Shown piece after piece: positions 1 through 46,118 of a stretch of DNA of 46,118 nt. The notes below the pieces were generated by a model. It ran no database searches. It saw only the letters and a program-made list of their open reading frames with translations, and was not told where the DNA came from. The position numbers and the translations under genes were made by a program. The DNA lies in the IMG/VR virus record IMGVR_UViG_3300033997_000296, positions 1 through 46,118 of that record, one strand, 5' to 3'. This DNA is from a virus. Numbering within the stretch: the first letter of the stretch is position 1; every line of letters starts with the position of its first letter.

Positions 1-127
1 GGTTCGGAACCGCCGCAGGGCCGCGAAAGCGGACCGAACAAGCGGCGTCCGCTTACTAATCCGCAGGATTATAAAAATCAGGACCGGATTCAGTTCTTTC
101 AGTGAACTCACGCTCATTCAAAAGCTT
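1..127. repeat. Exact terminal direct repeat (same as 45992-46118)
   Basis: The first 127 bases reappear without a mismatch as the last 127 bases. A repeat of exactly this length at contig ends is what a de Bruijn assembler leaves when it closes a circle with a k-mer of 127, so I read it as an assembly overlap, not a biological terminal repeat. The real molecule is then circular and 45,991 bp long. The repeat holds the 3' end of the rep gene and the hairpins beyond it. Confidence 0.9.
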
Positions 128-916
128 TTCGGCCTTTCGTGCCTCCAAATTTTTGCGGATGCGCTCGATGGCGGGGTTCGCCGTAGCCGGCTGGGTGTAG
201 TGAAACTGCATCTGCTTGGCTGCCGGCGTCTGGCGGCCTTCCTCGGCCCGCTGGGCGCGGTTCTGTGCTGCCCGCTCCACATAGCCCGCCAACTGCTCGG
301 CGCGTGCCCGGTCCTCTACAGTCTCCCTTAGGCGATCCGCCGGTGAAAGGCTGTCCATGTGCGCCTTGATGGCGTCTTGGCGTTCCTGACGGGCCTGTAC
401 AGCGTCGTCGGGCAGGGGCACGGCCTTCCTCGCATACTTGCCAAGAAGCGCCTTGGCGCGCGCCGGCAGGCTCAAACGATAGGCGTTGCTTGTCTGCTGC
501 ACCTGCGGGCCTGCGCCCTCGTTGCCGGTTGGGATATAGCGGCGCAACCAATCAACAAAGCCGTGGGTGCGAAGTGCATCGAGCGCGCGGCATACCGCAG
601 CTCGGGCGCGGCCGATCTTTTCCATGATAGTGCTGATGGACGGATCAAGCCGGCCGTTCCCGAAATCAACCAGATTGGTGAGGTAGTCCAGCACTTCAAG
701 CGCGACGTGACCGAGCGGGCCGGTGCGCTTACCTGGCTGTTTCATCGCCAGCTCGTACTTGCGCGCGGCAAGGAGGATTTCGCGGGCTTCGTGGCGGGGC
801 AGGGGCTTCCAGAACACTGCCTCACACTTGCCCTTCAGGCGGGAATTTCTGCGCACGGGTGCGCCGGTTCGTCTGGTGCCGGATTTTGCCTGCACCGCGC
901 CGATCTGCTGGAACAT
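56..916 (-). CDS. Candidate plasmid-type replication initiator, winged-helix (RepA-like)
   Basis: A 286-residue protein. Residues about 65-155 look like a winged helix: a helical start (GPLGHVALEVLDYL), a recognition-helix region (STIMEKIGRARAAVCRALDAL) and a wing (HGFVDWLRRYIPTG). The N-terminus is very basic and the C-terminal third is a charged helix. This layout resembles proteins annotated as replication protein A on small alphaproteobacterial plasmids. ATG at 914-916 is preceded by an AAGGGAA ribosome site. It is monocistronic and leftward, and converges on the serine resolvase gene across the contig junction. Its place beside the resolvase and the partition genes supports a role in plasmid replication, but the family call is from pattern only. 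It could instead be a phage transcription regulator. Confidence 0.6.
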   Translation of the reverse strand: MFQQIGAVQAKSGTRRTGAPVRRNSRLKGKCEAVFWKPLPRHEAREILLAARKYELAMKQPGKRTGPLGHVALEVLDYLTNLVDFGNGRLDPSISTIMEKIGRARAAVCRALDALRTHGFVDWLRRYIPTGNEGAGPQVQQTSNAYRLSLPARAKALLGKYARKAVPLPDDAVQARQERQDAIKAHMDSLSPADRLRETVEDRARAEQLAGYVERAAQNRAQRAEEGRQTPAAKQMQFHYTQPATANPAIERIRKNLEARKAEKLLNEREFTERTESGPDFYNPAD

Positions 917-1055
917 GGTTCCCTTTGTCCTCTCTCAAGAGGGCATGGACAGCAGACAAAAAATCAGCGTTCCCGCAAGCGCTAACATCTTGCGAGTTCG
1001 TTAATTCTGAACTATCTTGAGGATGTTCACGGTCCTCAAAGATCGTTTTGACTAC

Positions 1056-1064
1056 TTATCCAAA
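1056..1064 (+). promoter_or_regulatory. DnaA-box-like nonamer near rep
   Basis: TTATCCAAA differs from the consensus DnaA box TTATCCACA at one base. It lies in the 183-bp gap upstream of the rep gene, where a plasmid origin could be. The gap also has a small hairpin (CCTCTC-TCAA-GAGGG) just before the rep ribosome site. I see no clear iterons, so this is weak evidence for an origin. Confidence 0.25.
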
Positions 1065-1096
1065 AAAGCCCTGCCTCGCCAAAGGCGGGCTTTTTT
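1062..1096 (-). terminator. Intrinsic terminator ending the leftward early operon
   Basis: AAAAAAGCCC (1062-1071) pairs with GGGCTTTTTT (1087-1096). The stem is flanked by A and T runs, so it can stop transcription in both directions. It lies just past the stop codon of the gene at 1100-1315 and separates the leftward operon from rep. Confidence 0.8.
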
Positions 1097-1099
1097 ACT

Positions 1100-1315
1100 T
1101 TATGCCCTTGTTTGCTCTAGATAAAATCTAACTGCTTCTTCCAATATTGGGGCGCGGGATGATGCCCCTCGCTCCTGTTTCAAACGGTCAATCTCTGCTA
1201 CTACATCGCCCGGCATGGCGATGCTGACATTCACGAAGCCGGCTGCGGCTTGCCTTGCTCTAAGCGCTGCAACGCTTTCTCTAACTCTGGCCGTGCGACT
1301 GTCATTTTTGCTCAT
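1100..1315 (-). CDS. Small ribbon-helix-helix (CopG-like) DNA-binding protein
   Basis: A 71-residue protein. Residues about 27-70 fit a ribbon-helix-helix fold: a short strand (FVNVSIAMP), helix A (GDVVAEIDRLKQERG), then a turn with SSRAP and helix B (ILEEAVRFYLEQ). The SR pair at the turn and the hydrophobic spacing are typical of CopG/Arc-type repressors. The basic N-terminal helix may add DNA contacts. It is the last gene of the leftward operon, next to the rep gene, so control of rep is possible but not shown. An antitoxin role is another option, though no toxin gene lies beside it. Confidence 0.6.
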   Translation of the reverse strand: MSKNDSRTARVRESVAALRARQAAAGFVNVSIAMPGDVVAEIDRLKQERGASSRAPILEEAVRFYLEQTRA

Positions 1316-1410
1316 GATTTACATGTAACAGTGATTCCGTGTGATTCTGCAAGCGGCGTCACAAAGTTTCCTCGGTGATGGCGTTTCGTCGCTCGCAAAA
1401 CCGGCCGTGC

Positions 1411-1479
1411 CTACTGTGGCAACTCGTTATCCGGCCAGACGATATCCGTCTCAGGCTTCCATGGATTTATAACGCTCAT
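1411..1479 (-). CDS. Possible 22-residue micro-ORF
   Basis: The stop codon of the gene upstream (TAA, 1479-1481) overlaps an ATG (1477-1479) as TAATG. That ATG opens a 22-codon frame rich in Trp, Pro and acidic residues (it contains NPWKPETDIVWPDNE) and ends in TAG. The overlap suggests translational coupling. Size and lack of any known family make it uncertain. The rest of the 1316-1478 gap shows no other gene. Confidence 0.25.
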   Translation of the reverse strand: MSVINPWKPETDIVWPDNELPQ

Positions 1480-2030
1480 TAGGCAGACCCTTTCTCGGCC
1501 AATGCAAAAGGGGTTGCGTAGACGGCAATCATATTGCGTTCCGGGCAGCATGAAATCAGCGTCGGCTGCTTGGCCCTCTTCGCTGCCAGTTGCTCATCTG
1601 TCATTGATGAACCGCAGCCAGTGCACCGCACTCCAATTGGCTTGAAGTCGAGGGCGATTGTCTCGCCGCGCTGGTGCAACATCATCGCGAAATTGGCCAC
1701 GTCGACAGGGTCGCCCTTCTGAACGTGATGGGCGAGGGCCAGAGACAATGATTTCTGACTGCACCTTTCGTTGTCGCGCCAAATGTCGAGGCCGCCTGTC
1801 CGCTTCGTCGCCATCTTCTCTTTCATAGCAAGGGCAAACAGATCGACAGAGATATCGTCACCGTGCCGTTGGTCTGGCCGGCTCAAGATGGCGTGGACTT
1901 CATGGGCGGCGCGCAAGGTCGTATCGGAAAGCAGACCGCCATTGCCGCCCTTTCCCATCGTGCCGTTCATGTCGTGCTCGACCGCGTTCGCCAGTTTGAG
2001 AGCTGCGTTTGCCAGATCGTCGCGGCTCAT
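1479..2030 (-). CDS. Hypothetical phage early protein with Cys-rich C-terminus
   Basis: A 183-residue protein of no firm family. The middle (about residues 75-125) has a segment with KGDPVDVANFAMMLHQRGE, a pattern I know from uncharacterised phage early proteins. The C-terminal part has CTGCG and then SCCPE, four cysteines that could bind zinc. It starts with ATG inside the end of the next upstream gene (ATGAGC at 2030 overlaps that gene's stop), so it is translated in an operon with the gene at 2027-2488. No function is proposed. Confidence 0.6.
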   Translation of the reverse strand: MSRDDLANAALKLANAVEHDMNGTMGKGGNGGLLSDTTLRAAHEVHAILSRPDQRHGDDISVDLFALAMKEKMATKRTGGLDIWRDNERCSQKSLSLALAHHVQKGDPVDVANFAMMLHQRGETIALDFKPIGVRCTGCGSSMTDEQLAAKRAKQPTLISCCPERNMIAVYATPFALAEKGSA

Positions 2031-2488
2031 TGCTCTGCCCCTTCGATCCGCTCGAATCGGGCTGTGTCGCCGTCAACAATGAACCTGCGCGGCGTTTCGT
2101 AGCCTGACCACCAATAGGCGTCGATCTGGTGGACGCCTGCCTGCAAGTCGTTTTCGCTGATCAGCTCCCGTATAGACGGCTGAAGCGTGTCGGTGTCGCG
2201 ATCCACTCGAATGCATGTTGCGTCGGTAGGGATAGGAGAATCTGTCTCCCATGATCCATCTTCATTGATTGTGAGCGTGAAATCACCGAACTGGCGATGT
2301 TCATCAAACATGACGATATCGCCATGGTTCAATACCTGGCTGTAGCTCTCGGCGTCGTGTTGATCTTCCACGGGGCGAAGGTAGTAAGTTCCTGTATCGT
2401 CCCGGAAAATGAACAAATTGACGTCAGTCTGCGGGTCTGGAACGTACTCGTCCATCCAAGCAGATGGAAGAAACATAAGCTCTGTCAT
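2027..2488 (-). CDS. Hypothetical acidic protein
   Basis: A 153-residue acidic protein, rich in Asp, Glu, Tyr and Trp, with strand-like segments throughout and no membrane segment or signal peptide. I do not recognise the family. It lies 11 bp past the DUF5131 gene and overlaps the next gene downstream by 4 bp, so it belongs to the leftward early operon under the repressor-controlled promoter near 5020-5049. Acidic early phage proteins are sometimes DNA mimics or inhibitors of host enzymes, but nothing here shows that. Confidence 0.6.
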   Translation of the reverse strand: MTELMFLPSAWMDEYVPDPQTDVNLFIFRDDTGTYYLRPVEDQHDAESYSQVLNHGDIVMFDEHRQFGDFTLTINEDGSWETDSPIPTDATCIRVDRDTDTLQPSIRELISENDLQAGVHQIDAYWWSGYETPRRFIVDGDTARFERIEGAEQ

Positions 2489-2499
2489 CGGATCGCCTT

Positions 2500-3585
2500 T
2501 CAGGCTGCGGAGGTTTTCAGGGTGAGGGCAGGGACGGCGGGGCGGGCGTTATGCTCGATGCTGTCCAGAAAGCGGCCTGTCTTGCGCTTGCCGGCGCGGA
2601 TCATGCTGTGGTCCGGGTCCAGCTCGTCGCACCACATGGGCTTGTGCCAGTGTTCCCATTCCTCGCCGGTCCACTCCATCCAATCGTACCGGCTGATTTC
2701 CGGGTCATCATCGAGCGTGACCGCGCCGAGCTGGGGCACGTACTCGCCCCATTGCTTGAAATGAAAGGCAACGCCGGCGTCTGCACACTGATCGCGCAGG
2801 CCGCGAACCCAGTCCGGATGCGCCGGCCGGGCCTCGTGTTTGCCCTGGTCGGTTTCGCCGCCGGCAATTACCCACTGGATGCCGTGGCAAAGACCGACAT
2901 AGTCTCGGCCGTTGTGGACATTGGATGTGCTGGGCATGTCGTTGTCTTCTGGCCGCATCCAGATTTTGCCGCGCAAAGCGTCGGTATGATATTTGGATTC
3001 CGGATATTCCTTGAACACCGTCAGATCGACTGGGCCAATAAGCGGCTCGCACGATAGGAACAGGAAGAGCGGGTGCGTCTTGGCGCGCCATAGATCAGCG
3101 CTCGCCTGCAGCAATGCCGGCACGTTGATATTCGCCCTCGGTTGATCCTCAACCGTGGTTCCGATCGCTGCATTTTCCGGCAGGCCACCGGCCTTTTCGG
3201 CCATTTTGGCAATGTTCATCGGGCGCTTCGTCAACAACAGCCAGACAAGGTGCGGGGTGGCGCGGATAAGGTCGAATAGATCCCGGCGCCATTCATCTGG
3301 AACGGCGTTATCGAACACGTCAGCGAGCGAAGCGCAGAACACAAATGGGCGCGTGCCTTCCTTTGCGGCCTTGGCGTTCCATGCAAGCGGCTTGCGCCAG
3401 TTAGTGGCGCTGGTGCGGACGCGGGTGCCGTTGCCTTTGCCCGGCCCGCCCCACTCGGCGCGGTGCATGCGGGTTTCCATCAGGTGGGCGGCGTAACAGC
3501 CATCACAAGCCGGCGCGATCCGGGTGCAGCCAATCCAAGGATTAAACGTCATGTCCGCCCATGAAATGTTCGTTGTATCAGCCAT
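2500..3585 (-). CDS. DUF5131 / phage Gp37-Gp68 family protein
   Basis: A 361-residue protein opening with the family hallmark: SWADMTFNPWIGC followed by more Cys residues (C20, C27, C30) that form a C-x6-C-x2-C cluster, then ATNWRKPL and later LLTKRPMNI. This matches the family called phage Gp37/Gp68 or DUF5131, common in phages and mobile DNA. The N-terminal cysteine cluster looks like a metal or iron-sulphur site as in radical-SAM enzymes, but the reaction is unknown. ATG at 3583-3585 overlaps the end of the upstream gene by 8 bp. The length agrees with full-length family members. Confidence 0.85.
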   Translation of the reverse strand: MADTTNISWADMTFNPWIGCTRIAPACDGCYAAHLMETRMHRAEWGGPGKGNGTRVRTSATNWRKPLAWNAKAAKEGTRPFVFCASLADVFDNAVPDEWRRDLFDLIRATPHLVWLLLTKRPMNIAKMAEKAGGLPENAAIGTTVEDQPRANINVPALLQASADLWRAKTHPLFLFLSCEPLIGPVDLTVFKEYPESKYHTDALRGKIWMRPEDNDMPSTSNVHNGRDYVGLCHGIQWVIAGGETDQGKHEARPAHPDWVRGLRDQCADAGVAFHFKQWGEYVPQLGAVTLDDDPEISRYDWMEWTGEEWEHWHKPMWCDELDPDHSMIRAGKRKTGRFLDSIEHNARPAVPALTLKTSAA

Positions 3586-3841
3586 TGGCGCGGGCCTTGC
3601 CTTCGTTGGTCAGGGAGTAGCGAAAATAATTCGCTGCCACGCGCTTGACCGAAACATAACCGGAAGCCTCCATGCGGCGTGCCGCAGCTGCGCACGATGG
3701 GCCGAGAGAAGAAGGGCGAAAGCCTTCAGAATTGGCGGGGAATTTTGCGTGTAATTTGGACAGCCGCTCCAAAGCCTTTCGCTCCAATGGAGTGAGGGCG
3801 ATGAAGATTGCTTGGGTATTGGTGGGGCTGGCCGTGGTCAT
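3578..3841 (-). CDS. Small winged-helix-like hypothetical protein
   Basis: An 87-residue basic protein. Residues about 17-85 can be read as a winged helix: LTPLERKALERLSKLH, then a Cys/Ala-rich helix (SCAAAARRMEASGYV) and a wing with Tyr (SVKRVAANYFRYSLTNEGKA). The ending SLTNEGKARA resembles small phage HTH proteins that finish in LT.EG. Its ATG overlaps the stop codon of the upstream gene (ATGA, 3838-3841), so the two are coupled. A DNA-binding role is inferred from shape only. Confidence 0.5.
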   Translation of the reverse strand: MTTASPTNTQAIFIALTPLERKALERLSKLHAKFPANSEGFRPSSLGPSCAAAARRMEASGYVSVKRVAANYFRYSLTNEGKARANG

Positions 3842-4650
3842 ACTGCTGCCTCGGCGGTTTGGCTTGACTTCGGCTGGATCAGGAAGTGTTCCGGAATGGG
3901 GCTGGCCTCGGCCGACTTAAAGCCCATCCAGACGCCGATAAACTCGGGGCAGTCAGTCATCTGGAGAACGAACATTTGCGCTTCCGATTTTTCGGGTTTG
4001 CGGGGGCAACTGACGAGTGTTGCTGACGGATGGTCTTTTGCCAGCACCTCAACCAGCGGATTGAAAAGGGCAGGGACAACCGGGTTGAAGCAGATCGACG
4101 GATAAGAAATCTGCCGGGTCGCGAGCAAAGCGCGCCAGTCCAAGGCGGTTTCTGTCGGTGTCAGGCGGTAATCCAGCCCGCGCGTATGATCCCGAACGCT
4201 GCACGGGGCGGAATATAGAGCAGGCTGAAACTCGTCATCCTGATCGGCCCATGCGGGATTTCGCATTTTCGGGCTGATATGCATGCCGGCCGGATAGAAA
4301 TAGACCATACCTGGCTGAAGCCATTCAGGCACGGTCGCTGCATACTCCTCGCCCCAATACGTCATAGATGGAACCGTGATGCCCTTGGCGGCGGCAAAGG
4401 CTGCATCCGGAATGTCGAGCGTTGCCGGCGCTTCGATAAAGCCCTCCGGATCATGGATGACCGCGGTGGCGTGGCCGGTCACGGCCACGATATAGACGCC
4501 GCCAATGTCGGCCGGCTCAAGCCGAATGCTGCCGTACATCAGGTGGAAAGGGTGAACTTCGCGGGCGTACTTCACAAATGAATGGAGCGGGTGAAGGTAC
4601 TTGGCCTGAAAGCCGCCGAGGCCAAACTTTGGTTCTGTCTTGTCTGTCAT
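3838..4650 (-). CDS. Hypothetical phage protein; weak resemblance to a sliding clamp
   Basis: 270 residues from the ATG at 4648-4650 (MTDKTEPKF). A longer frame runs upstream to 4860, but that part crosses the palindromic element at 4682-4711 and overlaps another likely gene, so I use the internal ATG. Two stretches loosely recall DNA polymerase III beta-clamp repeats: VYIVAVTGHATAVIHDPEGF near residues 50-70 and a C-terminal FIGVWMGFK. This is a faint likeness and may be chance. It lies in the leftward operon, overlapping the gene downstream by 4 bp. Function unknown. Confidence 0.55.
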   Translation of the reverse strand: MTDKTEPKFGLGGFQAKYLHPLHSFVKYAREVHPFHLMYGSIRLEPADIGGVYIVAVTGHATAVIHDPEGFIEAPATLDIPDAAFAAAKGITVPSMTYWGEEYAATVPEWLQPGMVYFYPAGMHISPKMRNPAWADQDDEFQPALYSAPCSVRDHTRGLDYRLTPTETALDWRALLATRQISYPSICFNPVVPALFNPLVEVLAKDHPSATLVSCPRKPEKSEAQMFVLQMTDCPEFIGVWMGFKSAEASPIPEHFLIQPKSSQTAEAAV

Positions 4651-4681
4651 TGCTTGTCGCCCTGTCCGTCTCTTCGGGAAA

Positions 4682-4711
4682 CCGCACCTGCCTGCGCAGG
4701 CGAAGGTGCGG
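4682..4711. repeat. Palindromic intergenic element, copy 1
   Basis: An inverted repeat with outer arms CCGCACC and GGTGCGG and a GC-rich centre (CTGCCTGCGCAGGCGAA). Copy 2, in the opposite orientation, is at 38210-38240 and shares both arms and the CGCCTGCGCAGGC core, with a few differences. Both copies are between genes. It looks like a small mobile or REP-like palindrome. No T run follows it, so it is not a classic terminator. Confidence 0.7.
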
Positions 4712-4726
4712 AAACCGGAAGGGGCG

Positions 4727-4909
4727 TTAGGCCGCTTCACGACGGGCAAGGCGGCCGGCCAACTCGCGGGCCTCCTCGCCATACTTTTTGATCTGTTCCC
4801 GGGTAAATCGGTCGGCGATGTCGTTCTCGGTGCAGCCTTCGCCGAGGCCCAAAATTGCATCCGCCATCTTGTTGATGATCTTGTTCTCTTCCTGCGAGCG
4901 CTGTTTCAT
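4727..4909 (-). CDS. Small hypothetical protein, first gene of the leftward operon
   Basis: A 60-residue, highly charged, probably all-helical protein (MKQRSQEENKIINK..., ending ELAGRLARREAA). ATG at 4907-4909 has a GGAGA site about 7 bases upstream. It is the first gene after the leftward promoter at 5020-5049 and so takes the place of the first early leftward gene of lambdoid phages. The family is not recognised. Confidence 0.55.
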   Translation of the reverse strand: MKQRSQEENKIINKMADAILGLGEGCTENDIADRFTREQIKKYGEEARELAGRLARREAA

Positions 4910-5019
4910 GCCTGGTTCTCCATCCTGTTGAGGTGGATGGGCGGCATGTCATTTCGAGGAAAGCCGCCCATCCGGGAACCCTTCTGCCGTGAGGGGGCTC
5001 AACGGTTCGGGATGGCGGG

Positions 5020-5049
5020 AATATGTCGATAAACGACAATCAAAGTCAA
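5020..5049 (-). promoter_or_regulatory. Leftward early promoter (PL-like)
   Basis: Read leftward, TTGACT (5044-5049) is a good -35 box, followed by an 18-base spacer and CATATT (5020-5025) as the -10 box. The spacer contains operator 5024-5038, so repressor binding would block it. The rightward promoter at 5848-5877 has the same spacing and the same -10 box. It should drive the genes from 4909 down to 1100. Confidence 0.65.
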
Positions 5050-5073
5050 GCGAGGGCATGTCGAATTTCGACA
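5024..5073. promoter_or_regulatory. Left operator pair, TGTCG-N5-CGACA
   Basis: Two palindromes with perfect half sites: TGTCGATAAACGACA at 5024-5038 and TGTCGAATTTCGACA at 5059-5073, 35 bp apart centre to centre. A third, imperfect copy (TGTCGATCAATGACA, 5102-5116) lies inside the terminator at 5093-5125. Matching sites lie on the other side of the repressor gene, so these are the likely binding sites for the repressor and the Cro-like protein. Confidence 0.8.
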
Positions 5074-5092
5074 ATACATTAGGAGAACAAAA

Positions 5093-5125
5093 AAAGACCT
5101 ATGTCGATCAATGACATAGGTCTTT
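5093..5125. terminator. Bidirectional terminator after the repressor gene, overlapping an operator-like site
   Basis: A perfect 13-bp stem: AAAGACCTATGTC (5093-5105) and GACATAGGTCTTT (5113-5125) with a 7-base loop. An A run precedes it and a T run ends it, so leftward transcripts from the repressor gene would stop here. The stem includes an operator-like sequence (5102-5116), so a protein bound to DNA there could also affect this spot. Confidence 0.8.
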
Positions 5126-5155
5126 GAGAAATCCGAGCGCTTTTGGCGGGTGGCT

Positions 5156-5788
5156 TTAGGTCTCGCGTTGTACCGAGAACGTCACTCTACCCACGATCCT
5201 CACGATGTCGTTATCGCCGCCGCTCAAGTCGATGGGCTGCTGGTGACGGGGATCATTCGATTCCGGCAGCAACCAGAATTTCCCTTCGTCATCCTTGAAC
5301 AGCGTTTTCACCGTGGCTTCGCGCAAGCCGTCTGCACGCTCTCGCTCCACGATGTATCTTTTGCCGGGGATAGGGGATTCTCCGGTTTCCATCAGGCTGG
5401 TGTAAATGACTGCCGAACCTTCGGCATAACGCTTATTCATAGACGGTCCGCGCGTTTCCGCGCCATAAAGCATGACGTTCTGAAACTCTGGATCATTCGG
5501 AACGATTACGTCATAGCAATCGTCTTCATGCCAGAGCAGTGATTCTGCCCATTCCCCCGCCTGCACATGCTGACGCACCCTAACCGTCCGCACATTGCCG
5601 TGGCTGGCGATCAGTTCGGCCGGCTGCCTGTGGAAAAACTCGGCCAGCTTTTCTATCTTGGAAAGGGTTAACTGCGTCTTGCCCGTTTCCAGCCGGTTGT
5701 AATTTTCAGTAGTGATATCAAGCACCGCAGCCGCTTCCGCCTGCGTCTTGCCACTCATTTCCCGGATTTTTCTGATCTGATTTGTCAT
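5156..5788 (-). CDS. Phage repressor, XRE helix-turn-helix plus S24/LexA-type self-cleaving domain
   Basis: 210 residues from the ATG at 5786-5788. Residues 1-60 form an XRE-type helix-turn-helix (GKTQAEAAAVLDITTENYNRLETGK). The C-terminal half is an S24 peptidase domain: Ser116 in RGPSMNKRYAEGS and Lys161 in EATVKTLF fit the Ser-Lys pair, and VQAGEW at 75-80 gives the Ala77-Gly78 bond cut in LexA and CI proteins. The sequence therefore points to an SOS-sensitive repressor that holds the prophage silent. The frame is open 22 codons further upstream, but that stretch lies over the operators and promoter. A TATAAA box ends 6 bases before the ATG, so the mRNA may be leaderless, as for lambda cI from PRM. 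Confidence 0.9.
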   Translation of the reverse strand: MTNQIRKIREMSGKTQAEAAAVLDITTENYNRLETGKTQLTLSKIEKLAEFFHRQPAELIASHGNVRTVRVRQHVQAGEWAESLLWHEDDCYDVIVPNDPEFQNVMLYGAETRGPSMNKRYAEGSAVIYTSLMETGESPIPGKRYIVERERADGLREATVKTLFKDDEGKFWLLPESNDPRHQQPIDLSGGDNDIVRIVGRVTFSVQRET

Positions 5789-5794
5789 GGTTTC

Positions 5795-5823
5795 TTTATA
5801 GCGATTTTCGACAAATGCGGTAT
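5795..5823 (-). promoter_or_regulatory. Candidate repressor-maintenance promoter (PRM-like)
   Basis: Read leftward, TATAAA (5795-5800) is a good -10 box only 6 bases before the repressor ATG, which would make the transcript start at or next to the start codon. The matching -35 region (about 5818-5823) is poor. The operator at 5823-5837 touches this -35 region, where a bound repressor could activate, as at lambda PRM. This is inferred from spacing. Confidence 0.45.
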
Positions 5824-5873
5824 GTCGGTTTTCGACAAGTATTTTGATTGACATTTATTGTCGTTTATCGACA
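5799..5873. promoter_or_regulatory. Right operator set: two strong sites and one weak site
   Basis: TGTCGGTTTTCGACA (5823-5837) and TGTCGTTTATCGACA (5859-5873) have perfect half sites. A weaker one, TAGCGATTTTCGACA (5799-5813), keeps only one half. The 5859 site fills the spacer of the rightward promoter; the weak site overlaps the -10 side of the repressor's own promoter. Three graded sites between divergent genes copy the logic of lambda OR. Confidence 0.8.
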
Positions 5874-5877
5874 TATT
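5848..5877 (+). promoter_or_regulatory. Rightward early promoter (PR-like)
   Basis: TTGACA (5848-5853) is a consensus -35 box, followed by an 18-base spacer and CATATT (5872-5877). Transcription should begin near 5884, right at the ATG at 5885, so the first message is probably leaderless. The operator 5859-5873 lies in the spacer and reaches into the -10 box. Confidence 0.7.
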
Positions 5878-5884
5878 CCCCGCC

Positions 5885-6142
5885 ATGCGATTGAAAGAGT
5901 GGCGACTGACGCGCGGAAAGACCCTGGCTGACATGGCGGCGCTTCTCGGTATCGAGAGGGCGCGCACCTATCAGCGTTACGAGGACGGGGAAAATCGCGC
6001 CGATGCTCACTTGGTCGAGCGCATCCGTAACGTCACCAACAATGATGTTGCCGTCATCGACATGCACAACCAGCGTCTTGAATGGCTGAAAGCCAATCGC
6101 TCGGACCTGTTTTCTGAACCGGCAGGTGCCGCAAATGAATAG
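5885..6142 (+). CDS. Cro-like helix-turn-helix repressor
   Basis: 85 residues starting MRLKEWRLTRGKTLADMAALLG, an XRE-type helix-turn-helix (helix 2 TLADMAALLGI, helix 3 ARTYQRYEDGENR). It is divergent from the S24 repressor and is the first gene of the rightward operon, the classic position of cro. An open frame extends 9 codons upstream from a TTG at 5858, but that codon is inside the promoter spacer and cannot be in the message. No ribosome site precedes ATG 5885, and the predicted transcript start is next to it, so translation is probably leaderless. Confidence 0.75.
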   Translation: MRLKEWRLTRGKTLADMAALLGIERARTYQRYEDGENRADAHLVERIRNVTNNDVAVIDMHNQRLEWLKANRSDLFSEPAGAANE

Positions 6143-6281
6143 AGCGGGCACCACCATAGTTTCCAATCGCGCGGCCTTTCCTCCCGGCCTGCTGCGGCCC
6201 GCGCCGGGGCGCAATCTCACTGATGCTCTGGCGCGGGTTTCTAACTTTGTTTCGCATCGGGTGATCTCCGTAACTCTGTAG
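6135..6281 (+). CDS. Small hypothetical protein overlapping cro
   Basis: A 48-codon frame whose ATG (6135-6137) lies inside the last codons of the Cro-like gene (ATGAATAG). The product starts MNRAGTTIVSNRAAF, has a Pro/Arg stretch and ends HRVISVTL. It fills the space after cro, and stop-start overlaps are the rule in this operon. I do not recognise the family. The 83 bases after it hold a T8 run (about 6343) after a short GGAA-TTCC stem, a weak candidate for a terminator ahead of the next gene. Confidence 0.4.
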   Translation: MNRAGTTIVSNRAAFPPGLLRPAPGRNLTDALARVSNFVSHRVISVTL

Positions 6282-6364
6282 CTGTCACCTGAATACGCCG
6301 CCTGCGAACGGCATTCACGGAATCATTTCCAGATTTTTTTTCCTTGCTTTTGTGGGGTCTCTAA

Positions 6365-6835
6365 GTGCGTCAGAATTCCAAGATTTTTGAAACTGCTCTC
6401 AAGGCTAACACGCAGGCGGCATACGATGCGGTCGGCGGCACCTCTTCCGCTTCCGGCCTGCTCGGCGTTGGTATCTCCGCGTTGTCGAAATACGCATCGC
6501 AAGATGAGCAGTGGAAAGACAATTTCATTCGCATTGATCTAGCGGTCGATCTGGATCGCAGGTCCCCCCATCCGTTCATTCTCACTACGATGGCAAGAGA
6601 GCTGGGCTTTGCGCTGGTCCGTGACGACTTGCCGGCAGGGGGTGACGTCAAGCTCTGCCCAATGAGCCTGCTCAAGCTAGATCGCGTACTCGACGATGTC
6701 GTCGATGAGGTTGCAAACGCACTGTCGGACGGCCACGCGGACGCTTACGAGCGCAAGGAAATCCGGAAGCGCATTGCATCCGCAAAGATCGCCTTGGCCC
6801 GCCTCGACGCGATGATGATCGGCGGTGACGAATGA
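6365..6835 (+). CDS. CII-like phage regulatory protein (CP76-type)
   Basis: 156 residues from a GTG at 6365. The N-terminal half has a helix-turn-helix-like stretch (DAVGGTSSASGLLGVGISALSKYAS), followed by a segment, DRRSPHPFILTTMARELGF, that resembles the Phage_CP76/CII regulator family, where Pro-His-Pro is followed by a helix. The C-terminal 50 residues are a charged helix (ERKEIRKRIASAKIALARL), probably for multimer formation. Its place right after cro agrees with a CII-type switch regulator. The family call rests on recalled pattern and needs a profile search. Confidence 0.5.
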   Translation: MRQNSKIFETALKANTQAAYDAVGGTSSASGLLGVGISALSKYASQDEQWKDNFIRIDLAVDLDRRSPHPFILTTMARELGFALVRDDLPAGGDVKLCPMSLLKLDRVLDDVVDEVANALSDGHADAYERKEIRKRIASAKIALARLDAMMIGGDE

Positions 6836-7089
6836 AGCCCGCTCGTAAATCGCCGGCCACCCGCATTTTTCAAAAGCCACTTAGCCGGCTGGATCGAAAG
6901 TTCCTTTTCATGCTGCGCGATGTGGCGGGCGGAACGATGCCCCTCATTCGCATCTATGATCGTGATCGCGCCAAAGCATGCGCGGAAGCGGGATATTGCC
7001 GGATCGAAGAACAAAAGGGCGGGCAGGATCGCGTCTATCTGAAGGATAGCGGCCGGCGATACCTCGATGTCATCGTGAGGGCTGACTGA
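6832..7089 (+). CDS. Small basic hypothetical protein
   Basis: 85 residues, basic, with KPLSRLDRKFLFMLRDVAGG and later RAKACAEAGYCRIEEQKGGQDRVYLKDSGRRYLD. The second half looks like a helix plus a two-strand wing, as in small winged-helix proteins that end with a G-R-x-Y turn. ATG overlaps the stop codon of the gene before (ATGA), so the genes are coupled. DNA binding is possible; I cannot name it. Confidence 0.55.
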   Translation: MKPARKSPATRIFQKPLSRLDRKFLFMLRDVAGGTMPLIRIYDRDRAKACAEAGYCRIEEQKGGQDRVYLKDSGRRYLDVIVRAD

Positions 7090-7319
7090 TGGACGGTCCG
7101 GATCGGCTTCCTCCCCCAAATCCAGAAAAAGCCGCGACGATGCGGCGTTTTGATGCTCTCCCGGCCGATGCCCGCCGCGCCATTTCTGGTGCGGCTTTCC
7201 AGTTTCATCCGCAGGCGGCCGAAAAGATGCTCGCGCGCGGAATGAGTGGCAAGCGTGTCGGCGAAAAGCTGAAGGCGTCGGATCACCGGAACTATGTTCG
7301 GACGGAGCCTAGCCGATGA
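7089..7319 (+). CDS. Small hypothetical protein
   Basis: 76 residues, rich in Ala, Arg and Pro, with FDALPADARRAISGAAF and a basic tail (GKRVGEKLKASDH). Its ATG shares a base with the stop codon before it (TGATG at 7087-7091), and its own stop overlaps the next ATG. It is a member of the early rightward operon. Nothing in it points to a function. Confidence 0.55.
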   Translation: MDGPDRLPPPNPEKAATMRRFDALPADARRAISGAAFQFHPQAAEKMLARGMSGKRVGEKLKASDHRNYVRTEPSR

Positions 7320-8668
7320 TCCTCGAACCAAAGAAAAAGATTGCCGTCGCCCGGCACATTGAAAAGATCATCATCGGAACCCGGCTGCGCAATCTGGATG
7401 AAGCCAAAGTGCTTTCGTTCATGGATTCAATCAAAGCGGTTGGTCTTAAAACCCCTATCACGGTTTATGGCGATGAGGCGGATGCGACGGTTCGCCTTAG
7501 CGCCGGCGGTCATCGTCTGGAAGCGTGCACCAGGTTGGGCATGTCAACCATTCTCTGCTTTCATGAGCAGGGCGACGATACGGATCGCGAGCTATGGGAA
7601 ATTGACGAGAACCTCATCCGCTCCGATTTGAGTGTCGCCGAGCGCGCTTTGTTCATGGCTCGGCGCAAAGAGCTGCATCTCATCAAGTACCCGGAAACGG
7701 CTAAAGGAGTTGCGCAGGCTCTGGCCTCAAACGCTGCGCAGGGACGTGGCGGACAAGTTGTCCGTGACGCCAAGTCGTTTGCCGCCGCAACTGCCGAGGC
7801 GACTGGTAGGGATGAACGTTCCATCCGGCGCGATGTCGAGCGTGGCGAAAAGATTTCCAAGTCCGCAATTCAGCAGCTCATCGGCACCCGACACAACAAC
7901 GGGGTGACGCTCGATCATCTTAAAAAGATTGAGACGCCCGAAGCGCAGGAAAGCTATGTCCGCGCGCTGCTCGCTGCTGACAAGGCGGTGAAGGCGGAAA
8001 ACAAGGTCGTTCGCAATGCCGAGCGCGCAAGTAGTCGGGCATCACGCCTTCGGATGATCAGCCTGATTGCTGAGCAGGGCCGCAGGTCCACGGCCGAAAT
8101 GCCGCGTGCGGCGTATTCGGTTGGTTATGCTGATCCGCCATGGAAGCAAGAGGCTTGGAGCGACGAAACCGGGCAGGACAAGGGGCTTCCTTACCCTCCT
8201 ATGCCGGTAGAGGAAATCAAGGCGCTCTGCGCTGGCGACAAGTCGCCGTTTACACGCGATGCGGTGCTTTATCTTTGGGTGACCGCCAATCGCCTGCCTG
8301 ACGGCATCGCCGTGCTTGAAGCTTGGGGCTTTGAATACGTCACCTGCATGGCTTGGGACAAGGTCAACATCGGCATGGGTCGATGGGTTCGGGATCGTCA
8401 CGAACTGCTGTTGATCGGCAAGCGCGGCTCCATTTCGATGGCGCCTTTAGAGGGCACCCAGCCAGCCAGCCTACACTGTGAGGCCAAGACCGAGCATAGC
8501 CGCAAACCAGTTTGGTTCGCCGAGCAGATTGATAGGTTGTGGCCCGATCTGCGCAAGCTTGAACTATTCCAGCGCAAAGAAAGTCTGGCCGAAAGCGATA
8601 TCCGACTCAACGGCCTATGGGATTTTTGGGGCAATCAAGCCGGCGCGCCGGAAGGCGGTGCGGCATGA
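7316..8668 (+). CDS. ParB-domain / MT-A70 adenine-N6 DNA methyltransferase fusion
   Basis: 450 residues in two parts. Residues about 5-120 are a ParB/Srx-type nuclease-like domain (MDSIKAVGLKTPITV, then SAGGHRLEACTRLG, then ENLIRSDLSVAERALFMARR). Residues about 260-440 are an MT-A70 methyltransferase with the DPPW motif at 273-276 and a second block YLWVTANRLPDGIAVLEAWG. It should transfer a methyl group from S-adenosylmethionine to adenine N6 in DNA. This ParB fusion is seen in other phages and is not the plasmid partition ParB. The stop codon overlaps the start of the cytosine methylase gene. The target sequence is not known. Confidence 0.85.
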   Translation: MILEPKKKIAVARHIEKIIIGTRLRNLDEAKVLSFMDSIKAVGLKTPITVYGDEADATVRLSAGGHRLEACTRLGMSTILCFHEQGDDTDRELWEIDENLIRSDLSVAERALFMARRKELHLIKYPETAKGVAQALASNAAQGRGGQVVRDAKSFAAATAEATGRDERSIRRDVERGEKISKSAIQQLIGTRHNNGVTLDHLKKIETPEAQESYVRALLAADKAVKAENKVVRNAERASSRASRLRMISLIAEQGRRSTAEMPRAAYSVGYADPPWKQEAWSDETGQDKGLPYPPMPVEEIKALCAGDKSPFTRDAVLYLWVTANRLPDGIAVLEAWGFEYVTCMAWDKVNIGMGRWVRDRHELLLIGKRGSISMAPLEGTQPASLHCEAKTEHSRKPVWFAEQIDRLWPDLRKLELFQRKESLAESDIRLNGLWDFWGNQAGAPEGGAA

Positions 8669-10455
8669 ACGCTCATGTTGGTGCACTTTTCGCAAGCACG
8701 CTTTTGGCCGCAACGCCTGCCATCGGCCCAAATGGACCGTACATCATAGACAGCTTCGCGGGTGGCGGCGGCGCTTCGACGGGCATTGAGCAAGCGCTTG
8801 GCCGGTCGCCAGACTATGCCATCAATCACAATGCTCTGGCGCTTAGGCTGCATGAGGAAAATCACCCGAACACAATTCACCTTTCGGAAAACGTCTACAA
8901 GGTCGATCCGCTAGACCATCTGCGCGGCAAGCATATTGGACTGGCGTGGTTCTCGCCTGACTGCAAGCACTTCAGCAAAGCCAAGGGCGGCAAGCCTGTA
9001 GAGCGGAATATCCGTGACCTTTGCTGGATCATTCCCGGCTGGATTGAACGCATCCAGAAAAGCGGCGGCAAGGTCGATGTCGTCATGATGGAGAATGTCG
9101 AGGAATTTAAGGATTACGGCCCGCTCATCATGACCCCGCGCGGCCTAATGCCTGATCCTGAAAAGAAAGGGCAAAGCTATCGGAAGTGGTGCAAGGCCAT
9201 CCGCAAGCTTGGGGGCAAAATGGAAAGCCGCGAGCTGCGCGGGTGCGACTATGGCGCGCCGACGATTCGCAAGCGGTTGTTCATCATCATTCGTTTTGAC
9301 GGCCAGCCCATCGTCTGGCCGGTGCCAACGCATGCCCGTCCGGATGATCCGGAAGTAATTGCCGGCCGCAAGCTCCCGTGGCCTATCGTCGGTGACTGCA
9401 TCGACTACAGCATTCCTTGCCCTTCGATCTTCGACACATCCAGCGAAATCAAGCAAAAGCACGGCGTCATCGCAAAGCGTCCTTTGGCTGATAATTCACT
9501 GGCACGGGTTGCGCGGGGTTTTGACAGGTTCGTGTTGCGGGCCGGCCGTCCGTACCTGGTCAACCTTACACACGGCGGTCGTGTCGAGGATTTGGGTCAG
9601 CCGGCGCGCACTATCACGGGCGCTAAGAGAGGGGAAAAAGCGCTTGTCGCTCCTGTCCTGACCTATGCCCAGCAGGGCGGCGCTAATCGCTCTGTCAAGA
9701 CGCCAGCGCACACGATCACAGCCAGCGGCAAAGATCAGAATGCCGTCATCTGCGCGTTCATGGCCCAGCACAATAACGATAGCCGGCGCATCGGGGGGGT
9801 AAATCCGGGGCGGCCGGCGTCTGCGCCTTTGTCGGCCGTCACTCAAACCGGAAGCCATCAGCAGCTCGTAGCCGCATACGTGGCGCGGGATTTCGGAACC
9901 TCTACCGGCCACAGCATGAAACAGCCTTGCGGCACTGTAATGCCGGAAGGGCAGGGCAAAAGCCGTCTGATACTGCCGTTCCTTCAATCCTATTACGAGA
10001 CTGGCGAAGGTTCGCGCGGCGATGAGCCGATGCGGACCGCGACTTGTAAGGCGCGCCACGCTCATCTTGAGGCAGAAATTGGCATTCCGCCATTCACGGA
10101 GGCGCAAGCAGCTCGCGCGCGGCAGGTGGCGGATTTCATGCGGTCCCATGGCCTTTGGGATGATCGCGAGTTCGTCACGCTGGATATCGACGGCCTGACA
10201 TTTGTTGTTGTCGATATCGGCATGCGTATGCTCACGCCCCGCGAGCTTTACACGGCGCAGGGCTTCCCGGCTGATTACAAGATCGATGGTTACTATGATC
10301 GCTCGCAGATAGGCCATAATGGCGGCCCGGCGTGGGTTCCCTTCACAAAGGAAGTGCAGATTTCCTGTGTTGGAAATAGCGTTTGCCCGCCCGTGGCAAA
10401 GGCGCTCGCGGCGGCAAACTGCAATCACCTCGCGGTCAAGGCGGTCGCCGCATGA
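8665..10455 (+). CDS. DNA cytosine-C5 methyltransferase with a repeat-built middle region
   Basis: 596 residues from ATG 8665, which overlaps the stop before it (ATGA). Motif I is IIDSFAGGGGASTGI; motif IV carries Cys100 in WFSPDCKHFS, where the usual Pro before the Cys is Asp; motif VI is MMENVEEF (142-148); motif VIII is TIRKRLFI; motif X is SCVGNSVCPPVAKAL. Between VIII and X, at Pro 313, 347, 388, 421 and 455, five units of about 34 residues share a P-x-x-T-[IVA]-type core followed by a hydrophobic strand. This region is where C5 methylases normally read DNA. It should modify phage DNA and may hide it from host restriction. Confidence 0.9.
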   Translation: MNAHVGALFASTLLAATPAIGPNGPYIIDSFAGGGGASTGIEQALGRSPDYAINHNALALRLHEENHPNTIHLSENVYKVDPLDHLRGKHIGLAWFSPDCKHFSKAKGGKPVERNIRDLCWIIPGWIERIQKSGGKVDVVMMENVEEFKDYGPLIMTPRGLMPDPEKKGQSYRKWCKAIRKLGGKMESRELRGCDYGAPTIRKRLFIIIRFDGQPIVWPVPTHARPDDPEVIAGRKLPWPIVGDCIDYSIPCPSIFDTSSEIKQKHGVIAKRPLADNSLARVARGFDRFVLRAGRPYLVNLTHGGRVEDLGQPARTITGAKRGEKALVAPVLTYAQQGGANRSVKTPAHTITASGKDQNAVICAFMAQHNNDSRRIGGVNPGRPASAPLSAVTQTGSHQQLVAAYVARDFGTSTGHSMKQPCGTVMPEGQGKSRLILPFLQSYYETGEGSRGDEPMRTATCKARHAHLEAEIGIPPFTEAQAARARQVADFMRSHGLWDDREFVTLDIDGLTFVVVDIGMRMLTPRELYTAQGFPADYKIDGYYDRSQIGHNGGPAWVPFTKEVQISCVGNSVCPPVAKALAAANCNHLAVKAVAA

Positions 10456-10976
10456 GGGATCATCAAGCCGAACAACGGAAGGTTGATCGGGTTCGCTACC
10501 TCGCGGACCGGCTGGCCGGCGATAAATGGGTTGTCGAAACCGACAATGAGCGGGTGCACCTGGTCTCGTTTCGCCACATGGACGAAGCGACCATTATCGC
10601 AACCTTCAGCAAGGATGCCTTGTCACACGAAATCGAGCTGGTCGCGCTCGGCCTCGATGTCGCTCGACTGCTTCTCGATGTTGGTGAAAGGGCCGGCAAG
10701 ATCATCGCCGCCCTGCGCCGCGCCTTGGGCCATGAGGACCGCAAGGAACGCGAAAAGAACTACGCGGCCAATGCAGCCATTACGGCGAAAGAACCATCGT
10801 TCTGGCGCTTCCTAGAGGCCACCACGGCGGGCGGTCAGGTCCGAACGCAAACGGCGGCCGATACGCGGCTGAAAAGCGTTCTCGCGATCAGTTCCAAAAA
10901 TCAACTCAACGAAGACACGCAAGCGGCCCGCAGATGGCTCGATCTGCGCCGCGCTTACGAAAACTGGAAAGGGTGA
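10452..10976 (+). CDS. Hypothetical early phage protein
   Basis: 174 residues from the ATG at 10452, which overlaps the methylase stop (ATGA). An open frame runs further upstream but inside the methylase. The first 75 residues look mixed alpha/beta (RYLADRLAGDKWVVETDNERVHLVSF). The rest is helical, and a Lys/Arg-rich stretch (EDRKEREKNYAANAA) is followed by a C-terminal RRWLDLRRAYENW. No catalytic motif is visible. It is the last gene of the tightly overlapping block, 33 bp before the next gene. Confidence 0.6.
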   Translation: MRDHQAEQRKVDRVRYLADRLAGDKWVVETDNERVHLVSFRHMDEATIIATFSKDALSHEIELVALGLDVARLLLDVGERAGKIIAALRRALGHEDRKEREKNYAANAAITAKEPSFWRFLEATTAGGQVRTQTAADTRLKSVLAISSKNQLNEDTQAARRWLDLRRAYENWKG

Positions 10977-11009
10977 AATCGAGCATATGTCGGGGATTAA
11001 GGACAGAAA

Positions 11010-12227
11010 ATGAGCGAAAACAGAACACGAAAGGAGCAATCGCGGATGTGGCGGTGGCGTTGGGCAATCGGTAATTCCGATCTGCCGGCGACGACGCGCG
11101 ACGTTCTGCGCGTGCTCTCCGAATTCATGAACCGCGAGGGCGACCGTTGCTTTCCTCCCATTGGCGACCTGGTCGAAAAAAGCGGGCGTGACCGCAAGAC
11201 AATCCGGATTCATCTGCGTGCTGCCGAAGAAAAAGGCTGGTTGCGGGTGGAAAGCGCTGGGATGAAGGGTCAAAAATGGCGTCAAAAGAAGTACGTTGCA
11301 CGCTGGCCAGACGGCTACAGCCATCCAGAATTATTGCAGCAAGGTGGCGGCGTCATGCCCTCACCTTATGACGATGCCAGCACTGGCGAGGTGGGGGAAT
11401 TGCGCCCCGAAGCTGGGGGCGCTGCGCCCCATAAGCTGGGGGCAGAGCGCCCCCTCTATAATAACTCTCCACTTACCTCTCCAATTAACTCTCCAGAAAG
11501 AGGCGCGGGCGAGCGCGCACTGACGCCAACAGAGCGAAAGCGGATAAACCGCGAGTTTGAGCGGTGGAAACCGACTTGGCCGCGCCACGAAGATTACAGC
11601 CGTGACGAGGCGAAAGCCGAATGGGACAAGCTGGCTGACGCGGATCGGCGTGACTGCATCCGCTTGACGCCATCGTATCTCAGGTGGATTGAGGGCAGGG
11701 TGAAGCCCTACAGCCCAGCCATCTACTTGCGAAAAAAGGCATGGAAAGAGCTGCCACCCGCGAGTGGTCCGGTTGCGAAAGTGCCGGCAAAATCATTTTC
11801 CAATCTCTGGATGGCGACATGGCTTGAAATGCTTTTGACGGCCTCAAACCAGCCAATCCGGTTGGCGCCTATCGAAAAGATCATGGTCGATTCCGGCCAA
11901 AAGTCTTTTGAGGAAATCAGCCGCAATAAGCTGATTGACTACTGCGCAAGCGTTGTCGAGGGGATGCTTTTTGCCGCCAGACGGCGCGAACCTTGGCGAT
12001 GCTCCACGTTTTTGGAGCCGATTTCCGAACGGTTCCAATGGGTCGCGCCTGATAGCGAGCTGCTGGCGGCGTGGAAGCGTCTGCACGAACGTCGATGCTG
12101 GCCGTGGTTCTCATGGGTGCCGCCTATGGGCATGCGCTTTCCGCCCGTCGATCCGGACGAAACCAATCTCGATACGGCTGTTGAGGCCGCTATCACCGAA
12201 TTTGAAACACAGATTAGCAAGGTTTGA
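11010..12227 (+). CDS. Helix-turn-helix replication-type protein (lambda O-like position)
   Basis: 405 residues. Residues about 18-100 form a winged helix: LPATTRDVLRVLSEFMNREGDRCFPPIGDLVEKSGRD, then KTIRIHLRAAEEKGWL and a basic wing. The layout FP.I..L....G...T...H...AE..GWL is the one seen in phage replication-initiation proteins. A Gly/Pro-rich linker (about 110-165) leads to an all-alpha C-terminal domain. It sits near the end of the early operon, where phage replication genes usually lie. It may start lytic replication, separate from the plasmid-type rep gene at 56-916. No helicase or primase motif is present. Confidence 0.6.
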   Translation: MSENRTRKEQSRMWRWRWAIGNSDLPATTRDVLRVLSEFMNREGDRCFPPIGDLVEKSGRDRKTIRIHLRAAEEKGWLRVESAGMKGQKWRQKKYVARWPDGYSHPELLQQGGGVMPSPYDDASTGEVGELRPEAGGAAPHKLGAERPLYNNSPLTSPINSPERGAGERALTPTERKRINREFERWKPTWPRHEDYSRDEAKAEWDKLADADRRDCIRLTPSYLRWIEGRVKPYSPAIYLRKKAWKELPPASGPVAKVPAKSFSNLWMATWLEMLLTASNQPIRLAPIEKIMVDSGQKSFEEISRNKLIDYCASVVEGMLFAARRREPWRCSTFLEPISERFQWVAPDSELLAAWKRLHERRCWPWFSWVPPMGMRFPPVDPDETNLDTAVEAAITEFETQISKV

Positions 12228-12232
12228 CGCGG

Positions 12233-12892
12233 ATGCGGGGAAAGAAATCAGGGGCGCAAGTGGACGTTTGCGCACAAAGCGAGCCATCGGAATGGCAAAA
12301 AAGGCGCATGACGCGACGGCTCCGACTTGCAATGCAGCAACTCAGCGCCGCCGCCATGGCGCGTTTCGAGGATGAGCCGACAAGGGCAAAATGGTTCTGC
12401 ATGGCGGTCTTTGGGGGCCGGGAACTGACGCTCGAACAAAACCTCAAAGATGCCGGCGTTGACGTTTTCGTGCCACGCGAGCGTTGGACGGCTGTGAAAA
12501 AAGGGGTGAAGGTCGAAGGCGAAAGCGCGCTTCTGCCCGGTTACATGCTGGTTAGGGTGCTGCCCTCGGCCGAAGCGTTCTTTGGGCTGAAACTGCAAGA
12601 GGGCGTGGTGGATTTCGTGGGCGGTTCCACGGGCTATTACGAAGTCCGGCTGGCTGATGTTACGAAGCTGAAGGCCATCTGCGACACGAACGATGTAAGC
12701 CGCATGGCCGTTGATCGTTCGATAGGGCAGGGCAGCAAAGTTCAAATCACCCACGGGCCTTTTGCCGGTCATGATTGCGTCGTGGTGCAGGTAACAGCCG
12801 CCAGAAACGCCAGAGCAACCGTTTGGATTGAGGCTTTTGGGGATCGTTTAAAGCCCGTCACACTGCCGCTTGCATTTCTGAAAAAGGTGTGA
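12233..12892 (+). CDS. Phage-encoded NusG/RfaH paralogue, candidate antiterminator
   Basis: 219 residues from ATG 12233; a TTG at 12224 that overlaps the previous stop is an alternative start. After a basic leader, residues about 50-105 match an NGN domain (KWFCMAVFGGRELTLEQNL, VFVPRERW, LLPGYMLVRV). The C-terminal part is a KOW domain: GSKVQITHGPFAGHDCVVVQV, then LPLAFLKKV. NusG proteins bind RNA polymerase and alter pausing and termination. This copy is the last early gene. Next come a 168-base leader with a terminator and then all the late genes, so it stands where lambda Q does. An antitermination role is inferred from fold and position. Confidence 0.85.
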   Translation: MRGKKSGAQVDVCAQSEPSEWQKRRMTRRLRLAMQQLSAAAMARFEDEPTRAKWFCMAVFGGRELTLEQNLKDAGVDVFVPRERWTAVKKGVKVEGESALLPGYMLVRVLPSAEAFFGLKLQEGVVDFVGGSTGYYEVRLADVTKLKAICDTNDVSRMAVDRSIGQGSKVQITHGPFAGHDCVVVQVTAARNARATVWIEAFGDRLKPVTLPLAFLKKV

Positions 12893-13060
12893 GAGTCATT
12901 TGGGCAACGGATATTTCGGATTCGCCACCCTCATATGCCAGCGCTAGACGCTGCCAAAGCTAACCAGACGGTTACAGGGAACAGGCGATCCGGAACCCAG
13001 CCTTGCCGGCCTCGCTTCTGAGGCATCGAGTCAGGGTCGGTGCGATAGCTATGTTTTCAG
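12893..13060 (+). other. Leader region between the NusG paralogue and the late genes
   Basis: A 168-base gene-free stretch ending in the terminator at 13061-13090. It has several small inverted repeats, such as CAGCG-CTAGA-CGCTG near 12938. A short frame from ATG 12934 (28 codons) has no ribosome site, so I do not call it. I could not find a convincing sigma-70 promoter. The layout suits a leader RNA that the NusG-like protein acts on. Confidence 0.4.
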
Positions 13061-13090
13061 AAGGCGACCTTAACCGGTCGCCTTTTGCGT
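13061..13090 (+). terminator. Strong intrinsic terminator ahead of the late genes
   Basis: AAGGCGACC (13061-13069) and GGTCGCCTT (13076-13084) form a perfect 9-bp stem with a 6-base loop, then TTTTGCGTTT. It would stop early transcription before the late genes unless something overrides it. Confidence 0.8.
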
Positions 13091-13122
13091 TTGTATAGGG
13101 GTAATTTCCCGGAGGCACGGCC

Positions 13123-13695
13123 ATGTCTGGTGTTTTGACGATCAAATGGGCCGACAGAAACCTTGCCAAGTACGGCAAGCGCCTTCAGGCGCTGAATGCG
13201 CAATTCCCGAAAGTCTTGCCGCGCATCGTCAACCAGGTGGGCAACCGCTCGAAAACGGTTGTCATCCGTGAGCTGACGAAACAGACCGGCTTGCCAAGGC
13301 AGGTTATCGTCAAGGCTATTGGCAATCCTGCGGCAGCTCGGCCCGGTCGGTATGTCTACGATATGACGACGCGGGGCGGAAACATTCGCCTCAAGTATCT
13401 TCGGCCGAAGGAAACGCCGGCTGGCGTGGTGGCAAGGCCATTCGGCAAGGCAACGCTTTACCCCGGCACTTTCATGCGGGGCGGCTTGTTCCCGGATCGC
13501 AAAGAGGTTCCGAAGTTCAACGGGCACGTTTACTACCGGCTGAATTCGTCGGGCAGTAAAATCACCTTCGCGCGGTCGGGTGTCTTCATTCCCGTGGAAA
13601 TGTCCACGGGCGCAACAGCCGCCGCCTTCCATCGGATCGCCGCGCCGCTCCTCGATCAACGTGTCTCGGCGGTGCTTGATAAGCTGGTCCCGTGA
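13123..13695 (+). CDS. Lambda Z-like minor tail protein
   Basis: 190 residues, close to lambda gpZ (about 190). Recognisable features are the basic N-terminal helix region (NLAKYGKRLQALNAQFPKVL), the VVIRELTKQTGLPRQVI segment typical of the minor tail Z family, and a C-terminal HRIAAPLLDQRVSAVLDKL helix. In lambda this protein works at the head-proximal end of the tail. Here the gene lies alone before the terminase genes rather than among the tail genes, which is unusual. An AGG-rich ribosome site (GGAGG near 13110) precedes the ATG. It is the first gene after the late terminator. Confidence 0.7.
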   Translation: MSGVLTIKWADRNLAKYGKRLQALNAQFPKVLPRIVNQVGNRSKTVVIRELTKQTGLPRQVIVKAIGNPAAARPGRYVYDMTTRGGNIRLKYLRPKETPAGVVARPFGKATLYPGTFMRGGLFPDRKEVPKFNGHVYYRLNSSGSKITFARSGVFIPVEMSTGATAAAFHRIAAPLLDQRVSAVLDKLVP

Positions 13696-13710
13696 CTCTT
13701 CGACCCTGCC

Positions 13711-13863
13711 CCCTTTGAGGGGCGGCACCCCCCACCCCCCCCATTTAGGGACCGTATTCGAAGAAAATCGACCATACGGGACAGGGGTACTGCGGGATTT
13801 CACTAGTTGCACTTTCGAAAAGCGGTACACGCATACACGCACGATGCACGCACGCTTGCACGG
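13711..13863 (+). other. Candidate cos region (cosN-like core plus repeats) before terminase
   Basis: The 168 bp between Z and the small terminase gene hold three things. GGGGCGGCACCCCCC at 13719-13733 recalls the lambda cosN overhang (GGGCGGCGACCT). CCGTAT and ATACGG form an inverted repeat at 13752-13757 and 13774-13779. Several CACGC-type repeats lie at 13828-13863 (ACACGCA at 13828 and 13835, GCACGCA at 13846). A cos site is expected just here in a phage with Nu1/A-type terminase; the repeats could be terminase binding sites. The likeness is not proof. Confidence 0.4.
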
Positions 13864-14478
13864 ATGGATTTGATGGACGAAGACTGGATTTCCATCACCG
13901 AAGCGGCGGCGCGATTGACGCAATCCGGCGACAAGGTGGACCGCTCGACGCTCTCCCGTTACCTCAAGCAGCACGCGGAAGCGTTGCCGCTTCGCGAAGA
14001 CGGAAAGTCGAACAAGGTTGATTACATCGCCCTAGTCGAACATCGGTCTGGCAACATCCGCATCCGCTCTGCCCCGGCCGGGACGCTTTTCAGTAGCGTG
14101 GCCAGTCCGGCACCTGCCTCGGGCAGCATCCAAAGCCGCAACAAAACGCAAGCCGATGGCAGCGCGCGCAAGGCGCTCGCCGAAGCGGAGCTGAAAGAAA
14201 TGGACCTCGCCAAACGGCGGGGTGAACTCACCACCGTCGATGAAGTCGATCAGGCCGGGCGCGATGCGGTTGCCCTGATGCAAAGCGCATTCGAGCGCGC
14301 CATCGAGCCGGAAGCCGCAACGCTCTCCCTCAAATTCGGCTGGGACGAACGAACCGTTCGCCTCGCCCTGAAGGGCTTCGCGAAACTCGGTCTGGCGACC
14401 TTCAATGAGCAGGTGACAAAGCAGCTTGAAGCGCTGAAGCGCCAAGCCGAAGGCGGTGAACTCGTTCAGCAAGAGTAA
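13864..14478 (+). CDS. Terminase small subunit, lambda Nu1-like
   Basis: 204 residues from ATG 13864; ATG 13873 is also possible, and neither has a strong ribosome site. The start (DWISITEAAARLTQSGDKVDRSTLSRYLKQH) is a winged helix-turn-helix as in Nu1, which binds cos and recruits the large subunit. A Pro/Ala linker follows, then a helical part (ALAEAELKEMDLAKRRGELTTVDEVDQAGRDAV) that is common in phage DNA-packaging small subunits. It directly precedes the large terminase gene by 17 bp. Confidence 0.8.
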   Translation: MDLMDEDWISITEAAARLTQSGDKVDRSTLSRYLKQHAEALPLREDGKSNKVDYIALVEHRSGNIRIRSAPAGTLFSSVASPAPASGSIQSRNKTQADGSARKALAEAELKEMDLAKRRGELTTVDEVDQAGRDAVALMQSAFERAIEPEAATLSLKFGWDERTVRLALKGFAKLGLATFNEQVTKQLEALKRQAEGGELVQQE

Positions 14479-14495
14479 TCAGGGCGGGCTTAACA

Positions 14496-16610
14496 GTGAC
14501 CATTCACAATGCGCGCGCACGATTTCCAGAGCTTACCCATGGCGCATTGGTCCTCTTTCGCGGAATGGCCGCCGCCAGCCGGCCGACTGAAGACCTGACG
14601 ATCAGCGAATTTTCTGACGCTTATCGCAAGGTGTCGCCGGAATCGGGTTCCCCGTGGCCGGGTGACTTCCTGACGGACCGCGTTCCATATCTGCGCGAGC
14701 CGCAAGATTGCCTGCATCCGGATCATCCGGCGCGGCGCGTGACGTGCCGCTGGGCCGCCCAGCTCGGCAAATCGACCGCAATTGAAAACTGGTTTTGCTT
14801 CATCGTGGATCAAGCGCCCGGCTCGATGATGATCGTGCTGCCGACGCTGGAAGAAGCGACGAAGTTCAACCGCATCAAATTGCAGCCGACAATCGAGGTA
14901 TCGCCCCGCATCGCTCACAAGGTGTTGCCGGTCAACAGCCGCGACGAACAGGGCAGCACGTCAGCGTTCAAGCGTTACGCCGGCGGCTTCTGTCAGATCG
15001 TCAATGCAGGTTCTTCCAAGGGCTTGCAGATGGTGTCCATCAAGTATCTGGCGATGGACGAAGTCACGGGCTACCCGGCCGATGTTGACGGTCGCGGCAG
15101 TCCTCGCGATCAGGCGCGGGCGCGTCAGAAGATGTACGGCGATCTTGCCAAGGAATGGCAGGGATCAACGCCGGGCATCGCTGGCGAATGCGCCATTACC
15201 GAAGACTTCGAGGCTGGCGACCAGCGTTACCGCTACATGCCCTGTCCTCATTGCGGCACCTATCAGGCGCTCGAATTCGATCAGATGCGCGGTCCCGATG
15301 CGGAGCGCGGCTTGCCGGTCCACATTCGTTGCCTCGGGTGTAACGAACCGATCCTTGACGGCCACAAGCGCCAAATGGAAGAACAGGCGCACTGGATCGC
15401 GCGGCGTGTTCAGGAGGATGAAAATCCCGTGCCGTTCGCGATAGCGCCGGCCGATCTGCCGAAATGGCTATGCCCTCCGCTAGAGGGCAGGTGCCGAGAC
15501 TGGCAACCGAGCTATCACCTTTGGGCGGCTTATGCGCCGCGCGAAAAGTGGTCCGAAATCTGGAAGCGCTGGAAAGACGCCGAAGGCAACACCACAAAGC
15601 TGAAGACGTTCTATCAGCAGGATTTGGCGTTGCCATATGATCCGGGCGGCGAGGAAATCGATCACGAAAAGATCGTCCAGGCCGCTCGCGACGAGGCCAT
15701 ACCGAACAACGTCATTCCCGAATGGGCGGCTCTGCTGGTCTCGGCGGCTGACGTTCAAGGCTACGGCATCAAGTGGGGCGTCTACGCCATCGGCCCGCGT
15801 GGGCAACACTGCCTTATAGACCGCGAGGTTTTCGAGGGATCGCCCGACAAGTCGGACGAACCTTGGATCAAGCTTTCGGATGCGCTCTCGCGGACCTATG
15901 TCACGGCGAGCGGTAATGAAAAGAGTATCGACATTTCCGGTGTCGATACCGGTTGGGCAACGGATCGCGTTTACCGGTTCTGCGCCGGCCGGCCGAATGT
16001 GCTTGCCCTCGACGGTCGCGAACCCATCGGCCTGCCATGGCTCGGAACGCCGAAAAAGAAGGATATCAAGGACCATCGCAACCGCGTGATTGCGAAAGTC
16101 CTACTATATCCGGTCGGCCTCTACGATGTGAAAACTGCCGTTACCGCCGCTCTCGCCAACCTGGTGCAAGGCGTCGGCGAGGATAAACAGTGGCCACGGG
16201 GCACCATCCATTTCGCCGCCAACCTTTGCGACAGTGAATTCGCTCAAGAGCTGACGGCCGAACGGCTGGTCGATGAGGCCGAAGAGGCGCGAACCAGCCT
16301 CAAGCGCAGCTCTAAAAAGCTGGTCAGTCCAAAAGCCGGGCGCAAATGGAAAAAGATCAACGGTCGCCAGAACGACTGGTTTGACGTGACTGTTTACGCC
16401 TACGCACTGGCTTGGCACCTCGAAAACAAGCGCCGGCTGACAACGGACCGCTGGGCCGATTTGCTCCGTGATCTTCACGGCACACCGGAACAGATCAACG
16501 ACTTGTTCGACCTGGCCGACGAAAGCCCCTTCAGCAAGCAAAAACCGAAACCAGCGCAAGCAACCGGCAAAAAGTCGCGTCAGCGCAAACGTTGGGGGTC
16601 ATACTCTTGA
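14496..16610 (+). CDS. Terminase large subunit, GpA family
   Basis: 704 residues with a GTG start at 14496 preceded by AGGGCGGG. The ATPase part has a deviant Walker A, AAQLGKST (87-94), and Walker B YLAMDEV (184-190). A zinc-ribbon-like CPHCG...CLGC pair lies near residues 250-285. The C-terminal nuclease part has DVQGYGIKWGVYAIG and ends basic. It packages DNA into the head and cuts it; GpA-type enzymes are normally cos-cutters. The length is typical for the family. It overlaps the portal start. Confidence 0.95.
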   Translation: MTIHNARARFPELTHGALVLFRGMAAASRPTEDLTISEFSDAYRKVSPESGSPWPGDFLTDRVPYLREPQDCLHPDHPARRVTCRWAAQLGKSTAIENWFCFIVDQAPGSMMIVLPTLEEATKFNRIKLQPTIEVSPRIAHKVLPVNSRDEQGSTSAFKRYAGGFCQIVNAGSSKGLQMVSIKYLAMDEVTGYPADVDGRGSPRDQARARQKMYGDLAKEWQGSTPGIAGECAITEDFEAGDQRYRYMPCPHCGTYQALEFDQMRGPDAERGLPVHIRCLGCNEPILDGHKRQMEEQAHWIARRVQEDENPVPFAIAPADLPKWLCPPLEGRCRDWQPSYHLWAAYAPREKWSEIWKRWKDAEGNTTKLKTFYQQDLALPYDPGGEEIDHEKIVQAARDEAIPNNVIPEWAALLVSAADVQGYGIKWGVYAIGPRGQHCLIDREVFEGSPDKSDEPWIKLSDALSRTYVTASGNEKSIDISGVDTGWATDRVYRFCAGRPNVLALDGREPIGLPWLGTPKKKDIKDHRNRVIAKVLLYPVGLYDVKTAVTAALANLVQGVGEDKQWPRGTIHFAANLCDSEFAQELTAERLVDEAEEARTSLKRSSKKLVSPKAGRKWKKINGRQNDWFDVTVYAYALAWHLENKRRLTTDRWADLLRDLHGTPEQINDLFDLADESPFSKQKPKPAQATGKKSRQRKRWGSYS

Positions 16611-18262
16611 GTGAAAAACCTCGCCATCGCGTCAAGGCAAATTCGGTTCGGGTAACTGCCCCGGCCGCAAACAAGCCGCTGGCGCGAAAGATGACTGCGC
16701 GGTATCTGCGCGGCGACACGGCAGGAACCCTTGCCATGCGCCGCGCCGTCACGCGCGATGCCCGGCTCGATGTTCGCGAGTCGGCCGAACGCGCCTCGGC
16801 GCTTGCCTTCGACTTCATGCAGAACAGCGGCTGGATATCGGGCGCGGTTCAACAGATCATCACCGACACCATCGGCGACGAACTGAAACTCAATCTTCGC
16901 TCCCAGCTCGAAGCCTTCGGCTACACCAAAAAGCAGGCCTCCGCGTGGTGCCGCAAGGTTGAACGGGCATGGCGGCGCTTTGCGTGGAACCCGAAGGAAT
17001 GCGATCTCGCCGGCAAGGCGACGATTGCCGATATGGCAGAAGCACTGTTGTTGAGCTTTCTTGCCTCGGGCGAGGGCTTTGCGGTTCTCGATCATCTGCC
17101 CTTGGATGAACAACGCCGTCTCGGCTTGAAAACCGGCCTGAAGGTTTCAATTCTTGCTTCTCATCGTTGCCCGCGCACGACCATCGAAAGCGAGGGGCTT
17201 GATCAGGGCGTCTATCATGACGAACACAACCGGGCGATTGGCTACAAGTTCCGCGTCCGCAAAAACGGTATCGAGACCGATCGGACTATTGACGGCGCTG
17301 ACGTTATCCATGTCATGGACCGCGCCGCGAACCTCAACAGCCCGCGCGGGATTTCGGTCATTGCGCCAGCGCTGAAGGTCATCGCACAGTCCGACCAGCT
17401 CGCGGATGCAACGCTGGCCACGGCGCTGATACAGACCATCTTCGCCGCGACGATCAAAAGTCCCGAACCCAGCGAATCCGCGTTTGACGCCATCCGGACG
17501 CTTTCCGATATGGAAGCGCCCGAGGGTTATGAGGGTGATTGGAACGAATTCATCGGCGGCCTGCAGGAAGACTTGATGGACGTTTGGGGCAATCGAATTG
17601 ATGCCCTGAAGAACAAGGGCATTTCAATGTCCGAGTCCGGCCGCATCAATCATCTTGGACCGGGCGAAACTTTCGAGATGCATTCGGCAGCAACGCCGGG
17701 TTCGCAGTATCTGCCGTTCTTCCAAAGTCTCCTGAAGGAAATAGCCCGGTGCCTCGGTATCACTTACGAGGCGCTGGCCATGGATCATTCCAACGCCTCC
17801 TATTCGTCGGTTCGTATGGCCGTTGCCACCATCTGGCCTATCGTCATGCGTCGGCGCTCGCGGATCGTTGCCCCGTTCCTTCAAGGTGTTTTCGAGCGCT
17901 GGCTTGATGAGATGATCTTTCGCAAGATCATTCCATTCAAGGGCGGATATGCAGCCTTCAGCCGGGACCGCGAAAGCGTCTTCCAGTCTGAATGGAGCGG
18001 ACCGGCTGCACCATCTGCCGACGATTACAAGGCGGCGCTTGCTGCCAAGGTTCGTATGGAAACGGGAATTTCCACTTTCCATGACGAATGCGCGCTCGTT
18101 GGCAGAAACGGCGAAGAACAGATCGCCCAGCTCGGCATCGAAAAGAGGATGTTCGACGCTGAAGGCGTTCCGCATCCGTTTGGCCGCTCGCAAGGCGGGG
18201 GCGGCGGGCCGCTTGGGGCTGCTGCCGAAGGCAACCGCGATCCAACAAAGGAGGCCGCCTGA
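16607..18262 (+). CDS. Portal protein, lambda gpB family
   Basis: 551 residues from a TTG at 16607 that overlaps the terminase stop (TTGA). Open frame continues 5 codons upstream to another TTG, so the start is not certain. Typical lambda-portal features are RDAR.DVRE..ERA..LA near residue 50, QNSGWISGAVQQIITDTIGDEL, and the C-terminal AAAPS-type region with YKAALAAKVRMETGISTFHDE. It ends in a Gly-rich, basic tail. It forms the dodecameric ring at the head vertex where DNA enters and the tail docks. Confidence 0.93.
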   Translation: MSEKPRHRVKANSVRVTAPAANKPLARKMTARYLRGDTAGTLAMRRAVTRDARLDVRESAERASALAFDFMQNSGWISGAVQQIITDTIGDELKLNLRSQLEAFGYTKKQASAWCRKVERAWRRFAWNPKECDLAGKATIADMAEALLLSFLASGEGFAVLDHLPLDEQRRLGLKTGLKVSILASHRCPRTTIESEGLDQGVYHDEHNRAIGYKFRVRKNGIETDRTIDGADVIHVMDRAANLNSPRGISVIAPALKVIAQSDQLADATLATALIQTIFAATIKSPEPSESAFDAIRTLSDMEAPEGYEGDWNEFIGGLQEDLMDVWGNRIDALKNKGISMSESGRINHLGPGETFEMHSAATPGSQYLPFFQSLLKEIARCLGITYEALAMDHSNASYSSVRMAVATIWPIVMRRRSRIVAPFLQGVFERWLDEMIFRKIIPFKGGYAAFSRDRESVFQSEWSGPAAPSADDYKAALAAKVRMETGISTFHDECALVGRNGEEQIAQLGIEKRMFDAEGVPHPFGRSQGGGGGPLGAAAEGNRDPTKEAA

Positions 18263-18519
18263 TGGCCGATAATGACGATCCTTTGAAGATCGACTGGTGC
18301 GCGCGCGCAGCCAAACTGCGCCGCGTCGAGGAAGCGTTGCTTACCGGCGAAATGATGACGGAAGGCCGCTTCGGCGAAGACATGATGCGCTATTCCACCG
18401 CCTCGCTCGACCAGGTGCAGCGCGCTTTGAATGAAGCCCTCCGCAATTGCCAGATTGCGCGCGGCGAGAAACCCAAAATTCGGCGACACGCTATCAGCGG
18501 TCGTTTCCGGCCCTACTGA
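18262..18519 (+). CDS. gpW-like head-tail joining protein
   Basis: 85 residues, mostly helical with a basic end (PKIRRHAISGRFRPY). The segment YSTASLDQVQRALNEALRNCQIARG is much like the gpW family, where a helix carrying D...L...I. follows a Tyr/Ser turn. Its ATG shares a base with the portal stop codon (TGATG). In lambda, gpW is added to the portal after DNA packaging; there the gene lies just before the portal gene, while here it follows it. Confidence 0.65.
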   Translation: MADNDDPLKIDWCARAAKLRRVEEALLTGEMMTEGRFGEDMMRYSTASLDQVQRALNEALRNCQIARGEKPKIRRHAISGRFRPY

Positions 18520-18530
18520 GGTAATCCCAA

Positions 18531-19574
18531 ATGGCTGCAATTCTTGAAGGCGGAAAGCTTCGGCTTTCCGGCTATGTCGGCGAGTATTACTACGATGACG
18601 GTTTTACCGCCGCTGATGTGATCGTTGCGCTCTCTCAGATCGACAGCGAGTCCGACCTCGATGTTCATCTGAATTCGGGCGGCGGCGTGGCGACGGAAGG
18701 CGCTGCAATCCACGCGCTGTTGTCGGCTCGCCCCGGCATCACGAATATTGTCATCGAAGGCATTGCCGCGTCGGCCGCCTCGCTGATCGCCATGGCTGGC
18801 GCAACCGTCACCATGACGGCCGGCTCCGTGATGATGATCCATGACCCGAGCGGTTTCACCTTCGGAAATTCCAGCGAGCACAGCAAGACAATCGAGGCGC
18901 TGGAAGCCTTGGCGACCTCTTATGCGCGCGTCTACGCCGCAAAGTCCGGCAAGAGCGCTGAAGACTGCCGCGAAATCATGAAGGCAGAACGCTGGTTTAC
19001 CCCCGATGAGGCGGTTGCCGAGGGCTTCGCCGATGCGACGGCCACCACAAAGGCAAAGCCGGTTGCGGCCTTCGATTACAGCCTGTTTGCGCACGCGCCA
19101 CAAAAACTGGTTGCGCTGGCGAAAACGAAGAAATGGTCGATGGCATCCAGCCATCCGCCGAAGACCCAAACGCCAAACCCTCCAAAGGAAACCACCATGA
19201 CCGACGCAGAGCGCGCCGCGCTGCTTGAAACGGAAAACAATGGCCTGAAAGAACAGGTCGCGAAACTGACGGCCTCCGCGAACGACGCCGTTAAAGAGGC
19301 GCTTGACCGCCGCGCCGCCATCATGGCGCTGGATGAAGCCAAGGGCCGCGAGGCGCTTGCCGAACATTTGTTCAACGCCGGCAACACTGTTGAGGCCGCC
19401 AAGGCTACACTTTCCGTCGCGCCGAAAGCGGACGCCGGCGAGGAAGAATACCAGCCGCCGCGCCGCATGATGAATGCGGAAAACCTCAACCGCGAACCGA
19501 ACGGCAAGCCGCAGGCCAAGGGCGGTCTGTCCGCCCGCATGGATGCCCGCGCCGCCAAGATGAAGAAGAGCTGA
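18531..19574 (+). CDS. Head maturation protease, ClpP/S49-type, with C-terminal scaffold region
   Basis: 347 residues. Residues 1-190 form a ClpP-like serine protease: LNSGGGVATEGAAIH (oxyanion loop), Ser in EGIAASAASLIAMAG (near 82), His in MMIHDPSG (near 104) and an Asp/Glu-rich helix after WFTPDEAVAEGFAD. A Pro-rich linker (about 205-220) leads to a coiled-coil scaffold domain (ALLETENNGLKEQVAKL) and a basic end. As in lambda gpC/Nu3, a second start inside the gene gives the scaffold alone. It cleaves scaffold and portal during head assembly. A good ribosome site (TGAGG) precedes ATG 18531. Confidence 0.9.
   Translation: MAAILEGGKLRLSGYVGEYYYDDGFTAADVIVALSQIDSESDLDVHLNSGGGVATEGAAIHALLSARPGITNIVIEGIAASAASLIAMAGATVTMTAGSVMMIHDPSGFTFGNSSEHSKTIEALEALATSYARVYAAKSGKSAEDCREIMKAERWFTPDEAVAEGFADATATTKAKPVAAFDYSLFAHAPQKLVALAKTKKWSMASSHPPKTQTPNPPKETTMTDAERAALLETENNGLKEQVAKLTASANDAVKEALDRRAAIMALDEAKGREALAEHLFNAGNTVEAAKATLSVAPKADAGEEEYQPPRRMMNAENLNREPNGKPQAKGGLSARMDARAAKMKKS
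19197..19574 (+). CDS. Nested in-frame scaffold protein (Nu3-like)
   Basis: Inside the protease gene, and in the same frame, AAAGGAAACCACC precedes an ATG at 19197, a good ribosome site at normal distance. It would give the last 125 residues, starting MTDAERAALLETENN: a coiled coil followed by a basic end. This is the arrangement of lambda Nu3 within C. The start falls right after the Pro-rich linker, so it yields exactly the scaffold domain. Its use is inferred. Confidence 0.65.
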   Translation: MTDAERAALLETENNGLKEQVAKLTASANDAVKEALDRRAAIMALDEAKGREALAEHLFNAGNTVEAAKATLSVAPKADAGEEEYQPPRRMMNAENLNREPNGKPQAKGGLSARMDARAAKMKKS

Positions 19575-19627
19575 TCGGCTCCGCGCGCCACCCCTGAAAC
19601 TCCAATTCCTTTCGAAAGGAAAGAACC

Positions 19628-20065
19628 ATGGGCACTTTGCCTGTCATGAAATTCCAGCAGACCCCCGGCATGTCCACGCTGCTGAAGAAGGAAGTAGATC
19701 CCGAAATCTCGCGTGCCGTTGGCACCCTGCTTGGCGGCACTGGCGGTAGCGCCCGCCTGGTCAAGCTCGGCCAGCTCGTCGGCCGGATCGCCGGAACCGA
19801 GGAAGCGCCGGCCGGCGACAAGCTCGGCAAGCTGGTCGCATGGGACCCGACCGCGACTGACGGTAGCCAGATCGTGCACGGCGTTTGCCTGAAGGACTGC
19901 GAAGCGCCGGAAGGCGTGGACCGCGTTGACGGTCTGCTCTATTCCCGTCGCTTCTCGGTTCTCAACCGTGCCAACATCGTCTGGCCCGCTGGCGTCACTG
20001 TCGAACAGCAGGCCGCCGCCATCGCAGATATCGAAGACCGCCTCGGCCTGATCCTGCGCGCCTGA
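19628..20065 (+). CDS. Head decoration protein, lambda gpD-like
   Basis: 145 residues. The stretch ARLVKLGQLVGRI, then GKLVAWDPTATDGSQIVHGV, and the C-terminal RANIVWPAGVTVEQQAAAI fit the HDPD/gpD family, which trims and stiffens the expanded head at threefold sites. gpD is about 110 residues, so this one has an N-terminal extension. A strong GAAAGGAAAG site precedes ATG 19628. It lies between protease and major capsid genes, as in lambda. Confidence 0.85.
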   Translation: MGTLPVMKFQQTPGMSTLLKKEVDPEISRAVGTLLGGTGGSARLVKLGQLVGRIAGTEEAPAGDKLGKLVAWDPTATDGSQIVHGVCLKDCEAPEGVDRVDGLLYSRRFSVLNRANIVWPAGVTVEQQAAAIADIEDRLGLILRA

Positions 20066-20104
20066 TCCACCCTTTCCATTAATAGCCGGCCTTTCAGCCT
20101 GCGC

Positions 20105-20133
20105 GCGCGGGACGCGATGTCCTGCGCCTTTTT
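20105..20133 (+). terminator. Intrinsic terminator between decoration and capsid genes
   Basis: GCGCGGGAC (20105-20113) pairs with GTCCTGCGC (20119-20127, one G-T pair), followed by CTTTTTCTTC. It lies inside the late operon, so it probably tunes expression or is read through under antitermination. Confidence 0.6.
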
Positions 20134-20154
20134 CTTCACAAGGAACAATCGGCA

Positions 20155-21210
20155 ATGCCTGAAATCTTGCTGCCTTACTCCAACGTTGAACTCACTGACG
20201 AAGTCAACAAACTGCCGAATACCTTCGGCCTCCTGAACGCGCTCAACATCGCGCCGAGCGAACCGAAGCGTTCGCGCATGGTTCGCATCGACTTCCGCGA
20301 CGGCCAGATCGTCGTTCTCTCGCATCAGGAGCCGGGTGCACCTGGTGAGGTTGCCGGCGATGATGACCAGAACGGCATGATCATTGCGATCCCCCATTTC
20401 ACCCACTTCGAAAACATCCTTGTCGGCGATATCGACGGCATGCTCGAAGTGGTCAACGGCGAAATCACCGAGCGCTCGCTCGACGCCGAGCTTGAACGCA
20501 AGCTTGTCATCATCCGTAAGAACCACGCGATTACCCGCGAGTTCCTGCGGCTGGGCATGCTCCGCGGCGAAATCAAGGACGGCAAGCTTCGCACGCTCTA
20601 CAATCTTTACGACACGTTCGGCGTCGAAAAGAAGGAAATCGATTTCGCGCTCGGGACGGCCGCTACCGATGTCCGCGCCAAGTGCGAGGAAGCAAGCGAC
20701 CACATCATCAGCAATGCCAGAGGCGAAACGGTCGGCGCGGTGGAAGCCGTGGTCGATACGAAATTCTTCTCCAAGCTGATCTCGCATGCCAAGGTCGAAA
20801 AGTTTTGGGTGCAGGCGAATAATTCAGGCCTTCATACAACGCTCGAACGCCAGCGCCTCGGCGGCAATTGGGGCCGCGTCTTCGAATTCGGCGACATTCT
20901 CTTCCGCGAGTACAAGGGCGGTCTGCCGGTCAAAGCGAACGATGGCGCTATCTCGACGGTCAAGAATGTGGATGACAACAGCGGCACGGCCTATCCGACC
21001 GGCACGCAATCCATGTTCCGCACCTATGACGGCCCGGCGTATCATATCGACCGCGTCAATCAGGCGCCTACGGAAGGTGAAGACGGTTCGATCTTCATCT
21101 CGACTAAGGTTCTCGATCACGGAACCGGCCTCGAAATGAAATCGCAGTCCAACATGCTGGCCATCTGCAAGCAGCCTGACTGCCTGGTGCAGCTCAAAAC
21201 CAGCAACTGA
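20155..21210 (+). CDS. Major capsid protein, E family
   Basis: 351 residues, matching the length of lambda gpE (341) and family members. The start (MPEILLPYSNVELTDEVNKLPNTFGLLNALNIAP) and the segments NHAITREFLRLGMLRGEIKDG and VDTKFFSKLISHAKVEKFW are typical of the phage major capsid E fold (an HK97-type shell protein). It ends with MLAICKQPDCLVQLKTSN. An AAGGAAC site precedes ATG 20155. It follows the decoration gene, separated by a terminator-like hairpin, and should be the most abundant head protein. Confidence 0.93.
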   Translation: MPEILLPYSNVELTDEVNKLPNTFGLLNALNIAPSEPKRSRMVRIDFRDGQIVVLSHQEPGAPGEVAGDDDQNGMIIAIPHFTHFENILVGDIDGMLEVVNGEITERSLDAELERKLVIIRKNHAITREFLRLGMLRGEIKDGKLRTLYNLYDTFGVEKKEIDFALGTAATDVRAKCEEASDHIISNARGETVGAVEAVVDTKFFSKLISHAKVEKFWVQANNSGLHTTLERQRLGGNWGRVFEFGDILFREYKGGLPVKANDGAISTVKNVDDNSGTAYPTGTQSMFRTYDGPAYHIDRVNQAPTEGEDGSIFISTKVLDHGTGLEMKSQSNMLAICKQPDCLVQLKTSN

Positions 21211-21256
21211 TCATCAACAAACGTCCGGTCGCCAGCTCGGCGGCCGGGCCCACTCC

Positions 21257-21652
21257 ATGGGGATTGCCATGCCGGTTGCTTCTTCCTTTCGGGCCGCGCG
21301 CGATGCGATTGTGTCCGGAGTCGACCAAAGGTTTGCGGAGCGCATTCGCCTGTCGCCCATGAAAAACGAGAAAGCCGATCTGGACCGGCCGCAAGTCGTC
21401 ATCATGGCGGTTCTGCGGACTGGCGACGAAAAGGACGGGCCACTCGATGTCAGCGGCGGCCGCTCCCTGCACTCGCGGATCGCGGCGGGAAAAGCGGCTC
21501 TCTACATCGACCGCACTGAGCACCCCGATATTGTCCTTCGCAAGAAAGACAAGTTGCGCGCCTTGGATCGGCCGGGCGAGCCTGTCTTTGAAATTTCCAC
21601 GGTCGATGACCGAAATCACACCCGGCTGATTGCCGGACTTAATCAAGCCTGA
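21257..21652 (+). CDS. Probable head-tail connector protein
   Basis: 131 residues, basic, with MPVASSFRAARDAIVSGVDQRF at the N-terminus and a strand-rich C-terminal half (PVFEISTVDDRNHTRLIAGL). The ATG at 21269 (MPVASS) is an alternative start. It lies right after the capsid gene, where lambda-like phages keep neck and head-completion genes. I do not recognise the family, so this role is inferred from position and size only. Confidence 0.5.
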   Translation: MGIAMPVASSFRAARDAIVSGVDQRFAERIRLSPMKNEKADLDRPQVVIMAVLRTGDEKDGPLDVSGGRSLHSRIAAGKAALYIDRTEHPDIVLRKKDKLRALDRPGEPVFEISTVDDRNHTRLIAGLNQA

Positions 21653-21666
21653 CGCTGGTAGGTGCC

Positions 21667-22419
21667 ATGTCTCTTGTTCGTATTGCCCTCCGCATCTGCG
21701 CCGTTCAAGCTTTCAAGGGCCGCACTCTTGTTGGCGACAATGTTCTCGATAGCGAGATTGGCGCTTTGGAAACCAGCTCTGCCGGCGAGCTTAAAACCCC
21801 GCAGGAAAAGCAATTCGTTTCGGTCTATACCGACGACAGCAAACAGGTGAGCGGCCTTGAATTGCGCTCCCTGATCGCCAGCGGTGAAATCGATCTGGTT
21901 TTTGAAGCCGGCGTTGCTTCGCCGCACCTGATGACCGATCCGCTTACGGATGAAAAGGTCATCATGAATGGCCTTCCTGCGGCCGACGCCAACTTCGAAT
22001 TCTATCTCGATATGACGCTTCGCCAGATTGCCGATGCGCTGGCTGATCCGGACAATGAGTGGGCCGCGATATTCAACAGCCTGATTTTGCGGGTCGAGAA
22101 ATGCCAGCGCGCGCGTATCAGCGGCGACACGAACGGCGTTCGGTTGGCGGCGCATCAGATGAAAATGACTGTTGCCGCCATTGCCGAGCCGGTCGCGGGC
22201 CACCCCCTGAAGCCGGGAACGCCAATGGCCGCATTCTTCGCCAAATGCGAAAGCGACCTGGTGCACCGCGAGCCGGACATGGTCAAAAAGATCGCACTCA
22301 TGAAAGCGCAGATCGCCGGCAAAGATGGAGAACTGGCGGCGGCAATGCGGCGCTATGGCATGACACACAATGAAGCCGATGCCATGCTGCTGACGCTTCC
22401 GGATGGGGGTTCGCCATGA
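21667..22419 (+). CDS. Hypothetical neck/tail-completion protein
   Basis: 250 residues. It opens with a strand-like piece (SLVRIALRICAVQAFKGRTLVGDNVLDSEI), then LIASGEIDLVFEAG, and ends in a helical region (MVKKIALMKAQIAGKDGELAAAMRRYGMTHNEADAM). A protein of this kind often sits between the capsid and baseplate V genes in related phages and may close the head end of the tail. No motif proves it. Its stop overlaps the V start (ATGA at 22416). Confidence 0.5.
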   Translation: MSLVRIALRICAVQAFKGRTLVGDNVLDSEIGALETSSAGELKTPQEKQFVSVYTDDSKQVSGLELRSLIASGEIDLVFEAGVASPHLMTDPLTDEKVIMNGLPAADANFEFYLDMTLRQIADALADPDNEWAAIFNSLILRVEKCQRARISGDTNGVRLAAHQMKMTVAAIAEPVAGHPLKPGTPMAAFFAKCESDLVHREPDMVKKIALMKAQIAGKDGELAAAMRRYGMTHNEADAMLLTLPDGGSP

Positions 22420-22976
22420 AAGGTGCCGAGTGGCTGGCCCACCATATCGAGGAACTGAATTACCGGATTGCCGATATCGAACGGCGCGAGCGCAACCGTC
22501 GCCGAAAGGGCAAGATTGCCGAAATCAGCGACGACAAGAGCAGGTATCGCGTCGAGCTGTCTCGGCAGGGTGAGGAACCTTACCTGACGCCATGGATCAA
22601 GGCGCGCACTCTTTCGGCCGGTGGCGTCAAGGTCGATGTGCTTTACAGCGTCGGCGAGCAAGTGGACGTGGTTTCGGAAAGCGGCGATCTCGCAGACGCG
22701 CAGATCGACTTCTCGACCTATAGCGACGAGAATGCCCGCGAAAACAGTGACACGCCGTTCCACGTCAAGATCGGCGACACCGTCATCGAGGCGACGGGCG
22801 GCCTTGTGAAAGTCACCGCCGAAAAGGTCATTGTGCAATCCGATAACGTGCAGCTCGGCGGCGACGGCGGCAAGCAGGTCGCGCGGATCGGCGACAAGGT
22901 GCGCGTAGCGAGCGGATCGTCTGCCGGCTTGTGGCCGATTGTCGAAGGCTCGGAAAAAGTCTTCGCGATAGACTGA
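22416..22976 (+). CDS. Baseplate assembly protein V (central spike)
   Basis: 186 residues of the P2 gpV family. A helical, basic N-terminal part (ELNYRIADIERRERNRRRKG) precedes an OB-fold-like part (GKIAEISDDKSRYRVELSRQGEEPYLTPWI) with LYSVGEQVDVVSESGDL. The C-terminal part is a beta-prism (IGDTVIEATGGLVKVTAEKVIVQSDNVQLGGDGG), the piercing spike of contractile tails. ATG overlaps the stop before it. It opens the baseplate gene block V-W-J-I. Confidence 0.9.
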   Translation: MKGAEWLAHHIEELNYRIADIERRERNRRRKGKIAEISDDKSRYRVELSRQGEEPYLTPWIKARTLSAGGVKVDVLYSVGEQVDVVSESGDLADAQIDFSTYSDENARENSDTPFHVKIGDTVIEATGGLVKVTAEKVIVQSDNVQLGGDGGKQVARIGDKVRVASGSSAGLWPIVEGSEKVFAID

Positions 22977-22985
22977 GGAACCCCC

Positions 22986-23186
22986 ATGAAAAATTACAAG
23001 GTTCGCACCGGCTGCGAGATTGCCGGGCGCTGGCGTGATGCCGGCGAACCCATCCAACTGTCTGCCGATCAGGCCCGCGAGCTTGCGCCGCCCTTCGGCG
23101 ATGTCGTCTCGCTAATCGATGAAAAGGGGAAAGAGGATGCCAAGCTCAACAGGCGTCAACGCCGCAACCGGCGCACCCCTGACTGA
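22986..23186 (+). CDS. Small basic hypothetical protein in the baseplate block
   Basis: 66 residues starting MKNYKVRTGCEIAGRWRDAGEPIQLSADQARELAPPFGDVV. This looks like a small one-domain protein: two strands, then a helix after LSADQA. The end is very basic (KLNRRQRRNRRTPD). A GAGGAAC site precedes the ATG. The last 50 bases overlap the start of W. The pattern resembles small proteins found among phage head and tail genes whose role is not known. Confidence 0.55.
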   Translation: MKNYKVRTGCEIAGRWRDAGEPIQLSADQARELAPPFGDVVSLIDEKGKEDAKLNRRQRRNRRTPD

Positions 23187-23520
23187 TTGGGATCACACCC
23201 AGCAGTCAATTGACAAAATCCTCAACACGCCGATTGGCGCGCGCGTCATGCGGCGTGATTTCGGCTCAGAACTGCCGGACCTGGTCGATGCGAAGATGAC
23301 GCGCCGCAACGTGCTGGCGCTCTATTCCTCGGCCGCAATCGCAATTCAAAAATGGGAACCGCGTTTTCGGATGCGGTTCGGAAAAGTCAGCCGTGCCGAT
23401 GCGAGCGGCAAAATCTCGCTGGAAATCTTCGGCGTCTATTATCCTCTCGGCCATCGCGGCGATTATTCCATTGCGGAAGATCAAAGCACGCGGGTCGTCA
23501 TAGCGGGCAGATCATCATGA
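23137..23520 (+). CDS. Baseplate protein W (gp25-like)
   Basis: 127 residues from ATG 23137, preceded by AAAGAGG; an ATG at 23119 is less likely. The core QSIDKILNTPIGARVMRRDFGSELPDLVD is a clear GPW/gp25 signature (iL.T..G.rvm...fGs.l). In P2 and T4 this protein is a wedge part of the baseplate next to the spike. The start overlaps the gene before it and the stop overlaps the J start, as usual for V-W-J-I blocks. Confidence 0.9.
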   Translation: MPSSTGVNAATGAPLTDWDHTQQSIDKILNTPIGARVMRRDFGSELPDLVDAKMTRRNVLALYSSAAIAIQKWEPRFRMRFGKVSRADASGKISLEIFGVYYPLGHRGDYSIAEDQSTRVVIAGRSS

Positions 23521-24470
23521 CACTTGCTGTTTACGCGCCGGCCGCCATCGACGTTTCGCGCCTGCCGGCTCCGGATGCCATCGAGGCGCTGGATTTCGAA
23601 ACACTCTATTCGGCCTTTAAAGTCCGGTTTCTGGAATTCTGGAACCAGATGCGCGCCATCAATCCGGCCTTGCCGGTCTATGACGTGCAAAACCTCGAAA
23701 CCGATCCTGCTGGCATTGTCGGCGAAGCGTGGTCTTATCTGCGCTTGATGGATCGCCAGCGCGTCAACGATACCTTTCGGTCGCTGCTGGCGGCCTATGC
23801 AAAGGGTAGCAATCTGGAAGCCATCGCGGCCGGCCGCAACATCGTCCGTCTGGTCGTGGCCCCTGCTACGCCCAGCTCGGCCGCCATCATGGAAAGTGAT
23901 GACGCCTTGCTTCGCCGCTATCTACTGTCGTTCGATCTGCCGGCTGCTGGTTCGGCCGGCCGCTATCTGTTCGATGCCTGGACGGCGTGGCCGCAATCCG
24001 CTGACAAGTCGTTAGGGCTTTGGGATGCGCGAGTGAATGGCCGGGCGGTCCACGGCCGGCGCGGCGATACGGATGTCGTCATCGCTGGCCCGATGGGCAG
24101 GCTTCCGACAGATGCCGAGCTGGCCATTATCCGGGCTGCTGTCACGCATCCGGACCGCGCGCCTGAAGCGGTAGCCATTTCAGTCATGGCGGCCGGCCGC
24201 ACCGAATATGCGGTTTCGCTCTCGCTCGAAATCGTGGCCGCCCGCGCCAGCGCCGGCGTCATCAAGGCGGAAGCCGAAAAGCGCATCATCTCGGCGGCAA
24301 CTTCCCGCATCCTGATTGGCGGCGAAATCCCGGAAGCCCTGCTTTCCGGCGCTGCCTTTGGCGATGGCGTGATCCGGGTGCGCGATCTTGCGCCCGTTGT
24401 CATCGAGCCTGACCCGTACAAGGTGCCCGTCATGACCAGCCTTGATGTTCAGATCGAGGTGCGGGCATGA
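23517..24470 (+). CDS. Baseplate protein J
   Basis: 317 residues from ATG 23517, which overlaps the W stop (ATGA). Family signs are an N-terminal helical part (YSAFKVRFLEFW), SYLRLMDRQRVNDTFRSLLAAYAKGSNLEAIAA, SDDALLRRYLLSFD and SLGLWDARV...RRGDTDVVIAG, then PLTDAEL-type text (LPTDAELAIIRAAVTHPDRAPEAVAISV) as in P2 gpJ. It forms the wedge arms of the baseplate. Length is near that of P2 gpJ (302). Confidence 0.9.
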   Translation: MTLAVYAPAAIDVSRLPAPDAIEALDFETLYSAFKVRFLEFWNQMRAINPALPVYDVQNLETDPAGIVGEAWSYLRLMDRQRVNDTFRSLLAAYAKGSNLEAIAAGRNIVRLVVAPATPSSAAIMESDDALLRRYLLSFDLPAAGSAGRYLFDAWTAWPQSADKSLGLWDARVNGRAVHGRRGDTDVVIAGPMGRLPTDAELAIIRAAVTHPDRAPEAVAISVMAAGRTEYAVSLSLEIVAARASAGVIKAEAEKRIISAATSRILIGGEIPEALLSGAAFGDGVIRVRDLAPVVIEPDPYKVPVMTSLDVQIEVRA

Positions 24471-25132
24471 GCGATGTAGGCGTTTTGCTTCCGCCATCGT
24501 CGGAAGAATTCGAGAAGGCGCTTGCCGCCGCAATGTCGGATGACTTGCCGATCCCTTACGCCGAGCTGATGAACCCATACCTGACGCCGGCGCGGTTCCT
24601 GCCTTGGCTTTCCGTGCATCATTCGGTCGATCTCTGGTTTGACGATTGGACCGAAGAGCGAAAGCGGGAAATGATCGCGCAATGCGCCGGCGTTTCCACG
24701 CTTTACCCGGCGTCACCTTTGGCGGCGCTGAAAGGCACCCTCGCGGGACTGAAACGCTATCTCGCCTTTGTCGATGCGGAGATTGTGGATCGCATCGCAC
24801 ATCCGAGCCGCTTCACCTTCGGCCGGGCGGTGATCGGGCGAACGCCCATCGCGCATAAGCCATTCGTCGCGCACTACCTGGTGCGCGTCACGCTGACCGC
24901 CCCGAAGAACCGCTTCCAGATCGGCCGTAGCGCCTTCGGGCGGGCCGCAATTACGCCGGTAAACCTTGAACCCATCCGCCGCGCCAAGCTGGCCATGACC
25001 ACCGCCAAAACGCCGGAAACGCTCTACTCCGTTTCCTTCGCATGGCGGCGCGGCATCACCTTTGACGACAACATCTTCATCGACGGAAGCCATGCCCTCG
25101 GCGGTTACATGGACCGCAAGCGGCTGGATTGA
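24467..25132 (+). CDS. Tail protein I
   Basis: 221 residues of the P2 gpI family: LLPPSSEEFEKALAAAM at the N-terminus, then FLPWLSVHHSVDLWFDDWTEERKREMIAQ, the family core in which a Trp-rich helix pair is found, and SPLAALKGTLAGLKRYL. It links the baseplate wedge to the fibres. The ATG overlaps the J stop, and the end overlaps nothing; the next gene starts 11 bp on. Confidence 0.9.
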   Translation: MSDVGVLLPPSSEEFEKALAAAMSDDLPIPYAELMNPYLTPARFLPWLSVHHSVDLWFDDWTEERKREMIAQCAGVSTLYPASPLAALKGTLAGLKRYLAFVDAEIVDRIAHPSRFTFGRAVIGRTPIAHKPFVAHYLVRVTLTAPKNRFQIGRSAFGRAAITPVNLEPIRRAKLAMTTAKTPETLYSVSFAWRRGITFDDNIFIDGSHALGGYMDRKRLD

Positions 25133-25143
25133 GGGAAACAGAC

Positions 25144-27408
25144 ATGCAGAGAACCGCTTTTTCTGAAGCCGAAATCGCCGATCACGCCGATTTCGAAGCC
25201 ATCGGTTTGCAGGGGCAGGAGGCCACGGACAATCTTTGGCTTGACGCCATCGGCTATCCCGCTCATTGGGCCGCCTTCACGGTGGCGAAAAAATCCGCGC
25301 AGGAAATCACGGTTTCGGCCGGCCGCTATGTCGCCGGCAAGATCGTTTACGCGCACGAAGCGCCAGCCAACATGAATCTGCAGCTTCATATTCCCGTCGC
25401 TGCATCGGACCAGCGCTGGGTTGCCGTCCTTCTGCGCGGCCGCGAAGTCACCGATACTGCAACGCGACCCTTCGAAACATCCGACGATCCTGAAACCAGT
25501 GTCATCGTCAACCGCACAACGCCGAAGACCATCCGCCGCGTCGTTGACCTGATTGTGCAGCCGGGCGAAGCAAACCCGGTTCCGGTCAAGCCGCTCGTTG
25601 ATTCCACGGATGCCTGTATTGCGTTCGTTCTGCTGAAATCGACCGGTATCGACGCCATAGAGCCGGGCAACAGTTCCCGCGTGAAAACCCTCTTTGAAGT
25701 AGAGGGCCGCGTCACGGCGCTGGAAGTCGATCTCGATGGCCTCTTCATGCGCACCGAGACGATTGAAACGCAGATCGTCAACATCACGGCCGAGCTAACG
25801 CAAATTCCGCGTCGTGAAGTTATCCGTCAGATGCAGCGCGATATCGGCGCTGCCCGGCTGAAAGTCGATTTGCCTGATGAGGCGCGTGCCTATGTCTTCG
25901 ATGACGGTCTGATTAACGACCGCTGGGACATGGCGCATGTGGATTGGCTGGCCCGTATTGAAGAGGGCATTCGCTTTGGCTTCGCTGCTGAAGCGCAAGC
26001 GCGCCTCGAAGTGCAGGCTGAAGACGATCCGAAGATTGCCTTTCGTGAGCGCCGCATGGTGCCAGCCTTTGACGAGGTAACGCGCATCGCCAACACAGCG
26101 CTGGATGGCTCGCTCAATATCTCGCAGTTGGTGCACACGCAAACCACGCTCGTCCGCAAGGAGGCGTCCCGCATCCGGATTACCTATGGCCCGACTATGC
26201 ACGCTTGCGAAAACGCGGCTGGCTGGTCTGGCCTCGGCGGCGATGCGCGCGTCGGGCAGATGCTCAATGTTGGCGGTGAAACGTTCGAAGTCGTCTATCG
26301 CGACGCGAACTATGGACCGGGGCACCAGACCTATGGCGTTCGGCAAATTCGCCAAGAAATCTATAGCGAGCCTTATTGGGAGTATGTGACCGAAGAGGTG
26401 GGCATCAACGGCTCGATCTATGGGCAAACCTTCCTTGTCGCCCAGCCCATGCAGATCACCAGCCTCGATCTGTCATTTGCTCGGGTCGATAGTGACGGCG
26501 ATGTGCATGTCTTCATCGTGGAAACCACGACTGGCGGTGCGCCACGTTTCGATGCGGTGCTGGCGCAAGGCACATTGAAGCATGCCGATCTGGTGGTTGG
26601 CTGGAACCGGGTTGTCCTGCCGATCACCTTGCTCGAAAGCGGCAAGCGCTATGCATTCGTAACCGTGACGACAGGCGCGCATGCGCTGCATGTTTCGGCC
26701 GCGAACAAGTATACGGGCGGTACGCAGTTTCTCACGACAGACGGCGCATTCGCGCAGGGATCAACGGAAACGGATATCTGCTTTCGCCTGAATGCCGCCC
26801 GCTACCGCAGCCCGCGCACGGTTATTCCGATGCAGGCTTTGAACCTTGCGGACGGCATGACGCAAATCGACATGCTGTTTGCTGGTTGGGTGCCTGGTGG
26901 CTGCAAGCTTGGCTGGGAAATCAGGCCGTCCGGCTCGGCTGTATGGACGGAGCTGGATGACGGTGACCCTTCGAAAAATCCGCTTGTTGGTCTACCGGCC
27001 TCGGTAGAGCTGCGCATGGTCATGATGGGCACGGCAGATTTGCAGCCGATGATCCAGCTCGACCAGAAAGCGGTTTCAAGGGTTGCCCGCAATCGCAACA
27101 CCATGCGAGCCGTCACGAAAAGCTTTCCGTTCGGGTTCGCGACAACCAGCATCCAGACGCAATACACGCTGGATAGCTTCGATCCGGATCGCCACACGTT
27201 TACGCCCGCCATCATGGTGGGCAACGCGGTGGTTAACCCAACCACAACCGAAATCACGATCGATCCGCAGATGCCTGCGCGTCGGACCTATCTTTCCACC
27301 TACATGCTCGGCGCATCGGCGACTGCCGCCCGCATGCGCCCTGCTGCCACCACAAACAATGTTGCGTCCGTACCATTCGTGCAGGACGCATTCATTGCCG
27401 CACTTTAA
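25144..27408 (+). CDS. Large tail fibre/baseplate protein
   Basis: 754 residues from ATG 25144, preceded by GAGGGAAACAGAC; a TTG at 25129 is less likely. The protein is rich in beta-type segments. Residues about 1-150 look like a baseplate-attachment part (NLWLDAIGYPAHWAAFTV). A coiled coil follows near residues 185-230 (VEGRVTALEVDLDGLFMRTETIETQI), then long strand-rich domains, one carrying QTYGVRQIRQEIYSEPYWEYVTE. It sits exactly where P2 has its fibre gene H. It could bind host surface or be a wedge-to-fibre connector. I do not recognise named domains. Confidence 0.65.
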   Translation: MQRTAFSEAEIADHADFEAIGLQGQEATDNLWLDAIGYPAHWAAFTVAKKSAQEITVSAGRYVAGKIVYAHEAPANMNLQLHIPVAASDQRWVAVLLRGREVTDTATRPFETSDDPETSVIVNRTTPKTIRRVVDLIVQPGEANPVPVKPLVDSTDACIAFVLLKSTGIDAIEPGNSSRVKTLFEVEGRVTALEVDLDGLFMRTETIETQIVNITAELTQIPRREVIRQMQRDIGAARLKVDLPDEARAYVFDDGLINDRWDMAHVDWLARIEEGIRFGFAAEAQARLEVQAEDDPKIAFRERRMVPAFDEVTRIANTALDGSLNISQLVHTQTTLVRKEASRIRITYGPTMHACENAAGWSGLGGDARVGQMLNVGGETFEVVYRDANYGPGHQTYGVRQIRQEIYSEPYWEYVTEEVGINGSIYGQTFLVAQPMQITSLDLSFARVDSDGDVHVFIVETTTGGAPRFDAVLAQGTLKHADLVVGWNRVVLPITLLESGKRYAFVTVTTGAHALHVSAANKYTGGTQFLTTDGAFAQGSTETDICFRLNAARYRSPRTVIPMQALNLADGMTQIDMLFAGWVPGGCKLGWEIRPSGSAVWTELDDGDPSKNPLVGLPASVELRMVMMGTADLQPMIQLDQKAVSRVARNRNTMRAVTKSFPFGFATTSIQTQYTLDSFDPDRHTFTPAIMVGNAVVNPTTTEITIDPQMPARRTYLSTYMLGASATAARMRPAATTNNVASVPFVQDAFIAAL

Positions 27409-27417
27409 GGAGTTCCC

Positions 27418-27591
27418 ATGGCCTTCAAGATCGACACGGAGAAATCCTACGATGTGAAACTCTCTCGCATCGTGAAGTGGGGGCGTTTCACCTTCTACCC
27501 CCTGAACGAAATCAACATGCGCGGTGAGCTGGTGGCGGCAATCATCGCGCAGGAAGGCGACGAGGTGCTTGATTATGCCAGAGAGGTCTAA
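27418..27591 (+). CDS. Small conserved-looking protein between fibre genes
   Basis: A 57-residue protein with a strong AAGGAG site before ATG 27418. It reads MAFKIDTEKSYDVKLSRIVKWG, then FTFYPLNEINMRGELVAAIIAQEGDEVLDYAREV. The pattern of two strands and a helix with an acidic end resembles small proteins that sit beside fibre genes in alphaproteobacterial phages. Its end overlaps the start of the next gene by 17 bases. Function unknown. Confidence 0.6.
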   Translation: MAFKIDTEKSYDVKLSRIVKWGRFTFYPLNEINMRGELVAAIIAQEGDEVLDYAREV

Positions 27592-28630
27592 CGGCTATCA
27601 GGTGCCCTCATACCCCAAGACACTCATCGACCGCATTCTGTGGAATTTTACCATGGGGGATGTCGATGAGCGCCTTCGGGTAGTTGAGGCGCGCGCGGCA
27701 TCTTTCACAGAACTTGAAGAGCGGGGCATTCAAGCCTCGCTTGATTACATTCAGGTCAATGTCGCGCCGCAAATTGCCACCCTGCAAACCAAAATCACTT
27801 TGGCGCAGGAACAGATCGACCAGATCATCGTCGGCGGAAAGGCACCCGACACGCTGAAGTTTGGCGGGCAGTTGCCGGCCTACTATGCGACGACAGAAGG
27901 CTTGGAGAGCCTTCAGGCAAGCCTCTCCGAGTACATGCGCAACGACCTGCTGAACCAGCCGGAAGGCGTGGCTCCCCTCGGGGTCGATGGCAAGGTGCCG
28001 TTGGCTAACCTCCCGGCATTGACCACGACCGCTACGGTGGGCGCAGCCATTGCAGGCGCAAACGGACTGGCAACGCCCGATGATGGTGACGCCTTCGTAG
28101 GTGTGAAATCCGGCGCGTCTACCATGTTTCGAACGACATGGGGGAACATCAAGGCGGCACTTACCGCCTTGTTCGATGGGCGATATCTGAGGCTTCTCGG
28201 TGGTGTCGTTGACGGCTCCGTCACGATCCAGCCCTCAGCCAACGCGGCTATGCTCGAAATGCGAGCCTCAGCAAACGCCGCCTGCCTGATCGACTTTTCG
28301 CCGAACGGCTATGGCGGTGATTTCAACTGGCGGATCATCGCGCAGCCAAACAACAACGAATTCGACGTGTTTCATAACGGAACGCATCGCTTCCGAATTC
28401 GCAATGATGGACACGTTTGGACCTCGGCTTACGGCTGGCTTAGTGAGCGTTTCGCAGACCGTGGCGCGCGCGTCCAGCGCGAGGGCGGCATATGGGAGTT
28501 CGGATCAATTGACCCGAATTACAACGCCCGCACTACCGATGCCCCAGCGCCTTACGTTCTGGTCGGGCTGCGCAGTTCGAACGGTACGAATGTCATCAAT
28601 CTGCGTGCCGAACTGTTGAGGAATAACTGA
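27575..28630 (+). CDS. Tail fibre protein
   Basis: 351 residues from ATG 27575 inside the end of the small gene before it. Residues about 20-100 are coiled coil (GDVDERLRVVEARAASFTELEERG, then IATLQTKITLAQEQIDQI). A fibre-type repeat follows: DTLKFGGQLPAYYATTEGLESLQASL. Then come short strand-rich units (GVDGKVPLANLPAL; DGRYLRLLGGVVDGSVTIQ) and a C-terminal globular part, RERGARVQ...VGLRSSNGTNVINLRAELLRNN, that should touch the host. It is a likely host-range determinant. Confidence 0.75.
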   Translation: MPERSNGYQVPSYPKTLIDRILWNFTMGDVDERLRVVEARAASFTELEERGIQASLDYIQVNVAPQIATLQTKITLAQEQIDQIIVGGKAPDTLKFGGQLPAYYATTEGLESLQASLSEYMRNDLLNQPEGVAPLGVDGKVPLANLPALTTTATVGAAIAGANGLATPDDGDAFVGVKSGASTMFRTTWGNIKAALTALFDGRYLRLLGGVVDGSVTIQPSANAAMLEMRASANAACLIDFSPNGYGGDFNWRIIAQPNNNEFDVFHNGTHRFRIRNDGHVWTSAYGWLSERFADRGARVQREGGIWEFGSIDPNYNARTTDAPAPYVLVGLRSSNGTNVINLRAELLRNN

Positions 28631-29265
28631 TGAGCGATCCGTATAGCACCGATGATTTGCCCTACGATTTGTCATCGGACGAACTGGCCTTCCTTGTCCG
28701 CAAGCTCCATCCTGCGGCAATCCATGGCGTTGACTTCTGGTGCGCCCACAAGGTGAAGCCAAATAGCCCCGACAGGACCAGCACGGCCATTATCGTCAAG
28801 TGGGATTTGGCGGCTGAGAAGCCGACCCCCGCCGAAATCGAAGCACTGGCGGCCACATATGCCGCCGAGCTGGTAGCGCTTCGCGGGGTGAGCGCTCTCG
28901 ATGTCGATATTGAGCGCGACCGTCGCGTTGAGGCGGGTTTCGTGTTCGATGGAATTCTCTACCAGTCCCGTCCGGAGGACCGTGAGAATATCGCCGGGGC
29001 GGTTAAGGCCGCAACAGATGCGGTTGCTCTCGGAGCTGCGCCCGGTGATTTCGGGTGGCAGCGCCTGCTAGACCCTAATGCGCCACCTGAATTCCGGTGG
29101 ATCGCGGCCGACAACACAACGCAGGCTATGGATGCACAAACCGTCATGCGGTTCGGCTACGCCGCTCTCGGACACAAACAGGCTCATATTCTGGCGGCCC
29201 GCGAGCTGAAGAACATGAACCCGATCCCTGCCGACTTCGCAACGGAGCCGGCTTACTGGCCGTGA
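28630..29265 (+). CDS. DUF4376-type tail fibre assembly protein
   Basis: 211 residues. The C-terminal 110 residues fit the DUF4376 pattern found next to phage fibre genes: RDRRVEAGFVFDGILYQSRPEDRENIAGAVKAA, then FRWIAADNTTQAMDAQTVMRFGYAAL and HILAARELKNM. Such proteins act as fibre chaperones or attached fibre parts. Its ATG shares a base with the fibre stop (TGATG). It ends the fibre block; a short stem (29292-29309) follows. Confidence 0.75.
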   Translation: MSDPYSTDDLPYDLSSDELAFLVRKLHPAAIHGVDFWCAHKVKPNSPDRTSTAIIVKWDLAAEKPTPAEIEALAATYAAELVALRGVSALDVDIERDRRVEAGFVFDGILYQSRPEDRENIAGAVKAATDAVALGAAPGDFGWQRLLDPNAPPEFRWIAADNTTQAMDAQTVMRFGYAALGHKQAHILAARELKNMNPIPADFATEPAYWP

Positions 29266-29291
29266 CGCCTCTCGCGCTTTGACAAACTCCG

Positions 29292-29309
29292 TCCCGCCAT
29301 TCGTGGCGG
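29292..29309 (+). terminator. Weak hairpin after the fibre genes
   Basis: CCCGCCA-TTCG-TGGCGGG makes a stable 7-bp stem with a UUCG loop in the 124-base gap before the sheath gene. No T run follows, so it is either a weak terminator or an mRNA stabiliser. The remainder of the gap shows an AAGGAG ribosome site for the sheath gene and no clear promoter. Confidence 0.4.
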
Positions 29310-29389
29310 GGCGCATCTTCCTGTCCGGTTGTGAAATCGGACCCTGCCTCCCCCCCTTCAAAATCTGAAACTTTCAAAGGAGTCTATAA

Positions 29390-30850
29390 ATGGCTGACCT
29401 GGCCTATGCGCATGGCGTGACCTTGGTTGAAAGCGCGGTAACGCCCTCGCTTCTTCGTGTTCAGCGCCAAGGCATCACTTTCATTAACGGCACAGCACCT
29501 GATGCCGATCCGGCCGCCTTTCCGTTGAACACGCCGACGCTCGTCACTTCTGAGCTGAAAGCGAGCGGCCTCGGCGCGGACGGCACGTTGCTTGAAGACG
29601 TGAAAACTGTTTTCGGCGAAGGCGGATCGTGGTGCATCGTCAACCGCGTGGAGCATAGCGCCGATCCGGCGATACTGCAGGCGAACCTTATCGGCGACCT
29701 GGTCGCTCGAACCGGCATTTACGCGGCACTTCGCGCCAAGGGTCTGACGGGCTATCAACCGCGCGTCATCATCACGGCCGGCAATACTGGCGCATGGGTG
29801 GAAGCCGGCGTCGTATCGGTTTCCGTTGTTGCTGAAGGCTCCAAGCTGACCGAGCCGCCTATCGTGAAAGCTACGGGCGGCGGTAACGATCAGGGCAAGG
29901 AGTTGCCGACGCTGGAAGCCGTCATGGGTGAAGGCGTGAATGCGGATAAGGTTGTGGCAGTCCGTGTTGTTCTGCCCGGCAAGAAGCTTTCGGAACCGCC
30001 TGTCATCACCTTTGAAGGTGGCGGTGCGGACGAGGCAAAGGTGTTGCCGCAGGCGACTGCAAATGTCGGCGACGTTGCAAACCCGTTCGTTTCTGCGTTG
30101 AAGGTCATCACCCCGAAAATTCGCGCCCGCGCCTATATCAATGGTCCGAACACGACTAATGCCGAAGCCCTGCGCTTCCGGCGCACGCTGAATGGACGCA
30201 TCCTGCCGATTGATCCGAAGGTAATCAGGAACGTGAACGGCGTTCCGGTGACAAAGCCGGTCGCGCCCGTTTTCGCCGGCGTGCGGTCGCGCGTGGTCGC
30301 AGGTGATGAGGGTGTGTCGGGTTCGGTTTCGAACAAGATCATCAACACCATCGACGGAGTTGCCCGCACCATCACGTATCCGGATGACGCTAATTACCTG
30401 AACGAAAATCAGGTGGCGACCATCATCAACGAGCGTGGCGGCTTCCGCACCTGGGGTAGCCGTCTGGCCACGGATGATCCTCTTTGGCAGTTTGATAGCG
30501 TTCGCGCCACGGCCGACATGATCAACGAAGCGCTGGAGGATATCTACTTCCTCTACGTGGATCGCAAGTTCACGAAGGCCAATATGAAGATGATGATTGA
30601 GGACGGTAATGCCGCTCTTCGCGTCTTCAAGAATAATGAGGACATTCTTGGTGGCCGTTGCTGGTTCCCTGTGCTGAATGATCCGACACTGATGGCAAAT
30701 GGCAAGCTCTTCCTCGATGTCGAGTTCGAGCCAGTTGGCATCATGGAGCAAATTCACATCACCACTCATCGCAACATTCTCTACTACCGGCTTCTGCTGG
30801 ATGAAGTGAATGGGCTTATCGAAACCGGCCCGCTCGCGGTTGCCGCTTAA
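29390..30850 (+). CDS. Contractile tail sheath protein (P2 FI-like)
   Basis: 486 residues. The opening (MADLAYAHGVTLVESAVTPSL) and the body are those of myovirus sheath proteins: a domain with VKTVFGEGGSWCIVNRVEH, the central RVIITAGNTG...GARAYINGPNT-type part, RLATDDPLWQFDSVRATADMINEALE and the closing HRNILYYRLLLDEVNGLIETGPLAV. An insertion near residues 140-230 (GVVSVSVVAEGSKLTEPPI, repeated later as KLSEPPVITFEGGGADEA) looks like an extra surface domain built from two similar units. The sheath contracts at infection. It is followed 13 bp later by the tube gene. Confidence 0.95.
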   Translation: MADLAYAHGVTLVESAVTPSLLRVQRQGITFINGTAPDADPAAFPLNTPTLVTSELKASGLGADGTLLEDVKTVFGEGGSWCIVNRVEHSADPAILQANLIGDLVARTGIYAALRAKGLTGYQPRVIITAGNTGAWVEAGVVSVSVVAEGSKLTEPPIVKATGGGNDQGKELPTLEAVMGEGVNADKVVAVRVVLPGKKLSEPPVITFEGGGADEAKVLPQATANVGDVANPFVSALKVITPKIRARAYINGPNTTNAEALRFRRTLNGRILPIDPKVIRNVNGVPVTKPVAPVFAGVRSRVVAGDEGVSGSVSNKIINTIDGVARTITYPDDANYLNENQVATIINERGGFRTWGSRLATDDPLWQFDSVRATADMINEALEDIYFLYVDRKFTKANMKMMIEDGNAALRVFKNNEDILGGRCWFPVLNDPTLMANGKLFLDVEFEPVGIMEQIHITTHRNILYYRLLLDEVNGLIETGPLAVAA

Positions 30851-30863
30851 GGAGTAATCAGAC

Positions 30864-31376
30864 ATGGCAGAAAAGATATTGCCTCGCGGCATTTTGCGCG
30901 ACTGCATGTTGTGGGCAGATCGCGAAAGTAAGCTCGGCCAGATTGGCGATATGACGATACCCGTCATCGAGGCAAAGCGTGAAGGCATGCGCAATGCCGG
31001 CATGATCAAAGAGCGTCAAATCCATCTCGGATACAACGCTCAGGAACTTAACTTCAAAATGCCGGGCCTCGATCCGCAAATCCTGAAGCTTCACGGCATC
31101 AAGATCGGCGTGGAAAATCCGTTTCTCATCACCGGTGCGCTGGTCGATGAAGATGGCACCACACACAGCGCAGTCATCTCCATTCGCGCCAAACTTTACA
31201 AAGTGGACCACGGCACTTGGAAGTCCGGCGATCTCGCTGAAAACGATATCAGCGTGGACGTAAATTACTACAAGCTCGAAATCGACGGCGAAGAAATCTT
31301 CGAGATTGATGATTTCGAGTTCAAGGTCGGTGGCGTCTCGCAGAACGGCGACATTCGTAACGCGCTCTTGATCTAA
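30864..31376 (+). CDS. Tail tube protein (P2 FII-like)
   Basis: 170 residues, the same length as P2 FII (172). It opens with AEKILPRGILRDCMLWADRESKLGQIGDMTIPVIEAKREGMRNAGMIKERQIHLG in the normal tube-protein way (given here only as landmarks at residues 2-55) and ends GVSQNGDIRNALLI. It forms the inner tube inside the sheath through which DNA passes. A strong AAGGAG site precedes it. It is followed by a terminator-like hairpin at 31417-31435. Confidence 0.93.
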   Translation: MAEKILPRGILRDCMLWADRESKLGQIGDMTIPVIEAKREGMRNAGMIKERQIHLGYNAQELNFKMPGLDPQILKLHGIKIGVENPFLITGALVDEDGTTHSAVISIRAKLYKVDHGTWKSGDLAENDISVDVNYYKLEIDGEEIFEIDDFEFKVGGVSQNGDIRNALLI

Positions 31377-31416
31377 GGGCGCGTCACTCCCCTCCCGAAA
31401 ATTTCTTTCTTCAGTA

Positions 31417-31443
31417 GGCCCGCTTCGTGCGGGCCATTTCTTT
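31417..31443 (+). terminator. Intrinsic terminator after sheath and tube genes
   Basis: GGCCCGC (31417-31423) and GCGGGCC (31429-31435) form a 7-bp G+C-only stem, followed by ATTTCTTT. It would lower expression of the chaperone and tape-measure genes relative to sheath and tube. Confidence 0.65.
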
Positions 31444-31454
31444 GAGGTTTCACC

Positions 31455-31754
31455 ATGACCGATACCAATACCGCCACCGATAACGAAACCGTTGTCGTTA
31501 CTCTCTCCAAGCCTGTCACCCACGGTGAAGACCGTTATCCGGTTCTGACATTCCGCGAGCCTACCGTGGGCGATCTGATCGTCGGCGACCAGTTCCCCGG
31601 CCAGCTTGCCAAGATGACCGCCATTCTTGCCTCTATCTCTGACACGCCTCTGCCGGCGTTCAAGAAGATCGGCGCAAAGGATTTTTCCAAGATCGTCACC
31701 GCAACGAGCGGCCTTTTGGGAAACGAGAAGAAGAAGGACACGACTGGCGGCTAA
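31455..31754 (+). CDS. Tail assembly chaperone E
   Basis: 99 residues between the tube and tape-measure genes, the place of P2 gene E. It has an N-terminal extension rich in Thr and Asp, then TLSKPVTHGEDRYPVLTFREPTVGDLIVGDQ, the usual two-strand opening of this family, and a helical end (LAKMTAILASISDTPLPAFKKI). It binds the tape measure while the tail is built. Near its 3' end a slippery heptamer allows a -1 shift into E'. Confidence 0.85.
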   Translation: MTDTNTATDNETVVVTLSKPVTHGEDRYPVLTFREPTVGDLIVGDQFPGQLAKMTAILASISDTPLPAFKKIGAKDFSKIVTATSGLLGNEKKKDTTGG

Positions 31755-31876
31755 TCGCCGTTTTTGTCGCGCGCTTCGCCCACACATCGCTCGACGCCAT
31801 CGAGCGATGGTCACCGAAAAAGTTGCTTGCCTATTACACGAAGGTCGGCGAGCTGAACCAGATCATGAGGCAGTAA
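31455..31876 (+). CDS. E-E' tail chaperone fusion by -1 ribosomal frameshift
   Basis: At 31718-31724 the sequence G-GGA-AAC is a textbook -1 slippery heptamer, in the right phase for the E frame. After the shift the ribosome reads from 31724 for 50 more codons, through GHDWRLIAVFVARFAHTSL and WSPKKLLAYYTKVGEL, to a TAA at 31874-31876 that abuts the tape-measure ATG. The fused protein would have about 140 residues. Lambda G-T and P2 E-E' use the same device. The shifted part has no start codon of its own in a sensible place, and its sequence suits an E' domain (DWR, helix, Trp-Ser-Pro). Confidence 0.85.
31718..31724 (+). promoter_or_regulatory. -1 frameshift slippery site GGGAAAC
   Basis: The heptamer fits X-XXY-YYZ with codons GGA AAC in the E frame, moving to GGG AAA. 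It lies 27 bases before the E stop codon. The purine-rich bases after it (GAGAAGAAGAAGG) do not form an obvious strong hairpin. Confidence 0.8.
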
Positions 31877-34027
31877 ATGTCTGTCGTGCAAAGCACCCTG
31901 CGCATCTCCCTTCTGGAAGATGTCGTCGCAAAATCCGCGCCCATCTTCCGCACTCTCGACCGGCTTCAAGGCCAGCAGATGAAGGCGTTCGCGCCGATGC
32001 GCGGGCTAATCGGGCAGGCCGTCGCGCTGGGTGCCGGCTACCTCGGCGCGACCGAAGGAATGTCGGCGACGGCCGGCGCTGCTATCGAGTTCGAAAGCGC
32101 TTTCGCTGATGTGAAAAAGGTTGTCGAGGCGAGTGACGAACAGTTTGAAAACATGCGCCGTAGCATCCGGCGCATGTCTGGCGAAATCCCCTTGGCCGCA
32201 ACCGACATTGCAGCCTTGTTTGCGGCGGCCGGCGAGTCCGGTGTCGCGACCGAGGATCTGCAAAGTTTTGCCGAAATGGCTGCCCGTGTTGGTGTCGCCT
32301 TCGATATGACGGCCGCCGACGCTGGCGAAAGCCTAGCCAAGCTCAAAACCCAGCTCGAATTGAATGTCGCCGAAACGGGCGAGATGGCCGACGCCATCAA
32401 CCATCTTTCGAACAACATGGCTTCCAAGGCAAAGGACGTTACCGAATTCATGCTGCGCGTTGGCGCCATCGGTGAAATGAGCGGCTTCGTGAAGGAAGAC
32501 GTTGCAGCCATGGGTAGCGCCATGATCGCGGCCGGCGCGGATGCCAGCACGGCCGGCACGGCAATGAAAAACGTTATCCGTGCAATGGCACGTGGCGACT
32601 TTGCCAAGAGGTCACAAAAGGACGCGGCAAAAGCCCTCGGCCTGCATTTGCCCACTATCGCAAAAGACATGCAGAAAGATGCGAAGGGCACCTTGCGCAA
32701 GGTTCTCACGGCCATCGCCAAGGCTCCGAAGCATCAACAGACTGCGCTCCTGTCTGAATTCTTCGGCGATGAAGCAAGCGCCTTCATGCCGCTGGTCGGT
32801 AATATCCAGCTGCTGGACCGGGCGCTCGCATCCGTGACCGACCGGACGAAATATTCCGGGTCGGCTTTTGCCGAGTATGTCCAGCGCGCCAACACCACGC
32901 GCAACGTTCTCGATCTCTTGGGAAACAAGATTTCTAACAAGTTCGCGGAGATGGGCGACAACATGTTGCCGGCAATCCGCGAGGGCGCTGAAGCCATTGG
33001 CTATGTGATCGACACCCTTGGCAGTCGGGTGACGATCTTTGATAAGTTAGAGGCCTCAATGAGGGGCTTCATGCAGGGACTTGGCTACGAAGGCGGTGTG
33101 CGTGAACTGACAGAAGATTTGGGCGATTTGCTGTTCGGTAAAATCGATCCAAACGCGGCAGATCGGATCGGCAGCATCTTTGTTCAAGCCAAGGAATGGG
33201 GAGCTTCCATCCGCGAATTGAATGACGCGATCAAGGATAACCCGATTGCCCAATTCCTCGCGGAAATGTCGGGGTACGGCTTCCAGCTTTTCTTGTACGC
33301 GGCCGGCATTGCGATGCTGGCGGGCACAATTCGCAAGCTGGCTGGGGCATTGATGCTTCTTTCAGGCGCGAGCACCGCGCTTTCGATCCTTAAGACGATA
33401 GGGACTTTGAGCGAGTTTCCGGGGCTGGGTGGCGACGGTGGAAAACCGGGCGGGAAAGCTCCCAAAGGTGGGGGCGGCAATGTCCCTGAAGTCCTGCCTT
33501 GGTACAGCCAGGCTGGCCAGTGGCTGAAGGGTTTCGGTTCGCAGCTCGGCTTCGGCTTGTCCGTCCAGAGCTTGGGTGACACCCCCGGCGACACGTTTGA
33601 GGATCAGGTCAAGAACCAGCAAAAGTACAAGGAAGCTTTGCAGAAGCTCTTTGGCCTCAACAAGGATGCTTCGGGGGTTTCTGGCTGGGACAGCTTCTGG
33701 TTCGGCGATGCTGCCAAACCAGATTTTAGCTTTCGCGAACACGCCGGTATTTCTGGCGTCGGTGGGACCGGGGGCGGTGCACCGGCGACGGCAAGCGCCT
33801 CCGGTCAGCCGGTTCTGGCGCGCATAGACGCTGGCTCGATTGCTGAAATGGTGAAGCCGAATGGCACGCAGGATGTGAGGGTGACAAACCGCGAGCCTGT
33901 TAGCGTCACGGTCCACAACCAGATCAGCATCACGGGTGTTTCCGATCCGGAGGCGGCCGGTAATGCAGCCGCTGCGCAAGTCGGCGAAAAGGTCCGGCAG
34001 GGTGTCGAAAGCTCTTATAGTGACTAG
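31877..34027 (+). CDS. Tail tape measure protein
   Basis: 716 residues. The N-terminal third is a TP901/PhageMin-type tape-measure domain: FESAFADVKKVVEASDEQFENMRRSIRRMSGEIP, AAESGVATEDLQSFAEMAARVGVAFDM (landmarks near residues 75-150), and NNMASKAKDVTEFMLRVGAI. Hydrophobic stretches lie near 470-500 (GYGFQLFLYAAGIAMLAGTI). The C-terminal part is Gly-rich and then VSVTVHNQISITGV. It sets tail length and helps DNA enter the cell. Its TAG overlaps the stop of the opposite gene by 4-base contact (CTAG at 34024-34027). Confidence 0.93.
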   Translation: MSVVQSTLRISLLEDVVAKSAPIFRTLDRLQGQQMKAFAPMRGLIGQAVALGAGYLGATEGMSATAGAAIEFESAFADVKKVVEASDEQFENMRRSIRRMSGEIPLAATDIAALFAAAGESGVATEDLQSFAEMAARVGVAFDMTAADAGESLAKLKTQLELNVAETGEMADAINHLSNNMASKAKDVTEFMLRVGAIGEMSGFVKEDVAAMGSAMIAAGADASTAGTAMKNVIRAMARGDFAKRSQKDAAKALGLHLPTIAKDMQKDAKGTLRKVLTAIAKAPKHQQTALLSEFFGDEASAFMPLVGNIQLLDRALASVTDRTKYSGSAFAEYVQRANTTRNVLDLLGNKISNKFAEMGDNMLPAIREGAEAIGYVIDTLGSRVTIFDKLEASMRGFMQGLGYEGGVRELTEDLGDLLFGKIDPNAADRIGSIFVQAKEWGASIRELNDAIKDNPIAQFLAEMSGYGFQLFLYAAGIAMLAGTIRKLAGALMLLSGASTALSILKTIGTLSEFPGLGGDGGKPGGKAPKGGGGNVPEVLPWYSQAGQWLKGFGSQLGFGLSVQSLGDTPGDTFEDQVKNQQKYKEALQKLFGLNKDASGVSGWDSFWFGDAAKPDFSFREHAGISGVGGTGGGAPATASASGQPVLARIDAGSIAEMVKPNGTQDVRVTNREPVSVTVHNQISITGVSDPEAAGNAAAAQVGEKVRQGVESSYSD

Positions 34028-34347
34028 CGGATGAAAGCGTTCGCCTTGGCGGTCCTGCGTATCTGTGTGCAGTGGGCTGCTTTGGCGGATGCTGTCATGC
34101 CCTTTTGGGCGGATTGTTTTCCGGCCGTCATCAACTGCAACAGAGAGGCGAAACCCATGTCGTCGGCCGCCACATTCTTCTCGATAAAAGCAGTGATCAT
34201 CCCTTGATCATAGGTTAGGCCGCAAAAGTCTTCGGCAGCCAAAACCGTTCCGAGCTGAAGTGCAATGTCGCTCGAATCCTTTTTAGGGGCGGCAAGCGCG
34301 ACGGTCGCGAAAATCACCAGCGGTACAAGTATCAGCGTTGGCTTCAC
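34024..34347 (-). CDS. Secreted small protein on the opposite strand (moron candidate)
   Basis: 107 residues with a clear signal peptide: MKPTLILVPLVIFATVALA, cut after ALA, leaving about 88 residues. The mature part has two Cys (DFCGLTYDQ and AHCTQIRR) that could form a disulfide, and a helical middle (AAFIEKNVAADDMGFASLLQLM-like text at about 53-75). It is the only leftward gene inside the whole late region, between tape measure and U, and meets the tape-measure gene tail to tail. That position and the export signal suggest a lysogenic-conversion (moron) gene acting in the periplasm. Function unknown. Confidence 0.75.
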   Translation of the reverse strand: MKPTLILVPLVIFATVALAAPKKDSSDIALQLGTVLAAEDFCGLTYDQGMITAFIEKNVAADDMGFASLLQLMTAGKQSAQKGMTASAKAAHCTQIRRTAKANAFIR

Positions 34348-34391
34348 CGCTGTTCCCCCTCTTATTCATCATGCTTCGCCAGAGGTAAAAT

Positions 34392-34856
34392 ATGTCCGGT
34401 TACACGTCAATGATGCTCGGCGGCTTCGGTTTCGAGGCGCTGGGCTTCGGCTATCAGGGTGTCAAACGCTCCCTAAATACCCAATGGACTGAAGTGGCCG
34501 TGGGGCAAACCCTCAACCCCCAGCAATGGACCGGCCCAACGTCAGACGAAATCACCATCGCCGGCGTGATCTTCACCGAAGAATTCGGCGGGCAATCGCA
34601 GCTCGATGGGATCGCCGCTGAAGCGCTCGCCGGCGTGCCCATGATGCTGGTGACGGGTGATGCGGTCGAGGGTGTCATTCGAGGCATTTTCACGGTGCAG
34701 GGCATTGAGGAAGATAAGTCCCACCACAACGCGCGTGGCGAGGCTGCGCGCAACGCCTACACCATCAAGCTCAAGCGCCAGCCGGACACAATGCCTCTGC
34801 CCGGTGGCTCCATTCTGGATCGCGCCACAAGCTTTCTTTCCAATCTCTTCCGGTGA
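34392..34856 (+). CDS. Tail protein U (P2 gpU-like)
   Basis: 154 residues. The pattern MMLGGFGFEALGFGYQGVKRSLNTQWTEV is close to the gpU opening (m..LG.f.F...); then GPTSDEITIAGVIFTEEFGG and a C-terminal FTVQGIEEDKSHHNARGEAARNAYTIKLKRQ, typical of this tail-tip/baseplate protein. P2 order is T-U-X-D, which is kept here despite the leftward gene in between. No strong ribosome site is seen (GAGGTAAAAT). Confidence 0.9.
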   Translation: MSGYTSMMLGGFGFEALGFGYQGVKRSLNTQWTEVAVGQTLNPQQWTGPTSDEITIAGVIFTEEFGGQSQLDGIAAEALAGVPMMLVTGDAVEGVIRGIFTVQGIEEDKSHHNARGEAARNAYTIKLKRQPDTMPLPGGSILDRATSFLSNLFR

Positions 34857-34862
34857 TTATCC

Positions 34863-35075
34863 ATGTCGAACACATACATCACGCGGCAGGGTGAAACCGT
34901 CGATCTCGCCTGCCTCGCACATTACGGCCGGACTGAAAAAGTCGTCGAGGCCGTACTTGAAGCAAATCCGGGCCTCGCGGCGCTGGGCGTGGTGCTGCCG
35001 CTCGGCACCACGATCATCATGCCGGCCATGCCGTCCACCACAACGCAACCGCGTCTTGTCAGCCTTTGGGATTGA
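34863..35075 (+). CDS. Tail protein X (LysM-like)
   Basis: 70 residues, the size of P2 gpX (67). TYITRQGETVDLACLAHYGRTEKVVEAVLEANPGLAALGVVLPLGT shows a LysM-type fold (given as the landmark at residues 4-50): the R.GE.vD.lc..hYG pattern is the family signature, with ANPGLA.LG..LP.G at the end. It belongs to the tail-tip U-X-D block and lies 6 bp after U and 3 bp before D. Confidence 0.92.
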   Translation: MSNTYITRQGETVDLACLAHYGRTEKVVEAVLEANPGLAALGVVLPLGTTIIMPAMPSTTTQPRLVSLWD

Positions 35076-35078
35076 GCC

Positions 35079-36254
35079 ATGCATCCGCGCGTCGAAGTCA
35101 CCATTGACGGCCAGCCCGTGGCCGGCACGTTCTATGAACGTCTGAAGTCCATCACCGTGACCGATAAGGAAGGCTTGAAGTCCGACACGGTCGATATCGA
35201 GCTTAACGATGGCTCGCCCGATTTTCTGGCCCTGCCCCGCAAGGGTGCCATCATTGCGGTCCGGATGGGCTACGGCCAGAACCTCGGTTCGCTCGGCACT
35301 TTCACGGCCGACAAGATCAACGGTTCTTGTCTGCCTTATGGCTTGTCGATCTCCGGAAAGGCCGTGGACTTCCGAAGCGGCAAGCTGAAGGAACGGCAGG
35401 AGCGGGCATGGGACAAAAAATCCCTTGGCGATATCGTCTCGCAGATCGCCGATGAAAGCGGGCTGACGCCGGCGATTGATTCCGACCTATCGAAGTTCGT
35501 TTATGACTGGATCGGCCAGCAGGACGAAAGCAATCTGCATTTCCTACGCCGGCTCGCCCAGCGCCATAACGGCCTTTTCTCGATCAAGCAGGGCCGGTTG
35601 CTGTTCTCAAAGCTGGGATCGGGCAGATCGGCGAGCGGCAACAATATCGGTAGCGTCATCGTCACCCGTGAAATGGTGCAGCTCGGTAGCCTGAAATTCG
35701 ATATCGGCGACCGCACCAAATACAGCAAGGTCGTTGCCTACTATCAGGACAGCGACAAGGCGCAGCGCGTCGAAATCGAAGCGGACGCGAATGCGGACGG
35801 CGAAAGCGTCTACCGCATTCCAGAGCCGTTTTCCTCGCCTGATGAGGCCGACAAGGCGGCGCAGGCGAAAGCCAAAAGCCTGAAGCGTGGCGAGGGTAGC
35901 ACATCGGTCACGGTGATTGGCGATACCTCGATCTGCGCCGGCGCTCCCCTGCTCTACGCCGGCATTCGGCCGGGCCTTGATGGCGTGCCCTACATCATCG
36001 ACACGGCCACGCACAAATATGTCGCGAAAGGCACCTTCACCACTGACATTTCCGGCAAGCTCTACGATGGCAAATCATCGACGGAAGGCGACGACGACGA
36101 GGGCGGCGGTTCCTCTGGCGGCGCTGGCGGCGCTGGCGGCTCAAAGGGCGGAACGGAAGGCGGCGGCAAGGTCGCGCCAAACAGTGCACCTGGTACACCC
36201 GCAACGCCGGCGCACTTCCTGACGCCCCGGCTGGGGCGCACAGACGAAAACTAA
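35079..36254 (+). CDS. Late control / baseplate hub protein D
   Basis: 391 residues of the P2 gpD family (387 in P2). The start HPRVEVTIDGQPVAGTFYERLKSITVTDKEG and GMSDTV-like DTVDIELND, MGYGQNLGSLGTF and QDESNLHFLRRLAQRHNGLFSIKQGRLLFSK are its usual parts. It is the hub below the tube that holds the spike. The last 60 residues are Gly- and Glu-rich and low in complexity (GGGSSGGAGGAGG), then Pro-rich, and are probably flexible. Confidence 0.92.
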   Translation: MHPRVEVTIDGQPVAGTFYERLKSITVTDKEGLKSDTVDIELNDGSPDFLALPRKGAIIAVRMGYGQNLGSLGTFTADKINGSCLPYGLSISGKAVDFRSGKLKERQERAWDKKSLGDIVSQIADESGLTPAIDSDLSKFVYDWIGQQDESNLHFLRRLAQRHNGLFSIKQGRLLFSKLGSGRSASGNNIGSVIVTREMVQLGSLKFDIGDRTKYSKVVAYYQDSDKAQRVEIEADANADGESVYRIPEPFSSPDEADKAAQAKAKSLKRGEGSTSVTVIGDTSICAGAPLLYAGIRPGLDGVPYIIDTATHKYVAKGTFTTDISGKLYDGKSSTEGDDDEGGGSSGGAGGAGGSKGGTEGGGKVAPNSAPGTPATPAHFLTPRLGRTDEN

Positions 36255-36405
36255 ATGACTGATTGCCGGCGCGATGCGTCGGCCTCTCCTGTCTGGTCGC
36301 ATCGCGTGACTTGGCAAAGCCCGGCCTCGCCGGGCGCTTGAACCACAAAGGTTCAATCCCTCCCCTCGCCTTCGGGCAATCCTCATCAAAATCGGAGTTA
36401 TCCTT
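36255..36405 (+). other. Gene-free gap with three hairpins before the lysis genes
   Basis: Contains GCGATGCG / CGCATCGC (36271-36278, 36298-36305), CCCGG / CCGGG (36320-36334) and GAACC / GGTTC (36340-36354). None has a T run. They may be weak terminators or RNA-processing sites between tail and lysis genes. A ribosome site (GGAG) for the endolysin lies at the end. Confidence 0.5.
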
Positions 36406-37314
36406 ATGGATGCGACAACGTTCTTCGCATATGCGAGGCGTGCGCCTTTTGGCGGCCGTCTTACGCAGGGCCAGATTGATGGCATGAATGCACTGTTCCG
36501 GTGCTGGGACTCTCACAAAATTCCCGCTCCGGATAAACGTCACCTTGCCTATATTCTGGCGTCGGTCTTTCACGAAACGGGCGGCCGGATGGTGCCCGTG
36601 CGCGAAACCTTCGCCTCGACCGACGCCGGCGCAATCGCTGCTTTGGACAAGGCACACAAAGCCGGCCGGCTGGGACAGGTCAGCAAGCCGTACTGGCGCA
36701 AAGGCGCGAACGGTAAAGCCTATTTCGGGCGGGGCGATATCCAGCTCACCCACGAAGAAAACTATAGAGTCCTCGGCGAGCGGATCGGCGCTGACCTGGT
36801 TGGCAACCCATCTCTCGCACTCGATCTCGATATCAGCGCAGAGATTGCCATTGTGGGCATGCTGGAAGGCCTGTTTACCGGCAAGAAGCTGACGGACTAT
36901 TTCAATCTCAAGAAGGATGATCCGGTCGGCGCGCGCGCGGTCGTAAACGGGACCGACAAGGCGAAGCTGATCGCCGGTTATTACAAATCCTTCCTCGACG
37001 CCTTGGAAGCGGCGACCCTCGCTTATTATCAGGGTCAGCCGGAAGATGTCGCCGAGCGTGATGCGGAGCCGGACAACGTGCCGGCCATGAAAAGCAAGTC
37101 GCTCTTGACGATCATCGGCAGCTTCCTCGGCGCTATCGGCCTCGGCGCGGTGGACGATCTGAAGGGCGTTGTTGAAAGCGGCGCAACCCTGTTCGGCGCG
37201 ATCTCCAATCCGTGGGCCTTCGGTAGCCTGGTCTTTGCCACAACCGGGGCGGTGGTTCTGACGTGGCTTATCGGTTCCGGCCGGATCACGATCAACCGGA
37301 GCGCCGCACGGTAA
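36406..37314 (+). CDS. Endolysin, GH19-type, with C-terminal membrane segments
   Basis: 302 residues. Residues 1-215 form a GH19 (chitinase-like) muramidase: AYILASVFHETGGRM with Glu57 in HETGG, and GKAYFGRGDIQLTHEENY with the substrate cleft. After an acidic linker two hydrophobic segments follow: SLLTIIGSFLGAIGLGAV (about 226-243) and WAFGSLVFATTGAVVLTWLIG (about 270-290), then a basic end. The tail should put the enzyme in the inner membrane, with the catalytic part facing the cytoplasm until the holin or a spanin acts. A GGAG site precedes the ATG. It overlaps the spanin gene. Confidence 0.88.
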   Translation: MDATTFFAYARRAPFGGRLTQGQIDGMNALFRCWDSHKIPAPDKRHLAYILASVFHETGGRMVPVRETFASTDAGAIAALDKAHKAGRLGQVSKPYWRKGANGKAYFGRGDIQLTHEENYRVLGERIGADLVGNPSLALDLDISAEIAIVGMLEGLFTGKKLTDYFNLKKDDPVGARAVVNGTDKAKLIAGYYKSFLDALEAATLAYYQGQPEDVAERDAEPDNVPAMKSKSLLTIIGSFLGAIGLGAVDDLKGVVESGATLFGAISNPWAFGSLVFATTGAVVLTWLIGSGRITINRSAAR

Positions 37315-37583
37315 TGTTCGGCCTAGATGCCGGATGGCTGAAAATGGCGGCTGGGGGGCTTTTCTGCGCGTTCGCCCTCGCCGCTGGCTCCTATCACCTC
37401 GGAAAGCACGAAGGGCGCTCCATCGAGCGCGCCGAGGGCGAGGCGAAGGCCGCAAAGAACGCGCTCCAACGCATCACCAACATGGAGAAAAACAATGCAT
37501 CGTTCCGCGATCTTTCGCCTCGCCATCGTTGCCTCGCTCTCATGCGCTCTAGCGGGTTGCCTGACGGAGCCTGCGACGACTGA
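37314..37583 (+). CDS. Inner-membrane spanin (Rz-like)
   Basis: 89 residues from ATG 37314, which overlaps the endolysin stop (TAATG). One membrane segment (WLKMAAGGLFCAFALAAGSYHLG) is followed by a helical, charged periplasmic part (EGRSIERAEGEAKAAKNALQRITNMEKNN), the normal Rz layout. Its end overlaps a lipoprotein gene in another frame, the classic Rz/Rz1 signature. It should fuse inner and outer membranes at lysis with the partner. Confidence 0.75.
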   Translation: MFGLDAGWLKMAAGGLFCAFALAAGSYHLGKHEGRSIERAEGEAKAAKNALQRITNMEKNNASFRDLSPRHRCLALMRSSGLPDGACDD

Positions 37584-37716
37584 AGGCAGCGGATATCAGA
37601 TTACGCGCTTTTCAAGTGCGAAGGCGGCCCGGCTGGCTTCGCAGGATGCAACGGCTGGCCCTGCCATCCACTCAAACAACCAGCAGTGCATGAAAGACCC
37701 TGCCTGCCGCAAATAG
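37495..37716 (+). CDS. Outer-membrane spanin lipoprotein (Rz1-like), overlapping Rz
   Basis: 73 residues in the +1 frame relative to Rz, starting 89 bases before the Rz stop. The signal MHRSAIFRLAIVASLSCALAGC ends in a lipobox (LAGC), so Cys22 should carry lipid and anchor the protein. A short mature part with two further Cys (NQQCMKDPACRK) follows. GGAG precedes the ATG inside the Rz gene. The overlap, lipobox and neighbours make this the Rz1 partner. Confidence 0.8.
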   Translation: MHRSAIFRLAIVASLSCALAGCLTEPATTEGSGYQITRFSSAKAARLASQDATAGPAIHSNNQQCMKDPACRK

Positions 37717-37752
37717 AAATCGTAAGGCTTCAGGGAAGCCAAGGGGCTGAAG

Positions 37753-38070
37753 GTGGACAAGTTCAACTCGTTCAACGAAATGCTGACCGCATGGGGCGGC
37801 GGGGCATTCACAACTATCATTGGCGCACTTGCCGGCCGCTTCATGTGGCACGGCAACGAAGCCAGAAAGGGCAACAGGAAGTTTTTCGGGCGCGAACTGC
37901 TTTGGGAATTTCCGGTGGCCGTGGGTATGGCGCTAATCGGTGAAGGCGTTGCGTCATACCTCGGCATGAGCCAGCCCGCATCAACCGGGCTTATTGCTGC
38001 GCTCGCCTATCTCGGGCCGCGCGGAACGGAAGTTCTCTTCCAGCGCTGGTTTAGCAAAAAGGTCGCCTGA
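37753..38070 (+). CDS. Holin, LydA / superfamily III-like
   Basis: 105 residues from a GTG at 37753 with AAGG upstream. Hydrophobic parts are GGGAFTTIIGALAGRFMW, then WEFPVAVGMALIGEGVASYLG and STGLIAALAYLGPRG. The text RELLWEFPVAVGMALIGEG and AYLGPRGTEVL is that of the phage LydA holin family. It makes the membrane hole that triggers lysis. It closes the lysis cassette and is followed by a strong terminator at 38083-38120. Confidence 0.8.
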   Translation: MDKFNSFNEMLTAWGGGAFTTIIGALAGRFMWHGNEARKGNRKFFGRELLWEFPVAVGMALIGEGVASYLGMSQPASTGLIAALAYLGPRGTEVLFQRWFSKKVA

Positions 38071-38082
38071 CCTTGCAAGAAC

Positions 38083-38120
38083 AACGGGCCGGCAGGAATC
38101 CCCTGCCCGGCCCGTTTCTA
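38083..38120 (+). terminator. Strong terminator ending the late operon
   Basis: AACGGGCCGG (38083-38092) pairs with CCGGCCCGTT (38107-38116) with an inner CAGG/CCTG stem, then TTTCTAT. It follows the holin stop by 12 bases and closes the structural and lysis block. Confidence 0.8.
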
Positions 38121-38209
38121 TAGCTGCCCGCGGGTGGCCGCAGCCTCACGGCTGCAACAGCGGGTGCAGATTGGCGTCATACCCCGCCCGACAACATCAA
38201 AGATCATTG

Positions 38210-38240
38210 CCGCACCCTTCGCCTGCGCAGGCCGGTGCGG
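38210..38240. repeat. Palindromic intergenic element, copy 2
   Basis: CCGCACC (38210-38216) and GGTGCGG (38234-38240) flank the core TTCGCCTGCGCAGGCC. It is the inverted copy of 4682-4711. It lies in the leader of the adenine methylase gene, 27 bases before its ATG. Confidence 0.7.
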
Positions 38241-38267
38241 TTTGTCAGAAAAGATGGTCTTAGACAA

Positions 38268-39107
38268 ATGCAAAATCTCTTTCAGTTTTCCGAAGTGCGG
38301 CCAGTGTCTCCCCCTGCCGCCTATCTCGGCGGTAAAAAGCAGCTCGCCGGCCGGATCGCTGCATTACTCGAACAAATCCCGCATGATCTCTATGTGGAAC
38401 CATTCACGGGCATGGGCGGGGTATTCTTCCGCCGTCGCCTTGTGCCTCGCGCGGAAGTCATCAACGATATTTCCGGCGACGTGACGACGCTGTTTCGCAT
38501 TCTGCAGCGTCACTTGCCCCAGCTGCTGGAGGTGATGAAATTCCAGATTACGTCACGGCGGGAGTTCGAGCGGCTGGCCGCGTGCGATCCCTCGACCTTG
38601 ACCGATCTCGATAGATCGGCCCGGTTCCTCTATCTCCAGAAGCTGGCCTTTGGTGGCAAAATTTCCGGCCGGACCTTTGGTGTCGATACCACGGGCGGCG
38701 CTCGGTTCAATGTCACGCGGCTTACGCCGATCTTGGAGGAAGTCCACGAACGTCTCGCCGGCGTCGTGATTGAATGCCTCGACTGGCGCACGCTCATCGA
38801 GCGGTATGACCGGCCGGGCGCAATGTTCTACCTCGATCCGCCTTACTATGGCTGCGAGAACGACTATGGAAAGAACGTCTTCAAGCGGGACGATTTCGCG
38901 GAAATGGCCGAACGTCTCGGCACGATCAAGGGCCGCTTCATGATCTCGCTCAATGACCGGCCGGAAGTGCGTGAAATCTTCGGACGTTATCCAATGACGC
39001 CGGTTTCGCTCACCTACACCATCCGGGGCGGCGAAGGCAAAGAAGTTGGCGAAGTCGTCATTCTTGACGGCAAAGAGCCTGCAATCCCAAACCTGCCGTT
39101 GCTATGA
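38268..39107 (+). CDS. Adenine-N6 DNA methyltransferase, Dam/D12 class
   Basis: 279 residues from ATG 38268; an ATG at 38235 overlaps the palindromic element and is less likely. Signature parts are AAYLGGKKQLAGRI, YVEPFTGMGGVFFRR (AdoMet site, motif I), NDISGDVTTLFRIL and FYLDPPYYG (motif IV DPPY). It methylates adenine in a target still to be found; GATC is the default guess for this class. The gene stands alone after the late operon, with its own terminator, and is the third DNA methylase of this genome. Confidence 0.88.
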   Translation: MQNLFQFSEVRPVSPPAAYLGGKKQLAGRIAALLEQIPHDLYVEPFTGMGGVFFRRRLVPRAEVINDISGDVTTLFRILQRHLPQLLEVMKFQITSRREFERLAACDPSTLTDLDRSARFLYLQKLAFGGKISGRTFGVDTTGGARFNVTRLTPILEEVHERLAGVVIECLDWRTLIERYDRPGAMFYLDPPYYGCENDYGKNVFKRDDFAEMAERLGTIKGRFMISLNDRPEVREIFGRYPMTPVSLTYTIRGGEGKEVGEVVILDGKEPAIPNLPLL

Positions 39108-39112
39108 ACAAA

Positions 39113-39145
39113 AAAAAGCCGTTCGGTTACGCCGGGCGGCTTTTT
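39113..39145. terminator. Bidirectional intrinsic terminator
   Basis: AAAAAGCCG (39113-39121) and CGGCTTTTT (39137-39145) form a 9-bp stem. It ends the adenine methylase gene and can stop leftward transcripts from the gene at 39299-39628. The 150 bases between it and that gene hold no clear gene. Confidence 0.85.
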
Positions 39146-39298
39146 GCGTTTCTGGCGCTGGCATCAGGAATGACATTCTAATTTGCTGCGCCGATCGCGC
39201 GCTCGAGCGCATCCGCGGCAGCAATAAAATTACAAGATTGCGAACGAATGTTTCATGCCGGCGTCTCGGCCGCCGGCGAATGCTGAAATGATTTTCCT

Positions 39299-39628
39299 TC
39301 AAGGCTTTCGTGGCGGCTGATTGATCGGCAACCCATTGAGCGCTGCAATCTGCTCGTATGTGTCCTCGACCTTTGCCGCCGCGACCCGTGGATAATCCGC
39401 CCAGCCATTATGCGGCAAGATGGTCTGTTTTACGCCGTCAATATGACTGATAGACCAGCGCCACTTTGTCCTCATGGTGCCGGTGACTTCAAGCATAATG
39501 CGGCCGAATGACCGGTCGCCGTCCCATGCACGATAATCTTCATGACCCTCGTTTGGCCACGTTTCACGCCAGCGGTAGCGCGGTTCCGGTCCGGGATCGT
39601 CGGGATATTTCTTCATGCCTCCTGACAT
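39299..39628 (-). CDS. Hypothetical protein
   Basis: 109 residues, with a Pro/Trp-rich start (KKYPDDPGPEPRYRWRETWPNEGHEDYRAWDGD) and a strand-rich middle (SFGRIMLEVTGTMRTKWRWSISHIDG). The ATG 39628 is used; a second ATG at 39616 comes one base after an AGGAGG sequence, too close to be its site. I do not recognise the family; similar Trp-rich small proteins occur on rhizobial chromosomes and phages. It is divergent from the ligase gene. Confidence 0.5.
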   Translation of the reverse strand: MSGGMKKYPDDPGPEPRYRWRETWPNEGHEDYRAWDGDRSFGRIMLEVTGTMRTKWRWSISHIDGVKQTILPHNGWADYPRVAAAKVEDTYEQIAALNGLPINQPPRKP

Positions 39629-39675
39629 GGGTGCCTGACAAATAATTGTAAAGGTTTCGGGCGCAGGCTGGCGTT

Positions 39676-40740
39676 ATGACAAAGCCCCCTCGCCCTCGGT
39701 CAAAGCCGCTGCTGCGCGATGATGGAAAGCCCTTCCAATCGCGCCCGATCCGCAAGCGAAACAAGGCCCAGCCGGCATTGCCGCTGGAGCCAATGCCGGC
39801 GCGTGTCGAACCCGCCCTTGCGCTGCTGAAGCAAAAGCCGCCCTCGGGCAATAAATGGGGATGGGAAATAAAATGGGACGGCTATCGCCTCGCAGTGCAT
39901 GCCGGCGCGGACGGTGTCCGGATATTGACGCGCGGCGGTTATGATTGGGCTGCACGGTTCCCCGCTATCGAGCAAGCCGCGCGCGATCTCGGCCCGGCGT
40001 CTTTCATCATTGACGGCGAAGCGGTCGTCCTGGACGAACAAGGGCGCTCGGATTTTAATGCGCTTCAGAACAGCTTGGGGGCCGTTGGTGCGCGTAGTGG
40101 CAAGAAGGTGGCCGGTAATGCCCTGCTCTACGCTTTCGATCTTCTGTATCTCGATGGCCGCGATCTGCGCGAGCTGCCGTACAGGAGCCGCCGCCACCTG
40201 CTTGAAGAGATGCTTTCTGGCTTTGACGGGGCTATCCGGATTTCGGAAGAAGTTGAAACCGACAATCCCGGTTTGATGCTCGACCATGCCTGCCGCCTCG
40301 GGCTGGAAGGCATAATCGGCAAGGATCGAAACAGCCCATACCGGAGCGGTAGAACCGGTGACTGGATCAAGGTGAAATGCGTCCAGTCCGAACCCTTCAT
40401 GATCGTGGGATATGAACCTTCCATGTCGGCAAGCGGCGGCTTTGCCTCGCTCTTGCTGGCCGCCTATGACGGCGACGAGCTGCACTATGTTGGAAGCGTC
40501 GGCACGGGCTTCAAGGAGCGTGCCGCAAACGAGCTGCGCCGGATGTTGGATGAACTGCCTTGGCGGAAGAAAAAACCGCCCGTGGAATATTCTGGTCGGC
40601 GCGAGGTTGTTTGGGTGCAGCCGACGCTTATTGCGGAAATTGAGTTCCGGCAGATGACGCCGGATCGCAAGCTACGTCATGCGGCCTACAAGGGCCTCAG
40701 AGAGCGGCAGGATAACGCGGACGTGTACCGCCTTGATTAA
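39676..40740 (+). CDS. ATP-dependent DNA ligase, LigD ligase-domain type
   Basis: 354 residues. Motif I is EIKWDGYR with Lys66 as the adenylated residue; motif III is FIIDGEAV; motif IIIa is LLYAFDLLYLDGRDL; motif IV is LEGIIGKD; motif V is GDWIKVKC. The C-terminal OB-fold part has EPFMIVGYEPS and VWVQPTLIAEIEFRQMT. It is a stand-alone copy of the ligase part of bacterial LigD (the non-homologous end-joining ligase), with a basic N-terminal tail and no polymerase or nuclease part. It may seal breaks during phage replication or recircularise DNA after entry. Confidence 0.92.
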   Translation: MTKPPRPRSKPLLRDDGKPFQSRPIRKRNKAQPALPLEPMPARVEPALALLKQKPPSGNKWGWEIKWDGYRLAVHAGADGVRILTRGGYDWAARFPAIEQAARDLGPASFIIDGEAVVLDEQGRSDFNALQNSLGAVGARSGKKVAGNALLYAFDLLYLDGRDLRELPYRSRRHLLEEMLSGFDGAIRISEEVETDNPGLMLDHACRLGLEGIIGKDRNSPYRSGRTGDWIKVKCVQSEPFMIVGYEPSMSASGGFASLLLAAYDGDELHYVGSVGTGFKERAANELRRMLDELPWRKKKPPVEYSGRREVVWVQPTLIAEIEFRQMTPDRKLRHAAYKGLRERQDNADVYRLD

Positions 40741-40770
40741 ATGTCGCGGCTTTTAGTGTAAGCTCTCCTG

Positions 40771-41034
40771 ATGAGCGAATTCAGGATACAGCCGGTAACG
40801 GTCAATTGGGGTGATTTTGAAACCTATGAAACGGTCACGGACTTGGCCCGCTGCCTGCTCGACAACTGGCCTGCAAGCTTCGATGGTCAAGCTTACGTGA
40901 CGGCCCTCATGGTTTGTTCTGCTGTTCTTGAAAACGGTTTGGATGATCGACCGGAAGATGCGCGGGCGGCTTTTATCGATGCCGTCCACGAAGCGCTCCT
41001 GTCAGTCTCGCCAGATGATGACTTGGATTTCTAG
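40771..41034 (+). CDS. DUF982-family protein
   Basis: 87 residues. The layout PVTVNWGDFETYETVTDLARCLLDNWP, then GQAYVTALMVCSAVLENG and DARAAFIDAVHEALLSV is that of DUF982, small proteins abundant in Rhizobiales and often in many copies per genome (a domain with helical pair after the W.P). Function unknown. It follows the ligase by 30 bp, likely in the same transcript. It is one of the best clues to a rhizobial-type host. Confidence 0.8.
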   Translation: MSEFRIQPVTVNWGDFETYETVTDLARCLLDNWPASFDGQAYVTALMVCSAVLENGLDDRPEDARAAFIDAVHEALLSVSPDDDLDF

Positions 41035-41037
41035 CCG

Positions 41038-41460
41038 CTAGTTTTCTTCATCGGATCGCCGCACTATTCGGCCGCCATGCCGCAACCGCACGATGCCGTT
41101 TATATTGTGCTTGTAGACCTGGTAGGCGGCATTAGCCGCCATGATGTTGCCAGCGCCGGCAAGCTCCATACAGCGAAAGCCCTCGTCTGTGATTTCATCG
41201 ACAGTGAAAGGAAATTTGGTGTCGAAGAAAGGCACCTTTTGCGGGTCTGGCAAATCCACGACATGCTGTTCCTGCCCGACTTCGCAAAAGAAGATGCTTT
41301 CCCGGCCGTACACCCATGCAATGACGGTGCGCCAGTCAAGCTTTCCCTTCGCCTTGTAGCAAACCTGCCATTCACCTTGATAGCAAATCAGCATAGGCCA
41401 GCTTAGCGGCTTCCTGATTGTCGTTTGAGTTTCGGTTGATTTCAAGAGTGGCGCGGGCAT
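41038..41460 (-). CDS. Hypothetical protein
   Basis: 140 residues from the ATG at 41458-41460, chosen because AAGGAAGGA precedes it; an upstream ATG at 41499 has no site. It has a strand-rich first half with many aromatic residues (LSWPMLICYQGEWQVCYKAKG) and a helical second half (DEGFRCMELAGAGNIMAANAAYQVYKHNI). No family recognised. It converges with the DUF982 gene 3 bases apart. A terminator lies upstream of it at 41538-41563. Confidence 0.5.
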   Translation of the reverse strand: MPAPLLKSTETQTTIRKPLSWPMLICYQGEWQVCYKAKGKLDWRTVIAWVYGRESIFFCEVGQEQHVVDLPDPQKVPFFDTKFPFTVDEITDEGFRCMELAGAGNIMAANAAYQVYKHNINGIVRLRHGGRIVRRSDEEN

Positions 41461-41537
41461 TGATCCTTCCTTTTGTTCTATGAATGTTCTCATAGCCAAA
41501 TGGAGTCAAGCAATCGCGGGTAGCTATAAAGATACAA

Positions 41538-41563
41538 AAAAGCCGCTCGGGTGAGCGGCTTTT
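41538..41563. terminator. Bidirectional intrinsic terminator
   Basis: AAAAGCCGCTC (41538-41548) and GAGCGGCTTTT (41553-41563) with a GGGT loop. It ends the leftward HigBA unit, 23 bases beyond the antitoxin stop codon. Confidence 0.85.
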
Positions 41564-41585
41564 ATGTTTGGTCACATCTCCATGA

Positions 41586-41891
41586 TCAGGCAACCTCTAA
41601 CGTGGGTACATCTTTCAGATCCACGTTATGTTCTGCCTGCCAAGCGTCGTGTGCTGCCTGCATCCTGAGCCAAATAGCAGCTCCATCTCCAAACAGCTTA
41701 CCCAGTCTCGCTGCTACGTTGGGCGATACGGGCTTCTTCTCGTTTACAATATCGTATAGCTGCTGCCGGGAAATTCCCAACATGTTCGCTATCTCTACCT
41801 TGGTCTTCCCGGTGTCCGGGATTATGTCATTGAGTAATGCGCCCGGATGAGATGGGCACCGCTTCAGGGGCCTCTCTACCTCATAAGCCAT
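41586..41891 (-). CDS. higA: HigA-type antitoxin
   Basis: 101 residues with an XRE helix-turn-helix: HPGALLNDIIPDTGKTKVEIANMLGISRQQLYDIVNEKKPVSPNVAARLGK covers residues 15-65 as a landmark, and AAIWLRMQAAHDAWQAE is the HigA ending. It should bind and silence the HigB toxin and repress the operon. A good AGGAGA site lies before the ATG. Unlike most higBA pairs, the gap to the toxin gene is 140 bp and contains a hairpin and a GT repeat. It would serve as an addiction module for the phage-plasmid. Confidence 0.9.
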   Translation of the reverse strand: MAYEVERPLKRCPSHPGALLNDIIPDTGKTKVEIANMLGISRQQLYDIVNEKKPVSPNVAARLGKLFGDGAAIWLRMQAAHDAWQAEHNVDLKDVPTLEVA

Positions 41892-41990
41892 TCTCGTCTC
41901 CTAGCTGTGGCAAAACGTGCACTTTACAAAGTGTTCGTTGTCTCGTTGGTAAAACTGTGTCTTGTGTGTGTGTGTGTCGGTTTTTTTAGG

Positions 41991-42023
41991 GCACCAGCCA
42001 AACAAACTCTGATTGGCTGGTGC
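41991..42023. repeat. Perfect 11-bp inverted repeat between toxin and antitoxin genes
   Basis: GCACCAGCCAA (41991-42001) and TTGGCTGGTGC (42013-42023) surround an 11-base loop. On the leftward mRNA the stem is followed by an A run, not a U run, so it is not a standard terminator. Next to it is a GT-repeat tract at about 41963-41978. It could stabilise or process the message between higB and higA, or be an extra operator. Confidence 0.6.
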
Positions 42024-42031
42024 TGGTTCCG

Positions 42032-42310
42032 TTAGTGGTACTGCTCAAAATCAACGTTGTATGCATCACCATCATCAAATTCGAATGTAATGCACCATGG
42101 GCCGTTGATATGAACAGTGTATCTTGTGGGGTTGAACCCGTTTAGAGCATGAAAGTTAAAGCCCGTCACTTTCATTTCGCCGATTGCCGCTGCCTGGTCT
42201 AGGCGGTCAAGACGAGCAAGAATGCGTTTATGCAGCTTCTTGTCGATCTTTGAGGTTTTGCCAGTGGCAAACAACTCGCCTAACGCCTTGTCCTTAAAAG
42301 TCTTGATCAC
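42032..42310 (-). CDS. higB: HigB-type toxin (RelE-like mRNA interferase)
   Basis: 92 residues from a GTG at 42308-42310 with AGGAGA upstream. MIKTFKDKALGELFATGKTSKI, then HKRILARLDRLDQAA, the ALNGFNPTRYTVHINGPWCITFEFDDGDAYNVDFEQYH ending fits HigB/RelE toxins that cut mRNA on the ribosome (landmarks at residues 1-22 and 56-92). As in other higBA systems, the toxin comes first. The upstream region has two palindromic operator-like repeats. Confidence 0.9.
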   Translation of the reverse strand: MIKTFKDKALGELFATGKTSKIDKKLHKRILARLDRLDQAAAIGEMKVTGFNFHALNGFNPTRYTVHINGPWCITFEFDDGDAYNVDFEQYH

Positions 42311-42369
42311 ACGCCATCTCCTACATCACCATTTCTCGTCCTTTCTGTCACCGTTGCTAACAGCAGCAA

Positions 42370-42422
42370 TGTAAGTTTATTGCTTACACAATACAAGAGG
42401 GGATGTAAGTTTTTTGCTGACA
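42370..42422 (-). promoter_or_regulatory. higBA operator repeats and candidate promoter
   Basis: TGTAAGTTTATTGCTTACA (42370-42388) is palindromic in its outer six bases, and TGTAAGTTTTTTGCTGACA (42404-42422) is an imperfect copy 34 bp away. Read leftward, TTGTAT and TACATT spaced by 17 bases make a fair promoter that overlaps the first palindrome. HigA or HigBA probably binds here. Confidence 0.6.
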
Positions 42423-42429
42423 AAATTTA

Positions 42430-42451
42430 GCCGCCCTTTTCGAAGGGCGGC
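42430..42451 (-). terminator. Terminator-like hairpin after the partition operon
   Basis: GCCGCCCTT (42430-42438) and AAGGGCGGC (42443-42451) with a 4-base loop form a strong stem; leftward the sequence continues as TAAATTTTG. It lies 35 bases past the stop of the RHH gene. Confidence 0.7.
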
Positions 42452-42461
42452 TCCATGCCAA

Positions 42462-42489
42462 CTGACGCACGTCAACGCATATGCGTCAA
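42462..42489. repeat. TTGACGC-type site cluster 1
   Basis: Contains CTGACGC (42462-42468), ACGTCAA (42469-42475) and GCGTCAA (42483-42489), all variants of TTGACGC or its complement. It is right after the RHH gene. Clusters 2 and 3 lie at 43521-43547 and 44594-44627. Candidate partition (centromere) sites. Confidence 0.6.
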
Positions 42490-42773
42490 TCAACTTTCGC
42501 GCGGTCCATCAACTCTTTCAGGGCTTCCGGGTAGCTCAACCTGTTTTCCATGGCCCACGCAACGAAGCGGTTATATGTCGAGACTGGTGGACGGATATTT
42601 AGATTGGCGGATGGCTCAGCTTCCTTTCTCCTGACAATCTTCTGAATGGGTTCGCGAGATACAAAACCGTGGCGCTCTGCCACCTCGTCCAGCTTGCGGT
42701 CTGAAACGTCGCTTTCTGTCTCGTCGTCTGGTTTGATGCTCGCAAGGCGATTGCCAAATCCAAGGTCTTTCAT
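42486..42773 (-). CDS. Ribbon-helix-helix partner of ParA (centromere-binding protein)
   Basis: 95 residues. A disordered, charged N-terminal part ([22 protein letters not shown]) is followed by a ribbon-helix-helix ([35 protein letters not shown], landmarks at residues 58-92). Small RHH proteins right after a ParA gene are the DNA-binding partners in plasmid partition, with the flexible N-terminus touching ParA. The ATG overlaps the parA stop codon (ATGA). The repeated TTGACGC sites on both sides are its likely targets. Confidence 0.75.
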
Positions 42774-43444
42774 GCGGCGGCTTCCTTCAGTGCAACCATA
42801 TCCACCAATTCGGCTGTAAGTTTCAGAGCGTTGTCCCTCGCTTGGGGCAACCCGTTCACCTCGGCCGGGTCGAGTTCGTCCAGGTCGAGTTGATGAAAGA
42901 ACATGCTCTTATAGGCAGACCGTTCATTCAGATGGTTGATGAATTGGGGAATTTCCCCACCACTGAGCTGTGCGAAAATCTGGCGCTCGATTTTGGTTTT
43001 GATCTGCGGCGACGTGCGAGTGAAAAGCACCCTGTACGGAATGACCTTGTCGAAAGACTCGCCTTCATCCTTGATTAGGTGGATAGCCTTGGCGGCAAGT
43101 TCCGCGTCGGTCGGGCTGGCCTGAATTGGAATGATTGCCAGATGCGCCCTGAATAGCGCACGCGACATGAGCCGGTTGGCGGTTCCTTCAAGGTCGACGA
43201 AAACAAATTGAGACTTACGGCGATGATGATCAAGCTTTTCCTTGAAGCTTTCCTCATCAACGGCGCTATCGACAACCAAAGGATTTTTGGACTCCCCTGC
43301 CCTCCACCCCGCGATTGGTTGGTTGCGGTCGCAATCGAGAACCGTCACCGAGGCTCCCTGGCGAGCAAGCGTAGTTGCTAGAACAAGCGTGGTCGTAGAT
43401 TTTCCCGCGCCACCTTTCGGATTTGCGACTGCGATAACGGGCAT
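42770..43444 (-). CDS. parA: ParA partition ATPase
   Basis: 224 residues, the short ParA type found on plasmids. The deviant Walker A KGGAGKST lies at residues 10-17, the second box VLDCDRNQP at 35-43, and [11 protein letters not shown] at about 80-90. No N-terminal DNA-binding domain is present, as in type Ib systems, in which a separate RHH protein binds DNA and controls the operon. A GGAAGG site precedes ATG. It segregates low-copy plasmids, so it points to plasmid maintenance of this phage. Confidence 0.92.
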
Positions 43445-43520
43445 TGCGCGTCCTTCCTGATTAAAGTTGTAGCGTCACCGTGCACCATAATACTTTATGC
43501 GGCGTTAACAAGAACGTTAA

Positions 43521-43547
43521 TTGACGTTGATGCGTCAACATTGACGC
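43521..43547. repeat. TTGACGC-type site cluster 2
   Basis: TTGACGT (43521-43527), GCGTCAA (43532-43538) and TTGACGC (43541-43547) lie in the 195-bp gap between parA and the DUF2806-like gene. The gap also has related AACGTTAA-type text just before. It is where an operator and centromere of a type Ib partition system would be. Confidence 0.65.
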
Positions 43548-43639
43548 GCATTAATGCAATGACTTATTGTCGTGACTGTTTGCAAAAACATTTTTAGTGG
43601 TTGAGAATGATCTGTAACTGACAACTCACGAGGGAATAA

Positions 43640-44584
43640 ATGGGGGACGAAAAAACTTTAGTAGGTGAATTGGTGAAGGGAGCAGGGGAGCTAGCTCCAC
43701 CAGTTGAGACAGCCTTCCTCAAAGCTCTTTGGCAGCTTCTTGGTGGGCTGGCTGCTTTGCCTGCTGGTTGGATACGGCGCAGAGCGCAGGCCACGGAGGA
43801 CATCACTAATGCTCGAAGCGCCGTATCCGCAATACTAGCCAAAGGCGTAGCGGAAAATGCCCTAAGTGACCCTTTGGTAATGAAAGCCGCTGCTGAAATC
43901 TTTTTGCCCGTTGCAATACGGAAATCACAGAACCTGGTCGCGGTAGCCGAGTTGGCGGCCGGTCACGTAGCCGAAGTAGCCGGGAGCGCGGAAGACCCAG
44001 CGCCACCAGACACAGACTGGATGAATAAGTTTACCCGATATGCAGAAGACGCATCCTCGGAACAACTACAGGACTTATTCGCTCGAATATTGGCTGGTGA
44101 GGTAGTACGTCCCGGCTCATTCGCCCCGGCCACTCTTCGAACTGTTTCGGAATTGGACAAGACGATCGCAGAAGACTTTAGCCTTATGTGGGCGAGAGAT
44201 GTGGGCGGCGCGATTAATCACGGCTACGAATTTGAGAGGGGTGAGTGGTTTTCTAGATGGAAGAGGCTTGTCGAAGGAGGTTTAATGGCTAGCGACACAA
44301 CGCTTCAACACCCTCCAGAACAACAAATATCAGGTCTTCCTTTTCGGACTTGGTCGCCGATGATGCAAGGTAGCACGTTCGTTGTAGTGTACGTAACCCC
44401 TGAGGCACGCCCGGCTTGGCAGCATATCTCATTCACTCGCGTCGGCCGCGAGCTCGGAAGTATCTTGGCGCGACCGAACTACGAAGACAATATGAGGACA
44501 GCAGGTGCAACGTTGGGAATTCGTAGCGGCTTAAAAGTTGAATTATTCGTCGATGGCAAACGCATCGAACAACTAACACCTTGA
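43640..44584 (+). CDS. DUF2806-like protein, possible defence or exclusion gene
   Basis: 314 residues, visibly less G+C-rich than the phage core. After an N-terminal part with a hydrophobic stretch (FLKALWQLLGGLAALPAGWI, about 26-45) comes a helical centre. Its hallmark is WMNKFTRYAEDASSEQLQDLFARILAGEVVRPGSFAPATLRTV (landmarks at residues 127-169), a pattern I associate with DUF2806-type proteins. A GAGGGA site precedes ATG. It sits between partition-site clusters 2 and 3, and by position is an accessory gene expressed in the lysogen. Activity against other phages is a guess. Confidence 0.6.
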   Translation: MGDEKTLVGELVKGAGELAPPVETAFLKALWQLLGGLAALPAGWIRRRAQATEDITNARSAVSAILAKGVAENALSDPLVMKAAAEIFLPVAIRKSQNLVAVAELAAGHVAEVAGSAEDPAPPDTDWMNKFTRYAEDASSEQLQDLFARILAGEVVRPGSFAPATLRTVSELDKTIAEDFSLMWARDVGGAINHGYEFERGEWFSRWKRLVEGGLMASDTTLQHPPEQQISGLPFRTWSPMMQGSTFVVVYVTPEARPAWQHISFTRVGRELGSILARPNYEDNMRTAGATLGIRSGLKVELFVDGKRIEQLTP

Positions 44585-44593
44585 TGGGATAAA

Positions 44594-44627
44594 TGCTGCG
44601 TCAGCGTTGACGCACGTTGACGCAGCA
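44594..44627. repeat. TTGACGC-type site cluster 3, in a 10-bp inverted repeat
   Basis: TGCTGCGTCA (44594-44603) and TGACGCAGCA (44618-44627) form a perfect inverted repeat. Inside are two direct copies of TTGACGC (44607-44613, 44617-44623) ten bases apart. It follows the DUF2806-like gene and has the best-conserved sites of the three clusters. Confidence 0.7.
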
Positions 44628-44645
44628 AACTCTAGATTTCGCTTG

Positions 44646-44933
44646 TTAGTCTGTCCGGCCACAACTGATGAAAGCTAAGAGCCATTTAGATTTCTCATAT
44701 CGAAAATATGCACTGCATTCATGGGCTTGTGAAATCGGCTTTTCCCGAGCCTTGTATTCAAAATTCCACGCCCGCAGTTCTTCCGGATCTAGGATCAGAA
44801 CCGACACGACAAAACATGTCGTCATCACGACCACAACAACCGACGTTTTATGTGCCTGCAAAATGGGATTCAAGCGCGATATCAAGATCACTCCTGCCCA
44901 TACCGCAAGGCACCAGATGGCTAAGCCAATCAT
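44646..44933 (-). CDS. Small membrane protein with two membrane segments
   Basis: 95 residues from the ATG at 44931-44933, since GGAGATACC just before it is a good ribosome site; an ATG 7 codons earlier has none. Two hydrophobic segments are GLAIWCLAVWAGVILIS and TSVVVVVMTTCFVVSVLIL, followed by a soluble tail with Cys (HECSAYFRYEKSKWLLAFISCG). No family recognised. It converges on the DUF2806-like gene. Small lysogen-expressed membrane proteins of phages sometimes block superinfection, which is only a possibility here. Confidence 0.5.
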   Translation of the reverse strand: MIGLAIWCLAVWAGVILISRLNPILQAHKTSVVVVVMTTCFVVSVLILDPEELRAWNFEYKAREKPISQAHECSAYFRYEKSKWLLAFISCGRTD

Positions 44934-45277
44934 GGTATCTCCGCGAATGTTCAAGAGTGTCTAGGCGCTTTGTTGCTCAGGTCCCGCTGGCTGGCGCATG
45001 CGAGAGATGATGGCAACTGCCCAAACGATTCGAGTGGCTGGGCGCGTCAACACTTATTCAAACTTACCACCGGTCCAATGCCAGCGTTCTTAGTCAAACA
45101 CCAAACGGTGAAGGAAAAAGGACCGGGTTCACGGAAGATAGGTCGCAGCGCGTTTTATTTCAAGTGCTCAAAACCGTCCGGTTATAGACAGGGGAGGGCG
45201 GTTCTGCTCAAAAGTGCCTATCCCGACTTTCTTGCATGCTCAAAAAGAACGGGACACTTTTGAACAGGGAAAGAGCT
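44934..45277. other. 344-bp gene-poor region holding a candidate resolvase (res) site
   Basis: Four copies of TGYTCAAAA lie close together: TGCTCAAAA at 45165-45173, 45205-45213 and 45237-45245, and an inverted TGTTCAAAA at 45258-45266, just before the resolvase ATG. Between the first two is GTCCGGTTATAGAC, a TA-rich-centred partial dyad like a crossover site. Serine resolvases bind multiple such subsites next to their own gene. The first 200 bases of the region show no supported gene; one open frame there lacks a ribosome site. Confidence 0.5.
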
Positions 45278-45880
45278 ATGTCGCGCACGTTCGCTTATGT
45301 CAGAGTGTCAACCACGGGGCAGACGGTCGAAAACCAGATTACCGAAATCTCGGCCGCTGGCTTTTCGGTCGAGCCGCGCCGGATCATATCCGAAACGATT
45401 TCCGGCAGCACGCCGGCTGCGAAACGACCTGGCTTCATGAAGTTGCTCGACCGGATGGAACCCGGCGACGTGTTGATCGTCACGAAGCTGGATCGCCTCG
45501 GCCGTGACGCCATCGATGTCAGCAGCACGGTCAAGATGCTCGCTGAAAACGGGGTGAGGGTGCATTGCCTCCAGCTGGGCGGCCTCGATCTCACCAGCTC
45601 GGCCGGCACCATGACAATGAACGTCCTAAACGCCGTCGCGCAATTCGAGCGGGATTTGAATATTGAACGCACTCAAGCCGGCGTGGCGAGGGCGCGCGAA
45701 AAGGGAAAGCGTTTCGGCCGCCCGCCCGCCCTGACAGATCGGCAAAAACAGGTGGCGCTTGCCGATCTGGCGGCCGGAACCAGCATAGCCGCAGTGGCCC
45801 GAAAATTCGGCACCAGCCGCCTGACAATCTCTCGCCTTAAAGGTGCATCGCAAGACGCCCCTCCGGGCGAGTTGGAATAA
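45278..45880 (+). CDS. Serine recombinase of the resolvase/invertase family
   Basis: 200 residues from ATG 45278, preceded by AGGGAAAGAG; the frame is open further up but without a site. The catalytic part shows FAYVRVSTTGQ with the active Ser, LDRMEPGDVLIVTKLDRLGRDAID with the Arg pair, and the E-helix AQFERDLNIERTQAGVARAREKGKRFGRPP. A C-terminal helix-turn-helix (GTSIAAVARKFGTSRLTISRL) completes it. The size is that of resolvases and invertases, far short of large phage integrases. Resolution of plasmid dimers is the likely job; a DNA invertase is the alternative, though I see no invertible segment. Confidence 0.9.
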   Translation: MSRTFAYVRVSTTGQTVENQITEISAAGFSVEPRRIISETISGSTPAAKRPGFMKLLDRMEPGDVLIVTKLDRLGRDAIDVSSTVKMLAENGVRVHCLQLGGLDLTSSAGTMTMNVLNAVAQFERDLNIERTQAGVARAREKGKRFGRPPALTDRQKQVALADLAAGTSIAAVARKFGTSRLTISRLKGASQDAPPGELE

Positions 45881-45972
45881 TATTCTCTTCAAGATTTCCT
45901 CCTGCGACCTCTCATAAGCCAAAAAGCCTATCCGGGCGTGCGAACGGTCCTAAAATTGCGTATAGGTTGCCG

Positions 45973-45998
45973 CCGAACCGCACTCTAACGCGGTTCGG
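45973..45998. terminator. Hairpin between resolvase and rep genes at the contig junction
   Basis: CCGAACCGC (45973-45981) pairs with GCGGTTCGG (45990-45998). Right after it (also at 1-60) come CCGC-GAAA-GCGG, and CCGAAC at 34-39, which could pair with the same GTTCGG instead, so two exclusive folds exist. It lies between two convergent genes and probably stops both. Confidence 0.55.
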
Positions 45999-46118
45999 AA
46001 CCGCCGCAGGGCCGCGAAAGCGGACCGAACAAGCGGCGTCCGCTTACTAATCCGCAGGATTATAAAAATCAGGACCGGATTCAGTTCTTTCAGTGAACTC
46101 ACGCTCATTCAAAAGCTT
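45992..46118. repeat. Second copy of the terminal repeat (same as 1-127)
   Basis: Identical to the first 127 bases, including the last 72 bases of the rep gene. It shows that the ends join, and that the rep gene and resolvase gene are neighbours on the circle. Confidence 0.9.

Follow-up and report, generated by a model that had tools for sequence, protein, structure and literature searches.

A phage NusG paralogue and a conserved leader RNA as a candidate late-gene antitermination cassette in Rhizobiales phages

RESULTS

A NusG paralogue, a structured leader, and a terminator stand at the early/late boundary

In the 46,118-bp virus record IMGVR_UViG_3300033997_000296, analyzed over its whole length and referred to here as the window, a NusG paralogue is followed by a conserved structured leader RNA and an intrinsic terminator ahead of the late genes (Table 1). 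It is probable that the paralogue and the leader, an undescribed RNA class of ~150 nt, constitute an obligate RNA-protein antitermination cassette that replaces lambda Q, moves as a unit among temperate phages of the Rhizobiales with unrelated neighboring genes and terminators, and is diversifying in its NusG-leader specificity. The analysis showed the fold of the RNA, its occurrence behind NusG paralogues only, the independent maintenance of the terminators, and the co-inheritance of nusG and leader.

An earlier note on this DNA had described the last early gene as encoding an NGN-KOW protein, followed by a 168-base gene-free leader, a 9-bp terminator, and then the late genes. Both descriptions were borne out. 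The protein matched Pfam NusG and PHROG 6386 and was modeled by AlphaFold2 with an NGN domain and a beta-barrel KOW; the span 12893-13060 is exactly 168 bases and the ORF listing contained no plus-strand ORF of ≥50 aa within it; and a hairpin occupies 13061-13086. The genes after the terminator are all on the plus strand and include those for neck/tail completion, TerS, TerL, portal, protease, capsid, baseplate, sheath, and tape measure. The note had also likened this order to the Q-leader-terminator-late gene order of lambda. The likeness holds for the gene order, but no PR′-like promoter was detectable between nusG and the terminator. Likewise, its view that the leader has no clear promoter or ops-like element was correct in that no sigma70-like match was found, but a covarying RNA of ~150 nt with a near-invariant 14-nt block is present. 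The earlier observation is thus confirmed, but it understates the content of the locus.

It is highly improbable that late transcription begins at an ordinary promoter within the last part of nusG and that the leader is a 5′ untranslated region unlinked to NusG. There was a weak excess of sigma70-like matches in the 3′ part of nusG plus leader, 15 of 130 loci compared to 6 to 11 in shuffled sequences. However, the window itself showed no sigma70-like site anywhere in 12100-13300, and such a promoter explains neither the terminators nor the co-inheritance of NusG and leader. The first late ATG, with its Shine-Dalgarno sequence, begins only 38 nt past the terminator stem, which leaves little space for a promoter there. 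Alphaproteobacterial promoters may deviate from the consensus, and a late promoter could still lie inside nusG.

Two other features of the window were apparent. First, a ParA-like partition gene (PHROG 164) lies at 42486-43444 on the minus strand with a small gene downstream, and, within the plasmid collection, the NusG has its closest relative on a circular Agrobacterium plasmid of 46,243 bp (NZ_CP109971.1) that carries capsid and tail genes. For these reasons, the window is probably a phage-plasmid. Second, the early region at 7316-10455 contains two DNA methylase-type genes, one MT-A70 (with a ParB-like N-terminal part) and one C5 cytosine methylase, and methylases recur in relatives.

TABLE 1 Features of the early/late boundary in the window
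Feature	Coordinates	Strand	Evidence and remarks
Replication initiator-like gene, HTH	11010..12227	+	Profile matches; directly abuts nusG; outside the cassette (similarity independent of nusG)
nusG paralogue	12233..12892 (ORF 12224/12233-12892)	+	Pfam NusG, PHROG 6386, AlphaFold2 (AF2), Foldseek, host NusG alignment
Late leader, conserved structured RNA	12893..13057	+	Leader alignment, covariance model, pairing tests, MFE fold
P1 5′ arm, UUUCGG	12914..12919	+	Family pairing test; reaches 12921 in MFE fold
Variable subdomain inside P1	12920..12989	+	Locus comparison, MFE fold
Covariance model R1 match, element core	12986..13055	+	54.7 bits; window among the 42 training sequences
P1 3′ arm, CCGGAA	12990..12995	+	Pairs with 12914-12919, one G-U; pairing test, MFE fold
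P2 5′ arm, GCCUUGC	13000..13006	+	Helix 1 in family
P3 5′ arm, GCCUC	13009..13013	+	Helix 2; double changes at all five pairs in family
P3 3′ arm, GAGGC	13020..13024	+	Helix 2 in family
P2 3′ arm, UCAGGGU	13031..13037	+	Helix 1 in family
Near-invariant 14-nt block GUGCGAUAGCUAUG	13040..13053	+	2-bp mini-hairpin 13042-13049, then UAUG; candidate pause or ops-like site (ops resemblance by eye only)
Intrinsic terminator	13058..13087 (9-bp core 13061-13069/13076-13084)	+	Hairpin scan, family comparison; short T tract
First late gene, neck/tail completion	13123..13695	+	PHROG; Shine-Dalgarno GGAGG at 13111

The protein is a NusG paralogue outside the curated families

The product of the ORF at 12233-12892 matched Pfam NusG (E value of 4e-13; 60 out of 60 of its relatives matched this model too) and PHROG 6386 ("transcription antiterminator") with an E value of 2e-58; its KOW motif scored slightly below the Pfam cut-off. 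The AlphaFold2 model, computed from an alignment with the 60 relatives (pLDDT 91), consists of an N-terminal helical region, the NGN domain, and the KOW barrel, and its Foldseek matches were NusG, RfaH, and the NusG-RNA complex entry 8f5g. The protein fulfills the NusG/Spt5 superfamily criteria, namely, the presence of NGN and KOW domains, and its NusG fold rules out membership in the Q protein family. Alignment with the host NusG showed that the helical extension, ~50 aa long and mildly basic (median net charge of +3), is absent from the Rhizobiaceae housekeeping protein. The KOW domain was predicted as beta strands and not as alpha-helical, though this is a single model and a fold switch cannot be excluded.

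The scores against the NCBIfam models were all far under the cut-offs: 58.1 bits for housekeeping NusG (TIGR00922, equivalog cut-off of 135.7), 56.5 for LoaP (NF033641, cut-off of 125), 43.1 for RfaH (TIGR01955, cut-off of 144.5), and 65.2 for UpxY (NF033644, cut-off of 100). Judged by these scores, therefore, the protein is a NusG-superfamily paralogue that belongs to none of the curated NusG, LoaP, RfaH, and UpxY families.

The leader folds into an RNA supported by covariation

The leader RNA is made up of helix P1, a hairpin formed by P2 and P3, and a small GC-N4-GC hairpin with UAUG after it. Folding the window leader without constraints gave an MFE structure (z = −2.8) that contained P1, P2/P3, the mini-hairpin, and the terminator. 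The window element is a weak member of its family, with 54.7 bits, one end of P2 unpaired, and a short T tract.

Pairing in the family was assessed in three ways. First, a MAFFT alignment of 42 diverged cores, which was not fitted to any structure and which is the source of the covariance model R1, had 84% of its cells paired and contained 44 double changes compared to 17.9 in shuffled alignments, with 0 of 500 shuffles as high. Second, in an alignment of 93 distinct elements, 92% of the cells were paired, with 103 double changes compared to 33.5 when shuffled (again 0 of 500 as high), and sliding the pairing partners left at most 49% paired. This larger alignment was fitted to the structure, and so the unfitted figure from the 42 cores is the safer number. 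Third, in a test anchored by position, all five P1 pairs were formed in 91 of 121 leaders, compared to a shuffled mean of 20.8 and a maximum of 32, and the arms varied together, for example, as GCUGA/UCAGC, UCCGA/UCGGA, UCUGC/GCAGA, and UGCGG/CCGCA, among others. Covariation thus supports P1, P2, and P3.

No known family accounts for the element. The best Rfam score in the window was 13.5 bits against a threshold of 36.8, and 14 canonical loci gave nothing at E values up to 0.1, the permissive thresholds yielding chance matches only. The possibility that P2, often CTTGACAG, is instead a −35 box was rejected, the TTGACA being intact in only 12 of 130 leaders with the pairing kept.

The RNA is found only behind phage NusG paralogues

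Relatives were found by tblastn in Rhizobium phage PPF1, in Sinorhizobium phages phi2LM21 and phi3LM21, and on plasmids of Agrobacterium salinitolerans (46 kb, 93% identity), Rhizobium rhizoryzae, and Sinorhizobium medicae. All of them have the order replication initiator, nusG, intergenic leader, and late genes, the last being of differing families. Similarity at the DNA level in the leader extended to Agrobacterium phage Rivra and Nostoc phage Nsp-JY10. The latter is recorded from a cyanobacterium and has a Rhizobiales-type NusG-leader cassette (locus L219), which reflects either wide transfer or a mis-assigned host. Searched as DNA against phages, the whole region gave no match, and scans with the single protein retrieved no relative from genome_contigs and one near-identical contig from viral_contigs.

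The earlier note had proposed that leaders of related phages be compared for a conserved site. Alignment of the window leader with those of its relatives revealed conserved blocks, and the comparison uncovered the conserved structured RNA. The most conserved block, TCARGGNNNGTGCNNNAGCTATG, was scanned as a search pattern through genome_contigs and viral_contigs. Among the matches listed, there were at least 218 pattern sites, and at least 177 of these followed a NusG paralogue encoded on the same strand, 86 to 182 nt past its stop codon and mostly at a spacing of 126 to 154 or 91 to 95 nt; the remaining ones were chance matches in unrelated bacteria or ends of incomplete loci. The RNA therefore has a fixed place after NusG paralogues in at least ~170 Rhizobiales phage and prophage loci. 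The R1 scores of NusG-adjacent elements, 53.7 to 83.5 bits, did not overlap with those of chance pattern matches, which reached at most 26.7 bits.

A survey with R1, independent of the pattern search in method and not wholly in data (some genomes are common to both), gave 52 matches with E values up to 1e-3 in 398 Rhizobiaceae genomes. In 298 Rhizobiales genomes, only two strong matches were found, which means that the element is not distributed over the whole order. Most of the loci were retrieved, and in the 398 Rhizobiaceae genomes a phage NusG paralogue was immediately upstream in 51 out of 51 retrieved matches of ≥28.9 bits, compared to 0 out of 5 retrieved matches below 26 bits. PHROG 6386, used as a genome-wide probe, picks up mostly housekeeping NusG and was excluded from the counts. 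Each phage examined carries one copy of the element, adjoining nusG.

The survey also recovered variants beyond the search pattern, such as GUGC-UACU-GCUAUG and GUGC-UACC-GCUAUG. These natural variants mean that conservation of the GC-N4-GC-UAUG outline does not depend on the pattern, whereas the exact GTGCNNNAGCTATG in the first set is partly a product of construction. Not every phage NusG locus has the element: the R1 core was absent in L254, L255, L262, L265, L266, and L268, several of which kept a P1-like helix. Four of these leaders (L255, L262, L265, and L266), none with an R1 match, have a GCCGA/UCGGC P1-like helix, then CCCC and another hairpin, and are possibly a second leader class.

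nusG and leader are inherited together

In a set of 83 to 84 nonredundant loci, NusG similarity correlated strongly with leader similarity (Spearman 0.69 to 0.70; Mantel test, 0 of 500), compared to 0.06 to 0.11 for NusG and the adjoining upstream gene and 0.04 for the leader and the first late gene. The median leader similarity was 0.74 for pairs of loci with NusG similarity above 0.5 and 0.36 for pairs below 0.25, and in the former pairs the upstream and late genes were near background similarity. Since the upstream gene abuts nusG and is yet unlinked to it, physical linkage alone does not explain the correlation. The simplest reading of these similarities is that nusG and leader must match each other. 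As NusG tracks the leader and neither tracks its outer neighbor, the two appear by this comparison to travel as one cassette, the outer neighbors being exchanged.

These data also bear on whether the protein is needed. In phage HK022, putRNA acts without a protein (PMC9378689), and the leader is likewise a two-hairpin structured phage RNA ahead of a terminator. It could be that the leader alone binds RNA polymerase and renders it terminator resistant, with the NusG paralogue only modulating this effect or acting as a general processivity factor. We regard this as improbable because the strong co-inheritance with NusG and the absence of the element away from NusG imply a protein partner, and because a constantly active cis-acting RNA would leave no early/late switch.

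Terminators are maintained independently behind the leader

The window hairpin, 13061-AAGGCGACC-TTAACC-GGTCGCCTT-13084, has a perfect 9-bp stem, extends to 12 pairs over 13058-13087, and is followed by TT and GCGTTTG. By itself it is within chance expectation, the scan giving 2 terminator-like matches in 1.2 kb where 2.0 were expected. The family, in contrast, is informative. A terminator-like hairpin was present at most 90 nt downstream of the RNA in 120 of 142 distinct loci, compared to 0 to 2 in shuffled sequences, 2 of 136 at a position 400 nt further on, and 4 of 137 inside nusG. Furthermore, hairpins of several unrelated sequences occupy the same place, for example, GGCGGCC.GGTCGCC, GAGCCCGG.CCGGGCTT, and GAGCGCC.GGCGCTC, and in the relatives they usually stand a few tens of nucleotides ahead of the first late ATG, with a median distance of 17 nt from the hairpin end to the ATG. 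Comparison across loci thus indicates that the hairpin is selected as a terminator and is independently maintained. Other terminator-like hairpins were found in gaps of the late operon of the window, such as those at 20065-20155, 29265-29390, and 31376-31455, as would be expected if a processive antiterminator is needed.

At the threshold used, about 20 of 141 relatives had no terminator within 300 nt, and in those the leader RNA cannot serve a nearby one. Four loci (L199, L204, L205, and L074) retain the element with no terminator seen, and the first late gene may begin within ~20 nt; here, the RNA may act on distant terminators. In L018, a tRNA-like sequence (CAT anticodon by eye) directly follows the element in the place of the terminator.

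Riboswitches, too, usually consist of a structured 5′ leader with a terminator behind it. The leader might therefore sense a ligand as an attenuator or riboswitch, or feed back on nusG as a 3′-UTR small RNA, with the terminator in a mutually exclusive fold. This is hardly tenable, however, as the terminators behind related leaders are unrelated and offer no common alternative pairing, the leader is not inherited together with the late gene, and no Rfam riboswitch was matched. Attenuation by leader-terminator pairing was likewise judged unlikely, given that related leaders precede unrelated terminators.

DISCUSSION

Proposed mechanism

The RNA pairs exclusively with NusG paralogues and covaries, the terminators are maintained, and no late promoter is detectable; all this is best explained by antitermination through a NusG paralogue that the leader RNA recruits. 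We consider it likely that the paralogue is recruited via its own leader RNA and that RNA polymerase then reads through the terminator into the late operon; both the protein-RNA contact and the antitermination are inferred. Early operon transcription would run through the replication initiator gene and nusG into the leader, and most polymerases would halt at the terminator at 13061-13086 before the paralogue builds up. Once accumulated, the paralogue would join the polymerase as P1, P2/P3, and the mini-hairpin emerge, probably during an inferred pause near GUGCNNNNGCUAUG. It may then stay on through its NGN domain, allowing the polymerase to get past the leader terminator, and others after it, and on into the long late operon. 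By this inference, polymerases reading through from the early operon are the likely source of late transcription. The suggestion in the earlier note that a NusG paralogue may be the late-gene switch has thus gained strong comparative support from the recurrent gene order, the NusG-only leader RNA, and the co-segregation, with antitermination itself an inference.

The recruiting step has a serious alternative at the near-invariant block. As in RfaH recruitment at ops (GGCGGTAGCGTG), the paralogue could read the non-template DNA of GTGCNNNNGCTATG in a paused complex, P1 to P3 only slowing or positioning the polymerase. The block ends in TATG; both it and ops can fold into a 2-bp stem that closes a 4-nt loop ahead of TG; and independent variants mostly keep GC-N4-GC-TATG. 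However, the resemblance of GTGCNNNNGCTATG to ops is by eye and in outline only, its invariance comes in part from the search pattern, P1 to P3 covary strongly as RNA, and it is the whole leader, not the block alone, that tracks NusG. Recruitment by DNA is therefore unlikely in our estimate, though it retains a real chance, and recruitment through the leader RNA remains the reading we prefer.

To our knowledge, late-gene switching is unresolved for most temperate phages outside the enterobacteria, and the cassette offers a testable late-switch mechanism for a large group of Rhizobiales phages. More than 100 diverged natural NusG-leader pairs are available in which covariation and swaps can be used to map specificity. 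The RNA model also serves as a simple finder of the early/late boundary and flags prophages in Rhizobium, Sinorhizobium, Agrobacterium, and Brucella-group genomes.

Comparison with known systems

In the literature searched, which mostly excludes subscription journals, no description of the leader RNA, the nusG-leader cassette, or a NusG-based late switch in phages was found. Within that literature, the RNA partner and the Q position are new, and NusG-paralogue antitermination is already known. The protein family itself has been annotated as an antiterminator in the PHROG 6386 phages phiLM21, phi2LM21, and PPF1, and all phiLM21-like prophages carry this annotated transcription antiterminator (PMC12429752).

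Some parallels were apparent. First, in lambda, the gene for the antiterminator Q likewise stands immediately before the PR′ leader, a terminator, and the late genes. Q, however, is not of the NusG type, and it is loaded from a DNA site during a sigma-dependent pause behind its own promoter, whereas the window has an RNA element and no PR′-like promoter was seen. Second, RfaH is also a specialized NusG paralogue that is loaded at one site and carried along a long operon, but the site is the short DNA element ops, compared to a covarying RNA and a KOW predicted as a beta-barrel in the window system. Third, HK022 putRNA is a phage-encoded, two-hairpin structured RNA tied to antitermination; it differs in acting without any phage protein and in serving early operons (PMC9378689). 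Finally, the closest precedent is LoaP of Bacillus velezensis, which binds to a hairpin in the leader and favors read-through at a leader terminator that NusA enhances (PMC12691694). LoaP is likewise a non-housekeeping NusG paralogue, and its dfn/mln leader has an RNA hairpin and an intrinsic terminator before a long operon in which several terminators are read through (PMC12691694). The window matches this arrangement as layout only, with an RNA hairpin and a terminator in the leader ahead of the target operon. LoaP acts in bacterial antibiotic clusters through one small UNCG hairpin, whereas the window system has a phage-encoded protein, a larger RNA with P1 to P3 and a hairpin that is not of the UNCG dfn type, and nusG directly upstream of its target. 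If the proposed mechanism is true, it would provide a second example in which a NusG paralogue has a leader RNA as its partner.
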